Virus record (IMG/VR): IMGVR_UViG_3300036804_000090 | Coordinates: 1 to 33,200 of that record | Reading direction: 5' to 3' (one strand) | Source of the DNA: a virus | Length of the DNA: 33,200 bases | Part shown: in pieces, positions 1 to 33,200 of the stretch | Position numbering within the stretch: the stretch's first letter is position 1 | How the letters are laid out: each line of letters begins with the position of its first letter | Translations under genes and position numbers: made by a program | Notes under the pieces: generated by a model | Databases searched by the model: none | What the model was told of the DNA's origin: nothing | The model's input: the letters and a program-made list of their open reading frames with translations, nothing else

Positions 1-18
1 CGGTGGTCGCCGTATCAT
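1..18. other. Illumina P5 adapter remnant
   Basis: The 18 bases are the exact reverse complement of ATGATACGGCGACCACCG, part of the Illumina P5 flow-cell adapter. The phage sequence starts at base 19, where it becomes identical to the right end of the window. These bases are a sequencing artefact and should not be annotated as biology. Confidence 0.95.
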
Positions 19-144
19 CGACCCCAGCCCGGGGTCCGATCCTGGGCAGCGATCCGGGCGATAGTCGCCTGGATCTCTGAGGCGTAACGATCCATCACTG
101 GGCCCCTTCTCTATCGGTCCTGCTTCCCGGTCCCTGCCCGAACT
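19..144. repeat. Terminal overlap, left copy (circular assembly)
   Basis: Bases 19-144 match 33075-33200 exactly (126 bp). The stretch contains the start and first codons of the repressor-like gene, whose full copy lies at 32429-33154. The left copy is cut off by the adapter, so it is not a second gene. The simplest reading is an assembly overlap from a circular or circularly permuted genome, giving a unit of 33,056 bp. Confidence 0.93.
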
Positions 145-218
145 AGCCCGCGCGGTCGGCAACAATAACCCAGGCATTCATAGCTCTCGACGATTGCGAC
201 CTAGTCCTGCAACCTCTA
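96..218. promoter_or_regulatory. Divergent immunity (repressor/Cro) control region
   Basis: This gap separates the repressor-like gene (reading left; its start is at 95 in this copy and 33151 in the full copy) from the Cro-like gene (reading right from 219). Short related words TTGCG, TGCAA and GGCAA recur in it and could be operator half-sites. No convincing -35/-10 pair could be assigned. Its role as a lysis-lysogeny switch is inferred from the two divergent XRE-type genes. Confidence 0.55.
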
Positions 219-223
219 TTGCA
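208..223. promoter_or_regulatory. Palindromic operator candidate over the cro start
   Basis: TGCAACCTCTATTGCA is a perfect inverted repeat, TGCAA-N6-TTGCA. It covers the TTG start at 219 and lies just before an alternative GTG at 225. A dyad of this size suits a dimeric HTH repressor, and its position would block the Cro-like gene directly. The site is seen; binding is inferred. Confidence 0.45.
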
Positions 224-470
224 AGTGAGCCCGGGGCCTGAAGGTAAACCCGAGCCTGAGTTTCGGTATCGACTCGGGCTTCGGATCAGAACGCGCCGTG
301 ACGAGCTCGGACTGAGTCAGTCCGGGCTGGCGCATCGACTGCCCGGCGCCGTCGACGGCGGGACCATCTCGCGCTGGGAGCTGGGGAAGTCCTTCCCGGA
401 GTATCGGAGCCTCGTCGCGCTCGCCGCGGCGCTGGAGCTCACCGAGGAGGAGCTGCTCTCCGGCCGGTGA
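219..470 (+). CDS. Cro-like XRE-family HTH regulator
   Basis: An 83-residue protein with one Cro/CI-type helix-turn-helix over about residues 20-75. The pattern runs LRIRTRRDELGLSQSGLAHRL, then a short GAVDGGTISRWE recognition-helix region, then a helix with LVALAAALELTEEELL. It most likely binds DNA in the immunity region and opposes the repressor on the other strand. The start is uncertain: TTG at 219 lies inside a palindrome, GTG at 225 is an alternative, and neither has a Shine-Dalgarno sequence, so a leaderless message is possible. The HTH resembles that at the C-terminus of the 32429-33154 protein, so the two may recognise related sites. Confidence 0.8.
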   Translation: MQVSPGPEGKPEPEFRYRLGLRIRTRRDELGLSQSGLAHRLPGAVDGGTISRWELGKSFPEYRSLVALAAALELTEEELLSGR

Positions 471-475
471 GCGGT

Positions 476-493
476 CCGGGGCGGTCGCCCCGG
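476..493. terminator. Hairpin between convergent cro and lysis genes
   Basis: CCGGGGC-GGTC-GCCCCGG forms a perfect 7-bp stem with a 4-base loop just after the cro stop (470). The late operon ends facing it at 557. There is no good T-tract on either side, so it is a possible bidirectional terminator, called mainly from position. Confidence 0.35.
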
Positions 494-556
494 TTAGAGA
501 GCGACCGCCTGGGCCAACGGATGCCGGGGTTCCGGTATTTCCCGGCGCGGCCGACC

Positions 557-1021
557 CTACTCCTGGCCGTCGACGTCCTGGTCAGGCTCGACGCCTGGGC
601 CTGGGTCGTCATAGCCCGGCTCGTCCTCGAAGGGCGTCTCGGGCTCGGGCTCGGGGTCGGGCTCGGGGTCGGGCTGGGGGTCGGGTCCGGGCTCTGGGTC
701 GGGCCCAGGCTCGGGGGTCTGCGGATCGTCGGTCATTGCGCTCCCTGGGTAGGTCGCCGGGATCTCAATCTCGGCGATCGTTTGGGCCTGCTTCCACCAG
801 GCCGTGAGGTTGGTCATCCATTTAGCGTGTGAGAGGTAGGTCAGCCCGGCGCCGATCGCGAAGGTCAGCCCGTCGGTGATCGCCTTCGCGGTCTGGTCGG
901 AGCCGAGCCCTGCTTTTCCGAGGAGCCCGAAGTGATTATCCAGCCAGACCGCGATCGCCCCGGCGACGATCGCGACCGGCCCGGCGAGCCACTGGACGAG
1001 CCGCTCGTAGGGGATTCTCAC
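557..1021 (-). CDS. Putative holin with proline-rich tail
   Basis: Starting at the GTG that overlaps the preceding lysin stop (GTGA), the protein has 154 residues. Two hydrophobic segments are visible: LVQWLAGPVAIVAGAIAVWL near the N-terminus and AITDGLTFAIGAGLTYL in the middle. This fits a small two-span holin that opens the membrane to lysins. The last third is an acidic, proline-rich repeat (PEPGPDPEPGPDPQP and similar). Longer N-terminal extensions are open but would overlap the lysin heavily, so they were not chosen. It is the last gene of the late operon. A second holin-like gene lies at 3277-3525, so which one sets lysis timing is unknown. Confidence 0.6.
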   Translation of the reverse strand: MRIPYERLVQWLAGPVAIVAGAIAVWLDNHFGLLGKAGLGSDQTAKAITDGLTFAIGAGLTYLSHAKWMTNLTAWWKQAQTIAEIEIPATYPGSAMTDDPQTPEPGPDPEPGPDPQPDPEPDPEPEPETPFEDEPGYDDPGPGVEPDQDVDGQE

Positions 1022-1662
1022 TTCCCGCCCCCTCCCGGCTTGCCGAGGCTGTACCAGGAGGCGTTCTTCTTGCCCTTGACCGCCCCGGCCCAGCCGCCGT
1101 TCTTTGCCTGCCAGGCGTGCCACACCTCGCCGTTCTTCGCCTCGACGAACACTTCAAAGCGCCCGTCTTTCATCGTCCCTAGAACTATTGCCATCGGTTC
1201 GATCTCCTTCGGTAGGTCGGGGACCGTCAGCGGTGGCGCCGGTGGCGCCGCGTTGCCGAACGGTCCGGGGTCCGGGCCAGACCAGATACCGGCCCGATAT
1301 TTGAGGTGCCACCATTCGCTCGGGGCGTCTGACCAGTCCTTCGCCCAGCCGTATTTGCGGCCGATCCGGTCGACCATCGAGCGCATCGAGGTAGTCGCCA
1401 GGTCGACCGCGAGGCCCCAGCCGTGGTTAGAGGTGCCGGGGCGGGCGGCGAGGTTCCCCCGGCCCGATAGGTAGAGGTTGTAAAGCTCGACCTGCTCGGC
1501 GTAGCTTCGATATGACGACCGCGAGCCGGTCGGCCGGAGCTCCAGCCCGGCGGCCCTGGCCTCGACGTTTAGCGCGTTCCAGGACGCCGCGGCGTTGCGC
1601 TCCAGCCGCCCGTATGCGATCGGGGCGAGCTCGGCGGCGGGTAGCTGGCCGTTGGCCGCCAT
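1018..1662 (-). CDS. Endolysin: M15 (VanY-like) peptidase with lectin-like repeat
   Basis: A 214-residue protein starting at the ATG that overlaps the previous stop (TGATG). The N-terminal domain carries the zinc D,D/L,D-peptidase motif SNHGWGLAVDL (His80, Asp87) and the third ligand in EWWHLKY (His119), the M15/VanY pattern. It should cut the peptide stems of peptidoglycan. From about residue 152 a repeat with DGRFEVFVEAKNGEVWHAW and ending in SLGKPGG resembles PLL/DUF346-type beta-propeller lectin repeats, and a similar repeat ends the next lysin. It is one of three adjacent lysins. An upstream extension in the same frame is open but overlaps the GH19 gene, so it was rejected. Confidence 0.85.
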   Translation of the reverse strand: MAANGQLPAAELAPIAYGRLERNAAASWNALNVEARAAGLELRPTGSRSSYRSYAEQVELYNLYLSGRGNLAARPGTSNHGWGLAVDLATTSMRSMVDRIGRKYGWAKDWSDAPSEWWHLKYRAGIWSGPDPGPFGNAAPPAPPLTVPDLPKEIEPMAIVLGTMKDGRFEVFVEAKNGEVWHAWQAKNGGWAGAVKGKKNASWYSLGKPGGGGK

Positions 1663-2381
1663 CAGCCGCCAGGCTTCCCGAGGGATGACCAGGTCGCCCA
1701 GCCGCCGCCGGGCAGGTTCCAGCGGTGCAGGATCTCGCCGCTGCTGGTCTCGATGAACAGCTCGTGACGGCCGTCGGGCATCGTCCCGACCGCGACCCGG
1801 TCCTCGGGCGGGGGTGGCGGCGGCTTGGGTGCCGGTGGCGGCTGGGCGGCGCCGAGGATCACCCTGGCGCCGAGCGCCCGGCATCGCTCGTATCGCTGCT
1901 GACGGTCGGTCAGGCCGTTGGTCCCGCCGTTGATCCGGCGGGTGGCGGCGAGGACGTCGGCGGTGTCAGAGATCGGGTTCAGGCCGTGCGTTGCCCACCA
2001 CCAGGCGCTCACCCGGAAGGCGTGCCTTGGGTCGGCGGCCATCGGCGGGTTTGAGACCAGCGGGAGCCCGAGCGCGTTCCCGGCCGAGGTGTAGTTCGCG
2101 CGGCCGGTGAGCTGGATCGGCCCGCGGCCCTTGAAGCGCACCCCGTCGCCGGGCTGGGTGTTGCCGAGATCCCGGCGGCCCTCATAGGCCGCGCCGGAGG
2201 CGATCTCCTCGAAGTAGCGCAGGCTGACTGACTCGTGACCGACTTGGGCGAGCCACATCCGCGAGCGGAGCTCGGTCGAGATCTGAAACTCCCACATCGC
2301 GGCTTCCATCGGCGGGAGGTAGCTCGTCGCCCGCGGCCGGTCCAGGCCAGGCATCGCGGCGAGCAGGGTCTCGATGTTCAC
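1662..2381 (-). CDS. Endolysin: GH19 glycosidase with lectin-like repeat
   Basis: A 239-residue protein whose GTG start overlaps the amidase stop (GTGA). The catalytic domain shows the GH19 chitinase/lysozyme signature FKGRGPIQLTGRANY (about 83-97) and an upstream GHESVSLRYFEE segment with the likely acid Glu50. It should cleave peptidoglycan glycan strands. A proline linker (PPPAPKPPPPPP) leads to a C-terminal repeat, GTMPDGRHELFIETSSGEIL and onward, ending SLGKPGG. That repeat is close to the one on the M15 lysin and is probably a cell-wall-binding unit. Confidence 0.87.
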   Translation of the reverse strand: MNIETLLAAMPGLDRPRATSYLPPMEAAMWEFQISTELRSRMWLAQVGHESVSLRYFEEIASGAAYEGRRDLGNTQPGDGVRFKGRGPIQLTGRANYTSAGNALGLPLVSNPPMAADPRHAFRVSAWWWATHGLNPISDTADVLAATRRINGGTNGLTDRQQRYERCRALGARVILGAAQPPPAPKPPPPPPEDRVAVGTMPDGRHELFIETSSGEILHRWNLPGGGWATWSSLGKPGG

Positions 2382-3280
2382 GGCGCCGGGGCGAGCGTCA
2401 CGAGGCCCGCGATCTGATTCTGGCTCGCGCCGTTCCAGGCGGTCGCGCCGCGACGCTGCCAGGAGTAGGCGGTCGAGCCGTCATCCAGGGCGACGAATAG
2501 GTGCAGGGTTCCGTTGCTTGCGACCGAGGCGCTGACGCCGCGGATCGTGCGGCCGCTGGGCGCGTCGGCGAACCGGCGCATCCCCGCGGGCCCTTTGCCC
2601 TGGGCGCCGCCGTTCCAGGTGGTCTGACCCTGGCGCTGCCAGGTGTACCAGACCGTTCGTCGTCCCGGCCCGACCGTGAATACGTGCAGGCTTCCGTTAG
2701 CCGCGACTGCGGACGTAACCATCTCGTCGACCTCCTCGGTCGGTGGGGGTGGGGGTTGTGCTGGTGGGGTCGGTGTGGCCGCGGGCATTCCCGCCTGGAC
2801 CCAGGCGATCAGTTGCGGGCCGGGGCAGGCGGTCGCGAAGTCGCGGCCGTGCCACCACTGCTGGAGGCGCCGCCCGGCGACGACGCCGAGCCAGTCATAC
2901 AGTGCCCGCGTCGAGGTCTTAGCGGCGTCGGAGATCGGGGCGATCGCAGCCCCGGACCCGGTCGCTGGCTGGAGCACACATACCCCCCAGCCGTCGGTAT
3001 TGCGCGGCGGTGAGTGAATCCCGCGAACGTCCCGGCCGCATCCCTCATAGATCGCCCCGGACATCCCTACCAGATAGTTGTAACCCGGGCCGATCGCCCA
3101 CCCTTGATTGCGGTGGATCCGTTCGATTGAGCGGCAGGCGGCGGCCTCGTCGGTGACGTTCATTACGGGCCAGTGGACAACGAAATAGCGGCGGGTCGAC
3201 GGTGCGACGGCTCGGCCGCTGGGGATCGAGGTGGCGGCGCCCCATTCGCGCCGGGTGACGATGCGCGGTTGCGCGCTCAT
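2378..3280 (-). CDS. Endolysin: N-acetylmuramoyl-L-alanine amidase with lectin-like repeats
   Basis: A 300-residue protein. The N-terminal 160 residues form an Amidase_2/PGRP domain: the zinc ligands fit His36 (FVVHWP), His144 and Cys152 (HGRDFATACPGP), with REWGA near the start and GYNYLVG in the middle. It should cut the amide bond between muramic acid and the stem peptide. A proline linker (about 167-178) is followed by two lectin-like repeats, NGSLHVFTVGPGRRTVWYTW and NGTLHLFVALDDGSTAYSW, related to those of the two lysins downstream. ATG overlaps the holin-like stop (ATGA). Confidence 0.88.
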   Translation of the reverse strand: MSAQPRIVTRREWGAATSIPSGRAVAPSTRRYFVVHWPVMNVTDEAAACRSIERIHRNQGWAIGPGYNYLVGMSGAIYEGCGRDVRGIHSPPRNTDGWGVCVLQPATGSGAAIAPISDAAKTSTRALYDWLGVVAGRRLQQWWHGRDFATACPGPQLIAWVQAGMPAATPTPPAQPPPPPTEEVDEMVTSAVAANGSLHVFTVGPGRRTVWYTWQRQGQTTWNGGAQGKGPAGMRRFADAPSGRTIRGVSASVASNGTLHLFVALDDGSTAYSWQRRGATAWNGASQNQIAGLVTLAPAP

Positions 3281-3525
3281 TCTGGGTTCGCTCCCTTCGG
3301 TGGGTCGGTAGAGGTCGGCTCGGGCGGGTCGGGTCGAGGCGGTGAGCGGACGCCGAGGTAGGTCGCGACGGCGCCGACCGCGGCCCCGGCGATCGTCGAT
3401 AGGAGGCTGATCTCCTCGGTTGTGACGGCCCCGGGTGTCAGCTCGGCGGTGATGAACCCGGCGACGAGCGCGATCGTCACGCCGAGCGCGAGGACCAGAG
3501 CGACAAGCCCGTGCCAGTCCCGCAT
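3277..3525 (-). CDS. Putative two-span holin
   Basis: 82 residues with two hydrophobic helices, LVALVLALGVTIALVAGFI and STIAGAAVGAVATYLGV, and a charged proline-rich tail (RSPPRPDPPEPTSTDPP). Size and layout are those of a class II holin. It sits directly before three lysins and begins immediately after the stop of the preceding small gene. With the 557-1021 protein it could form a holin/antiholin pair; this is inferred. Confidence 0.65.
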   Translation of the reverse strand: MRDWHGLVALVLALGVTIALVAGFITAELTPGAVTTEEISLLSTIAGAAVGAVATYLGVRSPPRPDPPEPTSTDPPKGANPE

Positions 3526-3720
3526 CTAGGCCGACTCGGGCGCCCGGGGTGGCGACGTGCTCGGCGTCAGCCCGGGCGGGATCTGGACGGGATCAGGTAG
3601 GGCGTTGACGGAGAGGACTCCCTCCTGCTCCTCGGGCGTGAGTCCCCAGTTCCCGACCCGGGCGAATAGCGCGTCGACGTCGACGGCGTTGGCGCGGAGC
3701 ATCACGGTATAGGTGTGCAA
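3526..3720 (-). CDS. Small hypothetical protein before the lysis cassette
   Basis: 64 residues, TTG start with an upstream GAGAGGGG Shine-Dalgarno. The N-terminal half is compact (TVMLRANAVDVDALFARVGN) and the C-terminal half is proline-rich. It lies between the fibre gene and the holin and abuts the holin start. No family is recognised; a small tail or lysis accessory protein is possible. Confidence 0.55.
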   Translation of the reverse strand: MHTYTVMLRANAVDVDALFARVGNWGLTPEEQEGVLSVNALPDPVQIPPGLTPSTSPPRAPESA

Positions 3721-3732
3721 TTTGGGCCCCTC

Positions 3733-4680
3733 TCAGAATTTGATTACGTAGTTCATGGCGACGAACGGCGGCATGTTGTTATGGGCGGCGTTGCCGCCCT
3801 GCGGGGAGGACGTCGAGGAGTCCGTCGTGGCTCGCGCCGAGATCCCCTGGCCCGATCCGCCGACCCAGTTCCAGTTGAAGTTCGGCGCGTTGCTGACCGT
3901 CAGGAAGTCGAAGTCGCCCCAGCCCGGGCCGTGGAAGTGGGGGTGATCGTGGAATGGCATCTCGGCGATCGACAGGACGTGCCATTCCGCGCCGCCGATC
4001 GCGCCCGGGCCCCTGCTCGGGCTGGCGCCGAGCGCCACCCGGTCGCCCAGGTTGGGCAAGTTGAAAGTGGTTGCGCCGTCCCCGGCGCCATAGGTGCCGC
4101 CGATCGCGGCGAACAGCGCGGCGAACTGGACGCGGGAGATCGCCGCGCCGTTGCAGAGCAGCCAGCCGACCGGGGCGACGGGCCGGGCGGTCAGCTTGAT
4201 ATCGCCGACGTCGACCCCGGCGCTGACGGCGGGACGGCGGTCGACGATGTCGCCGGAGCTGAGGACCGCGGCGCCGCCGCGGACCAGGATCGCGCAGATC
4301 GGGATCGTTCCAGCGGCCGGGACTGGCGAGACCGGGCTGGCGCTCGGGGCGCCCGCCTGGGCCTGCCAGGTCCAGCCGGGATCATCGCCGTCGCTGACGG
4401 TGGCGGCGATGAGGTCGATCCGGTCCTGGCCGACCGGCGGGGCGGTGTCGATCGCGATCCGCTCGGGGGCGTCGGATGCGCAGAGCCAGGCCCCGAGCGA
4501 AGCCTCGGCGGCGGGGATGACGACGACCCCGGCCTCGATCTGAATTTGCATCGACTCGGGGACGACCGCCGCTGCCATTCCGCGGACCCCGCCGTCGGGC
4601 CAGATCGTGCGGATCAGTTGCCGGTCAGTGGCGGCGGGATAGGCGCCGTTCTGAGACCAGAGGGGGGTTAGTCGGGTCAC
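3733..4680 (-). CDS. Tail fibre with phage Tail Collar domain
   Basis: A 315-residue protein, GTG start. Residues about 159-218 form a classic Tail_Collar (microcystin-dependent protein) domain: GDIKLTARPVAPVGWLLCNG, then FNLPNLGDRVALG. Before it is a region resembling fibre shafts or attachment modules. After it come a His-rich segment (PFHDHPHFHG), perhaps metal-coordinating as in trimeric fibre tips, and a Gly/Asn/Ser-rich end. It probably contacts the host surface. It sits at the end of the tail genes, before lysis. Confidence 0.85.
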   Translation of the reverse strand: MTRLTPLWSQNGAYPAATDRQLIRTIWPDGGVRGMAAAVVPESMQIQIEAGVVVIPAAEASLGAWLCASDAPERIAIDTAPPVGQDRIDLIAATVSDGDDPGWTWQAQAGAPSASPVSPVPAAGTIPICAILVRGGAAVLSSGDIVDRRPAVSAGVDVGDIKLTARPVAPVGWLLCNGAAISRVQFAALFAAIGGTYGAGDGATTFNLPNLGDRVALGASPSRGPGAIGGAEWHVLSIAEMPFHDHPHFHGPGWGDFDFLTVSNAPNFNWNWVGGSGQGISARATTDSSTSSPQGGNAAHNNMPPFVAMNYVIKF

Positions 4681-4685
4681 GGCGT

Positions 4686-5915
4686 CTATCTCCTCTCCAG
4701 CGCCTTTAGACGCTGGTCGCTAGCGGTGAACAGCCCGGAGAACATCGCCTCGGGGCGGACGACCTCGATCTCGACGTTCTCCTCGCCGTCGTCGCCGATA
4801 TCCCAGGTGCGGGCGACGACCCGGACCCAGGTATCGACGTGCAGGCGCCCGGACTCGATCCGCAGGCGGACGGTGTCGCCGACATCGAGAAGGTCGGGCG
4901 AGTAGACCCCGGGGACGACGACCAGGCTGTAGCTCGGGAGCAGGATCGACGCCTCCAGGGTTCCGGCGGCCTGCTCGATCAGCGTCGACTGGACGGTCAC
5001 GTCGGCGGCTGAGAGGCTTTGCATCCAGACTCCGGCGGGGTTAGTGATGATGTCCCCGGCGGTCGGGACCCAGACCTCGCCGTAGAGCTGGGGCTCGTCC
5101 TCCTCGGACTGGCCGATCACCCGGACATAGTTGGCGAAGGTGTCGGAGGAGACTGACCGGCTCAGCGAGGCGACGGTCGAGCCGAACTCCAGGATCCAGC
5201 CGTCGATCAGGCGGCCCTGGTAGGGGTAGAAGATCCGCAGGTGGTCGTTGACCTCGAAGTCAGAGCCGGGGACGGGGCGGCAGTCGAAGTCGAAGCCGTC
5301 GATCACGTTTGAGAGGTTCCCGAGCGCCTCCAGGCAATTTGTCCCCTCGACGTAGGAGCGGTCCCGGAGGCGGCCGCTCGGGTCGCGGGGGCCGCCCGCC
5401 GGGTTGCAGTAGGTCATCGCCAGCGGCAGGTATGAGCCGAGGCCGAACGGAACGCCGCCGGAGGTCGTCAGGTCGGAGGCGCCGCGGGCCAGGAGCCAGG
5501 CGGCGATCGCGTCCTGCTCGGCCTGAAGGAAGTCGAGCGGCAGGGTCAGCCAGCGCCGATCGAGGATCCCGAGCGCGTCCTCGGCGGTGAATGTGACGGT
5601 GTGCCGCTGCTCGGAGAGGGTGTCCTGGGTGGCGGTGATCGTCCCGCGCATCATCTCCTGGTCGCGGCCGGTTGACTCATCCCAGCGCCAGATCCGGACC
5701 TCGTGCTCCAGCTCGCGGATCATCAGCGCGCCGGGGGCGTGGCCGTCGAGGACGAACGTAAACCGGGACGGCTTGCCGATGGTCTGCTCCAGCCGTCGGG
5801 AGCGGGCGTCGAGCTCGGCGAGCACCAGCGCGGTTTGCTCCTGGCGGACCTGGTCAAACAAACGTTCGGCGAGCATTACTCGCCAGCGGCCGCGGCCTGG
5901 GGGAATGCTCACCAT
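4686..5915 (-). CDS. Minor tail protein (Gp37-like)
   Basis: A 409-residue protein beginning with ATG at 5915, or GTG at 5912, which would give the usual GTGA overlap. Its layout resembles siphovirus ReqiPepy6 Gp37-like minor tail proteins: an early FTFVLDGHAPGALMIRELEH segment, an AEDALGILDRRWL segment, a central tail-hub-like region and a beta-rich C-terminus with TVRLRIESGRLHVDTWVRVV. It likely builds the tail tip after the distal tail protein and before the fibre. Confidence 0.72.
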   Translation of the reverse strand: MVSIPPGRGRWRVMLAERLFDQVRQEQTALVLAELDARSRRLEQTIGKPSRFTFVLDGHAPGALMIRELEHEVRIWRWDESTGRDQEMMRGTITATQDTLSEQRHTVTFTAEDALGILDRRWLTLPLDFLQAEQDAIAAWLLARGASDLTTSGGVPFGLGSYLPLAMTYCNPAGGPRDPSGRLRDRSYVEGTNCLEALGNLSNVIDGFDFDCRPVPGSDFEVNDHLRIFYPYQGRLIDGWILEFGSTVASLSRSVSSDTFANYVRVIGQSEEDEPQLYGEVWVPTAGDIITNPAGVWMQSLSAADVTVQSTLIEQAAGTLEASILLPSYSLVVVPGVYSPDLLDVGDTVRLRIESGRLHVDTWVRVVARTWDIGDDGEENVEIEVVRPEAMFSGLFTASDQRLKALERR

Positions 5916-6151
5916 TGGACCGGGTCCTCGCTGACCCTGGCGGTCCAGTCCGTCGGCGGGATCGCCCCAGCAGCCTCAGCCTCGATCTGACGCTTAGACG
6001 CCTCGGCCTCGTCCCCGAGCTCGTCCCCGAGCTCGTCGCGCGGCGCGCGCCAGTGGGCGGCCCAGGCGCGGGCGTCGTCGAGGGTCGGGAACGGTCCGGC
6101 GATGAACGCCCGGCGGGCCTGCCTGGAGCTGAGCTCGACCCAGCCGCTCAT
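5909..6151 (-). CDS. Small tail-region protein of unknown function
   Basis: 80 residues between two minor tail genes, overlapping the upstream gene by ATGA and the downstream start by 4-7 bases. It has an FPTLDDARAWAAHWRA stretch typical of small DNA- or protein-binding folds, and a duplicated ELGDELGDE acidic segment. It may be a tail accessory protein; no family is recognised. Confidence 0.6.
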   Translation of the reverse strand: MSGWVELSSRQARRAFIAGPFPTLDDARAWAAHWRAPRDELGDELGDEAEASKRQIEAEAAGAIPPTDWTARVSEDPVQW

Positions 6152-7047
6152 GCCGCCAGGAACCCTTCGCGCCAGGTGACGACCGCCTGGGTGATCTGAG
6201 AGGTCGAGGAGCCGAGCAGCGCGACGGTCCAGGTGTAGCCGGACTCCAGCACCGGCCAGGTGCTCTCAGACCAGTCGACGCGGCCCTCCAGCCGGGCGCC
6301 GGTGTCCTCGACGACCTGGCGGGCCGCGCCGTTGATCTCGACCCAGTGCCCGGCCTCGACGCGGAACGCCTCGTCGAACGCGAAGCGGATCACGACCTCG
6401 ACGGGGTCCTCGATCGTCAGGTGCTTAGTCAGGATGACCGCCGGGGCGGTGATCGGCCCGTGGATCCGGATCCGGGGGCGGGCTGGCACGTCCCCGGCGA
6501 CGATGACGACGGCCGACTCGCCGAAGATCCCCCCGGCGGGATAGACACGATCGAACGTCAGGTCATACCTGCGGCCGGTCATCAGGTCGGTCTCGGGTCG
6601 GCCGACCGCGGTCCGGGTCGCAGGGTCATAGGCGACCGGGTCCGGCGCGACCCAGCCGAGATGAATCTCACGGCCTGACGGCGGGCCCATCGGCGCGGCG
6701 GAGTCGGCGGCGCGGAGGGTCAGCATCCGCTCGGAGCGATCGGCGGTGTCGAGGATCCAGTGCAGCTCGGGGCGGCCGCCGGGCCAGGTGAACGGGCCGA
6801 ATAGCCGGGCGATGTCGTCGATCTTGACCCCGCCGCCAGGCCAGGCGCGGATCACGGCGGTGACGACCCGGGAACCGGCCAGGCGGGTCCGGTCGTTTAC
6901 CCCGTCGCGGTCCGGGTTGTTATCGACGACCTCGCGGACCTCGGGGTAGCCGATGTCCAGCTCGGTCATCACATACCCGGCGACCGGGTCGTCGAGGTTC
7001 AGGCGGCGGCCGCCGAGGATCAGCCAGGCCTGGCGAGCGCGTGCCAT
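6148..7047 (-). CDS. Minor tail protein (distal-tail-like)
   Basis: 299 residues, directly after the tape measure gene (TGATG overlap), the usual place of the Dit/distal tail protein. The N-terminal segment (AWLILGGRRLNLDDPVAGYV, then YPEVREVV) resembles actinophage minor tail proteins that cap the tube. A beta-rich C-terminal half includes RIHGPITAPAVIL, as in Dit galectin-like insertions. The role in joining the tail tube to the tip is inferred from position. Confidence 0.72.
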   Translation of the reverse strand: MARARQAWLILGGRRLNLDDPVAGYVMTELDIGYPEVREVVDNNPDRDGVNDRTRLAGSRVVTAVIRAWPGGGVKIDDIARLFGPFTWPGGRPELHWILDTADRSERMLTLRAADSAAPMGPPSGREIHLGWVAPDPVAYDPATRTAVGRPETDLMTGRRYDLTFDRVYPAGGIFGESAVVIVAGDVPARPRIRIHGPITAPAVILTKHLTIEDPVEVVIRFAFDEAFRVEAGHWVEINGAARQVVEDTGARLEGRVDWSESTWPVLESGYTWTVALLGSSTSQITQAVVTWREGFLAA

Positions 7048-10004
7048 CAGGCGGCCCCTTGCCGGACGGCCCAGGTCGCGCGGCGCATCAGCAGATCGAG
7101 GTCGGCCTGCTCTGAGAAATAGGCGTTGCCGATCTCGACCGCGGGCCCGCCGCCCGAGCCGCTCGCCAGACCGCCCGCGCCGGGGAGCGAGGCGACCCCG
7201 GCGCGAGCGCCGACGGCGGGGGAGGGCAGGTCGACGAGCCCGCTCATCGCCCGCGAGACGTCCTGGCCGCCGCCCTCGATCCCCTCGACGAGCCCGGCGA
7301 CGATCATCTTCCCGATCTCGTCGCGCATCACCTTCGAGGGCGAGCCGATCTTCAGGACCTTCCGGAGCGGTTTGGGGATGAACTTCTTCGCGAAGTTCTT
7401 GACCGCGTTGGCGAGCGACTTCCCCATCGACCAGATCCCGCTGATGATCCCGTGGACGACGCTCTTACCGACCCCGAGGAAGCTCCCGGCGATGTTCCCG
7501 ACCGCCCCGGCCAGGCGGCCCGGCAGGCCCGACGCCCACCCGAAGATCCGCGAGGCGTTGGCCGAGATCCCGTTACGAATCCCGGAGATGACCGCCGCGC
7601 CCTTGCCGAACACGGCCCCGGCCATGTTCCCGATCGCGCCGACGATCCTCCCGGGGAAGCTGGCGACGAGCGCCCAGAGCGTCCCGGCGACCGAGTCGAT
7701 CCCGCCGCGGATCCCGTCGATCACGCCCCTCCCGACGCCGAGCATCGCGGCGGCGAGACCCTCGATCTTTGAGAGCATCGTCCCCGGCAGGTTTGAGAAA
7801 AAGGACCAGATCGACCCGGCGATGTAGTCGATCCCGTTGCGAATTGACTCGATGGCGCCCTTGCCGAGCTGGAACATCTTCGAGCCCATATCGTCGATCT
7901 TGGAGACGATCGTCCCGGGCAAGTTCGAGAAAAAGGACCAGATCGTCCCGGCGATATTGTCGATCCCGTTCCGGATCGACTGGATCGCGTTCTTGCCGAG
8001 CTGGAACATCTTGTCGCCCATATCGGTGACCTTCGAGACGATCGTCCCCGGGAGGTTTGAGAAAAACGCCCAGATCGTCGAGACGGCCGAGTCGATCCCG
8101 TTGCGCATCGACTGGATCGCGTTCCGGCCGACGTCGGTGAGCCAGCTCCCGGCGCCGCTGAGGAGTCTCAGGATCTCCGACGGGAGTGAGCGGAACCAGG
8201 CCCAGATCGTCGAGGAGGCCGACTTGATCCCGCTCATCAGCCCGCTGACGATGTTCTTACCGATGTCCAGCAGCCACTTCAGCGCGCCGGACAGGAGGCC
8301 GGTGATCGTGCTCGCGAGCTTCCCGAGCCACTTGACCGCGGTACCGATCGCTGAGCTGACCGAGTCCCAGTTCTGTACCAGCAGGTAGATCCCGGCGGCG
8401 AGCAGCGCGACCGCGCCGACGACGAGCAGGACCGGGCTCGCGACTACGGCGGTAACTGCGGCGGCGACCCCAGCGGCGGCGTTGTAAAGCCAGAACGCCG
8501 CGGCGATCGCCGCGATCGCGACGATCAGCGGCGAGAGCGGCTTTATGATCGCAGCGAGCATCTCGACCAGGACCACCAGAATCGGGGTCAGCCCCTTTAG
8601 CGCGATCGTCAGCGTCGGGCCGAGGACCTTGACCAGCGAGGAGACGCTCGGGAGCATCGCTTTCACGATCCCGACGAGCTCGCGGAACAGGGTCACGATC
8701 ACCGGGACGATCTGCGCGATGATCGGCCCGAGCTGCTTCCCGAGCGAACGGACGAGCTCCATCACCGGGCCGACGAGCCCGCCGAGCGCCTTCGCGATCT
8801 GACCGAGACCGCCGCGCGCCTCGGGGCTGACGGCGATAATCGCGGCAAGCGCCATCCCGAACGGTCCGAACGCCCCAGTCACGCCCTGGACGAGCGGGCC
8901 GAGCGGGCCGAGCATCGCGCCGATGTTCGCGCCGCCGACCTTCAGCATCATTCCCGCGATCGGCGCCAGCACCGGCGCGAACTCTGAGAAGGCCGACCCG
9001 AGCTTGCCGACCGCGCTGGAGGATCCGGAGAACTTGGAGATCTGCTCGATCAGACCCTCCATAAAGCTCATCGAGCGATTCAGCGCCGGGCCGATCTTCC
9101 CCATCAGCGCGTTCACGATCGGGGTTACCAGCGGTTCGATCGCGCGCAGCAGGTCGGCGAGACGGTTTGCCCAGTCCAGCGCGATCCCGCCGCCTTCCCG
9201 GCGGATGAACGGCTCGACGATCGCAGAGCCGATGTCACGCATCGCGCCCTTGATCCGGTCAGTCGCGCCGACCCAGGTATTTTTGACGCCCTCGGCGGCC
9301 CCGGCGTAGGTCTGGGCCATCTGGTCGACGAGGACCTTCAGCGCCTTCCGGGAGTCCAAGGTGCCCTTTGTGATCGACTCTCGGACCTGGGTGGCGGTCA
9401 TCCCCATCCCTTGCCCGATCAGCTTCGCGGCGTCGATCCCGCGGTAGCCCAATTGGTTCAGGGTGTCGGCGGTGAACTTGCCGGTCGACTGGACCTGGGA
9501 GAGGACGTTCGTAATCTCGCCGATGTCCTTGGAGGTGCCGCCGGTCGCCGCGACGGCGTTCTGGATCGCGTCGAGCGTCGGGATGACGTCCTTGGCCTCG
9601 AAGCCGAAGGCGAGCATCTGCTGGGTGGCTTCGATGAACGCCTGCCGGGGGAACGGCGAGGTCTTAGAGAACACGGCGAGGTCGGCCATCATCTTCTTAG
9701 CGGCGTCGCCTGAGCCGAGGATCGTGCGGAACGCCGCCGAGCTCGTCTGATAGAGGACGTTGTAGGACTTGCCGGAGGCGATCACGGCGGCGCCGAACCC
9801 GGCGGCGGCGCCGACGGCGACAGTGAATCCGGTCGAGATCGTCCGCCCGACGGCGCTCGCGGCCGACCCCAGGCTGGAGCTCAGCCGTTGCCCGATCGAG
9901 CGCCCGGCCTCATCCCCGGCGGCCCCGGCGGCCTGGGCGATCTGCCGGGACATCCCCGAGGTGTTCGCGTTGACGAGGACCTGAAGCTGGCTGTAGTCAG
10001 CCAC
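7047..10004 (-). CDS. Tape measure protein
   Basis: The longest gene, 985 residues, GTG start overlapping the chaperone stop. It sets tail length and is threaded through the tube. Seen: an N-terminal region of TMP type (VLVNANTSGMSRQIAQ; FRTILGSGDAAKKMMADLAVF), long Ala/Gly/Ile-rich helical stretches, hydrophobic segments around residues 490-550 (SPLIVAIAAIAAAFWL; PVLLVVGAVALLAAGIYLLV) that may help membrane passage, seven 44-residue repeats from about 581, and a basic FAKKFIPKPLRKVLKIGSPS region typical of TMP ends. Its place after the frameshifted chaperones agrees. Confidence 0.95.
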   Translation of the reverse strand: MADYSQLQVLVNANTSGMSRQIAQAAGAAGDEAGRSIGQRLSSSLGSAASAVGRTISTGFTVAVGAAAGFGAAVIASGKSYNVLYQTSSAAFRTILGSGDAAKKMMADLAVFSKTSPFPRQAFIEATQQMLAFGFEAKDVIPTLDAIQNAVAATGGTSKDIGEITNVLSQVQSTGKFTADTLNQLGYRGIDAAKLIGQGMGMTATQVRESITKGTLDSRKALKVLVDQMAQTYAGAAEGVKNTWVGATDRIKGAMRDIGSAIVEPFIRREGGGIALDWANRLADLLRAIEPLVTPIVNALMGKIGPALNRSMSFMEGLIEQISKFSGSSSAVGKLGSAFSEFAPVLAPIAGMMLKVGGANIGAMLGPLGPLVQGVTGAFGPFGMALAAIIAVSPEARGGLGQIAKALGGLVGPVMELVRSLGKQLGPIIAQIVPVIVTLFRELVGIVKAMLPSVSSLVKVLGPTLTIALKGLTPILVVLVEMLAAIIKPLSPLIVAIAAIAAAFWLYNAAAGVAAAVTAVVASPVLLVVGAVALLAAGIYLLVQNWDSVSSAIGTAVKWLGKLASTITGLLSGALKWLLDIGKNIVSGLMSGIKSASSTIWAWFRSLPSEILRLLSGAGSWLTDVGRNAIQSMRNGIDSAVSTIWAFFSNLPGTIVSKVTDMGDKMFQLGKNAIQSIRNGIDNIAGTIWSFFSNLPGTIVSKIDDMGSKMFQLGKGAIESIRNGIDYIAGSIWSFFSNLPGTMLSKIEGLAAAMLGVGRGVIDGIRGGIDSVAGTLWALVASFPGRIVGAIGNMAGAVFGKGAAVISGIRNGISANASRIFGWASGLPGRLAGAVGNIAGSFLGVGKSVVHGIISGIWSMGKSLANAVKNFAKKFIPKPLRKVLKIGSPSKVMRDEIGKMIVAGLVEGIEGGGQDVSRAMSGLVDLPSPAVGARAGVASLPGAGGLASGSGGGPAVEIGNAYFSEQADLDLLMRRATWAVRQGAA
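7341..8264 (-). repeat. Seven 44-residue repeats in the tape measure protein
   Basis: Units start at about residues 581, 625, 669, 713, 757, 801 and 845 (132 bp each). The best-conserved units read GKNAIQSIRNGIDNIAGTIW followed by SFFSNLPGTIVSK. Trp and Phe recur at fixed positions, and 44 is four times 11, the spacing seen in other tape measure repeats. The outer units are more diverged. Gain or loss of a unit should change tail length. Confidence 0.85.
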
Positions 10005-10377
10005 CTAGCAGCGCCCCCTCAGCGCGGAGCGCGTCGGCGAGCTCGGTCCAGGCAACCTTGCGACCGGCGGCTGGGCCGCGGCGGACGGGACCGCCGGGCC
10101 GCGGGATCGGCTTGGGCTGGACGGCGCCCTTGGCGCCGTTGGCCTTTAGCGTGATCCAGATCAGGTTGTGAACGGCGTCGAATACCGAGGCGAGCATGTG
10201 CGCCTCGACTGACCAGGCGGCGTCAGACTCGGCCGCCGGGACCGACCCCGGCGGCAGGCGCGAGACCAGGACGTGAACCCGGCGAAGCGAGACCGCCGGG
10301 TCCAGGACGTCGACGCCGTATACCCGGAGCACAGCCGCCTCTATGTCGGGGTCGAAGCGGTCGCGAGCGGCGGCGAT
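9997..10377 (-). CDS. Tail assembly chaperone, -1 frameshift extension
   Basis: Reading in the -1 frame from the slippery site gives 126 codons (IAAARDRFDPDIEAAVLRVYG onward) and ends overlapping the tape measure start. It is best expressed as the C-terminal part of a 229-residue fusion with the 10341-10685 product, like lambda gpG-T. A GTG at 10332 could start a separate 111-residue protein, but the frame is open and sensible right up to the slip site, which favours fusion. The chaperone is expected to coat the tape measure before tube assembly. Confidence 0.82.
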   Translation of the reverse strand: MAAARDRFDPDIEAAVLRVYGVDVLDPAVSLRRVHVLVSRLPPGSVPAAESDAAWSVEAHMLASVFDAVHNLIWITLKANGAKGAVQPKPIPRPGGPVRRGPAAGRKVAWTELADALRAEGALLGG

Positions 10378-10685
10378 AAATTTGGCGCGCTGACCCCCGC
10401 CTGGTCGACGCTCATCTCCTCGATCAGTGCCGTGAGCGCGTCGAGCGGAACGGTCCGAGCGAACCGCTCCCAGGACTCGGCGCCGATCACTCGCCTAAAC
10501 GCCGTGAACACTTTCGACGGGTCGACGTCCTCGCCCGCGAGCTCGGCGAAGCTCTCGGACACCTCGATCGGCCAGGTGCTCATCGGCGGGATCTCGAAGT
10601 GCTCGTCGCCCCAGTCAAACTCAAACGGCTTGCTCGTCGCCTCGGTGCGGGCGGCCTCAGTGGCCGCCCGTAGATCGAATGACAC
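10341..10685 (-). CDS. Tail assembly chaperone (zero-frame product)
   Basis: 114 residues between the major tail protein and tape measure genes, the standard position of the G-like chaperone. The N-terminus (FEFDWGDEHFEIPPMSTWPI) and the middle (FRRVIGAESWERFA) resemble actinophage tail chaperones. The last 11 residues are read only when the ribosome does not slip. Its main product should be in excess over the fusion form. Confidence 0.83.
   Translation of the reverse strand: MSFDLRAATEAARTEATSKPFEFDWGDEHFEIPPMSTWPIEVSESFAELAGEDVDPSKVFTAFRRVIGAESWERFARTVPLDALTALIEEMSVDQAGVSAPNLSPPLATASTPT
10377..10383 (-). other. Programmed -1 frameshift slippery heptamer
   Basis: On the minus strand the site reads A-AAT-TTA, in frame with the upstream chaperone: AAT is codon 102 and TTA codon 103. 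It fits X-XXY-YYZ exactly. Simultaneous slippage to AAA-TTT leads straight into the downstream frame (next codon ATC). The zero frame stops 11 codons later. Confidence 0.85.
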
Positions 10686-10689
10686 GACC

Positions 10690-11328
10690 CTAGTTAGAGG
10701 TCGAGCGGGACTTCAGCGATCGCGACTCGGTCTCCCCGCCGCCGCTCCCGCCGTCGCCGGTGACGGTGCCGCTCTGGATCGTCGCCAGGACGCCGGAGTC
10801 ATCGAGCGCCGAGAGGGTCACGCCCCACCCGATCACCTCGCCGCGGGCGACGGTGACGTCGTCGTTATCGGAGAGCTGAGCGCGCGGAAATACCAGGCGG
10901 GTGATCCGGTTCCCGTCGCGGACGTCGAGCCCGATAGCGTGAATGAACCCGCCCTCGTCGGAGCGGACGTCGAACTTGAAAGAGTCGCCGTCGACGTCGG
11001 GGAGGTTGGCATCGAAGTAGAGCCCGAGCGACCGCGGATTGGTCTGCCAGAGCGTGAACGCCATTGTGTAGGCCTTGCCGGTGATGACCTGCCGGATCGG
11101 ACTGGTGGACTGCCAGGGGGTGATCGCGTCGGAGGTGACGTCGGCGGCGAGTGTGACCCCGTCCTCGGAGACGTAGCCCAGCGCCTCCCAGGGCGCGGCC
11201 CAGGCCGTAGTCAGTGAGGCGGGCAGATTGGCGCCGGTCGCACCGGCTGGGGCGATGTAGAGACCGGGGCCGTTGTTGATCCCGAGGACTGCTTCGACGG
11301 GATTCAGGGCGGGGGCGCTAGTGGACAT
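10690..11328 (-). CDS. Major tail protein
   Basis: 212 residues forming the tail tube, identified by position before the chaperones and by a beta-rich tube-like sequence: GLYIAPAGATGANLPASL, then ALGYVSEDGVTLAADVTSD, a common segment of actinophage tube proteins. The C-terminus ends in a Gly/Ser-rich stretch (GDGGSGGGETESRS). The start ATG overlaps the previous TAA by one base. Confidence 0.87.
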   Translation of the reverse strand: MSTSAPALNPVEAVLGINNGPGLYIAPAGATGANLPASLTTAWAAPWEALGYVSEDGVTLAADVTSDAITPWQSTSPIRQVITGKAYTMAFTLWQTNPRSLGLYFDANLPDVDGDSFKFDVRSDEGGFIHAIGLDVRDGNRITRLVFPRAQLSDNDDVTVARGEVIGWGVTLSALDDSGVLATIQSGTVTGDGGSGGGETESRSLKSRSTSN

Positions 11329-11708
11329 TACGGGTTACCTCCGGGGTGGTTTATGGCCGGGTGACAGGTGAGCTCCCAGCGGGTGACGTATCGCGGTGCG
11401 CCGTCGTCGTCAGGCAGCCAGAAGGGGCCCTCGGTGACGACCGCGTTAGAGATGACCCCCTCAGCCCAGGGGGTGACGAGCAGGCCGACGACGAGCTGGC
11501 GGGCGGCCTCGGCCAGGTCGCGGGCCGCGCGCTTGCGCGACGCCCGACAGTCGACCTGGAGGGAGTGAACGTAAACCCAGGGGCCCGCCTCGGCCTGCCA
11601 CGGATGGGCGGCGTTGGCGGCGAACACAAAGGACGTAATCCCGTGCAGGCGGCGCAGGTTCTCCCAGACCCAGGCCTCGACGTCAGGTTGCTCGATGACG
11701 ACACTCAT
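11328..11708 (-). CDS. Tail terminator-like connector
   Basis: 126 residues starting at the ATG that overlaps the previous stop (ATGA). Short helices and strands (VEAWVWENLRRL; GPWVYVHSLQVDCRAS) and position immediately before the tube gene fit the tail terminator family that caps the tube at the neck. A much longer open frame upstream in the same phase is a shadow of other connector genes. Confidence 0.65.
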   Translation of the reverse strand: MSVVIEQPDVEAWVWENLRRLHGITSFVFAANAAHPWQAEAGPWVYVHSLQVDCRASRKRAARDLAEAARQLVVGLLVTPWAEGVISNAVVTEGPFWLPDDDGAPRYVTRWELTCHPAINHPGGNP

Positions 11709-11986
11709 CAGCGCCCGAGCCTCGACCGCCAGTTGGCGATCACCGGGCCCATAAACGGACGGCCGCCGAACTCCCGCGGCCGGGCGTAGGGGACGTCGTT
11801 CACGACCAGCCAGGTCCCCGGGGTGTAGCCCTTGACCAGCCGCCACCCTCCGGCCAGGCGGCCGGACTTTTTCGGGGTGCGGGCGACGAGCTCGTCCCGG
11901 ACGCGAGCGGCGATCAGCTCGACACCGCGGTCGGCGGCGCGGCGCGGTCCGAACTTGTCCAGCACCCGGTAGCTCGACTGGCTCAT
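11708..11986 (-). CDS. HK97 gp10-like tail completion protein
   Basis: 92 residues: an N-terminal helix (ADRGVELIAARVRDELVARTP), then KKSGRLAGGWR and a GTWLVVNDVPYARPREFGG segment. The TPKKSGRL...YA...E.G pattern is typical of HK97 gp10 / neck proteins. It sits third among the head-tail connectors, coupled by ATGA on both sides. Confidence 0.78.
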   Translation of the reverse strand: MSQSSYRVLDKFGPRRAADRGVELIAARVRDELVARTPKKSGRLAGGWRLVKGYTPGTWLVVNDVPYARPREFGGRPFMGPVIANWRSRLGR

Positions 11987-12357
11987 CGCTGCCCGCCGTC
12001 GGGCCAGGTATCAAAGCTCGTCGCGGTCGCCGCCCAGCAGTCGAGCCCGAGCGCGGTCGGGTCCAGGACCAGGCGGACCTGGGAGAGCGCGTACCGGTGG
12101 CCGCGGATCTCCGCGGTCGAGCCTTCCAGGAGCTCGAGGTCAGGCGGCAGGAACAGGTCCCCGACGTTGTCGCGGGCGGGGCCGAACGGGCCGCGGCCGC
12201 CGCCCTCGGCCGCCCTCGGGTCAGAGACCCCGGCGCGAAGCTGAAGGGTGCCGCGGCCTGACCAGTAGGGCTCGCTGCCAGGCAGCCGCCAGCCGTGCTC
12301 GTCGGTCTCGGGCGACGGCGGGTAACAGACGACGTCGTCGGTCTCGATCAGGATCAA
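11983..12357 (-). CDS. Head closure (stopper)-like protein
   Basis: 124 residues from a TTG at 12357 that overlaps the upstream stop (TTGA). The start could be later at a CTG, but no ATG or GTG fits. Beta-rich segments (GRGTLQLRAGVSDP; DLFLPPDLELLEGSTAEIRG; YALSQVRLVLDPTAL) match the stopper fold family that closes the portal channel. Position after the adaptor gene agrees. Confidence 0.65.
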   Translation of the reverse strand: MILIETDDVVCYPPSPETDEHGWRLPGSEPYWSGRGTLQLRAGVSDPRAAEGGGRGPFGPARDNVGDLFLPPDLELLEGSTAEIRGHRYALSQVRLVLDPTALGLDCWAATATSFDTWPDGGQR

Positions 12358-12725
12358 ACCGGGTGCTCCAGGTTGCGCTGCCACCAGTCGACCGGCCGGA
12401 CGTGGCCGCGGTCGATCGTCAGCGGGACAGAGACGAGATCTCCCAGGAAGGACCGGTGCCAGGAGGCGCGGTCCATCGCCAGGGCGAACGGGTCGCCCGG
12501 CTGGGAGTATTGGACGCTCTGGGCGCCCGTCGTCGCGGCGATGACCCGGGGGGCGGGAGGGAGCTGGGCGGCGTAGGCCTCCCAGAGCATCGCCGCGATC
12601 AGGTGTGAGCTGGCGCGCGGGTTGGCGAGGGCGATCCGCTCGGCCTGATCGACCGGCAGACCGCCCTCGTCGGGTGGATCGAGCGGCGGGGCCCACGCCC
12701 GCCAGGTCTGATCCGTTCCCGTCAT
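12354..12725 (-). CDS. Head-tail adaptor-like protein
   Basis: 123 residues, first connector after the major capsid gene, where the adaptor that docks on the portal ring is usually found. Mostly helical N-terminus (QAERIALANPRASSHLIAAM), then a YSQPGDPFALAMDRASWHRS segment. Family assignment rests mainly on synteny and size. Confidence 0.62.
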   Translation of the reverse strand: MTGTDQTWRAWAPPLDPPDEGGLPVDQAERIALANPRASSHLIAAMLWEAYAAQLPPAPRVIAATTGAQSVQYSQPGDPFALAMDRASWHRSFLGDLVSVPLTIDRGHVRPVDWWQRNLEHPV

Positions 12726-12750
12726 CAGCGCGCCTTACTTCCGTCCCCGT

Positions 12751-13752
12751 TTAGCTGGCGCCGGGGGGTCCTTGGGGTCCTGCGGGTCCTTGGGGTCCTT
12801 CAGGTCCTTGGGGTCCTTCAGGGCCCCTCTCGCCGACGCCTCCCTGAAAGGGTGCGGCGTCCGCGATCGTCGCGATAGCGAACGGCTTGGCGCCGCCCTC
12901 CGCTCGACGGGTGACGGGCTCGACGACGACGCACCCGAACCGGGCCCAGACCTTCAGCAGGGTCTGGTTGTCCTGGAACGCCGAGACGGCGATCGTCCCG
13001 TCGTCATTCGCCAGGACGCCGTCATTTGAGAACTGGTATCGGATGTCCTGCCGGACGCCGATCAGCAGGTAGCGCCAGGCGCCGGTAATAAAGTCGCCGG
13101 TCGCGTCGGCGCCGAACTGGCTGTATGAGATCGGCAGGCCGTAGAGGGTGTTTATCTGCCCGCCCTGGACCTGGCCGAGCCCGAGCAGGAACGCCCCGGA
13201 GCCGTCGCGAACGCCTCGCAGGGCGCCCTGGACGGCGACGTCGGCGGCGTGGCCGGTGACCTGGAGGCCCTGGCCCTCGACGGCTGACATCGCGTCGTTC
13301 ACGGTCGCGACGGCGTCACCCTCGGTCTCGACGTCGATCGCGTGAGCGGCGAGGCCGCCCACTGGGAAGGTTGCCGGGGCGTCGATCCCCCAGAACACGG
13401 TGTCGTCGAGCGCCAGCGCGATCGCCTCGGCGAGCTGAGGCCGGGCGTAATCCCAGAGCCGAAACTCGGAGTCCTCCAGCGTCGCGTCGGGGACGCTGAC
13501 GACGGCGGCGATCTCCTCGGCGGTGAGCTGCTCGTTTGAGAGCTTCAGGTCGGTGAATGGCTTCCGGCCGCCGGTGCTCACCCAGGCAGCGCGGGGGAAC
13601 GCCTTCGGGACCGGGAACTCGCTGATCCGCGTCCCCATCGGGACGCGGGTCCCGCGGGCGAGTGCCGCGGACTGCTGGGTCGCCTCGGCGATGATCTGAG
13701 CCGAGAACTGGGGCGGGATCTGACCGGATAGGTCGATCGGGGCGGGGGACAA
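12751..13752 (-). CDS. Major capsid protein, HK97 fold, with collagen-like tail
   Basis: 333 residues from a TTG start with GGAGG seven bases upstream. Residues 1-300 match the HK97-type capsid family: SEFPVPKAFPRAAWVS, EEIAAVVSVPDATLEDSE, then LAEAIALALDDTVFWG and a typical SAFQDNQTLLKVWARFGCVV end. Residues about 307-333 are nine consecutive Gly-X-Y triplets, mostly GPQ or GPE, as in collagen. The tail would be displayed many times per virion if it is exposed. A promoter candidate lies upstream, so capsid protein may be transcribed independently of the upstream head genes. Confidence 0.9.
   Translation of the reverse strand: MSPAPIDLSGQIPPQFSAQIIAEATQQSAALARGTRVPMGTRISEFPVPKAFPRAAWVSTGGRKPFTDLKLSNEQLTAEEIAAVVSVPDATLEDSEFRLWDYARPQLAEAIALALDDTVFWGIDAPATFPVGGLAAHAIDVETEGDAVATVNDAMSAVEGQGLQVTGHAADVAVQGALRGVRDGSGAFLLGLGQVQGGQINTLYGLPISYSQFGADATGDFITGAWRYLLIGVRQDIRYQFSNDGVLANDDGTIAVSAFQDNQTLLKVWARFGCVVVEPVTRRAEGGAKPFAIATIADAAPFQGGVGERGPEGPQGPEGPQGPAGPQGPPGAS
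12754..12834 (-). repeat. Collagen-like Gly-X-Y coding repeat
   Basis: Nine triplets coded by near-identical 9-bp units (GGACCCCAA-type) form the 3' end of the capsid gene. Such tandem units can gain or lose copies in frame. The stop follows directly after Gly-Ala-Ser. Confidence 0.85.
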
Positions 13753-13797
13753 GAGGGGCCTCCAGGCAGGGGGGACTGGACTGGCCGCCTGGGCTGG

Positions 13798-13878
13798 GCC
13801 GCATCCCGCCGCACCCCGCCGAAGGCCGGAGACTCACTCTCCAGGGCCGAACGTCTCCCGAGCCGCATCTCGCCGCAC
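13798..13878. repeat. Direct repeat in the capsid gene leader
   Basis: GCCGCATCCCGCCGCAC (13798-13814) recurs as GCCGCATCTCGCCGCAC (13862-13878), one mismatch in 17 bases, 64 bp apart. Both lie in the 164-bp gap between scaffold and capsid genes, in the transcribed leader if the promoter candidate at 13891-13920 is used. It could be an operator or an RNA element. Confidence 0.5.
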
Positions 13879-13890
13879 TCGATCGCCGCG

Positions 13891-13920
13891 AGCGTAGCGC
13901 CGCCCGCGGCGGGTCGTCAA
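13891..13920 (-). promoter_or_regulatory. Sigma-70-type promoter candidate for the capsid gene
   Basis: On the minus strand, TTGACG (13920-13915) and TACGCT (13896-13891) are separated by 18 bases. They stand about 140 bp before the capsid start, in the only sizeable gap within the head genes. The -35 overlaps the scaffold stop. Confidence 0.45.
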
Positions 13921-14537
13921 CTTCCCGAGATTGCGCCTCGCATCCAGGCGTTCCCGTCGGCGCCCGAGGCGCCGTTCTCGGAGACGCCCTTCCGGATCGT
14001 CTGACCGGCGCCGCCGGTGGCGGGGCCGAGCTTGGCGAACCCCTCGACGGCCTCGGTGATCGCGTCCTCGTCGACCTTCCCGTCCTCGGCGACGAACCGG
14101 GACATATCCCCGGCGAGCTTGACGACCTGGTCGACGTCGGAGACCTTCCCGGCCGCGGTCGAGCGGAACCTCGCCTCGGCGAGCGTGGCGCCGAGCTCGG
14201 TGAGCGCCGCGGCGCGGCCCTCGTCGCGGGCGGCGGCGATCGCCTGCTCGGACTCGGTCATCCCTTTACGCTCGGCGGCGTCGGCGCGCTTGCGTGCGGC
14301 GGCCGCCTCCCGGCGCTGGGCCGCCAGCGCCGCCTTCAGCTCGCGAACCTCCGGGGAGTCGCCTGAGCTCTCGCCCTGGCCCTCGCTCTCGCCCTGGCCT
14401 GAGCTCTCGCCCTGGCCGCCCTGCTGACCGGAGCTCTCGCTCTCGGTCGTCGAGGTCGTCCCGGCCTCGCCGGTGGCGCTCTCGCCGCTGGTCTCGGTGC
14501 CAGCTCCAGCCTCGCCCTGCCCGGTCTCGGTGGTCAT
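13917..14537 (-). CDS. Capsid scaffold protein
   Basis: 206 residues from an ATG overlapping the previous stop (ATGA) with an AGGAG-type Shine-Dalgarno. An acidic Gly/Ser/Glu low-complexity start (GQGESEGQGESSG) leads into a charged coiled coil (VRELKAALAAQRREAAAARK). The C-terminal half has AALTELGATLAEARFRSTAA and a DEDAITEAVEGFAKL helix, a common scaffold ending. Position just before the capsid gene is typical. It should direct shell assembly and leave before DNA entry. Confidence 0.85.
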   Translation of the reverse strand: MTTETGQGEAGAGTETSGESATGEAGTTSTTESESSGQQGGQGESSGQGESEGQGESSGDSPEVRELKAALAAQRREAAAARKRADAAERKGMTESEQAIAAARDEGRAAALTELGATLAEARFRSTAAGKVSDVDQVVKLAGDMSRFVAEDGKVDEDAITEAVEGFAKLGPATGGAGQTIRKGVSENGASGADGNAWMRGAISGS

Positions 14538-14785
14538 TCTGCGGTCTCCTCCTCGGGGTGAAAAGTCGCCAGCCATTGATCGAACTCCTCGCGGCGCTCG
14601 GGGTCAAGCTCGAAGGGTGCCTCGGCGGCGACCGGCTGGCGGTGATCGCCTCCCCAGACGATGATGTCCTCGGGGATGCCGAAGGGGAAGCTCCGACAGA
14701 CCGCCTGGCCGTCGGGCGTCGACTCGCCGGTCAGGTCGACCGCGCGAGCGCAGGCGTCGCAGAGGTTGGGGACGTGTGTCGTCAT
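14534..14785 (-). CDS. Small Cys-containing head-region protein
   Basis: 83 residues between MuF and scaffold, coupled by ATGA at both ends. LCDACARAVDL and a later VCRSF give three cysteines that could bind a metal. The C-terminus is acidic. Function unknown; possibly a head accessory protein. Confidence 0.6.
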   Translation of the reverse strand: MTTHVPNLCDACARAVDLTGESTPDGQAVCRSFPFGIPEDIIVWGGDHRQPVAAEAPFELDPERREEFDQWLATFHPEEETAE

Positions 14786-16041
14786 CGGGTGTAAAAGCCT
14801 GGGGGAGAGGTGCCGAGGTACCGAACTATGGCATCGCCGATAGCGGTCGCCATCGGCCGCGGCTCGGGCGCCAGGACGTATTCGGCCCAGGACTCGGCGA
14901 TCAGCTCCTCCCGGTTGGTCCCGGCGTACTGGCTGACCTGGCGGGCGGCGCTCGGGAACTGGTCGGTCTCGGGCTGTAGCGCCATATTGGCCTCGGCGGT
15001 CTCGCGGATGATCCCGCCGAGCTCCGCCTTCTGGCCCGGGTTCAGTTGGAAGTCGAGAAAGTGGCCGGTCTCGTGAGCGATGACGACCTTGGAGATCGTG
15101 TTCGATTGCGGCAGGCTCGGGTCGATCGTCGAGGGCCACCAGGAGATCGGCGAGCGGTCGGTGACGCGAAGCTGGGCGGCGAGGATGTCGAGCTTGGGCT
15201 GGGAGGTGCCGGGCCGGACGGTGATCGTGTTATCGCTCGGCCGGAACCATGCCAGCGCCCGGCGGCCGACCCGCCGGTCGGCCGGGTTGTTCGTCGGATC
15301 GGCGACCCTAATCTCGGTCAGTCGGTCGGTGATGTCTGAGCGGATCCCGCGCAGGCTTCGGCGCAGGGTGGCGCGGACGTCGGCCTCGTATGCGTCGCGG
15401 CGGGACTTCGGGATCTTCTCGAAGTTGATCGGGACCGCGTCGGCGCGACCTTCGCCCGGCGTCCGGCCGACGGGCGCGGCAGGCGTCGGCTGGCGGCCCT
15501 CGGCGGCGTCGCGGCCGCGGCCGATCGACCGGCGGCTCGTCGCATGGCCCGAGATCTCCGGCGACGGGGTGCAGCGGCAGTTGGCATGCGCGGCGAACCC
15601 GGCGCGGGCGGGGACGTATCCGCGGTCGGCGATCAGCTTGCAGAAGTCGCAGGCGTCGGGGCGGGTGATCCGGACCACCCGGCCGGTGAATCGCTCGTCG
15701 CCCTCGGCGACGGCGCCGGTGGCGAGGTTCGCGGCCCGGTAGGGCTCGGTCCCGGCGATCCGATTGAGCCACCCGAGCGCGGAGGTGGCGGCCTGCTCGC
15801 GCTGCCACCCGGCGCCCAGCCGGGCGAAGTAGACCGCGGGGACGGTGCCGGTTAGCGCCGCCATCGGACGCCCCGAGGCCGTCGAGCCGATCAGCCCGGC
15901 GGGCAGGACGGGGACGACGTCGTCAGCTCCAGCAGCGCCGAGCAGCCCGCGCAGCCAGCCGGAGGTCTCGACCAGCGCCGCGGCCTGGGCCGACGTCGTC
16001 CAGGTGGCGGCCGCGCCGCCGAGCGCCGCGAGGGTCTGCAC
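14782..16041 (-). CDS. MuF-type head protein fused to a zinc metallopeptidase
   Basis: 419 residues from GTG. The N-terminal part is a MuF/phage head morphogenesis domain with CDFCKLIADRGYVPA (about 131-145) and HANCRC (152-157). A Pro/Arg linker leads to a second domain with VVIAHETGHFLDF (HExxH at 323-327) and a downstream EELIAESWAEY that can supply the third, Glu ligand, as in gluzincins. It is probably packaged in the head, with the peptidase acting in maturation or in the host after injection (inference). The frame is open upstream to a CTG at 16140 that overlaps the portal stop (CTGA). The added 33 residues (LTGLYRDRLQALVASTQLRL onward) look like a genuine MuF N-terminus, so the real start may be this rare CTG. 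Confidence 0.82.
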   Translation of the reverse strand: MQTLAALGGAAATWTTSAQAAALVETSGWLRGLLGAAGADDVVPVLPAGLIGSTASGRPMAALTGTVPAVYFARLGAGWQREQAATSALGWLNRIAGTEPYRAANLATGAVAEGDERFTGRVVRITRPDACDFCKLIADRGYVPARAGFAAHANCRCTPSPEISGHATSRRSIGRGRDAAEGRQPTPAAPVGRTPGEGRADAVPINFEKIPKSRRDAYEADVRATLRRSLRGIRSDITDRLTEIRVADPTNNPADRRVGRRALAWFRPSDNTITVRPGTSQPKLDILAAQLRVTDRSPISWWPSTIDPSLPQSNTISKVVIAHETGHFLDFQLNPGQKAELGGIIRETAEANMALQPETDQFPSAARQVSQYAGTNREELIAESWAEYVLAPEPRPMATAIGDAIVRYLGTSPPGFYTR

Positions 16042-16136
16042 GGGGTTCTCGGGGTCAAACAGTTGACCCCAGGCGGTCGCGAGTCGGAGCTGAGTCGAGG
16101 CGACGAGCGCCTGAAGGCGGTCCCGGTAAAGGCCGG

Positions 16137-17558
16137 TCAGGTCGTCGGCGGCGGTGATGTCGTCCCGCCCCCGAGCAGTGCCGCATACGGATCAGTGGCG
16201 CCGAGCGCCGCGGCGGAGACGGCGGCGTCGGCCGCGGCCTCGGCGGCGGCGAGCTGCTCCCAGCGGGCGATCTCCTGCGGGCTGGCGCCCCAGCGCTCCC
16301 AGAGCACCTTGCGCGGAACGCCGAGCGTGCGCATCTTGACCAGCGCGTCGACGAGCTCGCCCTCCGAACGGGTCTCGAAGTCGCGCCAGATCGTCTCGCC
16401 CGAGACGTTGACGGCGCCGGGGTCGCCGACCATCGCCAGCCCGAGGCGCTGGACGCTCTCCCAGCCCTCGCCGAGGTGCGAGGCCCGGCGCCGGACCTTG
16501 GCGACCAGCCCGGCCTCGGCGGCCTTCAGCGCCTCCCCGGAGATGTTCACCATCCCGCCGAGCAGGTAGTGGGGCGGGGTCTGGGTGATCGCGGCGAGGT
16601 GCTGGACGTCAGCCTCGACGGAGTCCAGGTACCCCTTCAGCGTCGACTCTTGGATCACGCCGAAGCGGGCGTCGGGGTTCTCGGACGTCAGCAGCCGGTC
16701 AGCACCGACATTGAACGGCGCGATGTATTCGCCCTCGGGCCCGCGCTCGGCCTTGACGCCGGTGGCGGTGACCTGACGGAAGGCGCCGAAGTCTGAGGCG
16801 ACCAGCCGGTTATAGATCTCCAGATTGATCCGGTCCTGGATCGGGATCACGGAGTGCAGCTCTGAGCGCGGCGGGCCGACGGTCCGCGGCGCCGGTGCGA
16901 GCTCGACGACCGGGACGGTCCTCGTCGGGTTGGCCTCGACTGACTCGGGATCGCCGGAGGGCTCGCCGACGAACGTCAGCGCGCCAGAATCATCCGGCGC
17001 GGCGGCGAGCTCGCGCGTCCAGGTGACGACCTGGTCGGGGGTGATGAGCTGCTCGACGAGCATCGCGCCCTCAGCCACCCGCTTGTAAGCCGCGACGGTC
17101 CGGCGGTGCCCGTTCGGCGCCCGGTAAAGCAAGGTGATCTGGGAGGGGTGCTCCGGGATGATCTGTACGCCGGTCGGGTTGGCCTCCTCGGGCCAGACTG
17201 AGACGAACGTGTGACCGCAGACCAGCGCGTCGGTTTGGACCATCTCGCCGAGGGAGTCCATCGCCGAGGCCTGCCAGATCGTCCAGGCGAGGTCATCGCT
17301 GGAGCCGCCGAAGCGGAACCCGACGACGAGCATCCGCTCGGCGACGGCGTTTACGGTCAGCTCCGACCAGTTCGTGCGGCTGGCGGGGACGAGCTGGCGA
17401 AAGATGTCGCGCTGGTCGCCTGACAGCAGCCGCGAGGCGATCAGGCCGTCGTAATAGTGCTCGTAATGCCGGGCCCGGAGGATCTGGCGATCGAGGCGAC
17501 CGGCGCCCTCGGTGCGCCAGTCGGCGAGGTCGACGTCGAGGTAATCCAGGACCGCCAT
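16137..17558 (-). CDS. Portal protein (SPP1 gp6-like)
   Basis: 473 residues forming the DNA gate ring of the head. Family marks: an early HYEHYYDGL segment, NWSELTVNAVAERM, a central IPIQDRINLEIYNRL, and TPPHYLLGGMVNISGEALKA followed by a long helical stem. Ala/Pro-rich at the C-terminus. Coupled to the large terminase by TGATG and followed by the MuF gene, the standard order. Confidence 0.93.
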   Translation of the reverse strand: MAVLDYLDVDLADWRTEGAGRLDRQILRARHYEHYYDGLIASRLLSGDQRDIFRQLVPASRTNWSELTVNAVAERMLVVGFRFGGSSDDLAWTIWQASAMDSLGEMVQTDALVCGHTFVSVWPEEANPTGVQIIPEHPSQITLLYRAPNGHRRTVAAYKRVAEGAMLVEQLITPDQVVTWTRELAAAPDDSGALTFVGEPSGDPESVEANPTRTVPVVELAPAPRTVGPPRSELHSVIPIQDRINLEIYNRLVASDFGAFRQVTATGVKAERGPEGEYIAPFNVGADRLLTSENPDARFGVIQESTLKGYLDSVEADVQHLAAITQTPPHYLLGGMVNISGEALKAAEAGLVAKVRRRASHLGEGWESVQRLGLAMVGDPGAVNVSGETIWRDFETRSEGELVDALVKMRTLGVPRKVLWERWGASPQEIARWEQLAAAEAAADAAVSAAALGATDPYAALLGGGTTSPPPTT

Positions 17559-19168
17559 CAGTGAAAGCCGACCGCGGCGTAGGAGACGACGGCGGCGGGC
17601 GCCTGGCGGAGCGCTCGATCGAGCGCCATCACGGCCGCGATCGCGCCGTCGACCTTGTCAGGCGCCTTGCCCTTGTCGATCTTGACGTTCCCGGCCGGGT
17701 CGGTCCTGACCCTGACGTTGTCGATCATCCACCGCATCACGGGGTTCCCGCCGTGACGATACAGCCGCTGGCGGATCAGCCGCTCCCATTCTTTGGTCGG
17801 CGGTGACATCGAGGCGAACCCCTGGCCCATCGGGACGACCAGCAGCCCGGCGTCGGTGAGGTCCTGGGCGAGCTGGGTCATCCCCCAGCGGTCATAGGCG
17901 ACCTCGGCCAGGTCGAAGCGCTGGGCGTCCTCGTCGATGTCGGCGAGGATCGCGTGATAGTCGATCACGTCCCCCTCGGTGAACCGCAGGAACCCCTCGG
18001 CCGCCCAGGTCGACGCCTGCCCGCCGGTGCGCTCGTCGAGCGGCCCGCGCCGCGCCTCCGGCGCCCAGAATCGCCAGGTCGCCTCGAAGATCCGGTCGCC
18101 GTTGTCCTGCGGCTCGCCGGGGACGGTCACGCACCAGGCGGCGAGGTCTGTCGAGGAGGCGAGATCCAGCCCGGCGAACGCCCGGCGGCCCTTCAGCTCG
18201 TCGACGCGGACCAGCCCGGCGGTCTCATCCCAGATCTGAAGGTCCATCCAGGCGGTGACCGAGGAGGTCCCCCACATATTCAGGTGAAACTGTTTGAAGG
18301 CCTTCAGCGCCGCCGGGTTGTGCTGGGCCTTGCGGGCGTCGTCGCGCATCGCCTGGCGAGACTTGAATTGACCCAGCGCCGGGTTCGCGGCCTTCCAGGT
18401 TTTCGGGTCGAACGGGTCGGCGTCGCGTGGGGTGTTGCGGATGTATCCGAACCGGCGCGGGTCCAGGTGCGGCTGGCGGATCACCCGCTCGGTGTAATCG
18501 TGCTCGACGGCGCAGAGCCCGACCGGGTCGTCCCCGGCGGTCGTCGCGGCGACCATCAGCGGTTGCTCCCGGGTTCCGGTCGCGGTATCGAACGCATCCC
18601 AGAGCTCGCGGCTGGGCTGGGTCAGGACCTCGTCAAAGATGACGCCGTGCGGATTGAGGCCGAGGTTCCCGGCGGCGTCGGCGGCGACGACCTGGTAGAA
18701 GGACCCGGTCCGCTCGTCGACGAGGCGCTTAGCCTGGCGGTAGACCTTCAGCCGCCGCGACAGAACGGGGGAGAGGTCGACCATCCGCTCGGCGACGTCA
18801 TAGACGACGCGGGCCTGCTCGCGATCGCGGGCGGCGCCGTAAACCTCGGCGCCCTCCTCGTCATCGGCGCATAGCAGGATGATCGCGAACCCGGCCAGCA
18901 GCTCGGACTTTCCGTTCTTCCGCGCCAGCTCGATCCAGGCCGTTCGGTAGGACCGGACCCAGCGCCCCCAGTCCGTCGACCATTCGACGGTTCCGAACAG
19001 CGGGACGACGATGTCCTTTCGCTGCCAGGGCCCGAGGACGAACGGCGCTCGGGCCCAGCGGCCCTTGGTATGGACGAGGAGCTGCTGGAATACGTCGACG
19101 ACCCGGGTCGCCCGCGGTGCGCAGACGTGGCGCCCGGTCCGGCGGCAGAGGTCGCAGGACCGCGCCAC
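17558..19168 (-). CDS. terL: Terminase large subunit
   Basis: 536 residues, GTG start. The ATPase domain shows a Walker A variant ARKNGKS (82-88) and Walker B GVIFDE (175-180). The nuclease domain begins with FAGLDLASSTD (about 331-341), and a late acidic residue in KVDGAIAAV fits the metal site. This is the HK97-type Terminase_1 family that packages DNA into the procapsid. A CDLC...C motif at the extreme N-terminus may bind zinc. Follows the small subunit by 10 bp. Confidence 0.96.
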   Translation of the reverse strand: MARSCDLCRRTGRHVCAPRATRVVDVFQQLLVHTKGRWARAPFVLGPWQRKDIVVPLFGTVEWSTDWGRWVRSYRTAWIELARKNGKSELLAGFAIILLCADDEEGAEVYGAARDREQARVVYDVAERMVDLSPVLSRRLKVYRQAKRLVDERTGSFYQVVAADAAGNLGLNPHGVIFDEVLTQPSRELWDAFDTATGTREQPLMVAATTAGDDPVGLCAVEHDYTERVIRQPHLDPRRFGYIRNTPRDADPFDPKTWKAANPALGQFKSRQAMRDDARKAQHNPAALKAFKQFHLNMWGTSSVTAWMDLQIWDETAGLVRVDELKGRRAFAGLDLASSTDLAAWCVTVPGEPQDNGDRIFEATWRFWAPEARRGPLDERTGGQASTWAAEGFLRFTEGDVIDYHAILADIDEDAQRFDLAEVAYDRWGMTQLAQDLTDAGLLVVPMGQGFASMSPPTKEWERLIRQRLYRHGGNPVMRWMIDNVRVRTDPAGNVKIDKGKAPDKVDGAIAAVMALDRALRQAPAAVVSYAAVGFH

Positions 19169-19178
19169 CCGGGCCCGC

Positions 19179-19646
19179 TCAGCTCAGCAGCGCCGCGGCG
19201 AGCGCCCGAGCGTCCTCGGGCTCGGGCGGCGAGGCCGTCAGCCCGACCCTGGCCGCCGGTGTCAGACCGAACTCCCGGCCGTAGCGGGAGATGATCGCGG
19301 CGCTATGGGAGACGACCGTCGCCGCCGGGTTGCGGACCCTGACGTCGTGAGCGCCGTCGACCAGGACGCCGTGCTCGTCGAGCTCGCGCTGGGCGCGGGC
19401 GTGGACCGCGACGGCGTTGCAGTAGACCACCAGGGCGGCGGTGTCGGCGGCGTAGGCCAGGCCCATCGCGCCGAGCTCGGGGACGGTGGCATCCCAGACC
19501 GCGCGGGCGTCGTCTGCCAGCCAGTCGGGCGCCTCGGGCAGCGCCTCGCGCGGCATCGGCTCGCCGGAGCCGATCCGGGACGGCCGGGTCTCCCCGCGGA
19601 GGAGCTTCAGGTTCGTCGGCGTCGGTGCCGGTCCTCGCTGACCCAT
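19179..19646 (-). CDS. terS: Terminase small subunit, P27 family
   Basis: 155 residues beginning GQRGPAPTPTNLKLLRGE, the typical P27 start, then a helical DNA-binding and oligomerisation region (PDWLADDARAVWDATVPELG; FGLTPAARVGL). It should recognise the packaging site and activate the large subunit. The packaging site is expected close by, possibly in the GC-extreme gap just upstream. Confidence 0.92.
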   Translation of the reverse strand: MGQRGPAPTPTNLKLLRGETRPSRIGSGEPMPREALPEAPDWLADDARAVWDATVPELGAMGLAYAADTAALVVYCNAVAVHARAQRELDEHGVLVDGAHDVRVRNPAATVVSHSAAIISRYGREFGLTPAARVGLTASPPEPEDARALAAALLS

Positions 19647-19775
19647 CTCAGCCCGGAATCCTAGAACTGGGCCGCGGGTGCGCGCCGTGTGCGCCCCGCT
19701 GCCGGGCCCCCCGTCCCCGGGGGTCCCCCCCCAGGTCCCCGACCGCGCCGGATGACCCCGCCGCCGCCGCCCCGT
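19647..19775. other. GC-extreme gap between HNH and small terminase genes
   Basis: 129 bp of nearly pure G/C with long C runs and a CCCCGGGG-type dyad. No coding signal is accepted here. In HK97-type cos phages, the cos site often lies next to the small terminase and HNH genes, so this is a candidate packaging site. No overhang can be defined from sequence alone. Confidence 0.35.
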
Positions 19776-20228
19776 TCATCGTACCGGCCCCCGCCGCCGC
19801 CGCCGCGGCCCGCCCCGCCGCGCGGCCGGGGGCGTCGAGCTCGGGGGCCCCGGCGCCCGGCCCGCCCCCCCTGCCCCCCCGCCCCCCCCTGCCCCCCGGC
19901 GTGCTAATGCAGCCTCGGCCTGGGTCTTGCGACGGTGGCAGCGCTCGCAGATCGCGGCGAGGTTTGAGTCGTCGTCGGTGCCGCCGAGTGAGCGGGGGCA
20001 GACGTGGTCGGCGGTGACGGCCTGGCCGCCGCATCGGTAGCAGCGCCCGCCGTCGCGGGTGAGGATCCTGGCGCGGGTGCGCTGCCAGTCCCAGCCAGAG
20101 ACGACGGGGTACCCCCTCGCACCGGTGGCCCACCGGTCGGCGGGGGTGTGCTCGGGACAATGTTCACCGGGGGCGAGAAGCCGCGGGCATCCGAACCGCG
20201 GGCAGGGTCGCCGCGGTTGCCAGGGCAT
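19776..20228 (-). CDS. HNH endonuclease
   Basis: 150 residues. The core is an HNH nuclease with zinc-binding cysteines: GGRCYRCGGQAVTADHVCPR, then GGTDDDSNLAAICERCHRRK. Two further Cys pairs sit in the N-terminal CPRFGCPRLLAPGEHC. HNH proteins next to terminase are required for cos cleavage in several phages. The last about 40 residues are Gly/Pro/Arg low complexity encoded by long C homopolymers. This tail may be altered by sequencing error or may not be functional. Confidence 0.87.
   Translation of the reverse strand: MPWQPRRPCPRFGCPRLLAPGEHCPEHTPADRWATGARGYPVVSGWDWQRTRARILTRDGGRCYRCGGQAVTADHVCPRSLGGTDDDSNLAAICERCHRRKTQAEAALARRGAGGGGGAGGAGRAPGPPSSTPPAARRGGPRRRRRGPVR
19865..19897 (-). other. 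G-quadruplex motif in the HNH gene tail
   Basis: The minus strand carries G6-CA-G8-C-G7-CA-G7, four long G tracts with loops of only 1-2 bases. This is about as strong a quadruplex motif as can be drawn. It lies in the coding/transcript strand, just upstream of the terminase genes. Confidence 0.75.
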
Positions 20229-20395
20229 CAGGCCTCAGTCTCGGCGAGCTCGACGACCGCGGCGGCGAGCAGCTCCCCGACTGTCCTCGCCGTGACCGTG
20301 CGCTCTTTCATCTCAGCCCAGAGCGACGGGGAGATCGCGATCGCGTATTGCGCCGCCTCGTCGTCGACCTTGATCTCTCCTCGCAGGATTGTCAT
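20228..20395 (-). CDS. Small hypothetical protein upstream of HNH
   Basis: 55 residues (MTILRGEIKVDDEAAQYAIA onward) with both ends overlapping neighbours (TGATG). It contains an amphipathic ISPSLWAEMKERTVTA segment and a helix VGELLAAAVVELAE. Tight coupling in the late operon supports it being real. No family is recognised. Confidence 0.6.
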   Translation of the reverse strand: MTILRGEIKVDDEAAQYAIAISPSLWAEMKERTVTARTVGELLAAAVVELAETEA

Positions 20396-20559
20396 CAGGC
20401 CTCGGCCTGCCAGTCGGAGAGGGTGGCGCGCAGGTTGATTAGCAGCCTGGCCTCGGCGGGCGTGAGGTCGCCGCCCTTCTCGTCGAGCGCCTCGGCGAGC
20501 TCGCGGATTGACTGGGCGAGGTTCTCGAAGGCGTCGTCCTCGGGCCGGGTCGCGGTCAT
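20395..20559 (-). CDS. Small helical protein, first gene of the late operon
   Basis: 54 residues: DDAFENLAQSIRELAEALDE, then LTPAEARLLINLRATLSDW, two predicted helices with a Gly-rich turn. ATG at 20559; the stop overlaps the next start. It is the first minus-strand gene of the late block, only 27 bp from a plus-strand ORF, so the late promoter must lie here or farther right. Confidence 0.55.
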   Translation of the reverse strand: MTATRPEDDAFENLAQSIRELAEALDEKGGDLTPAEARLLINLRATLSDWQAEA

Positions 20560-20586
20560 CGGGTGGATCGTATCCCGGCGTAACTA

Positions 20587-20754
20587 ATGGTGCGGCTGGC
20601 CGTAGTATTGTTGAAGGTGCTGGACGGCGAGATCACGCCGGGCCCGAGGGCCGAAGCTAGGAGCCGGGACATCGCCCGCCGCAGGGCTGACCGGCGTATC
20701 GACCGAGAGAGGTCTCGGGCTTGCGACCGCGAGCAAACCAACTGGGCGCGATAG
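20587..20754 (+). CDS. Possible small basic protein
   Basis: A 55-codon frame, MVRLAVVLLKVLDGEITPGP followed by an Arg-rich half. It has no clear Shine-Dalgarno. It starts just after the divergent late operon and would be the first gene of the plus-strand block. It could equally be a leader region; 20755-20857 after it has no accepted gene. Confidence 0.3.
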   Translation: MVRLAVVLLKVLDGEITPGPRAEARSRDIARRRADRRIDRERSRACDREQTNWAR

Positions 20755-20836
20755 CGCGGAGAACTTACGGGGGCCAGGTGCGCCGGGATGACTGAACTCA
20801 CCCCGGCGCTGGCAGTGCTGCTGGCCCCGATGAATC

Positions 20837-20853
20837 CTAGACGAGGAGTGTCA
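20837..20853 (+). promoter_or_regulatory. Start-associated sequence, copy 1
   Basis: CTAGACGAGGAGTGTCA, five bases before the ATG at 20858. It contains the Shine-Dalgarno GAGGAG, but identity with the other copies extends beyond it on both sides. Confidence 0.8.
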
Positions 20854-20857
20854 AGAG

Positions 20858-21196
20858 ATGGCTTGGAAGATCGACAGGGATTACCTGGAGAGCGGAGACA
20901 TAAGCGCGGTCGGAACCCGGCAGGGTGAGATCGAGCCCGGGGCGGAGACGTTCCGGTTCCGCCTGAAGGACGACGACGGGAGGGTCTACTACGGGGGCGT
21001 CGCTGACCGCGCCGCCGCCGAGGACGACGAGGACTACGGCGGGCTCTACCAGGCGAACGCCTGGGGCGAGGCTTACGCCGGTGCGATCTGGCTGGAGGTA
21101 AAGGCGGGGGAGGCCGCGACGTTCGGCCTCTACTCCCGCGAGCTCTCCGCCGCCGACGGCCTCGGCGCCGAGGACTGGGTCGGGATCTATGCCTGA
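20858..21196 (+). CDS. Acidic hypothetical protein
   Basis: 112 residues, acidic, no transmembrane segment. A beta-like core (TFRFRLKDDDGRVYYGGVAD) is followed by an acidic EDDEDYGGLY stretch and IWLEVKAGEAATFGLYSREL. No family is recognised. First well-supported gene of the plus-strand operon, with a strong Shine-Dalgarno inside the start-associated sequence. Confidence 0.75.
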   Translation: MAWKIDRDYLESGDISAVGTRQGEIEPGAETFRFRLKDDDGRVYYGGVADRAAAEDDEDYGGLYQANAWGEAYAGAIWLEVKAGEAATFGLYSRELSAADGLGAEDWVGIYA

Positions 21197-21207
21197 CCGC
21201 CAATCAA

Positions 21208-21224
21208 CTAGACGAGGAGTGTCA
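21208..21224 (+). promoter_or_regulatory. Start-associated sequence, copy 2
   Basis: CTAGACGAGGAGTGTCA, identical to copy 1 over 17 bases, ending three bases before the ATG at 21228. Confidence 0.8.
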
Positions 21225-21227
21225 GCG

Positions 21228-21473
21228 ATGAACAGTGAGACGATGCCGACCAGCCGGACGATCACGCTCCCCAACGGCGAGCGCTTGCGGACCGCGACCC
21301 GGCGCCGCTATATCGCGGTCGCCTATCCGCGGCCTGGGGTCGACGGGCGCCCGGAGATCCTCCGGCGCTCCGATGACCCGACGGTCGTCCGCCGGACGGT
21401 CGAGGCGCACGGGACGACCCCGAGCCGGACCGCCGTCGCGATCGACCTGGCGACCGACGAGGTGCTCGGATGA
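21228..21473 (+). CDS. Basic hypothetical protein
   Basis: 81 residues from ATG at 21228 (chosen over an upstream start because of the start-associated sequence). Contains SRTITLPNGERLRTATRRRY and a DDPTVVRRTVEAHG segment, a small mixed alpha/beta fold. ATGA overlap to the next gene. Function unknown. Confidence 0.7.
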   Translation: MNSETMPTSRTITLPNGERLRTATRRRYIAVAYPRPGVDGRPEILRRSDDPTVVRRTVEAHGTTPSRTAVAIDLATDEVLG

Positions 21474-21694
21474 GCGCCCCGGTGTTGGAGTGCCTGGAGG
21501 CGGGGCCTGACTGCTCGGGCCCCGTCGAGTATCGGATACCGCTCAGCTCGACGGGCCGGGCGTTCCCGAGGTGTGACCACCACTGGGAGCTCCGGCTCGA
21601 CGAGCAGGAACGCATCCAGCAGCGCTACCCGCAGACGGCCCCGGCGGACTTCGATCCGCTGGACGCCGGGGAGCGCTGGGACGAGGACTACTAG
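21470..21694 (+). CDS. Small protein with possible zinc site
   Basis: 74 residues with CLEAGPDCSGPVEYRIP and FPRCDHHWELRLDEQERIQQ. The spaced C...C...C-HH residues resemble small zinc-binding proteins that are common in actinophages. Acidic end. Its stop TAG is the first part of start-associated copy 3. Confidence 0.7.
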   Translation: MSAPVLECLEAGPDCSGPVEYRIPLSSTGRAFPRCDHHWELRLDEQERIQQRYPQTAPADFDPLDAGERWDEDY

Positions 21695-21706
21695 ACGAGG
21701 AGTGTC
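21691..21706 (+). promoter_or_regulatory. Start-associated sequence, copy 3
   Basis: CTAGACGAGGAGTGTC, identical to copies 1 and 2 over 16 bases, three bases before the ATG at 21710. Its TAG is the stop of the previous gene. Confidence 0.8.
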
Positions 21707-21709
21707 GAT

Positions 21710-22030
21710 ATGGATCTGACGAACACGCCGGACCGCCGCCTGGCGGACTGGCTCTTTTATGACGACGTGAGGATCGCCCGCGAGCTGGAGCTCGACGGCC
21801 TCCAGTGCCCCGACCTCGACGAGCCAGGTCACGACACCGCCCGGTGCGGCGCATGCTCCGAGCTCGACGCCGCGGCCGCGGAGCGGGCCGAGGTCAAGGC
21901 GGAGATCGCCCGCCGGGAGGCGGCCGGGATCCGGGTCGACGATCCGGAGGCGCCGACGTTCGAGGAGCGCTTCGAGCCCTTCGGACTTGAATGGCAGATC
22001 GAGCAGCGCGAGCGGGGGGTGATCGGATGA
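21710..22030 (+). CDS. Acidic coiled-coil hypothetical protein
   Basis: 106 residues. A helix-rich start (RRLADWLFYDDVRIARELEL) is followed by CPDLDEPGHDTARCGAC, which could bind zinc, and a charged helix (AAAAERAEVKAEIARREAAG). Function unknown; overlaps the next gene by ATGA. Confidence 0.7.
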   Translation: MDLTNTPDRRLADWLFYDDVRIARELELDGLQCPDLDEPGHDTARCGACSELDAAAAERAEVKAEIARREAAGIRVDDPEAPTFEERFEPFGLEWQIEQRERGVIG

Positions 22031-22377
22031 CCGGCCAGGCCGCCAGGGTCGCCGAGGCCCAGCGCCTCGGCGCGGAGTATTCGGTGCTGGTGATCTATGA
22101 CGACCAGCGCCATCGCGGCGGTTGGGATTACGGGGGCGGCCAGCGCCAGAGCGAGCTGGCACGTCTCCGCCGCGAGCTCGACGAGGCCCGGCTGGGGGCC
22201 CGGCTGGCGGGAGCGGGCGATGCCCTGGAGGCGACGCCCGACCAGGTCCGGGAGGTGTATCGCGAGCTCGTCGGGCGGCGCCTCGGGCGCTACTCCAAGG
22301 GCCGAGAGACGACCCGGGCCTTCCGGCTGGCGCAGGACGCCTGGCACCAGACGGCTCGCGAGATCGGGGCCCAGTGA
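22027..22377 (+). CDS. Helical hypothetical protein
   Basis: 116 residues from ATG at 22027 (ATGA overlap). Long charged helix SELARLRRELDEARLGARLA and a basic C-terminal region (RELVGRRLGRYSKGRETTRA). Possibly nucleic-acid associated; no family is recognised. Confidence 0.65.
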   Translation: MTGQAARVAEAQRLGAEYSVLVIYDDQRHRGGWDYGGGQRQSELARLRRELDEARLGARLAGAGDALEATPDQVREVYRELVGRRLGRYSKGRETTRAFRLAQDAWHQTAREIGAQ

Positions 22378-22586
22378 TGGCCGAGCTGCTGACGATCGCA
22401 GACGTGGCCGCCGAGCTCGGGGTGTCAGTCAGCCGGGCCCGGCAGGTCGTCGACGAGCCGGGGTTCCCGGCGCCGGTCGGGGTGACCCGGACCGGCGGGC
22501 GCCGGGTGTGGCAGCCCGAGCTCGTCGAGGAGTTCGCGGCCTCCTGGCAGCCGCGGCCGGTTGGCCGCCCGAGGGCGGAGGGATGA
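22377..22586 (+). CDS. MerR/excisionase-like HTH protein
   Basis: 69 residues starting LLTIADVAAELGVSVSRARQ, a helix-turn-helix of the MerR/AlpA/Xis type, followed by GFPAPVGVTRTGGRRVWQPE, the usual beta-wing. It likely binds DNA as a small regulator or recombination directionality factor. It lies a few hundred bases from attP, so it is an alternative to the 26569-26832 gene as excisionase. Confidence 0.75.
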   Translation: MAELLTIADVAAELGVSVSRARQVVDEPGFPAPVGVTRTGGRRVWQPELVEEFAASWQPRPVGRPRAEG

Positions 22587-22813
22587 GAGGCGTCGAGCGG
22601 ATCTGGAAGGGCCGCTATCGCCACCTCGCGACGGGCCGCTACATCATCGAGACCGAGTTCGAGGGCGAGGGCCCGCGCGGCGGGACTCGCCGCTTCTGGG
22701 AGTTCGCCGACGACGACCGTTACGGGGGTGTCGTGCTGGACGGCTTGCCGGGGTTCCGGACGTTGCGCGAGGCGATCGCCGAGCTCGACCGACGCCTTGA
22801 CGCCGACCCCTGA
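22583..22813 (+). CDS. Small hypothetical protein ending the plus operon
   Basis: 76 residues: basic, aromatic start (VERIWKGRYRHLATGRYIIE), a central RRFWEFADDDRYGG, and a helix FRTLREAIAELDRRL. No family is recognised. Last gene before the terminator. Confidence 0.65.
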   Translation: MRGVERIWKGRYRHLATGRYIIETEFEGEGPRGGTRRFWEFADDDRYGGVVLDGLPGFRTLREAIAELDRRLDADP

Positions 22814-22828
22814 GAGTACGATCGAGAA

Positions 22829-22840
22829 GGTTGCTTGACC
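22829..22840 (+). repeat. GGTTRCTTGACM element, copy 1
   Basis: GGTTGCTTGACC between the last plus-strand gene and the terminator, about 55 bp from the first attP arm. Near-identical copies occur at 26586-26597 and 26637-26648, around the integrase start. Confidence 0.5.
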
Positions 22841-22843
22841 CCT

Positions 22844-22876
22844 GGCGCCTCCGCTTCGGCGGGGGCGCCTTTTTTT
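22844..22876 (+). terminator. Rho-independent terminator of the plus operon
   Basis: An 11-bp stem (22844-22854 with 22859-22869, one T-G pair) closes a TTCG loop in the very stable C(UUCG)G context and is followed by seven T. It ends the plus-strand operon and shields attP and the opposing early operon. Confidence 0.92.
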
Positions 22877-22894
22877 GTGCCCGCCCCGGGATCT

Positions 22895-22916
22895 CATCGC
22901 CCATTCATCGCCCATT
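22895..22916 (+). repeat. attP arm-type repeat, left
   Basis: Two tandem CATCGCCCATT units, identical over 22 bp to 23129-23150. They lie about 130 bp from the tRNA-like core. Tandem short repeats on both sides of a tRNA-like core are the usual look of integrase arm sites. Confidence 0.7.
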
Positions 22917-23041
22917 CAACCTAAAGCGCGCCTTTTCGGGGCGTTTTAGCCGCCGGGGCGCTCGGGCTCGGTGCCGCGGGATTAGCAGGCCTTTTGTTGG
23001 GCCAACGGGGAGGGCCGGGGAGGGACGTTACCCCCCCAAAA

Positions 23042-23083
23042 GGGCTTGGGAAGCCGACGCTCTACCAACTGAGCTACGTTCGC
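23042..23083 (-). other. attP: attP core: 5' half of tRNA-Gly(CCC)
   Basis: On the minus strand this is a tRNA 5' half: acceptor strand GCGAACG, TA, D-arm GCTC-AGTTGGTA-GAGC, G, anticodon stem TCGGC and loop TTCCCAA (anticodon CCC, Gly). After the loop only GCC pairs before identity is lost, and no T-arm or 3' acceptor follows. It is therefore not a working tRNA gene. With an integrase and flanking arm repeats it is best read as attP for insertion in a host tRNA-Gly(CCC) gene, with the phage supplying the 5' half. Confidence 0.78.
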
Positions 23084-23128
23084 AATCGCCCGTGGATACT
23101 AACGATCCGGGCATTTGGCCGATTGGCC

Positions 23129-23150
23129 CATCGCCCATTCATCGCCCATT
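23129..23150 (+). repeat. attP arm-type repeat, right
   Basis: Identical over 22 bp to 22895-22916 (two CATCGCCCATT units), 45 bp from the core. It is followed by two copies of GTTCATCG (23155-23162 and 23166-23173), which may be further or weaker sites. Confidence 0.7.
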
Positions 23151-23177
23151 GAATGTTCATCGAGTGTTCATCGGGTA

Positions 23178-23660
23178 TCAGAAGGGGCCGTCGACGGCCT
23201 CGCGCAGACCCGCCAGACCGGCGACTGGATAGCCGACGTCATAGGGGCAGCGATCGCACTCGCAGGCGATCACCGGGTAGTCCCGGGCGGTGACGCGGAC
23301 GGCGCCGGGGCAGTCCTCCTCGCCGATCGCGAGGACCTGGCCGGTGGGCATCCGCTCGGTGATCGTGCGGCGGTGCGGCGCGTGGATCGGAGTCCCGATC
23401 GGGAACCTGGCGGCAGTGTCGGCGAAGCGAGCTCGGAGCTGGGCCGGGATCGACGGCCCCGGCTCGGCCTCCTCGGGGATCTGGCCGGTGCGGATCCAGT
23501 GGGCCAGCAGCCCGGGCCCGACGTTCTGGCGGCCATCCCAGCGGCGGCAGGCGGCGAGGATCTGGGCCGGGGTTGCGTCGGCCAGCAGCCCTTCGGCCTG
23601 GTCGACGCCGCGAGCTCGAAGCGCCTGGAGCGCCTCGACGGTCGGGTCGCCGCCTGCCAT
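23178..23660 (-). CDS. Hypothetical protein with Cys cluster
   Basis: 160 residues, last gene of the early operon, ending beside attP. The N-terminal half has TPAQILAACRRWDGRQNVGP and LLAHWIRTGQIP, a helical pattern shared by many actinophage DNA-binding proteins. The C-terminus has IACECDRCPYD, likely metal-binding. The role may be regulatory or replicative, but this is not shown. Confidence 0.6.
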   Translation of the reverse strand: MAGGDPTVEALQALRARGVDQAEGLLADATPAQILAACRRWDGRQNVGPGLLAHWIRTGQIPEEAEPGPSIPAQLRARFADTAARFPIGTPIHAPHRRTITERMPTGQVLAIGEEDCPGAVRVTARDYPVIACECDRCPYDVGYPVAGLAGLREAVDGPF

Positions 23661-23680
23661 CAGCCCAGCCCCCGGCGGAC

Positions 23681-23872
23681 CTACTCGGGCGGCGCTTCGG
23701 GGTCGACCGGGTCGAGGAAGGTGAGCGGCATCGTCGCCTGGCAGTCGGCGCAGTAGCCGGAGATCGGCATCCGGTTATCAGGAGTCGGCGGCCCGACGGT
23801 CTGGTGAAACTTGCCGCCGCAGAGCGGGCAGGGGACGACGTCCTTCTGGGCCCCGAGCGGCGGGCCGCTCAT
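23681..23872 (-). CDS. Small zinc-ribbon protein
   Basis: 63 residues with CPLCGGKFHQT and YCADCQATMP, two CxxC knuckles about 25 residues apart that form a zinc ribbon. Overlaps the upstream gene by ATGA. Probably a nucleic-acid or protein adaptor; the partner is unknown. Confidence 0.7.
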   Translation of the reverse strand: MSGPPLGAQKDVVPCPLCGGKFHQTVGPPTPDNRMPISGYCADCQATMPLTFLDPVDPEAPPE

Positions 23873-24252
23873 ATCGTGCGGCCCCCCTGAGTGAAGTCCG
23901 GCAGCGGGCGGCTGGTCAAACAGCGCCAGGCGTGAGCGACCTCGGCGAGGTCGACGTGCTCGGACTTCGGCGGGATCACGACGACGCCGAGCGCGTCGTC
24001 GCCGCAGACCTCCCGGAAGGTGTCGCGAAGCTGGGCCCAGCTCGGCATCATCCCGTCGCGCCGGGAGACCGAGACGTGCTCCCAGAGCTGGCGGTCCTGC
24101 TCGATCGCGACCGAATGAATCAGCCCGAGGCCGCGGGCGGCGTGCTCCCAGGCGCCGAGACCGTCAGCGCCGCGATGAGTCCGGCGCCAGCGGTGGCGGA
24201 CGAGCCGCGCCTCGGTGGCCCGGTAGGGATCAAACCGCTCGGCCGAGCTCAT
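23869..24252 (-). CDS. DUF7694-like phage protein
   Basis: 127 residues. The segment HVSVSRRDGMMPSWAQLRDT, then VVVIPPKSEHVDLAEVAHAW, resembles a small conserved phage domain (DUF7694 by memory) whose function is unknown. It is a soluble, compact protein coupled by ATGA on both sides. Confidence 0.6.
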   Translation of the reverse strand: MSSAERFDPYRATEARLVRHRWRRTHRGADGLGAWEHAARGLGLIHSVAIEQDRQLWEHVSVSRRDGMMPSWAQLRDTFREVCGDDALGVVVIPPKSEHVDLAEVAHAWRCLTSRPLPDFTQGGRTI

Positions 24253-24524
24253 CCCTGGCCGACCTGCTCGATCGGGACGACGGCGACCGAGAGGCCGCGG
24301 ACGGCCCCGAGCGCTTTTGCGTGAGTCAGGACGTCGGCGAGCGCGTCGAGCGGTTCGTCGTATCCGCCGAGCCCGATCCCGCCGTTATGGCCGTCGTCGA
24401 GGAGGACGATCGCCCGGTCGCCATCCCGATATTCCGGGTGAGCCCGGACCGCGTCGAGGACCGCGTCAGCGATCCGGGTTAGGCGATCGTGCGGCTCGCC
24501 GTCAGTGTGGCGGGGTGGGGTCAT
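24249..24524 (-). CDS. Hypothetical protein
   Basis: 91 residues from the ATG overlapping the upstream stop. Alpha/beta look: LTRIADAVLDAVRAHPEYRD, DRAIVLLDDGHNGGIGLGGY, then LGAVRGLSVAVVPIEQ. No motif identifies a function. Confidence 0.6.
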   Translation of the reverse strand: MTPPRHTDGEPHDRLTRIADAVLDAVRAHPEYRDGDRAIVLLDDGHNGGIGLGGYDEPLDALADVLTHAKALGAVRGLSVAVVPIEQVGQG

Positions 24525-24964
24525 CGCCGCCGCGGGTCGAGGTTGCGCCGCCATTCGCGGCGCAGGGCGGTCTGGAGCTCGCCAGGGGCGCCGGTGGCGC
24601 CCTGGGCGATCTCTCGGGTTAGGCGAACACGCTGGGCGGGGTTCAGCCGCTCCAGGGCGCTCTGGACGGCCCGGGAGAGGTCGGGGTTCTCCAGGATCGC
24701 GTGGCCCATCGCCGTCAGGCGGTGCGCGCCATCCTCGGCGCGTTCCAGCCAGCCGTAGCGGCGCATCCAGGCCATCCGGGACCCGACCCCGGAGTGCCGG
24801 ACCCGGTCGAGGTTCTCCCCGAGCTGGAGGCGCACCTCGACGGTCTGGGTCCAGCCGTTCTCATCGGCGAGATCGTCGACGATCCCGAGCAGCTCGGCGT
24901 CGCTGATCCCCCAGAGCGAGGCGTCATAGCCTGGCTCTCCAGCGTCGCCGTTACGCCTGCTCAT
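24521..24964 (-). CDS. Hypothetical protein, winged-helix-like
   Basis: 147 residues. MAWMRRYGWLERAEDGAHRL followed by TAMGHAIL looks like the second half of a winged helix, and VEVRLQLGENLDRVRHSGVG like its first. The C-terminus is helical and basic (RVRLTREIAQ; LRREWRRNLDPRRR). It may bind DNA. Overlaps the next upstream gene by 14 bp. Confidence 0.55.
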   Translation of the reverse strand: MSRRNGDAGEPGYDASLWGISDAELLGIVDDLADENGWTQTVEVRLQLGENLDRVRHSGVGSRMAWMRRYGWLERAEDGAHRLTAMGHAILENPDLSRAVQSALERLNPAQRVRLTREIAQGATGAPGELQTALRREWRRNLDPRRR

Positions 24965-25457
24965 CGTCTGACCTGGCGGCCGCGGCCCCCTGGGTCAGCC
25001 GGAACCACTTGCGCGGCCCTTCGCGGCGTGAGAGGCGGATGACGCCGTCCTGGCGGAGCTGCTCGAAGGCGAGCGAACTTTTCCCCGACGAGTCGCCGGT
25101 CAGCGCGCGGATCTCGGCCTGATTGAACTCGTCACGGTCGGCGGCGAACTCCAGGATCGCGACGCGGATCCGCTCGACGACCGCGCCGCTGGTGCCCCGG
25201 CCCTCCCGCGGCCGCTTCGGCGCCGTCGACGCCTTCGGCCTCCCCCCGGCGCTGAGCGGCTCGCCCCGCAGGGCGGCGATCGCCTTCTCATACCGGCGGA
25301 CCTCCGGGGAGATCCGCTCCAGCTCGGCGCGGAGCTCCTCAGCCCGGGCGCGGACCGCGGCCGACTGGGCCTCCATAGCGGCGATGATCGCCTCGTCGCC
25401 CTCCAGGGGCCGGTGGCCGTTCGTGGCCGGGTCTACTGCTACGTCCTGCGGTGCCAT
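24951..25457 (-). CDS. Coiled-coil plus winged-helix DNA-binding protein
   Basis: 168 residues. The N-terminal half is a coiled coil (RARAEELRAELERISPEVRR). A basic linker is followed by a winged helix: VVERIRVAILEFAADRDEFN, QAEIRALTGDSSGKSSLAFE, then LRQDGVIRLSRREGPRKWFR. It is preceded by a strong GAGGAGG Shine-Dalgarno in the context CTAGAGGAGGACTT, loosely like the start-associated sequence. Likely a regulator near the integrase. Confidence 0.65.
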   Translation of the reverse strand: MAPQDVAVDPATNGHRPLEGDEAIIAAMEAQSAAVRARAEELRAELERISPEVRRYEKAIAALRGEPLSAGGRPKASTAPKRPREGRGTSGAVVERIRVAILEFAADRDEFNQAEIRALTGDSSGKSSLAFEQLRQDGVIRLSRREGPRKWFRLTQGAAAARSDDEQA

Positions 25458-25484
25458 AGAAGTCCTCCTCTAGGCGGTGGTTGC

Positions 25485-26564
25485 TTAGCCCTGCGCGCCG
25501 GAAGATACTCCCGCGAGCAGTCGATAGGCGACATCAGCCCAATCGCGGGTCAGGTGCCCGTAGCGACGGTCGATCATCTCGATCGAGCATCCCATCAGCC
25601 GGGCGAGCATGAACGGCGCGATCCCAGCGGCGAGCGCGTTGCTGGCGAACGTGTGGCGCAGGTGATACGGGCCGCGGACCATGACCCCGGCCGCTTCGAG
25701 CGCCGGGGTCCAGGTCCGGTTGCGCCAGTTGTTCAGCAGTAGGTAGCCGCCACGGTGAGCAGGGAACAGCGCCCGAGAGTCGATCCTGGGCGGCAGGTCG
25801 TCAAGCGCCGCCAGCGCCCGAGGTGTCAGCGGAACCGACCGCAGGGAGCGCGCGTTCTTCGGATACGGGGTCAGGACCCCCTCGCTGAAGCGGCGGACGA
25901 CCTGGAGGGTCGGGGTTCCGTTGCGGTCGACGTCGGCGCGGTGCGACGCGGTCCATTCATTCGTCCGCAGGCCGGTCTCGGCGCCGACGATGACGACCGC
26001 GGCGTCCCGCGGGTTCCCGCCGCCCAGCTCGGCCAGGATCGCGTCGAGCTCGTCGGAGTCAAACGGATCGCACTCCTCGCCGCGCGGCTGAGGGTTGGGC
26101 CCGACGTCGAGCGCGGGGTTCCGGTCGATGTAGCGCCAGCGCTTCGCGGCGGCGAGGACCTGGCGGAGCGCCCGAGTCCGTTTGTGGCGCTGGTCCTCGC
26201 TCCAGGAGCGCTGAGCGCGCCAGGCGGCGATGTCATCGGCGGCGTTCTCTAACTCGGCCATCGTCCAGGTTCCGAACTGGGCCCGGGCTGGTATCAGCCA
26301 GTTCCGGACGGTCGCGACGGTCCGGGCGGTCTGGGTCGGCCCCCAGCGGGCGTCGAGGTAGAGGTCGCAGAACTCGTCGAAGGTGATCCGGGCGCTGGGG
26401 CCGTTGCGCTCCAGCCGGGGCAGGACCTCTTTTCGGAACCATCGGCGGGCCTCGGTCTCATTCTTGAAGCCGGGCTGGTGGGGCCGGTCGCTGCCCTCCC
26501 GCCAGCGGATCCCGACGAGGCCGTCGGAGGTCCGATACGTCGACCCGGTTTGTTCTCGGGGCAT
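25485..26564 (-). CDS. int: Tyrosine integrase
   Basis: 359 residues from ATG at 26564, chosen because GAGGAG lies seven bases before it; an in-frame ATG at 26579 is possible. N-terminal arm-binding and SAM-like domains (FDEFCDLYLDARWGPTQTAR) precede the catalytic domain: Arg200 in GAETGLRTNEW, a Lys in KNARSLRSVPL, the box YHLRHTFASNALAAGI (Arg303) and the nucleophile Tyr335 in DRRYGHL. The usual His of the HxxR box is Tyr and the GH pair is GC, variants common in this subgroup. It should recombine attP with a tRNA-Gly gene. attP lies about 2.4 kb downstream, with several genes in between. Confidence 0.93.
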   Translation of the reverse strand: MPREQTGSTYRTSDGLVGIRWREGSDRPHQPGFKNETEARRWFRKEVLPRLERNGPSARITFDEFCDLYLDARWGPTQTARTVATVRNWLIPARAQFGTWTMAELENAADDIAAWRAQRSWSEDQRHKRTRALRQVLAAAKRWRYIDRNPALDVGPNPQPRGEECDPFDSDELDAILAELGGGNPRDAAVVIVGAETGLRTNEWTASHRADVDRNGTPTLQVVRRFSEGVLTPYPKNARSLRSVPLTPRALAALDDLPPRIDSRALFPAHRGGYLLLNNWRNRTWTPALEAAGVMVRGPYHLRHTFASNALAAGIAPFMLARLMGCSIEMIDRRYGHLTRDWADVAYRLLAGVSSGAQG

Positions 26565-26568
26565 GGCG

Positions 26569-26832
26569 CTACTCCTCATCTTCAGGGTTACTTGACCTGA
26601 CAGACGATAGCCTCCCAGCCTGGGCGGCGCCTATCGGGTTGCTTGACACTCCTCGTCTGGGCGTCGCCCTCTCCTCCAGCCAGCGGTCGAGCTCCTCGGG
26701 CCGGAACCGAAGCGCTCCGCTCGGGAGCTTGAACGCCGGGATCTTGCCCTGACGGGCCCAGACCAGAACGGTCTCGGGGACGACGCCGAGCTGGTCGGCG
26801 ACGGCGCGGGTTGTGAGGAGCTCGCCGGTCAC
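26569..26832 (-). CDS. xis: Excisionase-like HTH protein
   Basis: 87 residues, GTG start. LLTTRAVADQLGVVPETVLV, then WARQGKIPAFKLPSGALRFR and EELDRWL, is a clear MerR/excisionase HTH (HTH_17). It directly precedes the integrase, whose Shine-Dalgarno is embedded near its end. It probably sets the direction of recombination. The C-terminal codons carry a copy of the start-associated sequence and two GGTTRCTTGACM elements. Confidence 0.82.
   Translation of the reverse strand: MTGELLTTRAVADQLGVVPETVLVWARQGKIPAFKLPSGALRFRPEELDRWLEERATPRRGVSSNPIGAAQAGRLSSVRSSNPEDEE
26586..26597 (+). repeat. GGTTRCTTGACM element, copy 2
   Basis: GGTTACTTGACC, inside the excisionase gene just upstream of the integrase start. 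See the copies at 22829 and 26637. Confidence 0.45.
26637..26658. repeat. GGTTRCTTGACM copy 3 overlapping an antisense start-associated sequence
   Basis: GGTTGCTTGACA (26637-26648, plus) overlaps TGACACTCCTCGTCT (26644-26658), which on the minus strand is AGACGAGGAGTGTCA, a 15-bp match to the start-associated sequences at 20837, 21208 and 21691. Here it lies inside the excisionase coding region and has no start codon just after it. Confidence 0.5.
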
Positions 26833-26848
26833 GTCGTCCCCGCCCCCG

Positions 26849-27046
26849 TCAGTCCGTGGTCTCGGCCTGGCGGCGGCAGACCGCCTCGGCGTAGCCGGGA
26901 TCGGTCGCGGCGATCGTCGCCCGGGCGGCCTCAGCCGCCGCGGCGTCGTCCTGGGCCCGTCGGCGCCGTCCTTCCATCGCCGCGCTATCGCGCTCGACGC
27001 CGTCGGTCTCAGCTCGTCGCCAGAGCTGGGCGAGGGTGCGACTCAT
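26849..27046 (-). CDS. Small helical basic protein
   Basis: 65 residues from the ATG overlapping the upstream stop (ATGA). Mostly one long charged helix (RRRRAQDDAAAAEAARATIA). Function unknown; coupled to the upstream gene and followed 16 bp later by the excisionase. Confidence 0.55.
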   Translation of the reverse strand: MSRTLAQLWRRAETDGVERDSAAMEGRRRRAQDDAAAAEAARATIAATDPGYAEAVCRRQAETTD

Positions 27047-27714
27047 GCGACTCGCTCCTCGTGGCGCCACGGCTCGACGAGGGCGCCCTCACTGGTGAGC
27101 TCATCGAGCGCCCCTTCTGTGATTTGGGAGTAGAACCGGCAGCGGAGACCGTTCACCTTGTCGCCGAGGCCGATTAGCTGCCCAGCGCGAGCGGCGATCT
27201 CATCGAAGGCGTGCCGGTTTAGCAGCGCGTCGTCGAGCTCGATCCCGAAGTGAACGGCCCACGGGCAGAATCGGGCGCGGGTCCGAGTAACGCGGGTCCG
27301 TTTCTGGAGCGAGACCGCGGCGACGAGCCGATAGCGGTCGTCGCCCCACATCCCCTCTATGTCGCGCGGCCCGTCGTATTCGATCGGCGCTCGGGCGCCG
27401 AGGTCGGGGCCGAGGGCGGTCACGGCCTTCCGGGTCCGCTCGCCGTCCCGTGTGATCGTCCCGGCCTGGTAGAGGCAGGTGGTCGCATAGAAGGTCGGTA
27501 GGAACGGCCCGAGGTCCTCGGCCCAGTAGAGCGACCCCTCCCATTCGGTGCGCGAGATGGTGAGGTGATGTTCGATCGTTTTATCGCTGGCCCGGACGGC
27601 GTTCAGTCGGGCGAGCCGTTCGGCGAGCGGGTCCGTCGGGATCGACAGTCGCGGGCTGTGAACGATCAGCGGGTTCCGGTCGTGTCCGACCGTCCAGACT
27701 AGGTGCTGAAGCAC
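27043..27714 (-). CDS. Conserved phage protein of unknown function
   Basis: 223 residues from GTG at 27714, five bases after a perfect AGGAGG. The frame stays open upstream through the pentamer array, but that part looks non-coding. Segments ISRTEWEGSLYWAEDLGPFL, then GPRDIEGMWGDDRY, SLQKRTRVTRTRARFCPWAV and AARAGQLIGLGDKVNGLRCR resemble a protein family widespread in phages, usually seen with DIEGLW and YIGLGDWRPRFGRF motifs. No biochemical role is known to me. It stands immediately downstream of the 5-bp array, which would be in its leader. Confidence 0.7.
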   Translation of the reverse strand: MLQHLVWTVGHDRNPLIVHSPRLSIPTDPLAERLARLNAVRASDKTIEHHLTISRTEWEGSLYWAEDLGPFLPTFYATTCLYQAGTITRDGERTRKAVTALGPDLGARAPIEYDGPRDIEGMWGDDRYRLVAAVSLQKRTRVTRTRARFCPWAVHFGIELDDALLNRHAFDEIAARAGQLIGLGDKVNGLRCRFYSQITEGALDELTSEGALVEPWRHEERVA

Positions 27715-27780
27715 GGTAGCCTCCTGGGTTGTGGGTGCTCGGCGGTCGCGGTATTTGCGGCCGCCGACGCTTTTGAAGTG

Positions 27781-28035
27781 GGCGTGACGTGACATGGCCG
27801 GACTCGACTTGGCGTGACAGGCCCTGGCAAGGCTCGGCGTAACAAGGCGGGGTAAGGCGTGGTTTGGCGGGACACAGCGGAGCAAGGCCTGGCGCGGCCG
27901 GACAGGGCATGACGTGACTCGGCATGGCTGGGCGGGGCTCGGCATGGCGGGCCCAGGCGCGACAGGGCTCGACAAAGCGCGGCAGAGCATGGCTCGACCC
28001 GACGCGGCGCGACAGGACGAGGCGGGACACGGCCC
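27781..28035. repeat. Array of 51 degenerate 5-bp units (GRCNN)
   Basis: From 27781 the plus strand parses without a gap into 51 five-base units such as GGCGT, GACAT, GGCTC and GACAG. Position 1 is G in 46 units and A in 5; position 2 is a purine in 49; position 3 is C in 49 (T in the rest); positions 4-5 vary freely. On the minus strand, the sense strand of the neighbouring genes, the unit is NNGYC. The array starts seven bases from the resolvase stop and ends 66 bp before the next gene's start. The 5-bp period is out of step with codons. It is probably non-coding with an unknown role. Confidence 0.85.
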
Positions 28036-28041
28036 GAGACA

Positions 28042-28350
28042 TCAGTGCGGCCATTCGTCCTCGGGGATCCAGCGCAGGCGCCCGCGCGGCGGCCACCAGG
28101 CCAGCAGCGCATCGGCGCCGCCGAGCTTCGCGGCGAATGAGAGCTCCGCACGTTCCGCCGGGCCGAACCGCTCGTAAGGCCCCTGGGCCGTCGACTTGAC
28201 CTGCACGACGCGGGGGCGGGACCCGACGCGGATCGCGAGGACGTCGGCGGCGCCATGCGAACCGCGAGCGCAGACCGCGAACCAATCCTCGGAGGCGAGG
28301 AGCTCGCGGACGAGCCGGTCGCGGCCGATCCCGCGCTCCCGGCCGCTCAT
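28042..28350 (-). CDS. Hjc-like Holliday junction resolvase
   Basis: 102 residues with the archaeal-Hjc/restriction-fold pattern: GRERGIGRDRLVRELLASED, then CARGSHGAADVLAIRVGSRP (acidic Asp36), VVQVKST (Lys52), and a late GGADALLAWWPPRGRLRWIP. It should resolve branched DNA during recombination or before packaging. It fits the neighbouring RecT and Cas4-like genes. ATGA overlap with the preceding microprotein. Confidence 0.82.
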   Translation of the reverse strand: MSGRERGIGRDRLVRELLASEDWFAVCARGSHGAADVLAIRVGSRPRVVQVKSTAQGPYERFGPAERAELSFAAKLGGADALLAWWPPRGRLRWIPEDEWPH

Positions 28351-28478
28351 CGCAGGCCCCTCTCCGGCGTTCTAAGCGAATCTCCCGCCCGGAGGTGTTG
28401 GCCGTCCAGTCCGGCGCCGAGCAAGCGCAGCGCGCCGCCTGTGAAGCCTGGGGGGGTGAATTGCGCCAGGTGGCCCAT
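28347..28478 (-). CDS. 43-residue microprotein
   Basis: Starts MGHLAQFTPPGFTGGALRLL and ends overlapping the resolvase start (ATGA); its ATG overlaps the preceding stop (TGATG). Coupling on both sides supports translation. No family is recognised. Confidence 0.5.
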   Translation of the reverse strand: MGHLAQFTPPGFTGGALRLLGAGLDGQHLRAGDSLRTPERGLR

Positions 28479-28726
28479 CAGAACAGCCGCCCCTGGGCGA
28501 ACTCCAGCCGGAGCGCGTCGACGTCGAGCTCACGCTCGGCGGCGAAGGCGCCCAGCAGGTCGGGCGCCTGAAGGTCGCCGAGCTTGCCGGTGGCGCAGGC
28601 GCCCCCGGCGCCGTGCAGCGCGCCGCCGCAGATACACCGGCAGACATCCGAGCGAGCCTCGTGGCAGCGAGCGTCACACCGGCCGACGCATCCCTCCGAG
28701 TCATAAACGGCGATCGCGGTCGTCAT
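28478..28726 (-). CDS. Cys-rich zinc-binding phage protein
   Basis: 82 residues from ATG with GAGGAG upstream. Seven cysteines and histidines cluster in GCVGRCDARCHEARSDVCRC, followed by ICGGALHGAGG. The CxCGGxxHG pattern recurs in small actinophage proteins and should bind zinc. The C-terminal helix is acidic. Function unknown. Confidence 0.72.
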   Translation of the reverse strand: MTTAIAVYDSEGCVGRCDARCHEARSDVCRCICGGALHGAGGACATGKLGDLQAPDLLGAFAAERELDVDALRLEFAQGRLF

Positions 28727-28842
28727 CGCTGGCGCTCCTCTCGATCCTGACGGCGGACCTCGCGGCCCTCGGCGAGCAACAGCGCGACCAGGTGCGCCAG
28801 GATGACGGCGGCGGCGATGACGAGGTAGGCGGCCGAAGTCAT
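28723..28842 (-). CDS. Single-span membrane microprotein
   Basis: 39 residues: MTSAAYLVIAAAVILAHLVA then LLLAEGREVRRQDREE, one transmembrane helix followed by a charged tail. Both ends overlap neighbours. It may insert in the host membrane; its purpose is unknown. Confidence 0.6.
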   Translation of the reverse strand: MTSAAYLVIAAAVILAHLVALLLAEGREVRRQDREERQR

Positions 28843-29210
28843 CGCCGCCCCCGAGGTGGCCGAACGTATCCGTCGAAGTCACGGCCCTCGGCGTGAGTGA
28901 GCAGGTGGCCGATCAGCCGGGCCCGGGCCGTCGACGGAACCCGCCAGGAGTCGACTCGCTCCTCGCCGTTGACGCCCGAGACGCCGAGCATCGAGCGGGC
29001 CGTCAGATCGCCGATCCGGCGCACCGAGCAGACCAGCCGATAGAACGTGATCGCCATCGTCGCGGCCTCGACCTCCTCCGCGGCGAGATAGGCGCTCTCG
29101 CGCCTCGGCGCCGCCGCGATCCGAGCCCGGATCGTCGCGGTGCGAACCCGGGTGTCGTTCGCTGCCTGAAGCGCCGCGGAGATCTGCACGGAGCGCTCGG
29201 TCCCCGACAT
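28839..29210 (-). CDS. Hypothetical protein
   Basis: 123 residues from ATG at 29210 (TGATG overlap). Helical start (VQISAALQAANDTRVRTATI), a middle ITFYRLVCSVRRIGDLTARS and a basic end (FDGYVRPPRGRR). No family is recognised. Longer upstream extensions are low-complexity and were rejected. Confidence 0.6.
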   Translation of the reverse strand: MSGTERSVQISAALQAANDTRVRTATIRARIAAAPRRESAYLAAEEVEAATMAITFYRLVCSVRRIGDLTARSMLGVSGVNGEERVDSWRVPSTARARLIGHLLTHAEGRDFDGYVRPPRGRR

Positions 29211-29470
29211 CAGAATCGGTCCTCGGGTGAGACCGGCGGAAGCGGGTCGGGGATCAGGTGAGCGAACCGGACCGGGACCGAGGCCTCGAAGTGGCAGCGC
29301 TCGCAGACTAGGACGACGAACGGGAACTCGCCCTCGACGATGACCATCGTCCCGTCGCAGTCGACGTCGGCCTTCCAGAGCCGCGCCTCGAAGTCGCGGT
29401 GGGTTGTGACGGCGGAGCCGACGGGGATCCGGTCGAGCGTCGCGGCGTAGCGCGCGTCGTCGTCGTTCAT
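29210..29470 (-). CDS. Hypothetical protein with purine-rich ribosome site
   Basis: 86 residues, beta-rich (VDCDGTMVIVEGEFPFVVLV, CERCHFEASVPVRFAHLIPD). CERC plus earlier Cys could bind metal. Its leader has repeated GGAGGAG-type Shine-Dalgarno motifs (29481-29500 on the minus strand) that can pair with an upstream CCTCCTCC tract, so translation may be gated. Confidence 0.62.
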   Translation of the reverse strand: MNDDDARYAATLDRIPVGSAVTTHRDFEARLWKADVDCDGTMVIVEGEFPFVVLVCERCHFEASVPVRFAHLIPDPLPPVSPEDRF

Positions 29471-29672
29471 CGTCGAAGATCTCCTCCTCCCCCTCCTCCT
29501 GGCTCGGAGGCGCTGGTCCGGATGCGCGCGCGACGTCCATTAACCACCGAGGAGGAGGAGGAGGTGTTAAAGGGGATGGGGATGCCGCGGCAGCAGGCGC
29601 GGCCGCGCCCGACGCCTGCGCGTGCGCACAGGCGGCCCGCGCGCGCGCGCTCACACGCGAGGAGGAGCTCGG
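29471..29672. promoter_or_regulatory. Non-coding gap with purine/pyrimidine tracts and GC alternation
   Basis: 202 bp with no accepted gene. Seen: a pyrimidine tract at 29481-29500 and a complementary purine tract at 29549-29564 that can form a hairpin; an inverted repeat TTAACCACC / GGTGTTAA (29540-29548, 29563-29570) around the purine tract; and alternating GC runs at about 29525-29533 and 29617-29655. It follows a replication-initiator-like gene. It could be a translation switch, an origin, or both. Confidence 0.45.
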
Positions 29673-30005
29673 TCACGACGCCCGCCCCGTCCTCCGGGCG
29701 ACCTTCCGGGCGGCGCTGAGCTCGGCCCGGGTCCCGTTGTAATCGCTCCAGTCGTGGATCAGCCAGCCGGTCCCGTTGGGCATCCAGAGCCCGGCGTCGA
29801 CGAGCGGGGCGACGGCCCGCTCGCGCTTCGCTTTCCCGGGGATCAGACTGGAGACGAACGCCGCGGCGACGTGGCCGTCGGTGCGGTGCCTAGCAGACCA
29901 GGCGGCGCCAAGTGTCCAGAGTCCGATCGAGGCCGGGTTCTGGGTCCAGGCGGCGAGGACCTTGGGATGGGAGGCGAGGCCGTCGTCGATCCGGACCCAG
30001 GGCAC
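29673..30005 (-). CDS. Short replication-initiator-like winged-helix protein
   Basis: 110 residues, GTG start. MPWVRIDDGLASHPKVLAAW, SIGLWTLGAAWSARHRTDGH and LVDAGLWMPNGTGWLIHDWS match the N-terminal winged-helix domain of many phage replication initiators (DnaD/replisome-organiser type). Those usually continue with a linker and a second domain; this one stops soon after WSDYNGTRAE. It may be a short form or truncated. Confidence 0.72.
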   Translation of the reverse strand: MPWVRIDDGLASHPKVLAAWTQNPASIGLWTLGAAWSARHRTDGHVAAAFVSSLIPGKAKRERAVAPLVDAGLWMPNGTGWLIHDWSDYNGTRAELSAARKVARRTGRAS

Positions 30006-30009
30006 GGCG

Positions 30010-30921
30010 CTAGGCCTCGACGGCGGGCATCGCGTCGAGCGCGTCGATCAGCGTCGACACCTCGTCAGCGGTCAGCTCGGCGGAGGTCTGGACCTCGCGC
30101 TCGATCAGCTTGTTTACGAACAGCAGCTTGTCCCCGCGCTCCCGGATCCCGCGCGAGTTCAGCAGCGCGTACATCTTCCGGGTCTGGGCGTCGCTCGGCT
30201 GATTGGACTCGGTTGGGGAGTCCTCGGGTAAGGGCAGCTCCGGCTCGTCCTGGGGCTCGCTGGGCGGCGTCGGCGAGACCACCGGTGTAACCCGACCAGT
30301 GTCGCGACGACGTCGGGAGGATGTCTTAGGCGCGGCCTCGGCGGCCTCGCCTGGCTCGACGGTCTCGGGCTCGAAGCCGTCGTCGAGCTCCTCGGTTGCG
30401 GCCAGGCCGCCGATCACGTCGGCGAAGATCGCCCGGGCGAGCTCGGCGCTGGCGCGGGCGGAGAGCATCGCCCGGGGGTAGCGCTTCCAGTTGTCCTTGC
30501 CGATGATCCGGGCGTCGCGGGCGTTGTCGAGCGTCCAGGTGATCCGGACGGTCTGCTCGACGGGCGCGTCGCGCCGCTTCCCGGCCCAGGTGACCTTGCT
30601 CTTAGTGAAGTCCTCAAACCAGATGAAATGACCGGCGGCGAGGATCAGCGCGCGCTGGGCCTCAGCGGCCATCGAGGGGCGGCCGTCGATCACAGCGATC
30701 TTTGAGAGCGCCTGCATCGGCGGCAGGCCGACCTCGTCGCCGTACATAATCGCCGCGGTGATCGCCGCCTCGTTACGCCGCAGGGAGCGCGGAACAAAGT
30801 CGGTGTCGGCGATCGCGCGGGCCAGGTCGGCGGCCTCGGTCAGGAGCCGGACCCAGCGGTGACGGCCTTCGATCGAGACGCTCTCGACGGGCGCCCTGGT
30901 CTGCGGGACCAGCGCGCTCAT
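30010..30921 (-). CDS. recT: RecT-family ssDNA-annealing protein
   Basis: 303 residues. The actinophage RecT pattern is clear: AITAAIMYGDEVGLPPMQAL, IDGRPSMAAEAQRALILAAG, and KRYPRAMLSARASAELARAI followed by FADVIGGLAATEE. An acidic Pro/Ser/Glu linker leads to a C-terminal helical domain (QTRKMYALLNSRGIRERGDK) like that in RecT/Bet-type partners. It anneals ssDNA for recombination-linked replication, presumably with the Cas4-like nuclease upstream. Confidence 0.9.
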   Translation of the reverse strand: MSALVPQTRAPVESVSIEGRHRWVRLLTEAADLARAIADTDFVPRSLRRNEAAITAAIMYGDEVGLPPMQALSKIAVIDGRPSMAAEAQRALILAAGHFIWFEDFTKSKVTWAGKRRDAPVEQTVRITWTLDNARDARIIGKDNWKRYPRAMLSARASAELARAIFADVIGGLAATEELDDGFEPETVEPGEAAEAAPKTSSRRRRDTGRVTPVVSPTPPSEPQDEPELPLPEDSPTESNQPSDAQTRKMYALLNSRGIRERGDKLLFVNKLIEREVQTSAELTADEVSTLIDALDAMPAVEA

Positions 30922-31142
30922 ATCAAGCTCGCCTGGTCTCGACTGATCCCGCGCCGCCCCCGGTCGGCGTAGATCTCCGCGCAGTGAACGTGCGCGACCC
31001 GGCCGTCGTGAACCCGCTCGCGGCCAATGATCCGATTGGCGCCGCCCTGCCCGCGCTCGGCCTCCCAGCCGCGGACCGGCCAGGCGATCCGCTCGCCCTC
31101 GTTTACGGGGTCGCCGCAGTAGTGGCAGGTCCCGACGATCAC
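30918..31142 (-). CDS. Small zinc-finger protein
   Basis: 74 residues, GTG start. CHYCGDPVNEGERIAWP near the N-terminus and HVHCAEIY later give a four-ligand C-C-H-C site. Similar single-finger proteins are frequent beside phage recombination genes. ATGA overlap with recT. Confidence 0.7.
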   Translation of the reverse strand: MIVGTCHYCGDPVNEGERIAWPVRGWEAERGQGGANRIIGRERVHDGRVAHVHCAEIYADRGRRGISRDQASLI

Positions 31143-31456
31143 TGCTCGATCTCCCGGGCCCAGAGATGGCCGTGCTGGGCGACGAGGCCCTTCAGCGCCA
31201 GCGCCACCAGCGAGGCGCGGGTAGCGCCCGTGGTCCGGCCGGACGCTCGGGCGATGTCGACGGCGCGGGCCCCGGCGATCGGGACGGCGGCGAGGGTGGC
31301 GGCCTGCTCGGGGGTCATCCGCTTGGGCGGCGGCTGGCGGTCCTGGAAGCGCCCGACGCTCTGGACGGCTCGGGGGCGGCGGATGACCGGCGCGGCGCCG
31401 GTGCGGCGGGTTCCGGCGGTTGACCGGTGGCCGCGGATGTCGGGGTGGCGGGTCAC
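31139..31456 (-). CDS. Putative winged-helix regulator
   Basis: 105 residues from GTG at 31456 (GTGA overlap). Basic N-terminus (RHPDIRGHRSTAGTRR), then EQAATLAAVPIAGARAVDIA, RASGRTTGATRASLVALALK and GLVAQHGHLWAR, a winged-helix pattern. It may bind DNA. A longer upstream reading frame is a shadow of the nuclease gene. Confidence 0.58.
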   Translation of the reverse strand: MTRHPDIRGHRSTAGTRRTGAAPVIRRPRAVQSVGRFQDRQPPPKRMTPEQAATLAAVPIAGARAVDIARASGRTTGATRASLVALALKGLVAQHGHLWAREIEQ

Positions 31457-32226
31457 GCTGCCAGCGCCTCGGCGACGGTCAGGGACTCGGCGACGTAGCC
31501 GTCGCGCCCGGCTTCGGCGAAGCGCGCAACCTCGCGGGCGTAGCGCCATAGGCGGAACGTGCGCTCGTCGGCGTTTACGGGGTGCAGGTCGTAGCCGTCG
31601 GCGCGGAGCCAGACGGCGCCGACGCGGTCGACCGCGGGGAGCGGGATCTCGTCGCCGTCGGGTCCGATTGAGAACTCGGCGAAGCGATAGGCGGCGAGCT
31701 GGACAGCGGCGTCGGAGTAGATCCCTCCGGCGTTGGTTTTCCAGTCCAGCAGCCAGACGGCGCCGTCGATCAGCTCGGCGATCAGGTCCGGCGTTCCGGC
31801 GTAGCTGAGCGTGCGGTTATAGACCGGTTGCTCGACGAGGAGCTCGCGCGGCTTCCAGTCCTCGACGAACTGAAGGTAAGCGTCGACGTGGCCCTGGAGC
31901 GGCTCGGGGACCTCGACCTCCTCTCCGGCGGCGAGGCGCATCGCGAAGGTGTGGACCTGGGTTCCGCGGACCTTGGCGGCGTCCCGGGTCTCAAACCGCG
32001 CTTTGTTGAGGATCGAGAGGCGCTTGGAGGGGGTCAGCTCGCCGAGCTCCTCCCAGTGGTCGACGGCGTAGCCCGCGGTCGTCTCGGCGGCCCAGTTGAT
32101 TAGGCCGCGCGACGGGAGGCCGTTGTCTTTGGCCCAGGTGACCGACTCGACTCGCTGCCCGTCGATCTCGTAGGAGTGACCGCGGCCGCGGTTGATCCGA
32201 CGAGTAGGGGCGGCGGCGGCGCTCAC
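31453..32226 (-). CDS. Cas4/RecB-like PD-(D/E)XK nuclease
   Basis: 257 residues from GTG at 32226 (GTGA overlap). The motifs are complete: RGTQVHTFA (His92), EQPVYN (Glu133), YAGTPDLIAEL (Asp147), LLDWKTN (Asp161-Trp-Lys163) and QLAAYRF (Gln176, Tyr180). This is the RecB/Cas4 exonuclease core. It probably resects ends to make ssDNA for RecT. There is no clear four-Cys iron-sulfur cluster. Confidence 0.86.
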   Translation of the reverse strand: MSAAAAPTRRINRGRGHSYEIDGQRVESVTWAKDNGLPSRGLINWAAETTAGYAVDHWEELGELTPSKRLSILNKARFETRDAAKVRGTQVHTFAMRLAAGEEVEVPEPLQGHVDAYLQFVEDWKPRELLVEQPVYNRTLSYAGTPDLIAELIDGAVWLLDWKTNAGGIYSDAAVQLAAYRFAEFSIGPDGDEIPLPAVDRVGAVWLRADGYDLHPVNADERTFRLWRYAREVARFAEAGRDGYVAESLTVAEALAA

Positions 32227-32429
32227 GGCTCGCGGTCGTCCCGGGGGGTGGTCTGCGGCCAACGGAACAGCCCGCCGTTTGAGACGGTCGGCGCGAGGTT
32301 GGCGCGGATGCGCTCCTCGGTGAGCTGCTCCAGGTGGCGGCTGGCGCCAGCGATAACCCAGACGCCGAAGCCGACGATCGCGCAGAGCAACAGGATCGAG
32401 GCGGCGATGACCCAGAGCGTCGTGGTCAT
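32223..32429 (-). CDS. Small membrane protein
   Basis: 68 residues: one transmembrane helix, LWVIAASILLLCAIVGFGVW, then a charged tail with QLTEERIRANLAPTVSNGG. Located between the repressor-like and nuclease genes. A role in superinfection exclusion or membrane signalling is possible but unsupported. Confidence 0.62.
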   Translation of the reverse strand: MTTTLWVIAASILLLCAIVGFGVWVIAGASRHLEQLTEERIRANLAPTVSNGGLFRWPQTTPRDDREP

Positions 32430-33154
32430 CAGAACTGGTGCTCCTCGCCGGGGCGGAGCGGGTCGAGATAGGTGGGGGAGATGTCGAGCGCGTCGGCGAG
32501 CTGGAGGCGGCGCCGAAGGTCGGGGTGGCGGCGGGCGTGCTCCCAGCGGGCGACGATCTTCTCGTCGACTGGCGGGGTCAGCATGGCGCCGAGCTCGCGC
32601 TGGGAGAGCCCGAGCGTCTCGCGGCGAGTGCGGAGCCGCTCGGCGGCTTCGAGGTGGCCGATCCGGACGCGGAGCTCGTGGCGCTCGTCAGGTGTTTTGA
32701 CCCGGCCGAGCTGGACGCGAAGGTCGGCGAGCTCGGCGAGGTTGGGGGCGGTGTCGATCACGGCTGGCGATACTTCCACCCTGCCACCAGGGCCACCACC
32801 CGCCAGGCTGGCCGGGCCTGCCAGCGCGGCGGGGGAAATTGCCGCTATGTGCGCCTTATTCCGCTCGTCCCGTTCGCGTATTGCGTGAAGAATCCGCCCG
32901 AGCAGAGCGACGAGCGCGGCCCGCTCCTCGGCCCGGATGTCCTCGCCGAAGTGATCCAGGCGCCAGCGGCCTCCGGCCTGGACCCAGCTCATCAGCGCGT
33001 CGGCCTCGGCGGCGTCGACGCCGCTCGGGTCGCTCAGACATCGGCGCAGGAAGTCGGCCAGTCCGTCGATGATGCGACCCCAGCCCGGGGTCCGATCCTG
33101 GGCAGCGATCCGGGCGATAGTCGCCTGGATCTCTGAGGCGTAACGATCCATCAC
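32429..33154 (-). CDS. Repressor-like protein with C-terminal HTH
   Basis: 241 residues from GTG at 33154, or 240 from the adjacent ATG at 33151, which has the better spacing to an upstream GAAGGGG. The first 170 residues have no recognised domain: helical, with IIDGLADFLRRCLSDPSG and DIRAEERAALVALLGRIL. Residues about 175-235 are an XRE HTH: RTRRETLGLSQRELGAMLTP, then VARWEHARRHPDLRRRLQLA. Classical CI repressors place the HTH first, so this architecture is reversed. Position opposite the Cro-like gene suggests the immunity repressor. Its first codons are duplicated in the window's left end by the assembly overlap. Confidence 0.75.
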   Translation of the reverse strand: MMDRYASEIQATIARIAAQDRTPGWGRIIDGLADFLRRCLSDPSGVDAAEADALMSWVQAGGRWRLDHFGEDIRAEERAALVALLGRILHAIRERDERNKAHIAAISPAALAGPASLAGGGPGGRVEVSPAVIDTAPNLAELADLRVQLGRVKTPDERHELRVRIGHLEAAERLRTRRETLGLSQRELGAMLTPPVDEKIVARWEHARRHPDLRRRLQLADALDISPTYLDPLRPGEEHQF

Positions 33155-33200
33155 TGGGCCCCTTCTCTATCGGTCCTGCTTCCCGGTCCCTGCCCGAACT
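33075..33200. repeat. Terminal overlap, right copy
   Basis: Identical to 19-144. This copy joins the full repressor-like gene; joining the ends gives a circle of about 33,056 bp. Confidence 0.93.

What the first reader, a model, noticed from the sequence alone, without database searches (positions are those of the whole stretch)
14782..16140. MuF head protein fused to an HExxH metallopeptidase, possibly with a CTG start
MuF proteins can be carried in the virion, and MuF-linked C-terminal domains include toxins and enzymes. This one has VVIAHETGHFLDF and a downstream Glu-rich EELIAESWAEY, enough for a gluzincin site. It may be a head maturation protease (no other capsid protease is visible) or an injected effector. 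The frame continues to a CTG overlapping the portal stop, and the added 33 residues look like a MuF N-terminus with no ATG, GTG or TTG available.
Basis: partly seen in the sequence, partly recalled or inferred. Interest (0 to 1): 0.66.

Follow-up and report, generated by a model that had tools for sequence, protein, structure and literature searches.

The report
Virion metalloprotease paired with small protein
A bacterial virus appears to carry a zinc-dependent protein-cutting enzyme on one of its head proteins, probably to inject it into the host, and the gene is followed by a tiny metal-binding-type protein that accompanies such enzymes in very different viruses, which suggests an unrecognised two-gene module.

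Summary
The minus-strand frame 16140-14782 encodes a MuF-type head protein joined to a HExxH metallopeptidase; no ATG, GTG or TTG lies upstream of GTG 16041, and a CTG overlaps the portal stop (CTGA). The last ~95 residues match a domain found in 24 viral contigs on several different carriers. A relative's domain folds confidently (pLDDT 94) and aligns best to M34 gluzincins (lethal factor/PPEP fold, Z 11.4); the window's own model agrees but is weaker. A head-maturation role is unlikely: 4 of 7 related loci examined carry a separate head protease. MuF-metallopeptidase fusions are already described (Jamet 2017). Outside the given coordinates I found a companion: the 83-aa ORF at 14785-14534 belongs to a Cys3-His family that follows 21 of 23 related zincin genes. 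Searched independently, the gene upstream of that family has HExxH in 69 of 80 loci (control ORFs 2 of 116), and JAMM-type motifs occur in 6 more. Best explanation: an injected protease effector plus a dedicated small partner (inhibitor or loading factor). The CTG start is plausible, not shown. No function was tested experimentally.

The parts
14782..16140 (-). MuF-zincin gene, 452 aa if started at CTG 16140 (419 aa from GTG 16041)
16138..16140 (-). candidate CTG start, overlapping the portal stop as CTGA
   Evidence: not proven
16039..16041 (-). first canonical start (GTG) in the frame
15541..16113 (-). MuF-type (VG15 / phrog_1522) part, about residues 10-200
14785..15459 (-). C-terminal zincin domain as aligned and modelled, residues 228-452; clear homology in about residues 347-440
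15061..15075 (-). HETGH (HExxH), residues 356-360
14926..14928 (-). Tyr 405, invariant in 21 of 21 aligned rows and not part of the retrieval pattern
14893..14907 (-). Glu 412 to Glu 416 (ELIAE): both Glu invariant in 21 of 21 rows; candidate third zinc ligand
   Evidence: ligand role inferred
14534..14785 (-). orf83: small Cys3-His companion (C9, C12, C30, H48; FPFGIPEDI), ATGA overlap with the MuF-zincin stop
16137..17558 (-). portal protein
13917..14576 (-). scaffold protein (phrog_4708)
12751..13752 (-). major capsid protein
25485..26579 (-). integrase (phrog_1), supports a temperate phage

Best explanation
The gene makes a virion-borne protease effector. The MuF domain docks the protein at the portal or inside the head (inferred from MuF biology). 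During DNA ejection the C-terminal zincin, an M34-like zinc endopeptidase with HExxH, a distal Glu and a Tyr, enters the host cell and cleaves one or a few host proteins to favour infection or lysogeny (target unknown; inferred). The gene directly downstream, orf83, encodes a small Cys3-His protein made by coupled translation; it binds the effector in the producing cell as a safety catch or loading factor until packaging (pairing shown; role inferred). Shown here: fusion, homology, fold of a relative, conserved active-site residues, swapping of C-terminal domains, conserved gene pairing. Not shown: presence in virions, ejection, protease activity, target, function of orf83.
For: MuF part: VG15 8e-8, phrog_1522 7.6e-10. 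Zincin family: 24 viral loci, 12 invariant columns in 21 rows, profile match to the window. Fold: a relative's model with pLDDT 94.3 aligns to M34 peptidases at Z up to 11.4, against 4.4 for the best other metallopeptidase family apart from 4l7a at 8.2; the window model gives the same families at Z 7.8. The same MuF type carries other enzymes: ADP-ribosyltransferase in four records and CdiA_C. The same zincin sits on different carriers, also a portal protein. Separate head proteases in 4 of 7 loci examined and, by annotation, in lotta8-2. Companion: 21 of 23 zincin loci, 69 of 80 the other way round, controls 2 of 116. Temperate markers. Precedent: 20% of 191 MuF toxins have a metallopeptidase domain, and 89.4% are followed by an ORF under 150 aa against 25.5% of 952 short MuF genes (PMC5576092). 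A MuF protein of phage 80alpha is described as an ejection protein (PMC12323379 passage).
Against: No virion or activity data. The window's own zincin model is of middling confidence (pLDDT 67) and Z 7.8 is within the range of chance; Foldseek alone gave no significant match. With both retrieval motifs masked the homology is not significant. The small family also follows JAMM-type and two ART-like genes, which a fold-specific inhibitor would not. No near relative of this phage was found in viral contigs.
Confidence: 0.5

Rival explanations
1. Processing protease: the zincin cuts its own polypeptide or a neighbouring virion protein before or after packaging, as proposed for metallopeptidase domains of polyvalent proteins, and orf83 regulates that cut.
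For: PMC5512222 passages propose autoprocessing for such domains, e.g. P1 DdrB. A linker of about 30 residues rich in Pro, Gly and Arg lies between the MuF and zincin parts. In relatives the zincin is C-terminal: the last HExxH lies within 150 residues of the C-terminus in 63 of 69.
Against: A C-terminal position fits an effector better than a releasing peptidase (argument of PMC3482391, passage). One protein with one enzyme leaves little to release.
Confidence: 0.2
2. Head maturation protease: the zincin cleaves scaffold or capsid protein during assembly.
For: No other head protease was seen among the 16 window proteins scanned. PHROG and SEA-PHAGES-style labels call MuF-type genes 'head maturation protease'. 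A MuF-protease fusion is annotated in Microbacterium cluster EG phages (PMC7302621 passages).
Against: Separate head maturation proteases lie beside the MuF-zincin gene in L020, L021, L023 and L030, and one is annotated in lotta8-2. P318, Ponzi and Success, related by portal, have scaffold and capsid genes but no annotated MuF or protease gene. The eight MuF-type proteins labelled so that I translated lack HExxH; the cluster EG fusion that I checked (SallyK gp24) lacks HExxH too.
Confidence: 0.1
3. orf83 is not a partner of the enzyme but a generic small head or packaging gene that happens to lie after MuF or portal genes.
For: It also follows JAMM-type and ART-like genes. The pair lies in a late head operon here.
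Against: Eleven MuF loci without this zincin (L002, L003, L005, L006, L008, L011, L012, L014, L015, L045, L046) lack the motif. In phage Jenst the small gene lies near a zincin gene among DNA-metabolism genes. HExxH occurs in 69 of 80 adjacent genes against 2 of 116 other genes.
Confidence: 0.2
4. Translation begins at GTG 16041 (or at ATG/GTG hidden by a sequence error at 16140), not at a CTG.
For: The 33 residues alone align to four relatives no better than shuffles (684, 232, 276 and 319 of 1000 reach the score). A five-sequence MuF profile gains nothing from them (55.1 against 55.6 bits). I see no Shine-Dalgarno-like stretch before the CTG (sequence). The record is a virus record from IMG/VR without a second copy found.
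Against: The codons after the CTG look coding: log-odds +6.8, reached by 1.8% of 7,940 non-coding stretches. The phrog_1522 match begins at residue 10 and the pairwise alignment with Karkharias gp4 at residue 2. TerL/portal and MuF/orf83 also overlap at their stops, and Nanodon's portal and next gene overlap by 4 bases.
Confidence: 0.45

Closest known systems
MuF polymorphic toxins of temperate phages (Jamet et al. 2017, PMC5576092)
   Same: MuF gene directly after the portal gene, C-terminal enzyme domain, small ORF downstream, temperate phage; 20% of their 191 MuF toxins have a metallopeptidase domain.
   Different: VG15-type MuF of an actinobacterial-type phage; one conserved small companion family across many carriers; the pair also in a phage described as virulent (lotta8). 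Their supplementary domain tables could not be read.
phrog_324 'head morphogenesis'
   Same: Its C-terminal half is this zincin family; it also hits the window (E=0.0019).
   Different: Its N-terminal half is another MuF type; the label names no enzyme.
M34 peptidase fold (lethal factor catalytic domain, Pro-Pro endopeptidases)
   Same: Fold of a modelled relative (Z 11.4 and 7.8); HExxH, distal Glu and a Tyr conserved.
   Different: Below Pfam ATLF's cut-off in all 18 relatives (5 weak hits, best E=0.0049); no delivery domain like theirs; different carrier.
Metallopeptidase domains of polyvalent proteins (PMC5512222)
   Same: Zincin domains on virion-associated proteins of phages, likely delivered to the host.
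   Different: Two-domain MuF fusion, not a giant multi-enzyme protein; small companion gene.
MuF-ADP-ribosyltransferase fusions (M. abscessus prophages; VIP2 fusions in Microbacterium phages, PMC7302621)
   Same: Related MuF part with a C-terminal enzyme.
   Different: Another enzyme; no small companion motif in the one such locus held (L046).

Membership tests
MuF polymorphic toxin (Jamet 2017) | MuF-type domain encoded directly downstream of the portal gene | tested here: met
   VG15 8e-8, phrog_1522 7.6e-10, gene abuts portal
MuF polymorphic toxin (Jamet 2017) | C-terminal enzymatic domain that is exchanged among carriers | tested here: met
   zincin here; ART or CdiA_C on related MuF parts; zincin on other carriers
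MuF polymorphic toxin (Jamet 2017) | Temperate phage | tested here: met
   integrase phrog_1 and HTH_3 protein in the window
MuF polymorphic toxin (Jamet 2017) | Small ORF (<150 aa) directly downstream | tested here: met
   orf83, ATGA overlap
MuF polymorphic toxin (Jamet 2017) | Toxic to bacteria, neutralised by the small ORF's product | not testable with these tools
   needs expression assays
M34 peptidase | HExxH, distal Glu and Tyr | tested here: met
   all invariant in 21 of 21 rows; equivalence of Tyr and Glu to M34 residues is inferred
M34 peptidase | M34 fold | tested here: inconclusive
   relative L023 Z 11.4; window model Z 7.8 at pLDDT 67; Foldseek E above 0.1 for both
M34 peptidase | Sequence match to Pfam ATLF above its cut-off | tested here: not met
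   window: no ATLF hit; 5 of 18 relatives weakly, best E=0.0049
Head maturation protease | Sole head protease of the phages that carry it | tested here: not met
   separate head protease in 4 of 7 loci examined
Head maturation protease | Cleaves capsid or scaffold during assembly | not testable with these tools
   needs a mutant phage
Cognate immunity protein (orf83) | Encoded directly downstream of and coupled to the toxin gene | tested here: met
   window ATGA; 21 of 23 loci at -11 to +5, 14 of them at -4
Cognate immunity protein (orf83) | Specific to one toxin fold | tested here: not met
   same small family after zincins and JAMM-type genes, perhaps also ART-like ones
Cognate immunity protein (orf83) | Neutralises the effector | not testable with these tools
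   needs co-expression and binding assays

The most novel reading that the evidence does not exclude
Phages use a general two-gene module for virion-borne metalloprotease effectors: an enzyme tail (zincin or JAMM type) on a portal-proximal protein, plus one shared small Cys3-His partner that acts as a fold-independent safety catch, metal chaperone or loading adaptor. One conserved partner serving unrelated peptidase folds would differ from the one-toxin-one-immunity rule of polymorphic toxins.
Probability: 0.35. Interest if true: 0.75.

Novelty: new variant of a known kind. Interest (0 to 1): 0.55.

Why it matters
MuF-linked enzymes are widely annotated, but how a phage loads and tames them is open. 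A small, strongly conserved partner gene that predicts a metallopeptidase gene next door gives a direct handle: it can be deleted, co-expressed or pulled down in cultured phages (Flavobacterium phage lotta8-2, Brevibacillus phage Jenst). It also warns that the label 'head maturation protease' on MuF-type genes can hide other functions.

Tried and rejected
Head maturation protease was considered and set aside (see rivals). Searches that led nowhere: NCBIfam, PDB sequence search with the domain and with A1 (dynein light chains at E 0.05-0.06, ODcase at 0.28-0.61, taken as chance, and one lethal factor chain at E 0.42), PADLOC, tblastn of the C-terminal half in phages and plasmids (best E 0.2 and 0.1), single-protein scans of viral contigs with the C-terminal half, portal and capsid proteins (none; the full-length scan gave L002 only), a shorter-gap DNA pattern (none), tblastn of orf83 in phages (none; two hits at E 7), tblastn of another small protein (none), a paper search on CTG starts (none). 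The genome scan found three gammaproteobacterial proteins with a HESGH...AExWAHY layout, not MuF proteins as far as I read them; dropped. An iterated zincin profile matched 70 of 80 small-protein loci; its matched region often lay outside the C-terminal domain, so I counted the motif itself instead. A family that is absent from the fold lists is not excluded, and I drew nothing from such absence.

Near-copies remain in it (73 after removal at 80% identity, 62 of them with HExxH upstream). Four of the 69 upstream genes end more than 150 bases from the small-protein motif. In the zincin-first set 24 loci were found; L024 is truncated; the two misses (L029, L035) share the same end sequence. Alignment A1 holds 20 of the 24 relatives and A3 18 of 24, near-copies and a short fragment left out.

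Papers: PMC5576092 sections 7 and 13 and passages; PMC5512222, PMC3482391, PMC7302621, PMC8092301, PMC12323379, PMC7077304, PMC10720488 and PMC4909266 passages only; all others search listings only. The names JAMM and ART for motifs, and RelA/SpoT-like for part of L029, are recalled, not from a family search.
Full report
1. What is there. The window is a 33,200-base IMG/VR virus record of 70.7% G+C. The structural genes run on the minus strand: terminase large subunit, portal, the finding, a small ORF, scaffold, HK97-type capsid protein, tail tube, tape measure. An integrase and an HTH_3 protein suggest a temperate phage. The best portal relatives are in phages of Thermobifida, Streptomyces and Arthrobacter at about 32-37% identity, so the host is probably an actinobacterium (inference).

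2. The open frame. ORF 14782-16041 has 419 residues from a GTG. The frame stays open to 16191 and holds no ATG, GTG or TTG upstream of that GTG. CTG at 16140 overlaps the portal stop as CTGA. The codons after it score as coding: log-odds +6.8, a value reached by 1.8% of 7,940 non-coding stretches; 11.5% of 1,588 coding stretches score no higher. The phrog_1522 match begins at residue 10. Against this, the 33 residues alone are not more similar to four relatives than shuffles are, and a MuF profile gains nothing from them. I put the CTG start at about even odds.

3. The MuF part. Pfam VG15 E=8e-8 and phrog_1522 E=7.6e-10. In all 47 phage records found by tblastn the hit lies in the MuF part only. 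The MuF-type proteins that I translated have 203-235 residues (Muddy, Kamaru, Demsculpinboyz, JacoRen57) or 269-399 (Samy, Nesbitt, Nanodon, Karkharias), and none of these eight has HExxH. The label 'capsid maturation protease' on such genes therefore does not point to a zincin. Four of the 47 hits are annotated as fusions with an ADP-ribosyltransferase domain, which a PHROG match bears out for the one fetched. A viral contig (L002) joins VG15 to CdiA_C (2e-10). The slot behind this MuF domain is thus occupied by different enzymes.

4. The C-terminal domain. A DNA pattern taken from the two motifs found 24 viral loci; all 24 encode the motifs in frame. In 20 relatives plus the window 12 columns are invariant, among them S403, Y405 and E420, which the pattern did not ask for, and P427-R428 holds in every row that reaches it. 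A family profile gives the window E=5.2e-16 (1,000 sequences), 9.7e-12 with HExxH masked, 0.033 for the tail after the second motif, and 1.8 with both motifs masked. Profile comparison with 18 relatives gives 98.5% probability over 97 columns. The family corresponds to the C-terminal part of phrog_324, which also hits the window independently (E=0.0019). Carriers differ: several MuF types, and in L029 a portal protein (Phage_portal_3). Giant proteins on two Streptomyces anthocyanicus plasmids and Gordonia phage DalanDe gp21 have similar HExGH...AE layouts.

5. Fold. The window domain modelled with A1 gives pLDDT 67 overall and about 90 around HExxH; its best second-look alignments are M34 peptidases (Z 7.8, rmsd 3.7, 133 residues), a middling value. 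The relative L023, modelled with 23 rows, reaches pLDDT 94.3 and aligns to lethal factor catalytic domains (Z up to 11.4, rmsd 3.9, 179 residues), to the zinc-binding peptidase 4l7a (8.2) and to PPEPs (7.8); the next other zincin, neprilysin, has Z 4.4. Foldseek alone gave no significant match for either model, and Pfam ATLF stays under its cut-off. I call it an M34-like gluzincin, not a member of M34. PPEP-1 entries named E143A/Y178F suggest that a Tyr matters there; equating it with Y405 is inference.

6. Probably not a head protease. I chose ORFs from seven zincin loci. L030 (phrog_94, 1.1e-30), L020 (phrog_976, 5.9e-7), L021 and L023 (phrog_80, 2.5e-38 and 1.3e-35) carry a separate head maturation protease; L029, L033 and L039 gave none in the ORFs chosen. 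The cultured Flavobacterium phage lotta8-2 has a MuF-zincin (gp028) and an annotated PF00574 protease (gp034). P318, Ponzi and Success, related by portal, have no annotated MuF or protease gene.

7. The companion. The ORF that overlaps the MuF-zincin stop (ATGA, 14785-14534, 83 aa) has C9, C12, C30, H48 and FPFGIPEDI. In the zincin loci a small ORF of this type starts at -11 to +5 of the stop in 21 of 23 untruncated loci, 14 of them at -4. Searching viral contigs with the small protein's motif alone gave 80 loci (the scan stopped at its limit). The gene next upstream has HExxH in 69 of 80, against 2 of 116 other upstream ORFs of 250 residues or more in the same loci and 2.1% of shuffled sequences. 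After removal of near-copies it is 62 of 73. In 65 of the 69 the gene ends within 150 bases of the motif. With the unbroadened zincin profile alone, 39 of 80 pass. The 11 loci without HExxH: one HExxxH (L049), six with a JAMM-type HxHP...SxxD motif (L052, L053, L080, L088, L090, L118; 0 of 116 controls), L069 JAMM-like by eye, L078 and L100 ART-like by eye, L056 unclear. C9, C12, C30, I37, P38 and H48 are invariant in 102 of 102 aligned small proteins, the window's included; C30, I37 and P38 were in the search motif of the 80, C9, C12 and H48 were not; for the 21 zincin-first rows my filter asked for the three Cys and for IP, not for the His. Six of eight small proteins match phrog_33375, 'unknown function', at E up to 0.0073; the window's and L028's do not. 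Eleven MuF loci without this zincin lack the motif. Phage Jenst has a zincin (gp116, annotated as low-copy virion protein) and the small protein (gp114) with one gene between.

8. Mechanism. Jamet 2017 proposed that MuF enzymes are delivered with the DNA, that peptidases may be mildly toxic and steer the lysis-lysogeny decision, and that small downstream ORFs are immunity genes. The effector part fits here. The immunity part fits only partly: one conserved small family serves zincins and JAMM-type enzymes, which a fold-specific inhibitor would not. A loading adaptor, metal chaperone or general safety catch is as likely. The study that isolated lotta8 counts its phages, one induced phage apart, as virulent (PMC7077304, abstract and passages), so the pair is not confined to temperate phages.

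9. Novelty. The fusion is known in kind. The shared companion was not found in print in my searches (and the passages read), which cover open-licence full texts only; the supplementary tables of Jamet 2017 could not be read.

Noticed in passing
L047-L126: The small Cys3-His gene also follows genes with a JAMM-type HxHP...SxxD motif (six by pattern, one by eye) and two ART-like genes.
   Followed up: partly
L002:3716-4675: Viral contig gene joining a VG15-type MuF part to a CdiA_C toxin domain.
   Followed up: partly
L029:7441-11967: Portal protein continued by a region that looks RelA/SpoT-like (by eye) and then by the zincin domain, in one 1,509-aa frame.
   Followed up: partly
L040 and L041, from about position 2210: Giant proteins on Streptomyces anthocyanicus plasmids contain a HELGH...AEFIAET zincin-like stretch.
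   Followed up: no
12751-12850: The capsid protein ends in a collagen-like GPEGPQGPEGPQG tail (Pfam Collagen, E=0.0025, under its cut-off).
   Followed up: no
L003, L005, L006, L008: Short MuF proteins of mycobacteriophages and Gordonia phages are annotated as capsid or head maturation protease although they lack HExxH; no protease motif was otherwise sought.
   Followed up: partly
L167:3118-4701 (Brevibacillus phage Jenst): A zincin-bearing 'low copy number virion structural protein' and the small partner lie among DNA-metabolism genes, away from recognised head genes.
   Followed up: no

What the first reader, a model, noticed from the sequence alone, without database searches (positions are those of the whole stretch)
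27781..28035. A 51-unit degenerate pentanucleotide array (GRCNN / NNGYC) between two early genes
Seen: 255 bp divide without a gap into 5-bp units with G at position 1 (46/51, A otherwise), a purine at position 2 (49/51), C at position 3 (49/51) and free positions 4-5. Such strict spacing with free filler bases is not what a recently expanded microsatellite looks like; it suggests selection on spacing. Five is half a DNA helical turn, so contacts would alternate between the two faces. In RNA from the sense strand, each unit offers a YC dinucleotide, the kind of contact Rho primary sites use, so a termination or antitermination element is possible. Other ideas are a replication or recombination site near RecT/Hjc, a partition or packaging signal, or a scaffold for a filament-forming protein. 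I know of no described element with this form.
Basis: partly seen in the sequence, partly recalled or inferred. Interest (0 to 1): 0.87.

Follow-up and report, generated by a model that had tools for sequence, protein, structure and literature searches.

The report
Phage VIPR guide-RNA array, unusual variant
The strange five-base pattern is very probably the guide array of a VIPR system, a recently described phage weapon in which a CRISPR-like protein reads the two free letters of each five-letter unit to find rival DNA; this copy is unusually long, unbroken and lies on the strand opposite to its protein gene.

Summary
The array is real: 51 gapless GRCNN units at 27781-28035, the only such run in the window. 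The same kind of array, with fixed core and free filler, is common in viral contigs. It matches the vrRNAs of VIPR systems (PMC13142463), which alternate a GGY core with two guide letters, NN. The neighbouring minus-strand gene, 27043-27714, is a Vipr homologue: it aligns with Vipr of phage SUSP1, and its AlphaFold model (pLDDT 88) finds CRISPR RAMP subunits (Csm/Cas7, Cmr, Cas6) in the PDB. A Vipr homologue lies beside 88 of 125 high-entropy arrays but 1 of 141 microsatellite-like ones. Filler letters are therefore best read as guide sequence. Departures from the published form: one run of 51 units (median block elsewhere 12), mixed GGC/GAC core, GRC strand antisense to vipr, no vap1 homologue found, no structured tail on the GRC side. 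The transcribed strand is undecided, and no natural target was established; a lead to HK97-gp10-like head genes (units 19-26) is unproven.

The parts
27781..28035 (+). vrRNA-like guide array, 51 GRCNN units (GRC sense on +, which is NNGYC on -); transcribed strand undecided
   Evidence: class comparison
27043..27714 (-). vipr homologue (RAMP family, phrog_4652), 223 aa, GTG start with AGGAGG RBS
   Evidence: homology to SUSP1 Vipr; fold
27720..27725 (-). Shine-Dalgarno AGGAGG of vipr
   Evidence: sequence
27733..27772 (.). strong hairpin between array and vipr start; possible 3' tail if the array is read on the - strand
   Evidence: z -4.0 on - strand, -2.6 on + strand
28042..28350 (-).
26849..27070 (-). 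73-aa ORF overlapping the end of vipr, in the place where vap1 sits in relatives; not a vap1 homologue

Best explanation
The array is the guide-RNA (vrRNA) array of a VIPR system carried by a temperate, siphovirus-like phage. The adjacent gene 27043-27714 makes a Vipr (RAMP) protein. Copies of Vipr would line up along the repeat RNA, one per five-base unit; each G-R-C core is held by the protein and does not pair, and the two filler bases of each unit pair with DNA, leaving one target base unread per unit (the published 1-nt-skip rule). The complex would bind and silence genes of competing phages or prophages. Shown here: array form, Vipr homology, predicted RAMP fold, and family-wide association of such arrays with Vipr. 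Taken from the preprint: guide mechanism and skip rule. Inferred: that this copy is expressed, that the 51-unit run is cut into shorter or overlapping guides, and that it is active.
For: Array form equals alternating GGY/NN (PMC13142463). The neighbour is homologous to SUSP1 Vipr and to proteins of phages Trine, MakoManhole, LESphi2, prophiBWHA-1 and LittleE. AlphaFold pLDDT 87.8; the Foldseek matches listed are CRISPR RAMP subunits or effector complexes, best E 4e-4. Array-first: 88/125 high-entropy arrays have a Vipr homologue in the fetched stretch against 1/141 low-entropy ones, Fisher p 5e-39. Protein-first: phages Trine, LESphi2, LittleE, MakoManhole, prophiBWHA-1 and the genomes behind L331 and L332 have arrays beside the gene, as does SUSP1. 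Blocks in the family have median 12 units, 73% within 9-16, as published.
Against: No vap1 homologue in the window. 51 units without separator or clear tail is outside the usual 9-16. A third of the cores are GAC. The GRC strand is antisense to vipr. The G-loop is diverged (GLGDKVNGLRCRF against GLGDWRPRFGRF), so activity is not assured. No natural target established. Foldseek TM-scores are moderate (about 0.3-0.5).
Confidence: 0.88

Rival explanations
1. A VIPR locus in decay: vipr and array derive from a VIPR system, but it has lost its accessory gene and tail and no longer works.
For: No vap1, diverged G-loop, no established target, no consensus promoter or terminator.
Against: vipr is an intact 223-aa ORF with a strong RBS; cores are kept in nearly all 51 units while filler is free, which needs continuing selection or very recent loss.
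Confidence: 0.12
2. A cis-acting RNA or DNA element (Rho site, replication, partition or packaging site) that only happens to lie next to vipr.
For: Periodic YC in the minus-strand RNA; location among early genes (sequence).
Against: Arrays of this form go with vipr across very different viruses; the filler, which such an element would not need to vary, is hypervariable.
Confidence: 0.03
3. Microsatellite or simple-repeat expansion, later mutated.
For: Plain GRCNN microsatellites exist in bacterial genomes.
Against: Filler entropy 3.65 bits and no internal repeat, while bacterial hits have median 0.67 bits; mutation would hit the core as much as the filler.
Confidence: 0.01
4. Part of a protein: an N-terminal pentapeptide-repeat extension of the downstream gene.
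For: Open minus-strand frames through the array.
Against: All three frames are open because the unit form almost excludes stops; RBS at GTG 27714; homologues start there.
Confidence: 0.01

Closest known systems
VIPR systems (Viral Interference Programmable Repeat), in particular the SUSP1 clade (type II of PMC13142463)
   Same: Phage-borne; small RAMP protein homologous to SUSP1 Vipr; adjacent intergenic array of five-base units with fixed core and hypervariable NN
   Different: 51-unit unbroken run instead of 9-16; mixed GGC/GAC core; GRC strand opposite to vipr; no vap1; diverged G-loop; no tail on the GRC side
Class 1 CRISPR RAMPs (Csm3/Cas7, Cmr, Cas6)
   Same: Predicted fold
   Different: No CRISPR repeats beside it, no cas genes seen; the guide is gapped
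Other array-bearing viruses: L035 and L103 (nearest Vipr relatives), L030, L116, L331
   Same: Vipr plus array; L035 has the same mixed core and strand relation
   Different: L103 and L035 keep vap1 and have shorter blocks; L030 and L116 read GTC-NN on the vipr strand

Membership tests
VIPR | RAMP homologue (RRM core, G-loop, thumb) related to Vipr | tested here: met
   alignment with SUSP1 Vipr, profile hit E 9.9e-50 (the window sequence was among the seeds), RAMP fold matches; G-loop diverged; thumb not examined
VIPR | Tandem five-base repeats, GGY core (or related consensus) alternating with hypervariable NN | tested here: met
   core is GRC (GGC about 2/3, GAC 1/3), i.e. a related consensus
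VIPR | 9-16 repeats per vrRNA (type II, characterised members) | tested here: not met
   51 units unbroken; family median 12. The preprint reports staggered overlapping arrays, so this may be a sub-type
VIPR | Structured 3' tail after the repeats | tested here: inconclusive
   no structure on the + side (z -0.5 and +1.8), hairpin on the - side (z -4.0)
VIPR | vap accessory gene (typical) | tested here: not met
   a profile from vap1-position proteins of eight relatives finds nothing in the window; other vap types not tested
VIPR | NN letters match phage targets with 1-nt skip | tested here: inconclusive
   six 8-unit seeds in viral contigs give 3-24 hits, none extending past 9 units; hits of units 19-26 encode TG[KN]LAR[SR]I mostly in frame, but decoded peptides match no family better than shuffles
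VIPR | vrRNA expressed and bound by Vipr | not testable with these tools
   needs RNA sequencing and pull-down
CRISPR array | Long identical repeats with unique spacers, cas genes | tested here: not met
   no repeat at any lag in the filler; no cas family among the early-region proteins searched
Microsatellite | Near-identical units | tested here: not met
   filler entropy 3.65 bits

The most novel reading that the evidence does not exclude
The core of some VIPR guides is G-N-C rather than GGY. In L030, L035, L116 and L331 the vipr-strand core would be GYC (GTC/GCC), and in the window too if the array is read with vipr. Because a G-N-C core stays G-N-C on the complementary strand, such an array read on either strand would specify the same duplex target, so one array could supply guides from both strands, and a 51-unit run could be tiled into many overlapping guides.
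Probability: 0.25. Interest if true: 0.75.

Novelty: new variant of a known kind. Interest (0 to 1): 0.62.

Why it matters
It places an unexplained sequence pattern in the newly reported VIPR class and suggests that the class is broader than its main-text description: GAC/GTC cores, unbroken runs of 50 to about 170 units, arrays opposite to vipr, and loci without vap1. If it works, it would show what a Vipr protein needs from the core and how long arrays are cut into guides, and it adds a phage-against-phage system from a GC-rich phage.

Tried and rejected
Rfam: nothing relevant in the locus, and nothing at gathering score in 17 array loci. Promoter/terminator consensus: none. Target search by decoded peptides in phages, by gapped seeds in viral contigs (extended in 75), all-against-all among held loci (skip 1 gave six hits of score 18, skip 0 one, skip 2 none; two of the six were seeded by my own scans), a 13-unit pattern with 3 mismatches in 397 genomes, decoded peptides against PHROGs with shuffled controls: no target established. 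Core-exception bias as a strand test: not discriminating once capped per locus. The phylum searches were centred on a Streptomyces genome as a guess for a GC-rich host; the true host was not shown.

Full report
Observation. The filler shows no repeat at any lag and high entropy, 3.65 bits. The region is most likely non-coding: three open minus-strand frames cross it, but vipr starts at GTG 27714 with an AGGAGG site, and homologues have no such extension.

Class. Viral hits have free filler (median entropy 3.0 bits); bacterial genome hits are mostly plain microsatellites (median 0.67 bits). Core exceptions are mainly GGT and AGC, i.e. transitions. Some viruses use GGC, some GAC; L080 and L045 show blocks divided by constant separators.

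Identity. A paper search for pentanucleotide repeats in phages found PMC13142463 (read), which describes VIPR: a phage-encoded ancestral RAMP protein, Vipr, with vrRNAs of 9-16 YNNGG repeats whose NN letters read DNA with one skipped base per unit, repressing competing elements. The SUSP1 record holds a two-gene locus flanked by GGTNN arrays where the paper puts them; that ALH47069.1 is its Vipr is my inference from this layout and from its homology. The window gene 27043-27714 aligns with it and with phage homologues. Profile search finds this family in most loci with degenerate arrays: 88/125 high-entropy arrays against 1/141 low-entropy, p 5e-39 (related loci are counted apart, so the p-value is nominal); some loci without a hit are cut short by the contig or stretch end. 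From the protein side, phages Trine, LESphi2, LittleE, MakoManhole and prophiBWHA-1 and loci L331 and L332, found by protein and not by array, have arrays beside the gene (the last two phages only with a relaxed core pattern); L009 shows none in the stretch held. AlphaFold with 58 sequences gives pLDDT 87.8, and the PDB matches listed are Csm, Cmr, type III-D, type VII and Cas6 chains, E 4e-4 at best, TM about 0.3-0.5.

What differs here. Vipr-linked blocks have median 12 units (IQR 10-15); 51 ranks sixth of 308, and the five longer ones come from L014, L034, L066 and L109, which form one other Vipr clade. The nearest Vipr relatives are L103 (support 0.88) and L035 (0.69); both keep a vap1-like gene after vipr, the window does not. 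The core is mixed GGC/GAC, as in L035. The GRC strand is opposite to vipr in the window and in L030, L035, L080, L116, whereas 84 arrays have it on the vipr strand.

Which strand is read. For the minus strand: co-direction with the surrounding genes, a hairpin after the array (z -4.0), kinship with L035. For the plus strand: match to GGY, and the filler classifier. In 85 same-strand arrays the first filler base is purine-rich; a leave-one-out test is right in 48 of 51 arrays with 25 or more units, and gives +4.1 for the plus strand in the window but -7.3, -9.0, -2.5, -4.2 for L030, L035, L080, L116 and -4.1 for L331. L030's array is followed by an intrinsic-terminator-like hairpin on the vipr strand (by eye). 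The question is open.

Targets. Six 8-unit seeds gave 3-24 viral hits each and no extension beyond nine units. Hits of units 19-26 lie mostly in frame, skip base at the wobble position, and many fall in proteins that look HK97-gp10-like, with the motif TG[KN]LARSI (family named from the motif by eye, not from a family search). This motif is common in phages, so the match may be chance; shuffled guides were not scanned against the same collection, and a longer pattern found nothing in 397 genomes. It is a lead only.

Verdict. A VIPR guide array with high confidence; a variant in length, core, strand relation and lack of vap1; function in this phage is inferred. Whether the preprint's supplement already lists such variants could not be checked.

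Noticed in passing
L249:4661-4716, L253:3699-3757, L253:3834-3892, L253:5289-5352, L250:2959-3030: Tails after vrRNA arrays of Gordonia and Mycobacterium phages look like tRNA mini-helices: a T-arm with GGTTCGANTCC, in several cases stacked on an acceptor-like stem; could guide RNase P/Z processing.
   Followed up: partly
L030:11277-11520, L116:8054-9262: Arrays whose vipr-strand core is GTC-NN, with short constant separators; in L030 followed by an intrinsic-terminator-like hairpin.
   Followed up: partly
L045, L100, L118: GAC-core arrays on the vipr strand; L045 lies in an AT-rich phage.
   Followed up: partly
L080:468-957: GGCNN blocks divided by the constant 7-mer TACCTCA and ended by a large hairpin, opposite to vipr.
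   Followed up: partly
L014:6331-7000, L034 (minus strand 860-2432): Very long arrays (140 and 173 units) next to ORFs that look RusA-like (named by eye).
   Followed up: no
L061, L125, L172: Arrays with a vap1-like ORF but no Vipr in the stretch held; vipr may lie beyond the end.
   Followed up: no
window 16829-16916 +: ARAGORN calls a tRNA-Cys antisense to the portal gene; probably false.
   Followed up: no
window 7674-8131: 132-bp tandem repeat (about 3 copies) inside the tape-measure gene.
   Followed up: no
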